Shown one piece after another: positions 1 to 34,298 of a stretch of 34,298 nucleotides of DNA. The stretch's first letter is position 1. Each line of letters opens with the position of its first letter. The notes below the pieces were generated by a model, which saw only the letters and a program-made list of their open reading frames with translations, made no database searches and was not told where the DNA came from. The DNA is from an uncultured Bacilli bacterium (lineage in GTDB: Bacteria > Bacillota_I > Bacilli_A > RF39 > UBA660). The DNA lies in assembly GCA_944351765.1 (NCBI GenBank), contig CALVPR010000014.1, positions 1-34,298 on the forward strand, written 5' to 3'. Made by a program: the position numbers and the translations under genes.

Positions 1-80
1 AAAACATAAACATTCGTTTGTCAATGACTTTGGTAAACAAATAATACAAAAGTCGAACTTTCCTTATAAATTAAAAAGAA

Positions 81-2393
81 TTAGCAGTTAATTCCTTTAA
101 CTTTTAATTCTTCTAATTCTTTGTCATCATCTTTTTTCTTTGGTGTTTTAATACTCTTTTTCTCTAAATATAACCATATTTGGTTAGATATAAATATTGA
201 AGAATATAAACCTGCTATGAATCCTACTAAAAGTGCTACATTAAAGTTAATTATTTCTTTTGCCCCAAATAACATTAAACTAATTACAGGAAGTATTGTT
301 GTCACTGTTGTTAGAATACTTCTAAACAATGTAAGTCTAATAGAATCATCTACTATTTCTTCTAATTCTTTATCTTTTGGTAATTTATTTTTAAATTTAC
401 TATTATATTTTTCTCTTATCATATCAAAAGTTACTATTGTAGCATTTATTGAGTATCCAATAATTGTTAGGATTGCTGCAATAAATATTGAAGTAATTTC
501 TATATTAAATAATCCAAAGAACAATATTACAATACACACATCATGAATAAGAGCAATAACTCCAGATACAGCATAATTAAATTTAAATCTAAAACTAATA
601 TATAAGGTTATTCCAAGTGAAGCAATTAATAAAGACATTATAGCATTCTTAGTAAGTTCTTGTTTTACTATTTGACTAACTACGTATATATCAGTTGTAG
701 TATTATAGTCATTAGTTAATTTACTATTTAAAGCATTTATTTCTTCTTTATTTAATACTTCATCAATTATTATTGTATAACTACTATTCGTTTTTTCTTC
801 TTTTTTAAACGTATAATCTTTAGTTATTTCTTCTTTTATTTCATTAATATTAGTGTCATTATTAGTATTAACTGTAATATTAGTACCACCAGTAAAATCT
901 ACTCCTAAATTAAATCCAGTAAATATTATTCCAATTACAGATATTAATATAACAGCAAAAGTTATACCAAAATATATTTTTCTTTTTTTATAAAATTGTA
1001 TCTTTTTAAATGGTACATGTACTTCATCACTTTTAACGATTTGTTTTTTCTTAACTCCAATAAATAACCATAATTTATTATTAAAGAAATTTGATTTAAC
1101 AAATAAGCCTAATATAAATCTTGCAAAGAATATCATTATAATAACTGTTACTATTATATTAATAATAAGCATAGTTGCAAATCCTTTAACTGAACTTTGC
1201 CCAAATATAAATAATATAATAGCTGCAATTATTGTTGTTAAGTTAGCATCAATTATACTTGTAAATGATGATTTATTACCGATAAGGAATGCTTCTTTTA
1301 AAGATGATCCTCTTTTTAATTGTTCTTTAATTCTTTCATAACTAATAACTGAAGCATCTACTGCCATTCCTATTCCTAAAAGCATTGCGGCAATTCCTGG
1401 AAGTGTTAATACTCCTTCAATTAAATAGAATATTAAAAATGATAGGATTGCATAAATTACCAGATTCATACTAGCAATAAGTCCTGAAAACTTATATATA
1501 ACAGTCATTAATATACATACAAGAGCAAGGCCAATAAAACCTGCTATCATTGTATTTGTAAGTGATGCACTACCATAAGTTGCTTCTACTGTTCTTGATG
1601 ATATTTCTTCTAGTTTTGTAGGAAGAGCTCCTGAATTAATAAGTTCTACTAAACTTTTAGCTTCATCTGCTGTAAAATTACCTTGAATAATAACATCTGA
1701 TGCAAATGCTTCATTTACTGCAGCAGCCGACAAACATTTAGAATTGCTAAGTGAACCACAATTATCTTTTTCTTTTAAATAACTATCTTCGTTAACGTCA
1801 TAATCCAACCATATAACGATAACATTATTAGTCATATCTTTTACTTTATTAGTAACTTCATAAAAAGTATCTTTATCTTTAATTGATAAACTAACGGCTG
1901 GTTTTCCATATTGGTCAGTTGTTACTTTAGCATTTCCCCCTAAAACAGAAGAAGTCATAAGTAAATTATCTGATGAATCTCTAAATGAAAGAACCGCTGT
2001 TGAAGATATTGTTTCTCTTGCTTCTTCAACATTTTTAACACCTGCTAAACGAATTCTAATATGATTCTCTCCCTCAATCGTGATTTCTGGTTCACTAACA
2101 CCTAATATATCAATTCTTTTTAATATTGCTTTATAAGTGTTATATACCATATCACTATCTAATTCTTGTCCTTCTTCAAGAGGACTTACTTCATATAAAA
2201 CTTCGAATCCTCCTTGTAAATCTAATCCATAATTTAAATTATTAAAAAGTGGTTTATAAGATAATGCACAAGAAGATACTATACCTATACATCCAATAAT
2301 TCCTAATATAAATTTAACATTTTTATTCTTAACTTTAGCCATTACTATAAATAAAATAATGGCTACTACCAATATCCCTATTATAAATTCCAT
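81..2393 (-). CDS. secDF: Fused protein translocase subunit SecDF
   Basis: Accessory subunit of the Sec protein-export channel that uses the proton gradient to pull preproteins across the membrane. This is the fused SecD+SecF form common in Bacilli, 770 aa, the usual length. The SecD half has an N-terminal membrane segment and GLDLQGG at residues 56-62, then a P1-type extracytoplasmic region and a membrane block with GIGMAVDASVISYERI. The SecF half starts near residue 480 with GVDFTGG and contains GYSINATIVTFDMIREKY. A Shine-Dalgarno (GGAGTAAAAGT) precedes the ATG. The upstream gene is comN-like, as next to secDF in Bacillus. Identification is secure from the paired SecD and SecF motifs. Confidence 0.97.
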   Translation of the reverse strand: MEFIIGILVVAIILFIVMAKVKNKNVKFILGIIGCIGIVSSCALSYKPLFNNLNYGLDLQGGFEVLYEVSPLEEGQELDSDMVYNTYKAILKRIDILGVSEPEITIEGENHIRIRLAGVKNVEEARETISSTAVLSFRDSSDNLLMTSSVLGGNAKVTTDQYGKPAVSLSIKDKDTFYEVTNKVKDMTNNVIVIWLDYDVNEDSYLKEKDNCGSLSNSKCLSAAAVNEAFASDVIIQGNFTADEAKSLVELINSGALPTKLEEISSRTVEATYGSASLTNTMIAGFIGLALVCILMTVIYKFSGLIASMNLVIYAILSFLIFYLIEGVLTLPGIAAMLLGIGMAVDASVISYERIKEQLKRGSSLKEAFLIGNKSSFTSIIDANLTTIIAAIILFIFGQSSVKGFATMLIINIIVTVIIMIFFARFILGLFVKSNFFNNKLWLFIGVKKKQIVKSDEVHVPFKKIQFYKKRKIYFGITFAVILISVIGIIFTGFNLGVDFTGGTNITVNTNNDTNINEIKEEITKDYTFKKEEKTNSSYTIIIDEVLNKEEINALNSKLTNDYNTTTDIYVVSQIVKQELTKNAIMSLLIASLGITLYISFRFKFNYAVSGVIALIHDVCIVILFFGLFNIEITSIFIAAILTIIGYSINATIVTFDMIREKYNSKFKNKLPKDKELEEIVDDSIRLTLFRSILTTVTTILPVISLMLFGAKEIINFNVALLVGFIAGLYSSIFISNQIWLYLEKKSIKTPKKKDDDKELEELKVKGINC

Positions 2394-2407
2394 ACTTTTA
2401 CTCCTTA

Positions 2408-2668
2408 CTATAATATTTCTTTTTCTTCTTTATTTAATTTATCTTTTAAATATTTATCAATCATTTTTTCTTCGACATTAATAATATCATTAACCATTTC
2501 TGATATACATAAATTAATATCTTTACACCATTTATTAGTTCTTAAATAATTCCATATATCTTCTTTTTTTATATAATTATATTCACTATTTCTAATAATT
2601 CTCATTTTAACATTTAAAGCAGGTACTAATGCTAAATATAGTTCTTTTTGACTTTTATATTCATCCAT
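2408..2668 (-). CDS. ComN-like post-transcriptional regulator family protein
   Basis: Small (86 aa) soluble protein resembling the post-transcriptional regulator family of B. subtilis ComN/YrzD. The diagnostic core is visible: KKEDIWNYLRTNKW followed by a segment with the pattern hxxMVxDIIxV that matches the family's VxDILxL. In B. subtilis ComN controls late competence mRNA; whether this organism is competent cannot be told from the window. It lies 14 nt upstream of secDF on the same strand, so co-transcription is likely, and this neighbourhood is the family's usual one. The start is preceded by GGTGAATAAGT. The family call is from motif memory, not a search. Confidence 0.75.
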   Translation of the reverse strand: MDEYKSQKELYLALVPALNVKMRIIRNSEYNYIKKEDIWNYLRTNKWCKDINLCISEMVNDIINVEEKMIDKYLKDKLNKEEKEIL

Positions 2669-2732
2669 ACTTATTCACCAATAACATTATATACTATTTT
2701 AGTTATTTTTAAAAGACTTAAATAAAGAAAAA

Positions 2733-2750
2733 GAAGTAAGTTTTATCTTC
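2733..2750 (-). terminator. Probable intrinsic terminator after the coiled-coil gene
   Basis: On the minus strand GAAG-A-TAA pairs with TTA-CTTC around a 3-nt loop (one bulged A), followed by TTTTTCTTTATTT. It overlaps the stop codon of the gene at 2743-3207. The stem is short, so strength is uncertain. Confidence 0.55.
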
Positions 2751-3207
2751 TTCTTCCCTGATTATTTTTATCCTTAAAATATTTATTTATTAATTCTTCT
2801 AATTTTTCTTCTGACATGTTTAGTTTAGATGCAGTTTGTTGAAGAAAATGCTCACTTGATTGCTGATGTAATATTCGAGAAAAATCTTTCAAATTTAATG
2901 AAGGATATTTTTTTAATAATTCTTCAATAGAACTATCCAAATCTGCATATTTTTTTGATTTAGATTTTTCTATTCTTTGAAGTTCTTGTTCTAATAAATA
3001 TTGAGAAGTTTTAGATTCGGATTCTTCCCTTTCTAATTCTCTATCCAAAAAATATTGACTAGTAGCTTCTTCTATTCTTCTTTTTTTCTCTTCCTGCTCT
3101 AATAAATATTGTTTAGTAACTATGTCTTTCATATATTTTGTATTAAATCTTTGTTTTTCAATAGCTGCATCTAATTCCTTTTTTTTCATTTCTGATTCAA
3201 AACTCAT
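2743..3207 (-). CDS. Coiled-coil protein with 18-residue repeats, function unknown
   Basis: I do not recognise this 154-aa, highly charged protein. It has no membrane segment or signal peptide. Residues 1-90 are predicted-helical and carry a motif repeated at an exact 18-residue spacing: QYLLEQE at 33-39, QYFLDRE at 51-57 and QYLLEQE at 69-75. A second, less repetitive helical part (about 90-150) follows and the protein ends in GRRR. An 18-residue period equals five helical turns, so the QY-L-E face forms a stripe along one helix, typical of an oligomeric coiled coil. It has its own sigma-A-type promoter (3229-3257), Shine-Dalgarno (AGGAGAGG) and terminator, so it is a monocistronic gene. Confidence 0.8.
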   Translation of the reverse strand: MSFESEMKKKELDAAIEKQRFNTKYMKDIVTKQYLLEQEEKKRRIEEATSQYFLDRELEREESESKTSQYLLEQELQRIEKSKSKKYADLDSSIEELLKKYPSLNLKDFSRILHQQSSEHFLQQTASKLNMSEEKLEELINKYFKDKNNQGRRR

Positions 3208-3228
3208 ATAAATTCCTCTCCTAGATAA

Positions 3229-3257
3229 ATTATACTATATTTTATTTAATAAAGCAA
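3229..3257 (-). promoter_or_regulatory. Sigma-A-type promoter of the coiled-coil gene
   Basis: Minus strand: TTGCTT (3252-3257), 17-nt spacer, TATAAT (3229-3234), followed within about 20 nt by the AGGAGAGG ribosome binding site of the gene starting at 3207. Confidence 0.7.
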
Positions 3258-3304
3258 ATTGCTATTTTTTTTACTGCTATTTCATATATTTAATTGGTGA
3301 TACA

Positions 3305-4600
3305 ATGAAAAGTAAATTTATTAAATCTACTATTATCTTAATAATTGGAGGCTTTATTACTAAAATACTTAGTATGGTAATTAGAATTGTTTTAACTAGA
3401 GTTGTATCTACTGAAGGTATTGGACTATATATGTTGGTTCTACCTACTTTTAATTTGTTTATAACTTTATCTACTTTAGGCCTTCCTACTTCTATATCAA
3501 AACTTGTTAGTGAAAATACTAGAAGTAATAAAAAAATAGTATTATCTACTATTCCTATTACTTTAGTATTTAATATAATTTTAATGTTTATTTTATTTAT
3601 AATTGCACCATTTTTATCAAAATATTTAATTAATAATACCGATACTTATTATCCTATTATGGCTATAGGGTTAACTCTTCCTTTTATATGTTTATCAGGA
3701 ATATTAAAAGGATACTTCTTTGGTAAAGAGCAAATGTTTCCACATACTCTATCTAATATAGTAGAACAAATAGTAAGACTCTTATTAACTATATTCTTTA
3801 TTCCTAGTTTACTTAAATATGGGTTAAACATTGCTATTACTGGTGTTGTGTTAATTAATATAGTTAGTGAATTTGCTAGTTCCATTACTATGTTATTATT
3901 TACGCCTAAACATGTAAAAATTAATAAAGAAGACTTTAAATATAATAAATATATTGTTAAAGATTTACTTAGTATTAGCATTCCCACTACTTCATCAAGA
4001 TTTATTGGATCTATTTCCTACTTTTTAGAACCTATTATTTTATCATTTGTACTACTTAGTGTGGGATACTCTAATGAATATATTACTTTTGAATATGGAG
4101 TAATTAATGGTTACGTATTCCCTATTTTACTTCTTCCATCATTCTTTACAATGGCTATATCTAATGCCCTACTTCCTGTCGTATCTAACTCTTACTCTCA
4201 TAGAAACTATACTTATACTAAAAGTAAAATTAAACAAGCAATTATGTTTTCTTTATTAATAGGTATTCCTTGTACATTAATATTTATATTTATTCCCGAA
4301 GTACCTTTAAAGTTTATATATAATACTACTTTAGGCGTTAACTATATAAAAATAATTGCTCCATTCTTTATTCTTCATTATATCCAATCACCACTTACTT
4401 CAACACTACTTGCTATGGGTAAAGCAAAAGATGCAATGTATGGCACATTAATTGGAAGTATCATTAGAACTATATTACTAGGAGTTATCTCTTACTTAAA
4501 AGTGGGAATATGGGGACTTATTATTGCTTCTATATCTAATGTATTATTCGTAACAATCCATCATATTTATTATGTAAATAAGTATTTAAAAAAGGGATAG
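3305..4600 (+). CDS. spoVB: MATE/MOP-type flippase, stage V sporulation protein B-like
   Basis: Polytopic membrane protein of the multidrug/oligosaccharidyl-lipid/polysaccharide exporter superfamily, the group containing SpoVB, YtgP/MurJ-like flippases and Wzx. SpoVB-type proteins flip lipid-linked precursors for spore cortex synthesis. The sequence opens with the family's typical start (KSTIILIIGGFITKILSMVI, then a GIGLYMLVLP segment) and has about 12 hydrophobic segments with few charges between them. At 431 aa it is shorter than B. subtilis SpoVB (about 518). Shine-Dalgarno GGTGAT precedes the ATG. It is alone on the plus strand, divergent from the coiled-coil gene and convergent with glyS. 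SpoVB versus a general lipid II flippase cannot be settled from sequence alone, but spoVID-ysxE elsewhere in the window favours a sporulation role. Confidence 0.85.
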   Translation: MKSKFIKSTIILIIGGFITKILSMVIRIVLTRVVSTEGIGLYMLVLPTFNLFITLSTLGLPTSISKLVSENTRSNKKIVLSTIPITLVFNIILMFILFIIAPFLSKYLINNTDTYYPIMAIGLTLPFICLSGILKGYFFGKEQMFPHTLSNIVEQIVRLLLTIFFIPSLLKYGLNIAITGVVLINIVSEFASSITMLLFTPKHVKINKEDFKYNKYIVKDLLSISIPTTSSRFIGSISYFLEPIILSFVLLSVGYSNEYITFEYGVINGYVFPILLLPSFFTMAISNALLPVVSNSYSHRNYTYTKSKIKQAIMFSLLIGIPCTLIFIFIPEVPLKFIYNTTLGVNYIKIIAPFFILHYIQSPLTSTLLAMGKAKDAMYGTLIGSIIRTILLGVISYLKVGIWGLIIASISNVLFVTIHHIYYVNKYLKKG

Positions 4601-4612
4601 TAATTATCCCTT
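4592..4612 (-). terminator. Intrinsic terminator of glyS, overlapping the spoVB stop
   Basis: AAGGGATA (4592-4599) pairs with TATCCCTT (4605-4612), a perfect 8-bp stem with a 5-nt loop. On the minus strand it is followed by TTTTTT, as expected for termination of glyS. It also contains the stop codons of both convergent genes. Confidence 0.8.
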
Positions 4613-5984
4613 AAAATTCAATATTCTTTCTTATATATTCTTCTACTTCATCTAATTTTAGAGTAATTTGTTTCATAGTATCTCTTTCTCTTATCGTTAC
4701 AGTTTCTTTATTTAATGTATTATCATCTACTGTAATACAATAAGGAGTTCCTATCATATCTTGTCTTCTATATCTTTTACCAATAGAAGCTGTTTCATCA
4801 TAAGATACCATAAAATGTTTAGATAATTTCTTATATACTTCTTTTGCTTTTTCTGTATGAAATTTCTTAACTAAAGGAAGTACTGCAACTTTATATGGAG
4901 CAAGATATGGATGGATTTTTAATACTTCTCTTTCTGATCCATCTTCTAATGTTTCAATGTTATATGCTTCACATAATACTGTTAAAAATAATCTTTCTAC
5001 TCCTAAAGAAGGTTCAATTACGTAAGGAATATATTTTTCATTAGTTTCTGGATCTAAATATTCTTGACTTACATTAGAGTATTTTTGGTGTTGTGATAAA
5101 TCATAATTAGTTCTACTTGCTATTCCCCATAATTCTCCAAATCCAAATGGGAATAAATATTCGATATCAGTAGTAGCATTACTATAGAATGATAATTCTT
5201 CTTTAGAATGATCTCTAAGTCTTAAATGTTCTTCACTAATACCTAGACTAATTAAGAAATTCTTACAATATTCTTTATAATGTTTAAACCAGTCAAGTTC
5301 TGTGCCTGGCTTACAGAAAAATTCAAGCTCCATTTGTTCAAACTCTCTAACTCTAAATATAAAGTTCCCTGGTGTTATTTCGTTCCTAAAACTTTTTCCT
5401 ACTTGAGCTATTCCAAAAGGTACTTTTAATCTCATGCTTCTTTGAACACTTAAGAAATCCGCAAATATACCTTGAGCAGTCTCTGGCCTTAAATATATAG
5501 TATTTTTAGAGTCTTCTGTAACTCCTTGAAATGTTTTAAACATTAAATTAAATTGTCTTATATCAGTATAATCTAATTTACCACAATTAGGACATACTAT
5601 GTTATGTTCTTTGATATATGTAACTAATTCTTCATTAGACATTCCTGCTGCATCAATATGATCATGTTCTTCAATTAATTTATCTGCTCTATGTCTAGTT
5701 TTACAATTTTTACAATCTATTAATGGATCAGAAAACGTAGATAAATGACCACTTGCTTCCCATACTTTAGGATTCATAAGTATTGCAGAATCAAGTCCTA
5801 CATTATTTTCATCTTCTTGAACAAATTTCTTTAACCAAGCATTTTTTAAATTATTTTTAATAAGCATTCCAATTGGTCCGTAATCCCAAGTATTAGATAA
5901 TCCTCCATATATCTCACTTCCTTGAAATATAATTCCATTTTGCTTACAATAACTTACAAGCTTTTCCATAGTTAATTTTTCCAT
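4611..5984 (-). CDS. glyS: Glycine--tRNA ligase, single-chain class II type
   Basis: Charges tRNA-Gly with glycine. This is the alpha2 (GRS1-like) form rather than the bacterial GlyQ/GlyS heterotetramer; 457 aa is normal for the family. Visible features: the N-terminal [11 protein letters not shown] segment; a zinc-ribbon-like insertion with CKNC and CPNC pairs; class II motif 2 ([10 protein letters not shown]...REFEQMELE); motif 3 ([13 protein letters not shown]); and a C-terminal anticodon-binding domain from about residue 360 ([10 protein letters not shown]...GTPYCITVD). Shine-Dalgarno AAAGGA lies about 10 nt before the first ATG. A T-box element directly upstream indicates control by uncharged tRNA-Gly. 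Confidence 0.97.
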
Positions 5985-6002
5985 TTATATCATTCCTTTC
6001 TT

Positions 6003-6104
6003 AAAATAAAAAGACTCTTATAAACATAAGGACGACAATGCCGCGGTTCCACCTTATTTATTCATAAGAATCCCTTTATATATATAGCTCCGAGTTTCCA
6101 AGCT
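6003..6104 (-). promoter_or_regulatory. T-box leader element upstream of glyS
   Basis: Minus strand: the T-box core AAGGTGGAACCGCGG (complement of 6041-6055) lies within an antiterminator AAGG...CCTT. An enclosing terminator helix pairs GATTCTTAT (6064-6072) with ATAAGAGTC (6013-6021) and is followed by TTTTTATTTT (6003-6012). A smaller stem-loop with AGCT ends lies at 6086-6104. The conserved T-box and its position before glyS make the class secure. I could not find a normal Stem I with a specifier loop between this element and the stop of the upstream gene at 6114. Confidence 0.85.
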
Positions 6105-6113
6105 CATCTTCAC

Positions 6114-6620
6114 TTATTTTAAAATAACTATTCTTCTTCTTTTTTTTGCTTTTTGAACTATTCTTTGCTCATCAATTTTTTTACAGTAATTAACATACTG
6201 TATATATGGGTCTTCATCACTACACGCACAACATTGTGTTTGATACATAGTTTCTAAATTTTCAATTGGAATAGAGAACATTGGCTTTGTATTATCACTA
6301 TGCTTATTAGCATAAACTAATGTATTATATTTTCTAATTTCCGAAATTATTTTCTTGCCAACTACTCTAGGCAAAGAATAATAATAACGACCTATAACTA
6401 AATAACTTTGGTTAATTTTCTTACCATCGCCATACAAGCCTACAACCTGCAAATAAGGAATTTGAGGAAGCAAAGAAAATAATGCATACTCATTATTATT
6501 ATATGTAAAATTTATTCTTTTTATTTCCTCTTCATCATTATTATTTTTTATAATAGAACTACGATAATAATTAATTATCTCTAAAAGTCCATCATCGATT
6601 ATTTGACAATGAGAAGACAT
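6114..6620 (-). CDS. Uncharacterised 168-aa protein
   Basis: I do not recognise this protein. It is soluble-looking, with an alpha/beta middle part (YLQVVGLYGDGKKINQSYLV), a CCAC cysteine group near residue 130 and a very basic tail (KAKKRRRIVILK). The basic tail and clustered cysteines could mean nucleic-acid or metal binding, but that is only inference. It has a strong Shine-Dalgarno (AGGAGGG) and its own consensus promoter at 6642-6670. Its stop codon lies only about 10 nt before the visible part of the glyS T-box region. Confidence 0.75.
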   Translation of the reverse strand: MSSHCQIIDDGLLEIINYYRSSIIKNNNDEEEIKRINFTYNNNEYALFSLLPQIPYLQVVGLYGDGKKINQSYLVIGRYYYSLPRVVGKKIISEIRKYNTLVYANKHSDNTKPMFSIPIENLETMYQTQCCACSDEDPYIQYVNYCKKIDEQRIVQKAKKRRRIVILK

Positions 6621-6641
6621 AATATCCCTCCTGTGAACAAA

Positions 6642-6670
6642 ATTATATCACTAATAAATAAATATGTCAA
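6642..6670 (-). promoter_or_regulatory. Consensus sigma-A promoter
   Basis: Minus strand: TTGACA (6665-6670), 17-nt spacer, TATAAT (6642-6647); the -35 overlaps the stop of the PAP2 gene. It drives the unknown gene at 6114-6620 and possibly read-through into the T-box/glyS unit. Confidence 0.85.
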
Positions 6671-7098
6671 ACTAAACAGTTTAGTAATGTTGCAAGAATA
6701 ATTCCTGTAAATACTCCTCCTAAAACTTCTATAGGTTTATGACCAATTTTTTCTTTTAATAATACAAAACTTTCTTTTAAATTGGCTTTTTTAGCCAATA
6801 TATTAATTACTTCTGCTTGCTTTCCTGTTTCATATCTAATTCCCATTGCATCATACATTACAATTAAACTAAATATTAAGCATATAGCAAATAATTCAGA
6901 ATTTAATCCATAATCTATATACATAAGTGTAGTAAGAGAAATAACAGCAGTTGTATGAGTAGAAGGCATTCCACCTGCACCATTAAATAGTCTTTCTAAC
7001 GAAAAACGTTTAGTAATTATTGTTTCTATTATTGTCTTTAATACCTGAGCAATTACAATTGATATCAAAGGTATCAATACATATTTATATTCTTCCAT
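6667..7098 (-). CDS. Divergent PAP2-family membrane protein (YuiD/DUF212-like)
   Basis: Small integral membrane protein of the divergent PAP2 (phosphatidic acid phosphatase 2-like) family, B. subtilis YuiD type; substrate unknown, probably a lipid phosphate. The family signature GAGGMPSTHTTAV is present, followed by MYDAMGIRYETGKQAEVIN and the C-terminal GHKPIEVLGGVFTGI. It has about four membrane segments. The frame is open to a GTG three codons upstream, but the ATG at 7098 is the better start because AGGA lies about 10 nt before it. It is the last gene of the vanZ-to-recO gene string. Confidence 0.9.
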   Translation of the reverse strand: MEEYKYVLIPLISIVIAQVLKTIIETIITKRFSLERLFNGAGGMPSTHTTAVISLTTLMYIDYGLNSELFAICLIFSLIVMYDAMGIRYETGKQAEVINILAKKANLKESFVLLKEKIGHKPIEVLGGVFTGIILATLLNCLV

Positions 7099-7110
7099 AT
7101 TTAACACATC

Positions 7111-7842
7111 CTAACTAATCTTATTTAAAAACTGTTTACTCTTTAAATATAAACCTGAATATCTATCATAATAATCATCAATAAACATATTTAATTCTTT
7201 TTTTATATTTTCTGATATTTCTAATTTATCTATCTTGGAAATGTCTACATAATAAAACATTCTTAATAATTTAATAGTTTTTATATTAACTATTTTTTCG
7301 TTATTTAGACAATTTTTGCAAAGATAACCACCACGATAACTAGAAATAGTCACAATATCAGATGTATTATGACAATTTACACATTTATCTATACAAGGTC
7401 TTATTCCTAGATAATCTAACATTTTTAATTCTAAAATATTTGTTATTACTAATGGATCAAAACCTTCATTTATTTTAATTAAACTAGCAATATAATTAGA
7501 ATATATCTCTTTATTTTGTTCATGTTTATAAACTTGATTAACTAAGTCTGTTAAATATATTGAATAACTCATTTTTGTTAAGTCTTTCTTTATATTTTTA
7601 AAACTATCGATTAAATCTACTTCAATTAATGAAGAAAGATTATCGCGATAATTAATATGAAAATACCCATAAGTAAGCTTACTTGTAAGTCCCATATAAG
7701 GACTTTTTGGTCGCATTGCACCTTTGGCTACTATACCAATAAGTCCATCTTCTTTAGTTAAAACATTAATAATTTTGCTTGTTTCATGATATGGTATTTC
7801 ACTTATTACTATTCCTTCTACTTTCTTTATCAAATTAATCAC
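7111..7842 (-). CDS. recO: DNA repair protein RecO
   Basis: Recombination mediator that binds single-stranded DNA and helps RecR load RecA. It has an N-terminal OB-fold (residues 1-80: VEGIVISEIPYHETSKIINV, GAMRPKSP) and a helical C-terminal domain with a four-cysteine zinc site, CIDKCVNC plus GGYLCKNC. 243 aa is the family's normal length. The start is uncertain: GTG at 7842, or TTG three codons later after GAGTGAT. It lies between yqzL and the PAP2 gene, the typical Firmicutes era-yqzL-recO order. Confidence 0.95.
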   Translation of the reverse strand: MINLIKKVEGIVISEIPYHETSKIINVLTKEDGLIGIVAKGAMRPKSPYMGLTSKLTYGYFHINYRDNLSSLIEVDLIDSFKNIKKDLTKMSYSIYLTDLVNQVYKHEQNKEIYSNYIASLIKINEGFDPLVITNILELKMLDYLGIRPCIDKCVNCHNTSDIVTISSYRGGYLCKNCLNNEKIVNIKTIKLLRMFYYVDISKIDKLEISENIKKELNMFIDDYYDRYSGLYLKSKQFLNKIS

Positions 7843-7848
7843 TCTTTA

Positions 7849-7926
7849 CTACATTTTCTTATATTCTAAATAATATTCAATTTTTCCAGTTTCTTTAAAC
7901 TTTTTCCATAATTCTTTTTTAGTCAT
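7849..7926 (-). CDS. yqzL: YqzL family small protein
   Basis: A 25-codon gene between era and recO, the place where B. subtilis has yqzL. The product starts MTKKELWKKFKETG and ends YYLEYKKM; the W-x(2)-F-x(2)-TG-x(4)-YL pattern is that of the YqzL family. Function unknown. Shine-Dalgarno AGAGGTGAT precedes the ATG at good spacing, but this site can pair with an upstream ATTACCTC (see the hairpin entry). The recO frame begins within 10 nt of its stop. Confidence 0.85.
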   Translation of the reverse strand: MTKKELWKKFKETGKIEYYLEYKKM

Positions 7927-7930
7927 TTTT

Positions 7931-7957
7931 ATCACCTCTATTATATATTGAGGTAAT
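7931..7957 (-). promoter_or_regulatory. Hairpin covering the yqzL ribosome binding site
   Basis: Minus strand ATTACCTC (7950-7957) can pair with GAGGTGAT (7931-7938), 8 bp with one G-U and an 11-nt loop. The second arm is the yqzL Shine-Dalgarno. It may limit translation of yqzL and recO; purely a sequence observation. Confidence 0.45.
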
Positions 7958-7967
7958 AATATATTTT

Positions 7968-8858
7968 TTATTCATTATTAAAGTCTTTAAATCCAATTTC
8001 ATTTAATATTTTATCTTTATCACGCCATTTAGGTATTACTTTAACAAATAAATCTAAATAAACTTTTTTATTTAATAACTCTTCGATATCTTTTCTAGCT
8101 CTAATTCCTATTTCTTTTATCATACTTCCATTTTTACCAATAATTATCTTTTTTAAATTATCTCTATCCACTATAATAGATGCATTGATTATAATGGTGT
8201 TGTTGTCTTCTTCAATATTTTCGACAATACAAGTAGTAGAATGTGGAACTTCTTCATTAGTAAGTTCTAATACTTTTTCTCTAATATATTCACTTATCAT
8301 GAAAGTAACATCTACATTAGTAATTGTATTATCATCAAAATATCTTATTGTATCTGGCAAATATTTTTTCAATACATCTATTAAGTGATTCACATTTTCT
8401 CTTTTTAATGCTGAAACAGGAACTATTTCATCAAAATTATATAAATCTTTATACTCATCTATTTTTATTAATATTTCTTCTTTAGGAAGTTTATCTATTT
8501 TGTTTAAAATTAATATTACTGGCTTATTAATATTTTTAAACATTTCTATTATAAATTTATCTCCTGGCCCTAACTTTTCAGTAATATCTACTAGAAATAA
8601 AATAATATCAACATCATTTATTGAAAAGAATGCTTGTTTATTTAATACCTTTCCTAATTTATGCTTAGGTTTATGAATTCCTGGAGTATCTACAAAAACC
8701 ATTTGATAGTCTCCATCAGTATATATTCCTTGTATATTATTTCTTGTTGTTTGAGGTTTATTTGAAGTAATTGCCACTTTTCTTCCGATTATACTATTTA
8801 ATAATGTGCTTTTTCCAACATTAGGTCTTCCTACTAATCCAATAAATCCACTTTTCAT
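7968..8858 (-). CDS. era: GTPase Era
   Basis: Essential GTPase that binds the 3' end of 16S rRNA during 30S assembly. All G motifs are visible: G1 GRPNVGKST, G2 around NKPQTTRNN, G3 DTPGIHKPKH, G4 NKID and G5 PVSALK. The C-terminal KH domain holds IVDRDNLKKIIIGKNGSMIKEIG-type residues (GKNGSMIK is the KH GxxG loop). The frame extends to a GTG three codons upstream, but GGGTGG sits correctly for the ATG at 8858, giving 296 aa. It is in the ybeY-dgkA-cdd-era-recO string typical of Bacilli. Confidence 0.97.
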   Translation of the reverse strand: MKSGFIGLVGRPNVGKSTLLNSIIGRKVAITSNKPQTTRNNIQGIYTDGDYQMVFVDTPGIHKPKHKLGKVLNKQAFFSINDVDIILFLVDITEKLGPGDKFIIEMFKNINKPVILILNKIDKLPKEEILIKIDEYKDLYNFDEIVPVSALKRENVNHLIDVLKKYLPDTIRYFDDNTITNVDVTFMISEYIREKVLELTNEEVPHSTTCIVENIEEDNNTIIINASIIVDRDNLKKIIIGKNGSMIKEIGIRARKDIEELLNKKVYLDLFVKVIPKWRDKDKILNEIGFKDFNNE

Positions 8859-8872
8859 AAAAACCACCCTTA

Positions 8873-9262
8873 CTAAACGTCTAAATCTTCACTATCAAAA
8901 GGTAATGGACATAATTCTTCTTTTGTATATGTCTTATATTCACCTTTATTATTATATAAAATTATTTCTGTATCATTATTAAAAAATTCGCTAAATACCT
9001 GTCTGCATATAAAACAACAACTACTTATTTTAAGACTATCTACCATTACATGTAACTTTTTAAAGTCACCTTTTCTATATCCATCACTTATTGCTTTAAA
9101 TATGGCTACTCTCTCTGCACATACAGTTGCTCCGTATGATGCATTTTCAATATTAACACCAGTATAAATTTTACCATCAGTAGTTTCTAATATTGCACTT
9201 ACTCTAAAATTTGAATATGGTGTATAAGCTTTATTTAATAATTCTAATAATTTATCTTTCAT
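8873..9262 (-). CDS. cdd: Cytidine deaminase
   Basis: Zinc hydrolase converting (deoxy)cytidine to (deoxy)uridine in pyrimidine salvage. 129 aa, homotetramer type. The catalytic CAERVAIF (zinc Cys and proton-shuttling Glu) and the second zinc-ligand pair C-x2-C-RQ are present. The residue before this pair is Cys (SSCCFICRQ) where the family nearly always has Pro. The N-terminal AYTPYSNFRVSA is typical. It overlaps dgkA by 4 nt and has a GGAGGT ribosome binding site. Confidence 0.95.
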   Translation of the reverse strand: MKDKLLELLNKAYTPYSNFRVSAILETTDGKIYTGVNIENASYGATVCAERVAIFKAISDGYRKGDFKKLHVMVDSLKISSCCFICRQVFSEFFNNDTEIILYNNKGEYKTYTKEELCPLPFDSEDLDV

Positions 9263-9636
9263 TTAATTACCTCCATTATTTTAGGTACAAATATAAGTAT
9301 TCCTATAACTAAAGAAAATATAGATGCTGTAAGTACTGCAGCAGCTGCTACATCTTTACAAGCTTTAGCTATTTTATTATAGTCTTGAGTATATAAGTCT
9401 ACTACTGACTCAAATGCAGTATTAAGTAGTTCTAATACTAAAACTAAATTAATAAGAAGTACTACTACTACCCACTCTAACATTGATATTTTAAGTAAAA
9501 AGCTTAATATTACAGCAATTATACCCAATATTGTTTCTATTCTAAAGTTTCTTTCATTTTTAAATGTGTAAGATATTCCTTCTAAACAGTATCTAACACC
9601 ACGAAGAAAAGATTTATCTTTGTATTTCGTATGCAT
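9259..9636 (-). CDS. dgkA: Undecaprenol/diacylglycerol kinase (DgkA family)
   Basis: Small integral membrane kinase; in Gram-positives this family phosphorylates undecaprenol to recycle the lipid carrier for cell-wall synthesis. 125 aa with three membrane helices. Family motifs: NERNFRIE at the first cytoplasmic loop, ELLNTAFESVVDL carrying the catalytic Glu, and AKACKDVAAAAVL. Its start codon lies inside the end of ybeY (23-nt overlap) and is preceded by GGAGGAG, suggesting translational coupling. Confidence 0.95.
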   Translation of the reverse strand: MHTKYKDKSFLRGVRYCLEGISYTFKNERNFRIETILGIIAVILSFLLKISMLEWVVVVLLINLVLVLELLNTAFESVVDLYTQDYNKIAKACKDVAAAAVLTASIFSLVIGILIFVPKIMEVIK

Positions 9637-10057
9637 TAAGTAACTCCTCCTGTCTTTTAAACATTATTTTTTCTTCTTCTTCATTCATGTGATCATAACC
9701 AAGTAAATGAAGAATACCATGAGTTGCTAAAAAACATAATTCTCTTTTTACAGAATGGCCATATAACTTTGCTTGTTCACAAGTCTTATCAATTGATATA
9801 TATATATCCCCTAAAACCCTAAATTCCATTCCTTTTACATTATCTTCATTATCTTCTAATGCAAAAGTTATTACATCTGTTTCTCTATCAATGTTACGAT
9901 ACTTGCAATTAATTTCTTTAATTTCTTTATTATCTATTAAGATAATATTAAAAAGGCAATTTTCTAGATTCTCTTCTTTTACAACAAAATCAACGTAAGC
10001 TTGTAATATATCTAATTCTTTAATTTCTTTATCATAATTATTTATTATTTCAAACAT
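9614..10057 (-). CDS. ybeY: Endoribonuclease YbeY (rRNA maturation factor)
   Basis: Zinc-dependent RNase needed for 16S rRNA 3'-end processing and 70S quality control. The metal motif HGILHLLGYDH (H-x3-H-x5-H) is intact, preceded by LGDIYIS. 147 aa, standard length. The frame extends to a GTG upstream, but the ATG at 10057 has AGGGTGG ahead of it and overlaps the vanZ stop as TAATG, so this is the likely start. It overlaps dgkA by 23 nt. Confidence 0.97.
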   Translation of the reverse strand: MFEIINNYDKEIKELDILQAYVDFVVKEENLENCLFNIILIDNKEIKEINCKYRNIDRETDVITFALEDNEDNVKGMEFRVLGDIYISIDKTCEQAKLYGHSVKRELCFLATHGILHLLGYDHMNEEEEKIMFKRQEELLNAYEIQR

Positions 10058-10686
10058 TAAATCCACCCTAACTTATATAATCCAAATATATTTATATTAA
10101 ATAAATATACAACCATTAAAATTATTAATATTATTACTACTAAATTTAAAAACCAATTACTACTAAATACTTTTGGTAATTTAGACTTAATAGCATCTAA
10201 TCCTACAAATAATAGAAATCCTACTATACCTCCAACTAAGTTTAATATAATATCATCGATATCAAAAACTCTTCCTATGTACATTTGAACAAATTCAATT
10301 GTTGTTGATACAATAAGTGTAAGAAAGGCAATTGTTCCAAACTTCCTATTTTTTAAATAATATGAAGCAAAGAATCCATACGGTATAAACATAACGATAT
10401 TACCAATAATATTTCTTATAAATTTATAACTTCCTACATCATACCTAAAAATTTCTTTAAAAGGTATAAAATTATTAGTTCCATAGTTTACATCTTGAAA
10501 AGTTACTACATGGAACAAACACAGTATATAAATCATAAACATTAAGCCTAGTAATTCTTTATATAAGCAAAAACTCTTTTTATTTCTAGTTACATATGCA
10601 AGTCTTAATGTTGATACTATTACTGTTATAATAATTACCATTGGCCAAATATCTGGTAATATATCATAAATTACATCTCTTACCAT
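10057..10686 (-). CDS. VanZ-like family membrane protein
   Basis: 209-aa integral membrane protein of the VanZ-like family (VanZ gives low-level teicoplanin resistance; most relatives are uncharacterised). Visible features: about five or six membrane helices, NFIPFKEI, NIVMFIPYGFF in the second half, then the family signature STTIEFVQMYIGRVFDIDDIILN followed by GGIVG. Shine-Dalgarno GGAGGTTGT precedes ATG. It is the first gene of the string ending in PAP2 and follows the rplT terminator, so a weak promoter is expected in 10690-10755, but I saw no clear one. Confidence 0.9.
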   Translation of the reverse strand: MVRDVIYDILPDIWPMVIIITVIVSTLRLAYVTRNKKSFCLYKELLGLMFMIYILCLFHVVTFQDVNYGTNNFIPFKEIFRYDVGSYKFIRNIIGNIVMFIPYGFFASYYLKNRKFGTIAFLTLIVSTTIEFVQMYIGRVFDIDDIILNLVGGIVGFLLFVGLDAIKSKLPKVFSSNWFLNLVVIILIILMVVYLFNINIFGLYKLGWI

Positions 10687-10761
10687 CTAAAACAACCTCC
10701 AATTTATCTATATTAATTTTACTACGTTTTTAAAGTTTTGTATACCTTTTAAAAAGAAAAA

Positions 10762-10783
10762 AATATTAGTTTTACCTAATATT
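10762..10783 (-). terminator. Intrinsic terminator of the infC-rpmI-rplT operon
   Basis: AATATTAG (10762-10769) pairs with CTAATATT (10776-10783) around a 6-nt loop; the minus strand continues with TTTTTTCTTTTT. It directly follows the rplT stop. Confidence 0.9.
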
Positions 10784-11290
10784 TTATTTTTCTTCTTTTT
10801 TAGTTGTTTTTTTAGCAGTAGTAGTCTTTTTAGTTGTTTCTTTCTTTTCAGTAGTTTTCTTTTCTTTAACTTCTACTTTTTCTTCTGATTTCTTTTCTGC
10901 TTTGGTTTCTGCTGCTTTTGGTTCATATTTTTTACCATTTAAAGCATCTTTTGCAATTTTAACCATTTCTGTAAATGATGCACTGTCATTAATTGCAATT
11001 TCACTTAACATCTTTCTATTAATTTCAATACCTGCTTTATTTAATCCCTCAATAAATCTAGAATATGAAATTTCATTTTCTCTACAAGCAGCATTAATTC
11101 TTGTAATCCATAATTTTCTAAAGTTTCTCTTATTTTGTCTTCTATCTCTAAATGCATATTGTCCTGAATGCATTAATTGTTCATGAGCAGTTTTATATAA
11201 TCTATGTTTACTACCAAAATAACCTTTTGCTTCTTTTAATACTTTTTTTCTTCTAGCACGTGCTACAGTGCCACCTTTAACTCTTGTCAT
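10784..11290 (-). CDS. rplT: 50S ribosomal protein L20 with a long charged tail
   Basis: Ribosomal protein needed for early 50S assembly; in Firmicutes it also represses its own operon by binding the infC leader. The canonical part is residues 1-118 ([18 protein letters not shown]...[13 protein letters not shown]...[23 protein letters not shown]). L20 is normally about 118 aa; here some 50 extra residues follow, almost entirely Lys, Glu, Thr and Ala ([16 protein letters not shown] type). The strong start signal and operon position show that the main gene is intact. The tail is in frame and ends just before the terminator, so it is likely real, not a sequencing artefact. Confidence 0.97.
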
Positions 11291-11308
11291 ACTGTTTCCT
11301 CCTTAATA

Positions 11309-11512
11309 CTATATTAAATCTTTAATTCTCTTATAATCTGATTTGTGTAATGTGCTTCCGTTTCTCTTTTGTCTTGCTCTTTTTGATGAATTTTTACCTG
11401 TATTATGTAATATTCCTTGTCTTGTAATTTTAATAGAACCACTTTTTCTTTTTCTAAATACTTTTGCACTTGCTTTATGAGTTTTCATTTTATTTTTCTT
11501 AACTTTTGCCAT
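11309..11512 (-). CDS. rpmI: 50S ribosomal protein L35
   Basis: 67-aa basic ribosomal protein. Typical L35 features: KMKTHKASAKVFRKRKSGSIK, HNTGKNSSKRARQKR and the C-terminal KRIKDLI. It lies between infC and rplT, the universal bacterial order, with a good ribosome binding site (AAGGAGG). Confidence 0.97.
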   Translation of the reverse strand: MAKVKKNKMKTHKASAKVFRKRKSGSIKITRQGILHNTGKNSSKRARQKRNGSTLHKSDYKRIKDLI

Positions 11513-11526
11513 AATAAGTCCTCCTT

Positions 11527-12048
11527 CTATTTTTTAGGTGTTAATTGCATAAAAATACTTCTACCCTCAAATTTAGGTTGAATTTCTACTTCTGATATAT
11601 CAGAAAGTTCATTACTAAATTTTTCTAGAACTTCTTTAGCAAGTTCTGGATGGGCAATTTGACGGCCTTTAAAGCGAATACTAGCTTTAATTTTTGAACC
11701 TTTTTCTAAGTTTTTACGAGCATTTCTTACACGAGTATCAAAGTCGTGTTTATCAATTGTCACTGATAGTCTAAATTCTTTAGTATCTACAATTGTTTCT
11801 CTTTGCTTTTTCATAGCTTCTTTACTTTTTTTCTTCTTTTCATAACGGAATTTATTATAATCCATTATTTTACATACTGGCGGATTAGAATTCTCACTCA
11901 TAAGTACTAAGTCAAATCCTGCATAGTTTGCTAATGTTAAAGCATCTTGTCTACTCTTTAATCCTAGTTGTTCTCCATTTGGTCCAATAACCATCATTTC
12001 CTTACATCTGATTTGCTCATTTATAAGGTTTAATTTTTCTTTTGCGAT
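11527..12048 (-). CDS. infC: Translation initiation factor IF-3, probable ATC start
   Basis: IF-3 binds the 30S subunit, keeps it apart from 50S and proofreads the start codon. N-domain: LINEQIRCKEMMVIGPNGEQLG; C-domain: KEFRLSVTIDKHDFDTRVRNA and FKGRQIAHPELAKEVL. The frame is open to an ATG at 12063 and beyond, but that ATG overlaps the only Shine-Dalgarno. GGAGGTG sits 6 nt before an ATC codon (12046-12048) followed by GCA AAA GAA. IF-3 genes are known for rare start codons such as AUU, used for autoregulation because IF-3 rejects them. I therefore place the start at ATC, giving 173 aa, the usual size. ATG at 12063 remains the alternative. Confidence 0.9.
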   Translation of the reverse strand: MAKEKLNLINEQIRCKEMMVIGPNGEQLGLKSRQDALTLANYAGFDLVLMSENSNPPVCKIMDYNKFRYEKKKKSKEAMKKQRETIVDTKEFRLSVTIDKHDFDTRVRNARKNLEKGSKIKASIRFKGRQIAHPELAKEVLEKFSNELSDISEVEIQPKFEGRSIFMQLTPKK

Positions 12049-12190
12049 ATTAAACACCTCCATAAACAAAAATGAATACAAGAACTGTATTCACTCACAC
12101 CAAAAAAACATTTTAAATATTTTTAGGCTTTTTACCTATTGCTACTCCGCAATCAGGTGAGACAAATACATCTTCTTTCCGTTTGTTCGC
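12049..12190 (-). promoter_or_regulatory. infC leader, probable L20-dependent autoregulatory RNA
   Basis: About 140 nt of leader between the promoter and infC. It contains a stable hairpin CCTgATTGC/GCAATAGG (12135-12157, one bulged G) and, just before the ribosome binding site, TGAATACA (12086-12093 arm) paired with TGTATTCA (12073-12080 arm) around a 5-nt loop. The latter is followed on the minus strand by TTTTTGTTT, an intrinsic-terminator shape. This is the arrangement of the Firmicutes L20 leader, in which L20 binding favours termination. The exact Rfam class was assigned from context, not searched. Confidence 0.7.
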
Positions 12191-12195
12191 TATTA

Positions 12196-12224
12196 ATTAT
12201 ATAGTAAATTATTGTAGTTGTCAA
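12196..12224 (-). promoter_or_regulatory. Perfect-consensus sigma-A promoter of infC-rpmI-rplT
   Basis: Minus strand: TTGACA (12219-12224), 17-nt spacer, TATAAT (12196-12201). All 12 consensus positions match, fitting a highly expressed ribosomal operon. Confidence 0.93.
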
Positions 12225-12304
12225 CTATTATATTTAACTTTTTATTCTTTTCTATTAATTAACCTATTATATATTCTTGAATATACTATATTAGGTGATA
12301 ATCT

Positions 12305-12508
12305 ATGTTTAATCGTTTTCTAGGTTTGTTAAGAATATATATTGGTTTTCGTCTTCTTTCATTAATTGGATGTGTAGTTATATCTATAGTTTTAACATAC
12401 CAATTAATTTTAACTCTTTTTATTCCCTGTTTTTATAATGTTATAATAGCATTAATATTATATTTAATATTTTTATCTTTATTATGTTGGACTATTTTTG
12501 GGTATTAA
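12305..12508 (+). CDS. Small membrane protein, function unknown
   Basis: 67-aa product, almost wholly hydrophobic, with two predicted membrane segments (about residues 17-33 and 36-64). I do not recognise it. Support for its being real: Shine-Dalgarno AGGTGAT at 5-nt spacing before the ATG, placement divergent from infC, and little overlap with coding DNA (only 17 nt, tail to tail, with the gene at 12492-13397). Against it: short length and AT-rich sequence where hydrophobic codons arise by chance. Confidence 0.5.
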   Translation: MFNRFLGLLRIYIGFRLLSLIGCVVISIVLTYQLILTLFIPCFYNVIIALILYLIFLSLLCWTIFGY

Positions 12509-13397
12509 TTTTATTATTATATCCCGCTATTAAAGCATCAGTTTTATAAATATAATCTAACACTTTTCGATGTTTTTTACACAAGTCATATTCTCTTTCA
12601 TTAACTTCCATTTTTGGGGGAAGAGCCATATATATAAATAAAAGTAATCTCTCATCTTCAGTTAATATATATCTACTTTCATACATTAGAAATAGTTCAC
12701 TAAAGTCAAAATCTAAATAATGATTTTTATAAAATATTAATAAATCATATATAGGACTATCAATCTTACTTTTATTCCAACTAATAAAATATGGTTTATC
12801 TTTTTTTAAATAATGGTCAATAGTTACATTATTATGAATATTGACTACACGCATTTTTTTCTTATCCTTTATTTTTTCATACCATTTTTCTAAACTATAA
12901 TGACAATAATTTAGCATTCCATATATTTTACCAATATTTCTTGCTATTAAATAATCACTCGGTGACATATATATACTTGCTTCAATTACTGTTATTAAAT
13001 CAGTATAATAATTATTTAAATAGGTTATTCTACCATCTAATTCTTCATATATTTCTTTATAATAATCAAAATCAACTTCTTTATAAAAAATAGTTTTACT
13101 ATGTAAAAGTGTTAATAAGTTTATTATATCTACTGCTTTTTGTTCAATTGGTTCATTATAATCTTCAATATATTCATACATTTCATACTCATCTGTCTCA
13201 TCAATTTTATTTGGATAATAATCAAATGCTCTTGATGTTAAATACTTATAAATATTATCTACATTCCTATTATTACCTTTCTTTTTAAATACAAAAGACC
13301 CTTTTTCCGTATCTATTATTCTAACATTATTTTTAATTGTTAGTTTTTTGGGAACAAGGGCATTTTTTTTGACTATACTTCTTATTTCTTTATCCAT
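12492..13397 (-). CDS. ysxE: YsxE/CotS-like spore coat kinase-fold protein
   Basis: 301 aa with the outline of the CotS/YsxE/YutH family, which has an aminoglycoside-phosphotransferase (kinase-like) fold and is tied to the spore coat. N-lobe: RIIDTEKGSFVFKKKG; hinge: YEMYEYIEDYNEPI; then HSKTIF and the catalytic-loop region VNIHNNVTIDHYL followed by FISWNKSKIDSPIYDL. The canonical HGDxxxxN and D-W metal motif are eroded (HNNVTIDHYL, SWNK), so it may bind ligand without kinase activity. It starts inside the spoVID-like gene (8-nt overlap); spoVID-ysxE is also the order in B. subtilis, which supports the call more strongly than the sequence alone. Confidence 0.75.
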   Translation of the reverse strand: MDKEIRSIVKKNALVPKKLTIKNNVRIIDTEKGSFVFKKKGNNRNVDNIYKYLTSRAFDYYPNKIDETDEYEMYEYIEDYNEPIEQKAVDIINLLTLLHSKTIFYKEVDFDYYKEIYEELDGRITYLNNYYTDLITVIEASIYMSPSDYLIARNIGKIYGMLNYCHYSLEKWYEKIKDKKKMRVVNIHNNVTIDHYLKKDKPYFISWNKSKIDSPIYDLLIFYKNHYLDFDFSELFLMYESRYILTEDERLLLFIYMALPPKMEVNEREYDLCKKHRKVLDYIYKTDALIAGYNNKINTQK

Positions 13398-14130
13398 TAA
13401 GTGGTGTAGGAATAATTACTTTATCACCTGGTTTTATATTACTAAGATCGTTATAATCCGCTAAATCATCTTTACTTACATTGTATTTAGCCATAATCTT
13501 ATCAATCGTATCATCTTCTTTTACAATATAAACATGATATGTTGAATAAGTTTCACCACTATCTAAATTATCAAATAAACTATTTTTTATTTCTGAAATA
13601 CTATCATTAACATTATTATTAATGTTTACATTCTCCACATTAAGTTCAACTTTCTTTTCTTCTTCAGTAGATTCTCTTACTTCTTCTTTTAACTCTTTTT
13701 CTTCTTTTTTATTATAAATAATACTATTTACAATTTCTGGTTCTTCTTCCTTTGTTACTTCTTTTACGTTTTCTTTAACTTCTTTTAAAGGCATTTCTTC
13801 AGCTTTAACCAAATCTCCTTCAATATATAAAGTAATTTTTACTTTTAATATATCATTATTAACAACACTATAATTAAAGTCATCTATGTCCACTACCATA
13901 TTATTTGTATCATATCTAGAATCTAATGCTATATCAAAGGGAATTGTATATTCAAATTTTTCACGATTGATACTTCCTTCAGTCATTTTATATTCTCCAG
14001 ATATAATAAATTTACCTGTTATTAAATCATCAGCTTCCATTTTATAATTATGTTCAATTGATATTGCAGTTATTTCACAAACTTTAGTTTTAAATACTAA
14101 TTCTTTTTCAAATGGTATAATTTTTTTCAT
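13390..14130 (-). CDS. spoVID: SpoVID-like spore coat morphogenetic protein with LysM domain
   Basis: 246 aa. Residues 1-115 form a beta-rich domain like the N-terminal SPOCS/DUF3794 domain of SpoVID and SipL (FEYTIPFDIALDSRYD pattern). Residues 120-190 are a Glu/Lys/Asn-rich linker. The C-terminal 45 residues are a LysM module (YIVKEDDTIDKIMAKYNVSK, then IKPGDKVIIP) that binds cell wall or lipid II. SpoVID drives encasement of the forespore by coat proteins. It is much shorter than the B. subtilis protein (about 575 aa), mainly through the linker. ATG at 14130 follows AGGGTGG; the GTG three codons upstream is part of that site. It is followed by ysxE. Confidence 0.8.
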   Translation of the reverse strand: MKKIIPFEKELVFKTKVCEITAISIEHNYKMEADDLITGKFIISGEYKMTEGSINREKFEYTIPFDIALDSRYDTNNMVVDIDDFNYSVVNNDILKVKITLYIEGDLVKAEEMPLKEVKENVKEVTKEEEPEIVNSIIYNKKEEKELKEEVRESTEEEKKVELNVENVNINNNVNDSISEIKNSLFDNLDSGETYSTYHVYIVKEDDTIDKIMAKYNVSKDDLADYNDLSNIKPGDKVIIPTPLNG

Positions 14131-14166
14131 ATAATCCACCCTTTCCTAATTAAAGGTATGAAAAAA

Positions 14167-14184
14167 GAGTAATTAATATTACTC
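14167..14184 (-). terminator. Intrinsic terminator of addA
   Basis: GAGTAAT (14167-14173) pairs with ATTACTC (14178-14184) around a 4-nt loop, followed on the minus strand by TTTTTT. It overlaps the addA stop and separates addBA from spoVID. Confidence 0.9.
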
Positions 14185-17100
14185 AATTTTTAAAATTACT
14201 GAATCTATAATAGAATATAAATATAAAGATACTGGTTTACCACTATTACTTCTTACAAATTCTTGGTAACCTTTTAACTGTAAAATATATTTATCATCAT
14301 CAACATTCTTTAATTTATAGTCAACAATATCAATATGATCATCATATTCTAACATTAAATCAATTATGCCATGATATTTAGTATCATCTTTAACATATAC
14401 AAATTCATATTCTTTGTATATTTTAGCATCCTTAATATTTTTAAATAAATCACTATTTACTAACTTATCTATCTTTTCTTGATAGAAATAATTATCTAGT
14501 TTAGTCATATTCTTAAAATCTGTATTTTCTAATATTTCATGCATTTTTAAACCTAGTTCAATATTATTTTTAGTTTCCATATCTATAAGTTCATGCATCT
14601 TTTTAGAAAAACTACTACTTTCTATTTCTATATTACTAATGTTTATATTTTTAACATCCAATTTTGTATCATTTTTAGAAATACTACTTTCAAAGTTACC
14701 TGATGCAATAATATTATAATCCTTAGACATTTTCAGTTTATCTAGTTCTACCTTAGTAATATAACTATCAAGTCTATTTCTAATCGAATATATTAAATCA
14801 CCAAGAGTACGATAACCTTCTTTTTTCTCATCTTTCAAAACTACTTCATTATCTAAATCATCTATATCTTTATTAGGTAAAACTACTACCATTTTTTCTT
14901 TAGCACGAGTTACCGCAACATAAAAAAGTCTTATTTTTTCAGAAATTTCTTCTAATAAATAATCATTTTTTAATAACGTTTTATATATTGTTTCACCAAT
15001 TCCTTCATCAAAAAATGGTGTAACTATTCCTATTTTATTATTATATAAAAATTTTTCATTTAATTCACCAAGATTAAATCTTTTATACATATTAGGAAAA
15101 TAACAAACATGATATTCAAGCCCTTTTGATTTATGAATAGTCATTATTTTAACAGCATCTCCAAAATCATTATTTACCTGATACTTCATAGTATAATTTT
15201 CTTTAACTAATTTATCCAAGTGTTCTGAAAACATTATTGGAGTATACCCTAACGTACCTAAAGAATTAGCCATATCTAATATTTTATCAATTTTAATTAT
15301 ACTAGTATCTATATTTCCTATTGTTATTAATTTTTCATAAAAGTCAAATTCTTTTATAATTATATTTAGTAGTTCGTTAACAGAAATATTGTTAATCTTT
15401 TTACTTATTTCATAACTTTTCTTATATAACTCATTATCTTTAAAGTTATTATTTAAAAAGTATTTAAAAATATTATCATCTGTCTCATTAATTATAAAAC
15501 TACGCATTAGACTTACAAATAAATATTTGAATGTTGTATCATATTCGTGATTAGCTATTTTTATAACAAATTTAAGTAAATTATTTAAAACATAAACATC
15601 CTTATCATTATTCATTTTTTCTTCTTTTAAAATATTCAAAGGTATTTGTTTATATTCAAAAATTTTCTTAAATAAATCAAAAGTAGAGGATCTATCTATT
15701 AATATCGCAAAATCACTATATTTTATATCTCTAAGGATCAGTTCATCTTTATCAAACACTTGATAATGGGATTCTACTTTCTTTTTTATATCATCGGCAA
15801 TTATAAAACATTCTATTTCTTCCATAGTAAATCCACTATCTTTATCATAGTCGTATTCTAATATATCTATATTATAATTTTGATTAGTATTTCCTTCATT
15901 TATATAAGCATTATTTCCAAATACCATTTGATGTGTACTTATATAATCGGCTCCCCCAATTAAATCACTCATAATTAAATTAAACATCAAATTAACATTA
16001 TCAAGTACTTCTCTTCTCGATCTAAAGTTTTTATTTAAATCTATTTTAATACCACCATTATTTACAGAATAATTATCATATTTATTTTTAAATATATTAG
16101 GGTTAGCATTTCTAAAACGATATATTGATTGTTTAATGTCCCCAACCATATAAACATTATTATTAGATATATAACTTATAAATTCTTCCTGCAAATCATT
16201 AGTATCCTGATACTCATCTATCATTATTTCGTTAAAACTATTCTTTACTTCTTCTCTAACTTCAGGAAACTCTCTTACTAATTTTATCGATAATAAAGCT
16301 ATATCATTAAACTCATACGCATCATTATCAAATTTAAATTTGTTTACTTTATCATCAAATTCTAAAATTATATCAATAATAGCTCTAATATAATCTTTAG
16401 TAAGTAAAATAGTATTTTTTATGTACTCTACATTTTCATATACACACATTTTTCCTAAATTCTTTATAACATCACTAAGTTTTTCTTTAACTTTTTTACC
16501 TTCATCACTAGTTCCTTTAGGAATTCTAGGGATAGACACACTTAAGGAATCTTTTAGTTCATCATAAGTATTAGCATTTAATAACTTATCTAATGCATTA
16601 TATAAATTATTCATATAGTCACTATCAAAATAACTAGATAATTCATTACATATTCCTTCTATTTTATCTCTTTCTTTTTTTATTAAATCCACATACTTAT
16701 TAACATCTTTTTCTATTTTTTCTAAAGTAAAATTTGTTTTTATATAATTAGATAAGTATTCTTTTTTGTTTGGTAGCATATCTAATTTATTACTTATTGC
16801 TAATATTTCTTTTTGAATATTTTTATCATCTTTAACACAAAAATCATCTATTAAATGTAGAAACAATTTATCTTCAATCAAATATTTATTTTCAAATATT
16901 TCATTCATTATTTCTTCTTTTTTTATAGCTATAACTGCTTCATCTATTATATTAACGTTAGGAGATATATTTAATAAATAATGATACTTTTTTACTATGG
17001 ATAAAGCAAAACTATCAAACGTTGTTATATAAGAAGCATCTATCATATCAAGTTCTGAAAGCAAATCTTCTTCTTTGGTAATTTTTTTTCTAATTCTTTG

Positions 17101-17292
17101 TTTCATTTCAGCTGCAGCAGCTTTAGTAAATGTTAAAAGTAATAGTTCATTAATATGTACTCCACCTTTTAATTTACGAATAACTCTTTCACTTAAAACA
17201 GCAGTTTTTCCAGAACCTGCTCCTGCACTAACGATAATATTACTTCCTTCTTCGTTAATTGCTAAACTTTGTTCTTTTGTCCAACTAGGCAT
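14179..17292 (-). CDS. addA: ATP-dependent helicase/nuclease subunit A
   Basis: Superfamily 1A (UvrD-like) 3'-5' helicase plus RecB-family nuclease of the AddAB double-strand-break resection complex. Visible in order: Q-motif and Walker A (SAGAGSGKT near residue 28), the Ia motif LLTFTKAAAAEMKQRI, the DEXX box MIDEYQDTNDLQ, GDIKQSIYRFRNANP, FRSR, TIHKSKGLEY and LFYVAVTRAKEK. The C-terminal nuclease has GIIDLMLEYDDHIDIVDYKLK (GxxD...DYK). 1037 aa versus about 1230 in B. subtilis, so somewhat compact. The ATG at 17292 with GGAGGTG is the start; it overlaps addB by 8 nt. Confidence 0.97.
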   Translation of the reverse strand: MPSWTKEQSLAINEEGSNIIVSAGAGSGKTAVLSERVIRKLKGGVHINELLLLTFTKAAAAEMKQRIRKKITKEEDLLSELDMIDASYITTFDSFALSIVKKYHYLLNISPNVNIIDEAVIAIKKEEIMNEIFENKYLIEDKLFLHLIDDFCVKDDKNIQKEILAISNKLDMLPNKKEYLSNYIKTNFTLEKIEKDVNKYVDLIKKERDKIEGICNELSSYFDSDYMNNLYNALDKLLNANTYDELKDSLSVSIPRIPKGTSDEGKKVKEKLSDVIKNLGKMCVYENVEYIKNTILLTKDYIRAIIDIILEFDDKVNKFKFDNDAYEFNDIALLSIKLVREFPEVREEVKNSFNEIMIDEYQDTNDLQEEFISYISNNNVYMVGDIKQSIYRFRNANPNIFKNKYDNYSVNNGGIKIDLNKNFRSRREVLDNVNLMFNLIMSDLIGGADYISTHQMVFGNNAYINEGNTNQNYNIDILEYDYDKDSGFTMEEIECFIIADDIKKKVESHYQVFDKDELILRDIKYSDFAILIDRSSTFDLFKKIFEYKQIPLNILKEEKMNNDKDVYVLNNLLKFVIKIANHEYDTTFKYLFVSLMRSFIINETDDNIFKYFLNNNFKDNELYKKSYEISKKINNISVNELLNIIIKEFDFYEKLITIGNIDTSIIKIDKILDMANSLGTLGYTPIMFSEHLDKLVKENYTMKYQVNNDFGDAVKIMTIHKSKGLEYHVCYFPNMYKRFNLGELNEKFLYNNKIGIVTPFFDEGIGETIYKTLLKNDYLLEEISEKIRLFYVAVTRAKEKMVVVLPNKDIDDLDNEVVLKDEKKEGYRTLGDLIYSIRNRLDSYITKVELDKLKMSKDYNIIASGNFESSISKNDTKLDVKNINISNIEIESSSFSKKMHELIDMETKNNIELGLKMHEILENTDFKNMTKLDNYFYQEKIDKLVNSDLFKNIKDAKIYKEYEFVYVKDDTKYHGIIDLMLEYDDHIDIVDYKLKNVDDDKYILQLKGYQEFVRSNSGKPVSLYLYSIIDSVILKIE

Positions 17293-19666
17293 CAGTTTCA
17301 CCTCCTAAAAATTCGGCATTTTTATATTCTTTTAATTCTACTATATCTTTTTGTTCCATATAACATATATCATTAAAATTACAATATTTACATCCAATGT
17401 TTTCTTTACCAATTTTTTTAGGATTTATATCAAATGAAACATCTAAAATATTATCTCTCGCTTCTTCTATTTTTTTATCAACTAAATTAATTAAACTATC
17501 AATTTGTTCATTATTAATAATTTTAGAATAACTATAAAATCCTGTTTTAGTTGTTTTTAAAGATTTAATCATATTACTATTGTCATAACTATCATCAAGT
17601 TCTCTTAATATTTCTGTATTATCATTACTATACCCTTGAAGTTTTAGCCCATCTTCTAACAAACTAGTATATGTGTGTTTATAATCTTTAAATATTTCTT
17701 TATTTAATATTTTTTGTAAATAAAATCCCGCTATTTCTACATTACTTATTTTCTCCATATTTTTACTTAAATACAAATATACAGGTAATTGAAGTCCTAA
17801 TCCATAAATAGCATTATTAATATTAATATCAGGATTTCCCGTTTTATAATCAATAATACAAACAATAGTATTATTACCTTTTTCTTCATATAATACTTTG
17901 TCGATTATGCCGTTAAAAGTTACTTTTACTGTACCACTTTTATCTACACGAACTTTTTCTTCATACATGGCTTTATTTAAGCTAGTATATTTATATTGTT
18001 TTTTTATTGTATCAATAACAAATTTTAAATCTTCCTTTGCTTTTTTTATGAAGTATAATTCCTTATTAGAAAACTCAAATGTTTGTTTTTCTAAAAAATT
18101 ATTATATTCTTTATCTAAGTCAAATTCTTCCGTAAATGCTTTTGACAACACTTCATGAAATAAAGTACCTAAAATAGTCATAAATGTTTCTTCATAAGGA
18201 TTTAATTTTAAAATATTATTTAAATAATATCTAAATCCACATTTAAAATAATTATCCATACTAGTATAAGACAAAGATAATTCATTTTTTATGTATTTAG
18301 CAAATTCTTCTTTATCTATCTTTTTATAATCATTACTATATTCTAAATAATTTATATCTTTATAATTATTATATAATAGTGATAAATCTTTATCTTTTAC
18401 ACCAAACTTTACTAATTTATCAATATTTGATGCTAATTTTATTTTATTTGCTTTATCAGAATAAGTATAAAATAATTTGTCTTCTTTTATTATTTCGAGT
18501 TTTAATTCATCATTTAAATTAGAAACAGTATAACTTTCTGTATTATTTGATAATTTATAAGTAATTATTAAATTTTTAATATTATTTATTTTAGAAATAA
18601 CATATTCTTTTTCCGTTTTATTTTTAATTGTAGAAGTCATTAAACCTAACCCTAATTTTAATTTATCACTTAAATATTCTTCATCTTTGTATATTGTTGG
18701 AATACTACCATAGTTAAATCCCATTATAAAAATATAATTATCATCATCTACTTCATTATCAAAACTAATTAATTTAACACTATTTTTAAGTTCTTTTGTC
18801 TTTATATTAGTATTTTTCATATCATGAATAATTAATTCTTTTACTTCCGATAAGTTGTTTGCCCATACATATTTATTACAAATATTTATTAATTTATTAA
18901 TAATATCAACATTATCTTCGTTATCATCAAATTTATTTTTAATATTATCAAATATACTATCACCATTAATATTTTCTAAAAAGTAATTACCTATTTCTGT
19001 ACTATAAATACTTCCTTCATTAGGTAACGATACAGGTATATTATAAATTTCTGAATATCTTTTCATTATTCCATAATAGTCATTAGTAAGTCCCATTATT
19101 TTTATATTATTTATATCTATACCTTTATTTATTAAATCCGCAATATGCTCAAACACATACTCTACTTCATCTTTAATTGTCTTAAATTCATATATATTTT
19201 TATGTTTATACTTTGGTTTTAATATAGAAACAATATTTATATTATCACTTAATTTTTCTAACATTCTTTTGTCAAAGTCACTAATAAAATGATATCCATA
19301 TACAATAATTTTCTTATTTTTATATTCGTTATATAGACTAGTAACATTTAATTTATTATCTACTATTTCTTTTTTGATATCTAATATTTTTGTTATTTTT
19401 TGATCTTTAACTTCATTATCACTAACATAAACAATATTATCTAAATATATTTTAGCAACATCATATTTTATATTATATTTATTTATCAAATAAAATATTG
19501 CTTTTTCATCATAATCAAATATAACTTTTCTTCTTAATTCTTCTAATGAAATATATTTAATATTTGTAAGGGGTTTTTCTTTTGTTACTGTAGTTATTAC
19601 TTCTTCTTTAATACTATTCGGAATAACTAAAACAGTATCATCTTCAATATAGTCTAGATAACTCAC
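17285..19666 (-). CDS. addB: ATP-dependent nuclease subunit B, short form
   Basis: Partner of AddA. The N-terminal two thirds have a degenerate helicase outline with no Walker A, as some AddB proteins do. The C-terminal nuclease domain has LSYTSMDNYFKCGFRYYL, GTLFHEVL, the GIIDKV...IIDYKTG catalytic core and an iron-sulfur cluster tail with C-x2-C-x5-C (NIGCKYCNFNDICY) pairing with the Cys of YFKCGF. 793 aa is far shorter than B. subtilis AddB (about 1166), mainly in the helicase part. It starts with GTG overlapping the antitoxin stop by 4 nt, so it is probably translated by coupling from the toxin-antitoxin transcript. Confidence 0.92.
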   Translation of the reverse strand: MSYLDYIEDDTVLVIPNSIKEEVITTVTKEKPLTNIKYISLEELRRKVIFDYDEKAIFYLINKYNIKYDVAKIYLDNIVYVSDNEVKDQKITKILDIKKEIVDNKLNVTSLYNEYKNKKIIVYGYHFISDFDKRMLEKLSDNINIVSILKPKYKHKNIYEFKTIKDEVEYVFEHIADLINKGIDINNIKIMGLTNDYYGIMKRYSEIYNIPVSLPNEGSIYSTEIGNYFLENINGDSIFDNIKNKFDDNEDNVDIINKLINICNKYVWANNLSEVKELIIHDMKNTNIKTKELKNSVKLISFDNEVDDDNYIFIMGFNYGSIPTIYKDEEYLSDKLKLGLGLMTSTIKNKTEKEYVISKINNIKNLIITYKLSNNTESYTVSNLNDELKLEIIKEDKLFYTYSDKANKIKLASNIDKLVKFGVKDKDLSLLYNNYKDINYLEYSNDYKKIDKEEFAKYIKNELSLSYTSMDNYFKCGFRYYLNNILKLNPYEETFMTILGTLFHEVLSKAFTEEFDLDKEYNNFLEKQTFEFSNKELYFIKKAKEDLKFVIDTIKKQYKYTSLNKAMYEEKVRVDKSGTVKVTFNGIIDKVLYEEKGNNTIVCIIDYKTGNPDININNAIYGLGLQLPVYLYLSKNMEKISNVEIAGFYLQKILNKEIFKDYKHTYTSLLEDGLKLQGYSNDNTEILRELDDSYDNSNMIKSLKTTKTGFYSYSKIINNEQIDSLINLVDKKIEEARDNILDVSFDINPKKIGKENIGCKYCNFNDICYMEQKDIVELKEYKNAEFLGGETDA

Positions 19667-20670
19667 TTATTATCACCATCCATAATTTCTTTAAATATTG
19701 AACTAGCATATTTAGATATATCAGATACATCTTTCATTTTATATTTCTTACCTATATTAGTAAAATAATCTTTCATAGTATCAGTATCAATAATATTTGA
19801 TGAATACTCTTCTTCACTTAATTCTTTTCTTCCTTCTTCCCAAGGAATAGTAATATGTGTCATTTTCTCTAATGTTTTACCACTGTAAACACCAAAATTA
19901 TTTATAACCGAATCTATTAATTTAATTTCTTTTTCACTTAAAGAATCTATCTCGTTATAACTTTCAAATTCATTTTTAGAAATAGGATTATATCTATAAT
20001 AACTAAATCTATCATAAATTTCTCTATAAACTGGTCCATGTACCCAAGCTTCTGCATTATCATTAAATATAGGGTTATCAAAGAAATAAGTAGAAAATCC
20101 CTGAATATAATATAATATTTTTTGAAGAGCAAGTGGCGTTATATCTTCCATCTTTGCAATAATATGTTTAGATATTAAATATATTTTAGATTGATCTTCT
20201 GTTAATTTAAGTTCCATAATTTTACCAAGCGTCTTCTTATATGCTACTTTTGTTATTAAATCTTTATTTTTTTCTAAATATTCATATAAAGTATTAGGAT
20301 CTTCCAATACTTTTTTTAATATATCGGAATACGCTTTTTCTGGAGTACTTCCTTCTAAATATCTAATAATTGTTACTTCTCCCCACCCCAAAACTAGAGA
20401 AAGTGGCTTTTTCCCTATCGCATATTTATTTAATATTTCTTCTATTTCTTTTATAGTAATAATACCATTAATCTCTTTTACTTTTTCTGAATATTCTAAC
20501 ATATTTTGATCATATAATTTCTCTACATAAACTTCGTTATTACATTTTTTACAAATAGCATACAATTCATTAAACGACACTATTTTGTTATTAATCATTT
20601 CTTCTTTTATTCTTTTTCTTATTTTATATTCCACTAATTCATTACATATTTCACAAAAAGTTTTACTCAC
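19663..20670 (-). CDS. MqsA-like antitoxin fused to a Panacea (DUF4065) domain
   Basis: 335-aa three-part protein. Residues 1-50: zinc-ribbon with C6-x2-C9 and C40-x2-C43, as in MqsA/YgiT. Residues 70-150: Xre/MqsA-type helix-turn-helix (LSLVLGWGEVTIIRYLEGSTP, then a VLEDPNTLYEYL helix like that of MqsA). Residues 160-310: Panacea/SocA-like domain (ALQKILYYIQGFSTYF, AWVHGPVYREIYDRF). Panacea domains neutralise many unrelated toxins (PanA of PanAT systems) and also occur as protease adaptors (SocA). It lies 13 nt after the MqsR-like toxin, has a GTG start with GGGAGATGAT, and overlaps addB by 4 nt. The HTH suggests autoregulation of the shared promoter. Confidence 0.88.
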   Translation of the reverse strand: MSKTFCEICNELVEYKIRKRIKEEMINNKIVSFNELYAICKKCNNEVYVEKLYDQNMLEYSEKVKEINGIITIKEIEEILNKYAIGKKPLSLVLGWGEVTIIRYLEGSTPEKAYSDILKKVLEDPNTLYEYLEKNKDLITKVAYKKTLGKIMELKLTEDQSKIYLISKHIIAKMEDITPLALQKILYYIQGFSTYFFDNPIFNDNAEAWVHGPVYREIYDRFSYYRYNPISKNEFESYNEIDSLSEKEIKLIDSVINNFGVYSGKTLEKMTHITIPWEEGRKELSEEEYSSNIIDTDTMKDYFTNIGKKYKMKDVSDISKYASSIFKEIMDGDNK

Positions 20671-20683
20671 TTATATCATCTCC

Positions 20684-21076
20684 CTATATAAACATATATT
20701 TTAAATTATGAAGTGCTTCATGAAATGAAACAACAATCGCTGTTCTCTTGACTTCAATATAATTAATCTTCAAATATACTTGCATATCTTGTCTTTGTCC
20801 TTTTAAATCAATAAGTTTAAGTTTTGGAGCAAATACATATAATTTCTCATTTTCATATCCTGGATGTTCATTGGGAAGTACCAATGAAAAATCTTCTACT
20901 GTAAGTCTGTTTATAATATTTTTAAGTATCTTACTATTTATAGCATAATTCTTACAAAATTCTAAATTCTTTCCACGATTAGATAAAACAAGATATCCAT
21001 TAGTAGTGATATTCTTTTTTATCTTTTGCAAAAGTATTTCTACTTCTTCTTTTGTTACTTCACATACTAAATTCAA
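20684..21076 (-). CDS. MqsR-like mRNA interferase toxin (putative)
   Basis: About 130 aa. Its central pattern, ILKNIINRLTVEDFSLVLP, and a C-terminal strand pair, QVYLKINY then IVVSFHEA, line up with MqsR (IxxxIxSLTxxDFYKS; VYLKLTV; VIVSFKE). MqsR has a RelE-like fold and cleaves mRNA at GCU. The identification is from memory of the family but is strengthened by the MqsA-like partner immediately downstream. The frame opens with GTG at 21085; TTG at 21074-21076 lies 6 nt after GGAAGTG and is the better start. The promoter at 21101-21129 gives a leader of only about 20 nt. Confidence 0.72.
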   Translation of the reverse strand: MNLVCEVTKEEVEILLQKIKKNITTNGYLVLSNRGKNLEFCKNYAINSKILKNIINRLTVEDFSLVLPNEHPGYENEKLYVFAPKLKLIDLKGQRQDMQVYLKINYIEVKRTAIVVSFHEALHNLKYMFI

Positions 21077-21100
21077 GAATATCACTTCCTATCTGTATTC

Positions 21101-21129
21101 ATTATAACACGTACAAATATTCACGTCAA
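21101..21129 (-). promoter_or_regulatory. Promoter of toxin-antitoxin-addB-addA unit
   Basis: Minus strand: TTGACG (21124-21129), 17-nt spacer, TATAAT (21101-21106). Two ACGTG copies, one overlapping the -35 and one in the spacer just before the -10, are candidate operator half-sites for the antitoxin HTH. No other promoter was seen before addB or addA. Confidence 0.8.
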
Positions 21130-21131
21130 TA

Positions 21132-21159
21132 AAAAATAGTATCATTTGACACTATTTTT
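21132..21159 (-). terminator. Intrinsic terminator of the metallopeptidase gene
   Basis: 12-bp stem: AAAAATAGTATC (21132-21143) with GACACTATTTTT (21148-21159), one G-U, 4-nt loop, then TTTTTTATT on the minus strand. It insulates the toxin-antitoxin promoter from upstream transcription. Confidence 0.88.
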
Positions 21160-21985
21160 GTTTTCTTGAATTTAATTTTTCATTATACTCATCAATAATA
21201 GAATATACTTGTGAGTAATCTATATTTTTATAAAATAATATTTTCTTAAAGATTCCTAAAATATTATTAAACTCTTTCATATGTGAATAATACTTAAAAT
21301 AGAACTCTCTTTCAGCAATTTCATATACTTTAATATATAATTCTGCTATATCATCTCCTAAATTTTCTCTTAAATATGCAATCTCATTTTTCCTGCTTTT
21401 CATAAAAGCAAGTCTCTTTATTGTATCTTCACCCATTATTTCCATTAATTTATAACATAATTTTACTTCTTTAGGATAACCACAAGAACTTGTTCTTAAA
21501 TTATATTTTTGAGCAAGCATTCTTGTTAATAATTCTACCATTCCCTCTTTTAATACGCTTGAACCATCTCCGCCACAAAAATGCATTGTTTCATGTAAAA
21601 GCAAATCATCATAATACCCCTTAGCATCCGTTCCACTTATAAATACATGTAATAAATATGTGCCAAAGCCATTATTATTTAAAACTGTTGTATTCTCATT
21701 ATAAGTTTTATGCTTTCTATTAATTCCATAACCAGGAATTTTACTTGCCATATTTAACACTTTATCAGCACATAGTGGCATACTTATTTGTTCATTATCA
21801 GCATAAGCATTTATTTGACCATAATCATAAATTTTTATTATTTGTTTATAGTCAATTATAGCATTAAGTTGTTCTAATAAATCAGGAGAAATATATTCCC
21901 CATATTCTTTAATTATTAATTTAATATATAATTCTACTTTAGATGCTAAATAAGTCTGTGTTTCTTCTATATTTAAGTTTCCCAT
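21152..21985 (-). CDS. Putative zinc metallopeptidase (HExxH), family unknown
   Basis: 277-aa soluble protein with a gluzincin-like site: HETMH near residue 133 followed by GGDGSSVLKEGMVELLTRM, where the second Glu (KEGMVE) could be the third zinc ligand. There is no signal peptide, so it probably acts in the cytoplasm. I do not recognise a named family. The ATG at 21985 has AGGAGG 9 nt ahead; the ATG nine bases upstream directly abuts the site and is not used. It is 13 nt downstream of the YnbB-like gene, so the two form an operon. Confidence 0.7.
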   Translation of the reverse strand: MGNLNIEETQTYLASKVELYIKLIIKEYGEYISPDLLEQLNAIIDYKQIIKIYDYGQINAYADNEQISMPLCADKVLNMASKIPGYGINRKHKTYNENTTVLNNNGFGTYLLHVFISGTDAKGYYDDLLLHETMHFCGGDGSSVLKEGMVELLTRMLAQKYNLRTSSCGYPKEVKLCYKLMEIMGEDTIKRLAFMKSRKNEIAYLRENLGDDIAELYIKVYEIAEREFYFKYYSHMKEFNNILGIFKKILFYKNIDYSQVYSIIDEYNEKLNSRKQK

Positions 21986-21998
21986 AAATAACATCCTC

Positions 21999-23255
21999 CT
22001 AATTAGAACATTGATTTTTATTTAATAATTTATCAGCAACATTCATAATTGCAATCTTTCCATATTCATATGTTAAACTTCCTTGTTGATATGCTATATA
22101 AGGGCTTCTAATTGGTCCATCACAAGATAATTCTATAGAGCTTCCTTGGGTAAAAGTACCTGCTGCCATAATAACTTTATCAGAGTATCCTGGCATGTCC
22201 CAAGGTTCAGGTACAACATAAGAGCCAACTGGACTACTTTCTTGAATACTCTGTACATACTTGATAAATTTTTCTTCATCATCAAAGATAATATTTTGAA
22301 CTATATCTGCTCTTTCTTCATTATATTTAGGTTCAACATTATATCCAATGTTCTCCATTACATAACTTGTAAGTATTGCTGTTTTAAGAGAACTGGCTAC
22401 CACACTTGGAGCCATATATAAGCCTTGCAATAATTGCTTATTCATACCCAAAGAAGGACCTACTTCTTTGGCTTCACCCGGAAGATTTAGTCTTTCACTA
22501 GCAAGATACACTAAATCTTTTCTTCCTACAATATAAGCACCATTCGGAGCAATACCTCCTCCTAAATTTTTAATCAATGAACCTACTACAATATCTGCTC
22601 CTACTTCTATCGGTTCTTTTTTAGACACGAATTCACAATAACAGTTATCAATCATTATTATTACATCTTTATCAATATTTTTTATAAATTTAATTACTTT
22701 CTCTACCTTATCTATACAAATACTTTTTCTAGTAGAATATCCCTTACTTCTTTGTATTTCTATTACTTTAATTTTATTTTCTTTAAGACATTTTTCAATA
22801 GCATCATAATCAAAGTCATCATTTACTAAATCTATTTGTTTATAATCTACATTAAAACTTTTTAAAGAACTATTATTTTCTACTATTCCAATTACTTCAT
22901 CTAATGTATCATAAGGTTTACCTGTTATACTTAAAAGGGTATCTCCTGGTCTTAATAATGCAAACAAACAAACTGTTAAAGCATGAGACCCTGATATAAA
23001 TTGACTTCTAACAAGAGCATCTTCAGCTTTAAATATATCTGCATATATCTTTTCTATTACATCTCTCCCCTCATCATTATATCCATATCCTGTTGTACTA
23101 TTAAAATGATTTTCACTAAGATTATTTTTATTAAAAGCCATTAATACTTTTAAACTATTTGCTTCTGCAATTTCATCCACTCTATCTAATTCTTCTTGTA
23201 TTTCTTTTTCACACTTTTTTACATATTTATATGCTTCTTCATTAATTTTTAACAT
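21999..23255 (-). CDS. PLP-dependent enzyme, methionine gamma-lyase/aluminium-resistance (YnbB) family
   Basis: 418-aa fold-type I PLP enzyme of the YnbB/Alum_res family, annotated as methionine gamma-lyase-like; the physiological reaction is not established. Family features: NHFNSTTGYGYNDEGRDVIEKIYADIF, SQFISGSHALTVCLFALLRPGD, the Asp of IMIDNCYCEF and the PLP-binding Lys region VGSLIKNLGGGIAPNGAYI, then a C-terminal EPKYNEERADIVQ. The frame extends six codons upstream, but AGGAG is placed for the ATG at 23255. It is likely co-transcribed with the metallopeptidase. Confidence 0.9.
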   Translation of the reverse strand: MLKINEEAYKYVKKCEKEIQEELDRVDEIAEANSLKVLMAFNKNNLSENHFNSTTGYGYNDEGRDVIEKIYADIFKAEDALVRSQFISGSHALTVCLFALLRPGDTLLSITGKPYDTLDEVIGIVENNSSLKSFNVDYKQIDLVNDDFDYDAIEKCLKENKIKVIEIQRSKGYSTRKSICIDKVEKVIKFIKNIDKDVIIMIDNCYCEFVSKKEPIEVGADIVVGSLIKNLGGGIAPNGAYIVGRKDLVYLASERLNLPGEAKEVGPSLGMNKQLLQGLYMAPSVVASSLKTAILTSYVMENIGYNVEPKYNEERADIVQNIIFDDEEKFIKYVQSIQESSPVGSYVVPEPWDMPGYSDKVIMAAGTFTQGSSIELSCDGPIRSPYIAYQQGSLTYEYGKIAIMNVADKLLNKNQCSN

Positions 23256-23305
23256 AATCTCACTCCTAACCATATATATTTTAACATATATTTCTTCTAA
23301 TTAAA

Positions 23306-23335
23306 AATAATTGTTACAATCATATAACAATTATT
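23306..23335 (-). terminator. Intrinsic terminator after the lipoprotein gene
   Basis: Perfect 11-bp stem AATAATTGTTA (23306-23316) with TAACAATTATT (23325-23335), 8-nt loop, then TTTAATT on the minus strand. Confidence 0.78.
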
Positions 23336-24005
23336 TATTTATAATATCTATACTGTATTTAGAAATTCCCCTATAATTACCATCTTCATCAAAATCATCA
23401 TCACTATCATATGTAAAAACAGTTAATTTTATTTTTTCTACATCATCAATTTTATCTACTGCATATATTTTAATCGATGTAATCAAGGTGTTATCATCTA
23501 TACTTTCTAAATGACTATAAAATTCTCCTTCATTGACATGAATATCATCGTATAAATAAGTATAGAAGTAATCTCCATATAAATAATTATCAGGTTTTAA
23601 TAAATTAAATTTATTAACTGTGCCATCATTCAATGTAAATTCTATATTATAGCCGATTTTATAATTATCAATACTCACATATTTATCATAATAACTATTA
23701 AATAATGATTTAAAAGAATTACCACTAATAACTTCTTCATCTGTAAAAAACACTTCAAAAGATCCAATATCACTACCACTTACAAATGTAGTTTCATAAG
23801 TAGATAATTTTTCTTTATTACTATAACTACCTGTATATAGATATAATCCTAATTTAATAGGATTGTTATCTACATATTCTTCTTTTATAATTTCTTCTTG
23901 TTTAATCTCGTTATTATTTTCTAACTTATTTTCTTCTTTATTTATTTCTTCTTTGGGAGTACATCCTACTAAAAGAATTACTAACATTAATAATATTTTT
24001 TTCAT
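23331..24005 (-). CDS. Lipoprotein of unknown function
   Basis: 224 aa with a classic lipoprotein signal: MKKILLMLVILLVGC, lipobox LVGC, followed by a Glu/Asn/Lys-rich tether. The mature part is beta-rich and acidic (many D/Y/T residues) with no motif I recognise. It begins 2 nt after the VanY-type gene ends, with GGAGATTAATT as ribosome binding site, so the two are co-transcribed and both act outside the membrane. Confidence 0.85.
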   Translation of the reverse strand: MKKILLMLVILLVGCTPKEEINKEENKLENNNEIKQEEIIKEEYVDNNPIKLGLYLYTGSYSNKEKLSTYETTFVSGSDIGSFEVFFTDEEVISGNSFKSLFNSYYDKYVSIDNYKIGYNIEFTLNDGTVNKFNLLKPDNYLYGDYFYTYLYDDIHVNEGEFYSHLESIDDNTLITSIKIYAVDKIDDVEKIKLTVFTYDSDDDFDEDGNYRGISKYSIDIINK

Positions 24006-24007
24006 AA

Positions 24008-25132
24008 TTAATCTCCGTACTTGCTATCTATCCCAAAATATTCTTCTAAAGTTATCCAATCACCATCATTATATAATTTAGTAGCAAGGTCTACTCCTAC
24101 ATATCTTAAATGCCATGGTTCATAAATATATCCTGTAATACTTTCTTTTCCTTTTGGATACCTTATAATAAGTCCGTATCTATAACAGTTATCTTTAACC
24201 CATTTACCTTCATCTGTGTTCGCAAACGAATCTTCTACTGAATTTAAATCAAATGCAAGTCCCGTTTGATGTTCAGAATATCCTGGTCTTGCTGAATAAG
24301 TATCTGCTTCTTCTTTACCATCACTTGCAACATAATTATTATATAATGTGTTTTGCGTCCAATAAGATCTATAACCACTAGCAATCCATAAACTAAGTCC
24401 TAAACTTTTAGCATCAGCATTCATCTTATCAAAAGCACTTTGTGTAGCACTAGTTAAACCATTTCCATAATCACTAGGCAATGAATAAGTTTTATTGGCA
24501 ATTAATACACCATCAATATATGTAACTCCATCAATTACTTCTCCTTTAAATCCCTTACTAGTTGTAAATGTCATATTATCAGGATCACTTACTACAATTA
24601 ATTTAAACTTTTTACTAATCTCATTACCTGATGAGTCTTTAGCATAATACTCTAATTCATACTCTCCTTCTTTATCGTAATCATATTCTCCTTTAATTTC
24701 TACTTTTATTTCTTCTTTGGAATTATCACTTACTGTAACACCTTCTAATAAATCTACTTCATCACCAACAGTAGTAGTTATTTCACTTCTAGCGTCGATT
24801 TCTGGTTTAGTAGTATCAACTACATTAATAGTAAATTTATATTCTTTGGTCTTATTTCCATTTTTCACTTCAATAACAAGATTTTGATTACCTAATTTAG
24901 AAGTATCTATTTCTTTATCCTTTGATACAATAGTACCATTTTTTACTTCATCTACAAATGAAAGTAAAGTTATATCACTATTGATCTCAACATCTAAATC
25001 TTTTATTAATACTAAATCAGTTTTTTTACCACCAAAAATTAATATAGTAATAACAGCAACTAATATTAATAAAACTATTACACCTATAAATATTATTTTT
25101 TTCTTTTTATTATTTTTCTTTATCTTTTTCAT
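24008..25132 (-). CDS. VanY-type D-Ala-D-Ala carboxypeptidase with Ig-like domains
   Basis: 374 aa. Residues 1-35: basic start plus one membrane anchor. Residues 40-180: two bacterial Ig-like domains (DUF5011 type: VVDTTKPEID, VTVSDNSKEE, YAKDSSGN). Residues 215-370: M15B peptidase with the motifs SGYRSYWTQ, the zinc-ligand stretch SARPGYSEHQTGLAFDL (H-x6-D) and the third ligand EPWHLRYVG. It trims the terminal D-Ala from peptidoglycan stem peptides. ATG at 25132 is 7 nt after AGAGG; the ATG two codons upstream abuts the site. The combination is typical of gut Bacilli. Confidence 0.93.
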   Translation of the reverse strand: MKKIKKNNKKKKIIFIGVIVLLILVAVITILIFGGKKTDLVLIKDLDVEINSDITLLSFVDEVKNGTIVSKDKEIDTSKLGNQNLVIEVKNGNKTKEYKFTINVVDTTKPEIDARSEITTTVGDEVDLLEGVTVSDNSKEEIKVEIKGEYDYDKEGEYELEYYAKDSSGNEISKKFKLIVVSDPDNMTFTTSKGFKGEVIDGVTYIDGVLIANKTYSLPSDYGNGLTSATQSAFDKMNADAKSLGLSLWIASGYRSYWTQNTLYNNYVASDGKEEADTYSARPGYSEHQTGLAFDLNSVEDSFANTDEGKWVKDNCYRYGLIIRYPKGKESITGYIYEPWHLRYVGVDLATKLYNDGDWITLEEYFGIDSKYGD

Positions 25133-25203
25133 ATTCATACCTCTATTTAATTATACACCAAATGATTATGTATTTGTACTTAAAATTATTCATTTTACAT
25201 ACA

Positions 25204-25232
25204 AAAGACTCTGAATATTATTCAAAGTCTTT
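25204..25232 (-). terminator. Long hairpin terminator after the gene at 25242-25940
   Basis: Thirteen base pairs (one G-U) between 25204-25216 and 25220-25232 with a 3-nt loop. The T-run after it on the minus strand is short (TTTTG). Confidence 0.7.
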
Positions 25233-25241
25233 AACATATTA

Positions 25242-25940
25242 TTATTTTTCTTTATCCTTTATTCCTGATGATATACCTTTCGCTACTTCTTTAGCAACAT
25301 TACCAATTGCCGGAGCCATTTCATCAATTCCTTCTTGAGCAACAGGAATTACTTGTTGCGCAGTAAACGCAAGTATTTCTCTTCTTTTATATATCATAAA
25401 TAATTTACCACTAATAAGTGCTGTAAATATTAATACCATTACACCGCCCATAATCATCATACCACCAAAACCTTTTGAAGCGAGATTCTCCGGCCCACCT
25501 TCTTCGAAATCATCTATAAATCCATTATTAGTAAGTTGCTTTTCACTTTCTAAAATAAACTTTTCTTGATTTAAATCAGATATTTTTTTATTTTCCGTTT
25601 CTATTTCACTATCAATTTCATAATATTTTTCACTAAATCCATTAGCCATAAATTCTTGACTCTTTTCGGCTTTCAGCGAATTAAGATTTTGATTAATTTC
25701 GTTAATTTGATTATCTATTTCAGCAATTTTTAAATCAATTTCTTCTTCTGTCATAGCATCTTCTTCTATGGTAGTATTATTATTACTATTTTCAGATGTC
25801 GAATTAATTTTTAATATACCTACTATAATTAAAGAAATACCTATAACAATACCAATAACTAATATCGTAATTGCAATTTTTAATATTGTTTTTTTCCCCT
25901 TTTCATAATTTTCTTCAGTTAAATACTTTTTATTTTCCAC
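25242..25940 (-). CDS. Two-pass membrane protein with coiled-coil, function unknown
   Basis: 232 aa from a GTG start. Order: short basic N-terminus, membrane segment (about residues 20-45), coiled coil (60-135: EEEIDLKIAEIDNQINEINQ and following), a Gly-rich second membrane segment (GFGGMMIMGGVMVLIFTALI) and a soluble tail with EMAPAIGNVAKEVAKGISSG. The C-terminal part resembles the common Firmicutes arrangement near zinc-ribbon membrane proteins, but I cannot name it. The open frame continues 22 codons upstream to an ATG, but that stretch holds a consensus promoter, and AAGGAG is placed exactly for the GTG at 25940. Confidence 0.78.
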   Translation of the reverse strand: MENKKYLTEENYEKGKKTILKIAITILVIGIVIGISLIIVGILKINSTSENSNNNTTIEEDAMTEEEIDLKIAEIDNQINEINQNLNSLKAEKSQEFMANGFSEKYYEIDSEIETENKKISDLNQEKFILESEKQLTNNGFIDDFEEGGPENLASKGFGGMMIMGGVMVLIFTALISGKLFMIYKRREILAFTAQQVIPVAQEGIDEMAPAIGNVAKEVAKGISSGIKDKEK

Positions 25941-25961
25941 TTTAAAACTCCTTCCAATTAT

Positions 25962-25991
25962 ATTATATAATGGATAAAATGGATTTGTCAA
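25962..25991 (-). promoter_or_regulatory. Sigma-A-type promoter
   Basis: Minus strand: TTGACA (25986-25991), 18-nt spacer, TATAAT (25962-25967), just upstream of AAGGAG and the GTG at 25940. Confidence 0.82.
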
Positions 25992-26020
25992 AATATTTTT
26001 TATCAATAAAATTACATTAT

Positions 26021-26719
26021 TTATCTTTTTACTTTTTGTAGTACTTTTGACCCAATCTTTACTTTACTAACTGCATCAAATAAAGTCCCAGAAATAAGAC
26101 CAACATCTATCATTTCTTTAATATCAATCATGCTTACGCTTTTTAAATATTCTATATCAAATAAAGATAATTGTTCATCTATATTTTTTGAAAGTAATTT
26201 TTCATATTCATCATGTTGCAATAAATACAATAAATATGAGTTGTTAGGTAAATCAATTACATTTTTAGTTTCAAATACTACTTCTCTAATACCTGATATA
26301 GCATTTCTTGTGTCTAAAAAATTTTCTACCAGTAACAAACTATGACTTTTGTATGTAGAATCTTCTTTAGAAGTTCTTTCAATTATACTTTTAATATCTA
26401 AATTATCATATTCACCTTCAATATATTTCTCTATAATTTCTTTTTGCCTTTGAGGATTATAAGAAAAAGTATCTTTCATTGGAATAAGTTTTAACCAACC
26501 ACGATTGTCTATAAATACACTATTAGAATAAATTAAAGGTTGATATAAATTATTTTTTATTTTCGAAACTATATTGCTACTATTAGTAGTTAAACTATAA
26601 AATAGTTCATCTTCATCTAAACTATCTATAATTCTCTTTTTATAATCTTTAATTTTTTCTTCATTTGCATAAATAGAATATATATCTATTTCAGTATCTT
26701 TTTTATCATATATTAACAC
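26021..26719 (-). CDS. Uncharacterised 232-aa protein
   Basis: No family recognised. Soluble, acidic, mostly helical by composition (for example SLFDIEYLKSVSMIDIKEMID). No metal or nucleotide motif seen. The start is GTG with AGGAAG 7 nt ahead. A terminator hairpin (26761-26782) lies upstream, so it marks the right edge of the chromosomal-type genes before the accessory region. Confidence 0.7.
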   Translation of the reverse strand: MLIYDKKDTEIDIYSIYANEEKIKDYKKRIIDSLDEDELFYSLTTNSSNIVSKIKNNLYQPLIYSNSVFIDNRGWLKLIPMKDTFSYNPQRQKEIIEKYIEGEYDNLDIKSIIERTSKEDSTYKSHSLLLVENFLDTRNAISGIREVVFETKNVIDLPNNSYLLYLLQHDEYEKLLSKNIDEQLSLFDIEYLKSVSMIDIKEMIDVGLISGTLFDAVSKVKIGSKVLQKVKR

Positions 26720-26760
26720 AATATACTTCCTACGAGTTTTATTATAACATAAAAAAGAAA

Positions 26761-26782
26761 AAGATTAACATAAGTTAATCTT
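26761..26782 (-). terminator. Intrinsic terminator hairpin
   Basis: AAGATTAAC (26761-26769) pairs with GTTAATCTT (26774-26782), 4-nt loop; the minus strand continues TTTCTTTTTT. It ends any minus-strand transcript crossing 26783-26925, for example from the structured element next to it. Confidence 0.78.
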
Positions 26783-26870
26783 AACAAACTCTAATATATC
26801 TATGGGACGTAAGAGAACCACGTTTAGAAATCGCAATTAAGGTTAATTTCTAAAATGATTATAACATATT
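26783..26870. other. Unexplained structured, higher-GC element at the accessory-region border
   Basis: Within an otherwise AT-only gap, the plus strand has GGGACGTAAGAGAACCACG (26814-26832), then TTTAGAAAT...ATTTCTAAA, which can form a 9-bp hairpin around CGCAATTAAGGTTA. No reading frame fits. The look (conserved-type GC core followed by a terminal hairpin) recalls the right ends/omega RNAs of IS200/IS605-type TnpB elements, but no tnpB is near. An attachment site or another small RNA is equally possible. Confidence 0.35.
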
Positions 26871-26929
26871 TGATTGCATATTAAAAGTTAATTAACATAA
26901 ATATTAGAATAAAAACATAAAATAAAAAA

Positions 26930-26961
26930 AATAAGTTTGATTTATATTCTTCAAACTTATT
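26930..26961 (-). terminator. Strong terminator of the RiPP-type operon
   Basis: Perfect 11-bp stem AATAAGTTTGA (26930-26940) with TCAAACTTATT (26951-26961), 10-nt loop, then TTTTTTATTTT on the minus strand, 8 nt after the second radical SAM gene. Confidence 0.92.
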
Positions 26962-26968
26962 ATATATA

Positions 26969-28252
26969 TTAAATATGGTGTATTTTTTTAAAAAGTTTTT
27001 TGGTATATTCACAATTATTTTTATCTATATCATAGATAGAGCCATTTAAATTGTAAGAACCTGTTGCACATCCACCACCACAAGAAATTACACTACTACA
27101 ATTTAAACATTCAGAATTGTCAAAACGAGACCTGCTTTTCCAACATTCCCAGTTTTGATTTGACATATAATCGTCATTCAATGTATCCATATAATTTTGC
27201 TTTACTTTTTCTAAGGCTTGACAAGCATATACTTTTCCGTCAGGAAATACTGTTATTTTTCTCGAACTACCACAAGATCCTTTTGATATAGTTTTGTCTA
27301 TTCCTAATAAACGATTATATAATTCAACAAAAGCGTAGTCATTTGCAATATTCCCATAATTATTGTATGCTTTAAGCATTTCAGTTGCTAATTTTTCAGT
27401 ATATTCATCACTTATTGCAAATGAATTTGTTATTAAAACATTTACAGCAAAATCATCTATTCCTAATTCTGATACAATAGAATATAATCTTTCAGAAAAG
27501 TTATCAATATTATCGTCAGTTGCAGTTATCATTGGCAAAACTTTAACGCCTTTGTCTAAAAGTTTTTTAATATTATCCATAACAACTTGATATGTTGGTT
27601 CACCATATTGAGTTTTCCTATGCAAATCGTGTTTGTCTTTATCTCCATCTAGTGAAACTTGAACTTCTACATTATTATTTTTAAATAAGTTTATATCTTC
27701 ATCTTCTAAAAGTGTAGCATTAGTATTTATTACTAAATTAGTTGAAGTGTCAAATAGTTCTCTTGTAAAAGGAATTGCTTGATATAACATTTTTTTATTT
27801 AATAATGGTTCACCACCATAAAAAGTAACTTGTTGCCAATAATAATCATCTTTTATATTTGACTCCACTATTTTTTTAAAATCAAGCAATGCTTTTTTTG
27901 CTATTTGATACTCCATATTTTGTCTATGTTTTAACGAATTAGAAGCACTACTTCTATAAAAACAATAATCACAATCAAGATTACAAGCAGTAGATGATAT
28001 TAAATATAAAGATTGTATTTGTTTATCTCTTGTTATTTTTTTTAAATTACTAATCAAAAGTTTTTCACTTTCTTCTGTTGTTATAATATTTTGCTTTAAT
28101 AAATTGCTTGGTAATTCAATTTCACTACTAATTTGTTTGTCTTTATAATACTTTATAAATTCTATTTCATCTTGTGATAATTTTAAAAATTCTTTTGTTA
28201 ACGCGTTCCAAACTCTATTATCATATATTTGTATAAATGTTGATATTTTCAT
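26969..28252 (-). CDS. Radical SAM/SPASM peptide maturase with N-terminal recognition-type domain
   Basis: 427 aa. Residues 1-85 precede the radical SAM core and have the style of the N-terminal domain of SPASM peptide maturases (WNALTKEFLKLSQDEIEF), possibly the precursor-binding part. Core: C90-x3-C94-x2-C97 (ACNLDCDYC) for the SAM-binding 4Fe-4S, the GGEP motif (FYGGEPL) and INTNAT. The C-terminal SPASM region has CGSSRKITVFPDGKVYAC, then C-x2-C (ECLNC), SCGGGC and a final Cys, enough for two auxiliary clusters. Such enzymes install C-C or thioether crosslinks in RiPPs. It begins 2 nt after the other radical SAM gene with no strong Shine-Dalgarno, so it is probably translationally coupled. 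Confidence 0.92.
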   Translation of the reverse strand: MKISTFIQIYDNRVWNALTKEFLKLSQDEIEFIKYYKDKQISSEIELPSNLLKQNIITTEESEKLLISNLKKITRDKQIQSLYLISSTACNLDCDYCFYRSSASNSLKHRQNMEYQIAKKALLDFKKIVESNIKDDYYWQQVTFYGGEPLLNKKMLYQAIPFTRELFDTSTNLVINTNATLLEDEDINLFKNNNVEVQVSLDGDKDKHDLHRKTQYGEPTYQVVMDNIKKLLDKGVKVLPMITATDDNIDNFSERLYSIVSELGIDDFAVNVLITNSFAISDEYTEKLATEMLKAYNNYGNIANDYAFVELYNRLLGIDKTISKGSCGSSRKITVFPDGKVYACQALEKVKQNYMDTLNDDYMSNQNWECWKSRSRFDNSECLNCSSVISCGGGCATGSYNLNGSIYDIDKNNCEYTKKLFKKIHHI

Positions 28253-28254
28253 AT

Positions 28255-29346
28255 TTAACCATTATATGTGCAATCTTTTGTTTCATCTTCCATTGCATAA
28301 TTAGGAAATTTTCCTAAATTATATACATTTTGGCATTCAGGATCTGGTGCATAGAAATCTCCATTATATTTCATCATTGAATGTAATCTACAACCACCAC
28401 GACATAAACTTCTTGCCAAACAATTTCCACATATTCCTTTTAATTTATTTGGATTTAATTCCTTAAATTTTTGTAATTTTTTATTTTCTTCCCATATTTT
28501 AGAAATAGAGTTTTTTCTCACATTATCAAAAATAAACATATCATTGTCTGAACCAACGTGACATAAAGCAACATTTCCAGAATAACCAACGCCTAACATA
28601 CCTTTTCCCCAAGGACATAAACTATGTTGATAAATATCAATTGGAATTATTGCTGTATTTAATTCAACAGATAAATTTTTATCTTCCTTATGTTTCCTTA
28701 AAAAATCATAATAAAAATTATCCATTAATTGTTGAATTTTAAAATAATTAACAGCTTCTGTTTCATTAGCTTCAATGCCTTTTCCATATTCAATTATATT
28801 TGGTAAGAGCCTAAAACCTAACCCTAATCGTTCATGAATTGTAGTTGCCAATTCAGGTATTTCATTATAATTATTTTTACTTAACACAGTAATTATTCTC
28901 AAAGGAATATTATATTTTCTAATAATGTTAATAGTTTTAAAAGTCCTATCAAAAGAACCATTTCCTCTCGTTAAATCATTTGTCTCTTTTTTTATACCAT
29001 CCAAACTAATTGACAGTGATAAATGTTCTTTAAATTTTGACAAATATTCTATTTGTTCCTCCGTTATTATAGTACCATTTGTTTCAATGCTAACATCTAA
29101 TCCCAAATTAATTGTTCTTTCTATGATTTCTAATATATCTTTTCTACAAAATATTTCTCCACCTGTCATATTAACTTTTTTTAATCCTACTGACATAGCA
29201 TCCTTAAATATTTCAATCCATTCATTTGATGATAATTCTAATTTAGCACAAGAATTATCTTTATTTTCGTTTCTTCCACAATAAACACATTTTAAATTGC
29301 ATCTATTTGTAAGTAATACCGCTAAAACTTCTAAATTACTTTCCAT
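28255..29346 (-). CDS. Radical SAM/SPASM enzyme, putative RiPP maturase
   Basis: 363 aa. C16-x3-C20-x2-C23 (CNLKCVYC), MTGGEIF in place of GGEP, ETNGT, and SISLDGIKKETND are the radical SAM core. The C-terminal third is SPASM-like: CPWGKGMLGVGYSGNVALCHV, then C-x2-C (CGNC), SLCRGGCR and a last Cys. It lacks the N-terminal extension of its neighbour. The enzyme class includes PqqE, MftC and many peptide-modifying enzymes. It follows the peptide gene at 29403-29480, separated by a hairpin, and has TGGAGGT 5 nt before its ATG. The reaction cannot be read from the sequence. Confidence 0.92.
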   Translation of the reverse strand: MESNLEVLAVLLTNRCNLKCVYCGRNENKDNSCAKLELSSNEWIEIFKDAMSVGLKKVNMTGGEIFCRKDILEIIERTINLGLDVSIETNGTIITEEQIEYLSKFKEHLSLSISLDGIKKETNDLTRGNGSFDRTFKTINIIRKYNIPLRIITVLSKNNYNEIPELATTIHERLGLGFRLLPNIIEYGKGIEANETEAVNYFKIQQLMDNFYYDFLRKHKEDKNLSVELNTAIIPIDIYQHSLCPWGKGMLGVGYSGNVALCHVGSDNDMFIFDNVRKNSISKIWEENKKLQKFKELNPNKLKGICGNCLARSLCRGGCRLHSMMKYNGDFYAPDPECQNVYNLGKFPNYAMEDETKDCTYNG

Positions 29347-29362
29347 AATACCTCCAATTATT

Positions 29363-29390
29363 TTATTGGGAAGATTAAACTTCCCAATAA
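29363..29390 (-). promoter_or_regulatory. Perfect hairpin between the peptide gene and the radical SAM genes
   Basis: TTATTGGGAAG (29363-29373) pairs with CTTCCCAATAA (29380-29390), 11 bp, 6-nt loop. The minus strand continues AATAATTGGAGGT, with no T-run, so it is more likely an mRNA-stabilising or processing element, or a weak attenuator, than a full terminator. It would raise peptide mRNA relative to enzyme mRNA. Confidence 0.75.
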
Positions 29391-29402
29391 TTCAGCTTAT
29401 AA

Positions 29403-29480
29403 TTATCCTCTTCTGCAATTATAAACAACTTGTCCATCAGACATTTTTTTAACTTTTTTTAAGAATTCTGCCTTTGCCAT
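29403..29480 (-). CDS. Putative RiPP precursor peptide, 25 aa
   Basis: Short gene not expected by length filters. The product begins MAKAEFLKKVKK, continues MSDGQ and ends VVYNCRRG. The first part is basic and amphipathic, like a leader; the tail holds one Tyr, one Asn, the only Cys and two Arg, a plausible core for radical SAM crosslinking and Arg modification. Support: a perfect Shine-Dalgarno (AAGGAGGTGAG) 5 nt before the ATG, position directly before two SPASM enzymes and directly after an arginase-fold gene, and a hairpin after the stop. It overlaps the end of the arginase gene by 32 nt in another frame. There is no double-Gly cleavage motif. A PqqA-like cofactor precursor (PqqA is about 23 aa) is the main alternative. 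Confidence 0.72.
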   Translation of the reverse strand: MAKAEFLKKVKKMSDGQVVYNCRRG

Positions 29481-30435
29481 TTTTTCTCACCTCCTTAAAT
29501 GATAAACCATCTATTAATTTAGTAACTAATCCAGTTGTTAAATTACCATAATCATATCCACTTACTTCCATTAACTGAAAATATGGACTATTCGGGCTCA
29601 AACCTAAATTTATGCCATTATTTTCACAAAAAAATGAAATATCATTTGTAATATTTATAACATCATCTACTGTTAAATCATTTTCTCCTGTGTGATAATA
29701 GTTAGAATATCCAAGTTCATTTTTTACGTGTACACACTCGTGAATCTTTTCTATATAATTACTTCCATTAACATCTTCTAAATGACTAACATAGTTTAAG
29801 ATTGTCGATGGTGAATATTCAACTGATGTATAATGAGATTTTCTACAATCAAAGCAATCAGCATCTATTGAGACAAAAATATTCTTACAATTTAATTTTT
29901 TAATTATATTAAAAATATTTTCTCTATCAATTAAATGAACTCTTTCTCTTAAATCTTTATTAGTATCTGCTAAACACATTGCTCTCTTATGTTTTGGAAC
30001 ACCGATAACAATATAATGATTCACATATCCTTCTTTCATTAATTTAGAAAAACTATTACCTTTCCATAAAAAGTCATTATAATCATAAGTATCACTATGC
30101 AAATCAAAACATACAATAGTTAAATCTTTTTTTTCTTTATTTAATTCTTTAATTGTATAATAAGAATTTAAATCGCTTGGTGATATTATAACGTCTGAAT
30201 TTTCTAAACTATAATCAACTACAAAATTATCTCCATAACAATTTTGTAATGATTCTTTTAATAATAAGGGCTCATAACTTAAAATATCTTTATATTCATC
30301 AAAAATTTGACAAACATAACTAACCATTTCATCATTACAATTTTGACTTTTTACAAAATTCATAATTTTATATAAATTGTAAAAATTAACTTTTCTTGCA
30401 TTTTTTTCATCTTCGCTACTTATCCAATTAATCAT
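29449..30435 (-). CDS. Arginase-fold (ureohydrolase-like) enzyme, putative peptide arginase
   Basis: 328 aa. Two of the three manganese motifs of the arginase/agmatinase fold are clear: D111-L-H113-S-D115 (FDLHSD, family DxHxD) and D191-A-D193-x2-D196 (SIDADCFD, family SxDxDxxD). Where arginases have GGDHS this protein reads SPSDLNS (near 85-91), so the first metal-ligand His seems absent. In RiPP clusters arginase-fold enzymes such as OspR turn peptide arginine into ornithine; the adjacent precursor ends in Arg-Arg-Gly, which fits. It starts by a 4-nt overlap (ATGA) with the ABC-F gene, and its last codons carry the ribosome binding site and start of the peptide gene. Fold fairly sure, substrate inferred. 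Confidence 0.75.
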   Translation of the reverse strand: MINWISSEDEKNARKVNFYNLYKIMNFVKSQNCNDEMVSYVCQIFDEYKDILSYEPLLLKESLQNCYGDNFVVDYSLENSDVIISPSDLNSYYTIKELNKEKKDLTIVCFDLHSDTYDYNDFLWKGNSFSKLMKEGYVNHYIVIGVPKHKRAMCLADTNKDLRERVHLIDRENIFNIIKKLNCKNIFVSIDADCFDCRKSHYTSVEYSPSTILNYVSHLEDVNGSNYIEKIHECVHVKNELGYSNYYHTGENDLTVDDVINITNDISFFCENNGINLGLSPNSPYFQLMEVSGYDYGNLTTGLVTKLIDGLSFKEVRKNGKGRILKKS

Positions 30436-32066
30436 AATCCTTTTCTCCTTTGCTTGTTTAAAATTTTATATTGTTCAACCGTCTCTCTATCATAATAAGA
30501 TATTTCACCTGTTGGAAGTATTAAAATTCTTTCTATTCCTAAATTATCAACAAAATCTGGATTATGTGAAACAACTATCATAGTACCTTGGTAATCTTTA
30601 AATACATCAGCAATTAAATATTGAGTTTCTGGATCTAAGTGATTAGTTGGTTCATCTAATAACAATAAATTTGCACCACTTATAGAAAGTTTTGCTAATG
30701 CAACTCTACTTTTTTCACCGGGAGATAATATTCCAACATTTTTATAAACATCATTTCCTAAAAATAAAAATTTTGCCAAAATATTTCTTAATTGTTTTTG
30801 TGAATAACTTGTATCTCTGAAATTTTCTAATATTGTTTTGGTATTATCTAATAGTTCCAATTCTTGTGCATAATAGCCCATATCAGTTTTATTTCCTATT
30901 TTTATTTCGCCTTTATCAGCAATTAATAACCCTATAATTAATTTTAATAAAGTAGATTTCCCAGCACCATTTTCACCAACAACCAAAAATTTTTCTCCTC
31001 TGTGTAATTCAAAATTTAAGTTATCAATAATATTTTTTGAACTTTCTTTATTATATCTGAAACATAAATTTTCAATTTTTAATGGAATAGTTGAACTTTC
31101 TCTTTCAATGTTTAGGTTAAATTTAATTTTTCTATTTGGACTTAACACTTCAATTTTATTACTTAATAATTTTTCTAATTTTTTTTCTCTATCTTGTGCC
31201 ATTCTTTTCCTATTACCAGAAGCAGAAGAATATTTATTTATAATTTCTCTTAACTTTTCTTCTTCTTGTTGTTGGATTTGGGCTTGCTTTAAGATATTTT
31301 CGTCTTTTTCTTTCTGAACCTTTTTAAAATATGAGTAATTACCATCATAAAGACTAAATGTTTTAGTTCTTTTATCTAAAAATAATGTTTTTGTAGTTAC
31401 TTGGTCTAAAAAATCTACATCGTGAGATATTATTAATACAGTCCCTTTATAATTTTTCAAATAATTTATAACATATTTTTTACTATCTTCATCCAAATGA
31501 TTTGTTGGTTCATCTAATAAAATAATTTCTGGATTAGAATATAATAATTTTGCAAAAGCAACTTTTGATTTTTGACCACCAGATAATTCATTTATTTTTT
31601 TTAATAATATGTCATCACTCAATTTAACACCATCTATTATCTTAAAAAGTGTAGTTTCTGCATTATAAGAATCCCAATAATCTAATTGTTTTTGAACTTT
31701 TTCAATTTTATTAAATATTTCATTTTGATTACTATTTGAATTTGCAAGAGAATCATACAAAGATTGTAATTCTACATTTAATTTTTCAACAGGTCTTCCT
31801 TGCATTAAATATTCTAATACTTCCATATTCATATTAGATATATCATCGCTAATAACTTGTGGTAACCAATCGATTCTATAACCATTTTTTGTAATTATTT
31901 TGCCTATATCAGCAAACTCTAAACCCATTAATAATTTAAATAAAGTTGTTTTGCCAGCACCATTTCCACCGACTACTCCTATTTTAACATCATATGGTAT
32001 ATTTAAGTTAACATTTTCAAAGATTGTTTGTGCTCCAAAGGACATTGTCAAATTTTTGAATTGCAT
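30432..32066 (-). CDS. ABC-F family ATPase, putative ribosome protection/self-resistance protein
   Basis: 544 aa, two ATPase domains and no membrane segment, the ABC-F layout. First domain: Walker A GGNGAGKTT (33-41), signature LSGGQKSKVAFAKLL, Walker B LLDEPTNHLD. Charged helical linker at about 240-310 (the P-site tRNA interaction motif of the family; ASGNRKRMAQDREKKLEKL). Second domain: GENGAGKST, LSPGEKSRVALAKLS, LLLLDEPTNHLD. ABC-F proteins act on the ribosome; many displace antibiotics from the 50S. Membership of a RiPP-type operon with a GNAT gene suggests self-protection, but a general translation factor cannot be excluded. GGGGG lies 8 nt before ATG; it is 26 nt after the GNAT gene. 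Confidence 0.93.
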   Translation of the reverse strand: MQFKNLTMSFGAQTIFENVNLNIPYDVKIGVVGGNGAGKTTLFKLLMGLEFADIGKIITKNGYRIDWLPQVISDDISNMNMEVLEYLMQGRPVEKLNVELQSLYDSLANSNSNQNEIFNKIEKVQKQLDYWDSYNAETTLFKIIDGVKLSDDILLKKINELSGGQKSKVAFAKLLYSNPEIILLDEPTNHLDEDSKKYVINYLKNYKGTVLIISHDVDFLDQVTTKTLFLDKRTKTFSLYDGNYSYFKKVQKEKDENILKQAQIQQQEEEKLREIINKYSSASGNRKRMAQDREKKLEKLLSNKIEVLSPNRKIKFNLNIERESSTIPLKIENLCFRYNKESSKNIIDNLNFELHRGEKFLVVGENGAGKSTLLKLIIGLLIADKGEIKIGNKTDMGYYAQELELLDNTKTILENFRDTSYSQKQLRNILAKFLFLGNDVYKNVGILSPGEKSRVALAKLSISGANLLLLDEPTNHLDPETQYLIADVFKDYQGTMIVVSHNPDFVDNLGIERILILPTGEISYYDRETVEQYKILNKQRRKGL

Positions 32067-32092
32067 AATTAATTCCCCCTTTAAAATAACTA

Positions 32093-32620
32093 TTATTCTC
32101 TTATCATTAAAAGGTATTCTTGTAAGTTTCCAATAGTATCTTCTGTTTTGAATGATTTATTAATTTTAAAATTACATTTTTCATAGCATCTAATTGCAGA
32201 TGTATTCTCTTTCAATGGACACATCACAAGTAATTCTGCTTTTTTCTTTTTAAATAAAAATTTACTTAAAAGTTCTATTGCTTTTTTACCAATACCTTTG
32301 TTGTGCATACCTAATTCACCTATAAAAATATCAATTTCATAACTATTATTAGAATTAATATTATAAAGTTCTTTATTTTCTCTATTTATTAACTGGTATT
32401 GTATTATTCCGATTGGCATATTATCATATTCAATCATATAAACAGGTATTTTTGCGTCTTTTAAAGTTCTTGGAAAATATTTATTTTTTACTTCTTTATA
32501 ATTTAACTTTCTTTGCTCAAAATGGGAATATATTTCTTCTTCTTGATACCATTTTTCTAATATTTTATAATCATCTTCACTATCATTTAATTTCCTTAGT
32601 TTTAAATTACCATCAATCAT
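32093..32620 (-). CDS. GNAT acetyltransferase, AAC(6')-like
   Basis: 175 aa. Similar in outline to aminoglycoside 6'-N-acetyltransferases of the AAC(6')-Ie/Im group: LRKLNDSEDDYKILEKWYQ at the start, IEYDNMPIGIIQYQL, YEIDIFIGELGMHNKGIGKKAIELL (acetyl-CoA loop with NKGIGKKA) and NTSAIRCYEKCNF. It may acetylate an aminoglycoside, or the operon's own peptide (N-terminus or ornithine amine) as modification or immunity; nothing decides between these. The frame extends 18 codons upstream, but GAGGAG is placed for the ATG at 32620. It is the first substantial gene of the operon. Confidence 0.85.
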   Translation of the reverse strand: MIDGNLKLRKLNDSEDDYKILEKWYQEEEIYSHFEQRKLNYKEVKNKYFPRTLKDAKIPVYMIEYDNMPIGIIQYQLINRENKELYNINSNNSYEIDIFIGELGMHNKGIGKKAIELLSKFLFKKKKAELLVMCPLKENTSAIRCYEKCNFKINKSFKTEDTIGNLQEYLLMIRE

Positions 32621-32645
32621 CTTTTTTCTCCTCTCATAAAAACTT

Positions 32646-32765
32646 TTATTTAAAATTATATCTTTTATGTTCATAATCGTTATCTTCTATCCACAAACTG
32701 TATTCTCTACCACTAATTAAATGCTTATCTTCTTTTCTTATTATATATATTTTTCTATCATTCAT
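32646..32765 (-). CDS. Possible 39-codon leader ORF upstream of the GNAT gene
   Basis: ATG to TAA, product starting MNDRKIYIIRKEDKH and ending YEHKRYNFK. It lies in the operon leader immediately after the hairpin at 32771-32799 and 26 nt before the GNAT start. No Shine-Dalgarno is visible (the upstream bases are the T-run of the hairpin), so translation is doubtful. It could be a leader peptide of the ABC-F regulation type or a remnant. Confidence 0.3.
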   Translation of the reverse strand: MNDRKIYIIRKEDKHLISGREYSLWIEDNDYEHKRYNFK

Positions 32766-32770
32766 AAATT

Positions 32771-32799
32771 AAAAAAAGGAGAACAAAAATAAGCCCTCC
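32771..32799 (-). terminator. Promoter-proximal terminator, probable attenuator of the operon
   Basis: Minus strand: GGAGGGC (32793-32799) pairs with GTTCTCC (32778-32784), 7 bp with two G-U, loop of 8, followed by TTTTTTT (32771-32777). It starts about 40-45 nt after the predicted transcription start, before any operon gene, which is the position of an attenuator. Confidence 0.65.
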
Positions 32800-32846
32800 A
32801 CCTCCAATATCAAAATTTAAACAAAATAATTAATTAATTTAAAAAA

Positions 32847-32875
32847 ATTTTACCATTTATTTCCAATAAAATCAA
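32847..32875 (-). promoter_or_regulatory. Predicted promoter of the GNAT/ABC-F/RiPP operon
   Basis: Minus strand: TTGATT (32870-32875), 17-nt spacer, TAAAAT (32847-32852). It lies between the gene remnant on the right and the attenuator-like hairpin on the left; I saw no better candidate before the GNAT gene. Confidence 0.65.
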
Positions 32876-32970
32876 CACATTTTTAATATTTTTTAAACTA
32901 TTTTTTAAACTATTTAACCATTTTAAGTTAATTTTATTTATCCTTTAAAATCAAAATTATCCTTTCCTTT

Positions 32971-33465
32971 TTAATTGTGAGATTTTTTGTTGATTTGCAT
33001 ATAATTTGTTATTTTATAATAATCAAATAGTTCTTCTTTATTCATTCCTTTTGAAGTATTATAAACATTCTTAGAAGAAAAATATTTATTGTCATAGTAT
33101 TCCATTATTTTGCCTATAGTGTCATTTTCAGGCTTATCATTACCAAATAATAATATAATTCTAAAAAAAATGTTTTATATCCTTTAAAATGGCTTCAATA
33201 CAAGATTTTAATTTGTTATTTTCTTCTTTGAGGTTATGGTTTCTACATTTTAATAATTTTATTTCTTTTTGCATACTTTGATAACTTTTCATATAATCAT
33301 TAACTTCTGAAAATAATTATTATATTTTATATTTTAATTTAATTACTTTTATTAATAATTTTGTTTATACTATTAATTTTTTCCTGCAAAAAGATGTGTT
33401 TTACTAAATGAAACAATTTTTATAGTTTTTATTTTTTCATTTAAATAATTAACTTGTTTTATCAA
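32971..33465 (-). pseudogene. Frameshifted coiled-coil gene remnant, probably a mobilization (Mob/relaxase) C-terminus
   Basis: Three pieces in different frames on the minus strand. Piece 1 (33463 to 33373): LIKQVNYLNEKIKTIKIVSF... Piece 2 (about 33292 to 33161): MKSYQSMQKEIKLLKCRN...NNKLKSCIEAILKDIKHFF. Piece 3 (33162 to 32971): RIILLFGNDKPENDTIGKIM...NKEELFDYYK. Pieces 2 and 3 join across a run of eight A (33163-33170), a typical frameshift site. Coiled-coil followed by FF-x-LLFG-N resembles the C-termini of plasmid mobilization relaxases; the catalytic N-terminus is missing. The relaxase assignment is an inference; the broken state is directly visible. Confidence 0.5.
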
Positions 33466-33640
33466 ATAATATTAAAAAAATAAAAAAATCTTATTCTTTA
33501 AGTTTGGATAAAAGAACATAACTATAATATCCATATGATAAAATCTCATTATAATGATTTAAATTATCACAAATATGATGCGATATATTAAAAACTACAG
33601 AAATTTTTATTACAAATTGTTAAGCAAGTATAACTAATTT
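33466..33640. other. AT-rich stretch with a short gene-like remnant
   Basis: No intact gene. On the minus strand a 38-codon open stretch (about 33620 to 33505; ...FNISHHICDNLNHYNEIL...YVLLSKLKE, then stop) has coding-like composition but no start or ribosome binding site. It is probably more of the decayed element. Confidence 0.35.
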
Positions 33641-33721
33641 TGTGTACATTTTTGTGTACACGATTTTTTAACTTTTCTTAAAATTTGTGTACGTACTTAA
33701 GGAACCAAAAAAAACAGGATA

Positions 33722-33757
33722 AGTGTGTCTGACAAAACAACTCCCCAGTGGGGAGTT
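33722..33757. other. Candidate transfer origin: GTGTGT flank plus strong hairpin
   Basis: AACTCCCC (33739-33746) pairs with GGGGAGTT (33750-33757), 8 bp with a 3-nt loop, GC-rich in a region of nearly pure A/T. It is preceded by AAGTGTGTCTGACAAAAC. A hairpin beside a GTGTG-type site is the layout of oriT in MobV-type plasmids, and the Mob-like remnant lies on the expected side. No nick site can be shown from sequence alone. Alternatively it is an intrinsic terminator or repressor site. Confidence 0.4.
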
Positions 33758-33874
33758 AGACCTATTTATAAGGGTTTGTAATCTTTTTTATTGTCCGACA
33801 ATTTTATTATTGTCTGACTTATGTCATACTATATTTTTAATAAATATGCCTAAACAAGCCTATTTGTCAGACAA
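33726..33874. repeat. Four copies of a TTGTCNGACAA palindrome
   Basis: TGTCTGACAA (33726-33735), TTGTCCGACAA (33791-33801, perfect), TTGTCTGACTT (33810-33820, one arm imperfect) and TTGTCAGACAA (33864-33874, perfect). The conserved arms with a free central base indicate a dimeric regulator or replication/transfer initiator. Confidence 0.7.
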
Positions 33875-34003
33875 AAGTATAACAAATTTGGCTATTTTTT
33901 ATAATAAAAATACCCCCCAATGTACATTGTTTTTCAAATTTTAATTTTATTTTTTTGATTTTAATGTACATTATTTTTGAAAAAAATTTAAAATTTATGT
34001 ACA

Positions 34004-34298
34004 TCATTTAATATTAAAATTAGGTATCATTACAGGTATAGGATGTACAGGAATTTCAATAACACCGTATTTTGTTATTGTTTTAAAGTTATTATTATTA
34101 ATTATTGGAATTATTTTTAATGGTTCATTAAATGGAGTACTCCTATTATATTTTAATTGAAATTGGTTATCGTTAATTTTTTCTTTTTCTACTTCTTGAT
34201 AATCAATTGGATAATATAATTGTAATTTTTTAATATATTTTTTTATCTCATCTTTAGTCATTGGTGCACAAGTTTCTATTTGAATATTATTATCATTA
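34004..34298 (-). CDS. Partial gene at the window edge, function unknown
   Basis: The frame is open to the window end; the 98 visible codons are the C-terminus. An internal ATG at 34261 has no Shine-Dalgarno, so the real start is probably outside. Visible: a Lys-rich helix (MTKDEIKKYIKKLQLYYP), an Asn-rich stretch and a Pro-rich end (IPVHPIPVMIPNFNIK). It ends with TGA. No family recognised. Its stop lies on one of the ATGTACAT palindromes. Confidence 0.5.
   Translation of the reverse strand, partial: NDNNIQIETCAPMTKDEIKKYIKKLQLYYPIDYQEVEKEKINDNQFQLKYNRSTPFNEPLKIIPIINNNNFKTITKYGVIEIPVHPIPVMIPNFNIK

What the first reader, a model, noticed from the sequence alone, without database searches (positions are those of the whole stretch)
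14179..21129. addB-addA placed in a toxin-antitoxin operon
Toxin, antitoxin, addB and addA follow one promoter; gaps are 13 nt, -4 nt and -8 nt and no other promoter is seen. If the antitoxin's HTH represses this promoter, the level of the main double-strand-break resection enzyme would depend on toxin-antitoxin state, linking break repair and phage-DNA degradation to a growth-arrest switch.
Basis: partly seen in the sequence, partly recalled or inferred. Interest (0 to 1): 0.6.

Follow-up and report, generated by a model that had tools for sequence, protein, structure and literature searches.

The report
Antitoxin promoter drives DNA-break repair genes
In a group of small gut bacteria the genes for the main DNA-break repair enzyme (AddAB) sit in one operon behind a toxin-antitoxin pair, and a distant relative has lost the toxin but kept the antitoxin's DNA-binding half and its binding site in front of the same repair genes, so the antitoxin probably acts as a switch for DNA repair.

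Summary
On the minus strand an MqsR-like toxin, an MqsA/Panacea antitoxin (PanA: zinc domain, HTH, Panacea), addB and addA follow one near-consensus promoter. The gaps are 13, -4 and -8 nt, and hairpins bracket the unit.

New here:
(1) A palindrome just upstream of the -35 box (21138-21153, unique in this genome) matches an operator found before MqsR-PanA pairs across Firmicutes. Its form varies with the PanA recognition helix.
(2) The order is identical in five congeneric species, all four genes under purifying selection. Two other species of the genus have lyase-addB-addA without the pair, so the pair was inserted.
(3) A separate lineage (roe-deer Bacilli MAG RGIG4757) has an HTH-Panacea protein directly before addBA, with the same recognition helix and operator. 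It has no toxin and no zinc domain, the part shown elsewhere to neutralise MqsR. Its nearest AddB relatives lack PanA, and AddAB trees reject common descent with the window's clade, so the linkage probably arose twice.

Best reading: PanA is an operator-binding regulator recruited to addBA, in one clade still armed with its toxin. The sign of regulation, the trigger and any internal promoter are untested. General coupling is not supported: most addBA operons lack PanA.

The parts
21138..21153 (-). predicted PanA operator AGTGTCAAATGATACT, centred about 16 bp upstream of the -35 box
   Evidence: Matches the GTATCN4GATAC / TGYRYYAATTRRYRCA motif upstream of MqsR-PanA pairs (45/65 loci with <=2 mismatches to the family consensus against 0.9 in shuffles; the window's own site has 1 mismatch to GTATCN4GATAC); only site of its kind in the genome; form follows the HTH recognition helix
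21132..21159 (-). hairpin with T-run that contains the operator; probable terminator of the upstream gene
   Evidence: -11.1 kcal/mol, z -3.6; supplies the TAG stop of whichever gene lies upstream in four of the species
21101..21129 (-). sigma-70-type promoter TTGACG-17-TATAAT with TG extension
   Evidence: 11/12 match, best of the region; boxes conserved in five species including G005, whose spacer diverged
20684..21076 (-). MqsR-like toxin (130 aa, TTG start)
   Evidence: AlphaFold pLDDT 91.9; dN/dS 0.06-0.14
19663..20670 (-). PanA antitoxin: zinc domain (C6, C9, C40, C43), HTH, Panacea domain
   Evidence: profile matches E. coli MqsA structures 3gn5/3o9x and 2kz8; dN/dS 0.06-0.09
17285..19666 (-). 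addB (793 aa), start overlaps the antitoxin stop by 4 nt
   Evidence: PDDEXK 2.5e-24, TIGR02773; junction invariant in five species
14179..17292 (-). addA (1037 aa from ATG), start overlaps the addB stop by 8 nt
   Evidence: UvrD-helicase 4.5e-53, TIGR02785 2.3e-133
14161..14184 (-). hairpin plus T-run overlapping the addA stop, probable operon terminator
   Evidence: -7.7 kcal/mol, z -3.8

Best explanation
The four genes form one transcription unit that starts at the promoter at 21129-21101 and ends at the hairpin after addA. The PanA antitoxin (zinc domain, HTH, Panacea) binds the palindrome just upstream of the -35 box and autoregulates the unit, so the amount of AddAB is tied to the state of PanA. 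When PanA is inactivated, or its Panacea domain is triggered by an unknown cue, the MqsR-like RNase would be freed and transcription of toxin, antitoxin and AddAB would change together, most likely rising. The pair was inserted between a PLP-lyase gene and addB in the ancestor of five species and replaced read-through from the lyase. In a separate lineage a PanA without toxin or zinc domain controls addBA alone, so what is retained across both lineages is PanA-dependent control of addBA, not the toxin. Shown: gene order, conservation, operator motif and its covariation with the HTH, purifying selection, the toxin-free case, the separate AddAB ancestry. Inferred: binding, the sign of regulation, toxin activity, the trigger.
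For: Gene layout and promoter; same order and same junctions in five species; TA absent in congeners G003/G006, where lyase and addB are about 20 nt apart; the DNA upstream of the pair varies (280-aa gene, lyase, or about 330 nt of other DNA) while the TA-addB junction is invariant; family-wide operator in 45/65 loci against 0.9 expected, unique in this genome, varying with the recognition helix, with helix and operator type shared by L117 and the window; dN/dS of toxin and antitoxin at or below that of addB with broadly similar dS; L117 HTH-Panacea protein 15 nt before addB, operator plus TTGACA-17-TACAAT, no toxin found in its genome; nearest AddB relatives of L117 lack PanA; AU test p 7e-11 against one origin of the linked AddAB. 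For the related B. fungorum MqsR:PanA the zinc domain neutralises, HTH-Panacea does not, and Panacea is proposed as a sensor (PMC10440598).
Against: No expression or binding data. Internal promoters cannot be excluded, and E. coli mqsA has two constitutive promoters of its own (PMC6918082). The operator lies upstream of the -35 box, so repression is not assured. Only two lineages carry the link and one of them is a single MAG. The toxin fold search found no strong PDB match.
Confidence: 0.62

Rival explanations
1. Passive insertion: a mobile TA pair landed in front of addBA in one ancestor. Its own addiction keeps it there, and the co-transcription is incidental with no role in DNA repair.
For: MqsR-PanA pairs elsewhere sit in variable regions without addBA; only one genus carries the full pair before addBA; congeners do without it.
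Against: Addiction cannot explain L117, which has no toxin and no zinc domain yet keeps HTH, Panacea, operator and position. Two independent placements before the same operon are unlikely: about 7/1200, or 0.6%, among the other PanA lineages of the family, and about 4-6% if all ~75 relatives read are counted (rough estimate, inference).
Confidence: 0.25
2. Decoupled expression: the promoter serves the toxin, while internal promoters in the toxin or antitoxin gene drive antitoxin and addBA constitutively, as for mqsA in E. coli.
For: Precedent in E. coli mqsRA (PMC6918082); candidates such as TTAACA-16-TATATT at 20205-20178 and ATGATA-17-TATAAT at 20015-19987 exist.
Against: Internal candidates are no more frequent than in shuffles, and their conservation is no more than the coding sequence explains; in L117 the operator promoter stands directly before PanA-addBA.
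Confidence: 0.2
3. Guard system: Panacea, or PanA as a whole, senses AddAB or its inhibition by a phage protein and frees the toxin, making an abortive-infection back-up like retrons that guard RecBCD.
For: Panacea is proposed as a TA-activating sensor (PMC10440598); AddAB/RecBCD is a known phage target (general knowledge); shared operon.
Against: No interaction evidence; in L117 there is no toxin to release; toxin and antitoxin match no defence model.
Confidence: 0.1

Closest known systems
MqsR(D2):PanA type II TA of Bacillus fungorum and L. rossiae (zinc domain-HTH-Panacea antitoxin; PMC10440598, PMC8832971)
   Same: Toxin gene first, antitoxin with the same three domains, MqsR-like toxin with an invariant Tyr/Lys/His set
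   Different: Here addB and addA follow in the same operon with overlapping starts; relatives elsewhere are two-gene units, and of the 72 relatives with >1 kb of downstream sequence only the five of this finding are followed by addBA
E. coli MqsRA
   Same: Toxin-first order; MqsA zinc and HTH parts (3gn5/3o9x matched); palindromic operator
   Different: Operator is of the GTATCN4GATAC type, not AACCTN3AGGTT (PMC4894380); Panacea domain added; no addBA; E. coli MqsA has been found not to be a global regulator (PMC6918082)
addBA operon of other Bacilli of this family
   Same: addB-addA order and short overlap
   Different: Others follow unrelated genes or their own promoters without the PanA operator
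Retron Ec48 guarding RecBCD (general knowledge)
   Same: Toxin module tied to the break-resection nuclease
   Different: There the link is protein-level sensing; here only shared transcription is indicated

Membership tests
MqsR-PanA (zinc domain-HTH-Panacea) type II TA | Panacea domain above the curated cut-off | tested here: met
   PF13274 81.3 bits, cut-off 25.7
MqsR-PanA (zinc domain-HTH-Panacea) type II TA | MqsA-type zinc and HTH half with two CxxC motifs | tested here: met
   TIGR03830 61.1 bits against cut-off 61.8, just below; C6, C9, C40, C43 invariant; matches MqsA structures 3gn5/2kz8
MqsR-PanA (zinc domain-HTH-Panacea) type II TA | MqsR-fold toxin | tested here: inconclusive
   Window toxin below the Pfam cut-off (16.8 against 26.2), 15 of 53 homologues match at E<=0.05; fold search weak, RelE at E 0.35
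MqsR-PanA (zinc domain-HTH-Panacea) type II TA | Toxicity and neutralisation | not testable with these tools
   Needs an expression assay
MqsR-PanA (zinc domain-HTH-Panacea) type II TA | Autoregulatory operator in front of the operon | tested here: met
   Motif in 45/65 loci against 0.9 expected; present in window and L117; binding not tested
AddAB helicase-nuclease | AddA UvrD helicase and nuclease, AddB PD-(D/E)XK nuclease, adjacent genes | tested here: met
   AddB is short (793 aa), as in the whole family, and both are below the Gram-positive equivalog cut-offs
Anti-phage guard system (retron-like) | Toxin released on inhibition of the guarded nuclease | not testable with these tools
   No data; toxin and antitoxin match no PADLOC model

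The most novel reading that the evidence does not exclude
HTH-Panacea antitoxins have been recruited at least twice as sensor-regulators of the break-repair and phage-DNA-degrading enzyme AddAB: once with the MqsR toxin kept as part of the response, once after loss of the toxin and of the neutralising zinc domain. Panacea's unknown cue would then be a DNA-damage or phage signal.
Probability: 0.33. Interest if true: 0.78.

Novelty: new variant of a known kind. Interest (0 to 1): 0.62.

Why it matters
The cue that activates Panacea antitoxins is unknown. A natural operon in which a Panacea protein without its toxin controls AddAB offers a direct way to look for that cue among DNA-break and phage signals. 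It would also be a case of an antitoxin turned regulator of a core repair enzyme, with the intermediate (toxin kept) and the end state (toxin lost) both present in living relatives.

Tried and rejected
PDB search with the toxin profile and fold search with its model gave no strong match. I considered that the TA-addBA link was ancestral and lost elsewhere: not formally excluded, but it would need losses in G003/G006, G086 and the nearest relatives of L117, and the AU test rejects L117 AddAB as sister of the five species. I considered that addB upstream regions without PanA might carry the operator: they do not. I looked for more toxin-free PanA-addBA cases in 386 family and 385 order genomes and 60 relatives of L117; none besides L117 and the window genus was found among the full-length hits. 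L152/G595 has a close PanA but its contig ends 200 nt downstream, without addB. Literature searches for AddAB with toxin-antitoxin found no prior report in their hit lists.

Full report
OBSERVATION. The window is contig C14 of a 1.29-Mb, 93% complete genome; its closest named relatives are uncultured Bacilli MAGs. AddA has the UvrD helicase domains and matches TIGR02785; AddB has a PDDEXK nuclease and matches TIGR02773. The antitoxin joins an MqsA-type zinc/HTH half (TIGR03830) to a SocA/Panacea domain, and its profile matches the solved E. coli MqsA structures 3gn5/3o9x and 2kz8. The toxin is MqsR-like: weak for the window protein (0.0095), but 15 of 53 aligned proteins match, the best at 4.8e-6. 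N37, F63, Y101, K103, S117 and H119 are invariant. Its predicted structure is confident (pLDDT 91.9) but has no strong PDB match.

TRANSCRIPTION UNIT. One promoter stands out: TTGACG-17-TATAAT with a TG extension at 21129-21101, 11/12. The number of promoter-like hits in the region equals that of shuffled sequence (78 against 77.9), so sequence alone neither shows nor excludes internal promoters. Hairpins with T-runs lie upstream of the promoter (-11.1 kcal/mol) and over the addA stop codon (-7.7 kcal/mol), both about 3.6-3.8 sd below shuffles.

OPERATOR. The upstream hairpin contains AGTGTCAAATGATACT, eight bases before the -35 box. Comparable palindromes stand before the pairs of G005, G043 and G144 although these sequences are otherwise different. 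In 65 upstream regions of MqsR-PanA loci, mostly from across Firmicutes, the motif TGYRYYAATTRRYRCA occurs with at most two mismatches in 45, against 0.9 in dinucleotide shuffles. GTATCN4GATAC with at most one mismatch occurs in 22, against 0.2; the window's site is of this second kind. It is absent upstream of 30 addB genes without a pair, and the stricter form AGTRTCN4GAYACT occurs once in the window's genome, at 21138-21153. The form of the site follows the HTH recognition helix: helices of the type EVT(I/L)IRY go with AGTATC-type sites, M/Q-TFSRY mostly with TGCA or TGTA(C/T), G/T-TLTRY mostly with TGTATT. This identifies the palindrome as the likely PanA operator; binding itself was not tested.

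CONSERVATION. Five species of the genus (G000, G001, G002, G004, G005) have all four genes in this order, with the same GTGA/ATGA overlap. Toxin and antitoxin have dN/dS of 0.06-0.14 and 0.06-0.09, at or below addB (0.11-0.18) and near addA (0.07-0.10), with broadly similar dS; this fits vertical descent of the block under purifying selection. Two further species of the genus, G003 and G006, have lyase-addB-addA-spoVID-ysxE with about 20 nt between lyase and addB and no pair, so the pair was most likely inserted there and brought its own promoter. What lies upstream of the pair differs (a 280-aa gene in G000/G001, the lyase in G002/G004, about 330 nt of other DNA in G005) while the TA-addB junction is invariant. 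The other addBA loci read (some 35) lack it, and no other family or order genome searched has a full-length PanA next to addB.

THE TOXIN-FREE CASE. Among the 80 closest PanA loci in a collection of 85,000 species genomes, the first after the genus itself, L117 (JAFURK010000022.1, Bacilli bacterium RGIG4757, roe-deer rectum), has a 265-aa HTH-Panacea protein 57% identical to the window's, beginning where the HTH begins. It matches only positions 62-118 of the 127-position MqsA model. addB follows after 15 nt and addA overlaps addB. No toxin precedes it, and none was found in its genome. Its recognition helix is the same as the window's (KPLSLVLGWGEVTIIRYLEG), and its promoter is AGTATCACTTGATACT, 9 nt, TTGACA, 17 nt, TACAAT. 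In the related B. fungorum system the zinc domain neutralises MqsR, while HTH-Panacea does not, and Panacea is proposed to be a sensor (PMC10440598). So the L117 protein is probably a regulator, not an antitoxin.

INDEPENDENCE. In a PanA tree L117, L152 and the window's five group together (92/90). In a tree of concatenated AddB and AddA the five species are one clade (100/100) with G052, then G003/G006 as relatives, and L117 lies outside; holding L117 with the five is rejected (AU p 7e-11). The closest AddB relatives of L117 (67% to 48% identical) have no PanA upstream of addB where this could be read. Two separate placements of sister PanA proteins directly before addBA are the simplest account. 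A rough chance estimate: with about eight PanA lineages in the family and about 1200 genes per genome, one of the other seven would land directly before addB with probability near 0.6%; counting all ~75 relatives read raises this to about 4-6%. These are rough inferences, not tests.

MECHANISM. Most likely PanA binds its operator and sets the level of toxin, antitoxin and AddAB together; loss or triggering of PanA frees the RNase and changes AddAB output. Shown: architecture, conservation, selection, operator motif, toxin-free recurrence. Inferred: binding, sign of regulation, toxin activity, trigger. The operator is upstream of the -35 box, so repression is likely by analogy with MqsA but not assured. 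Caution is due because E. coli mqsA is transcribed from its own promoters and its claimed global role was not reproduced (PMC6918082).

NOVELTY. The TA is a member of a known kind (MqsR-PanA). Its extension to an addBA operon, and the toxin-free HTH-Panacea-addBA form, are a new variant as far as the literature searches here show.

Noticed in passing
window 21152-21994: 280-aa protein with an HExxH-like motif (LLHETMHF), no Pfam or NCBIfam match, present in G000 and G001 but absent at this place from the congeners G002, G004 and G005: a variable insertion just upstream of the TA pair.
   Followed up: partly
L069 about 8500-8860 (G005): About 330 nt of unrelated DNA with an inverted-repeat stretch between lyase and TA pair, in a species that lacks the 280-aa gene there.
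   Followed up: no
L226 3049-7711 (G245): A distant MqsR-PanA pair inserted between what looks like mfd and a spoVT-like gene, in a cluster with pth, metS and tatD-like genes: another TA pair inside a repair/housekeeping gene cluster.
   Followed up: no
L264 2619-3269 (G452): A MerR-like regulator gene sits between addB and addA; G029 (L074) and G044 (L102) have other small genes at the same place.
   Followed up: partly
window 17285-19666 and relatives: AddB is about 770-820 aa in most of the family, against about 1160-1200 in other Bacilli, and the best match to the AddB model covers only the C-terminal part.
   Followed up: no
window 26969-29346: Two adjacent radical-SAM genes (one with SPASM), with an arginase-like gene just upstream; could be a peptide-modification cluster.
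   Followed up: no
L119, L129, L172: PanA proteins whose upstream toxin my ORF search did not recover; some sit next to polysaccharide-synthesis genes or other small co-directional genes.
   Followed up: partly
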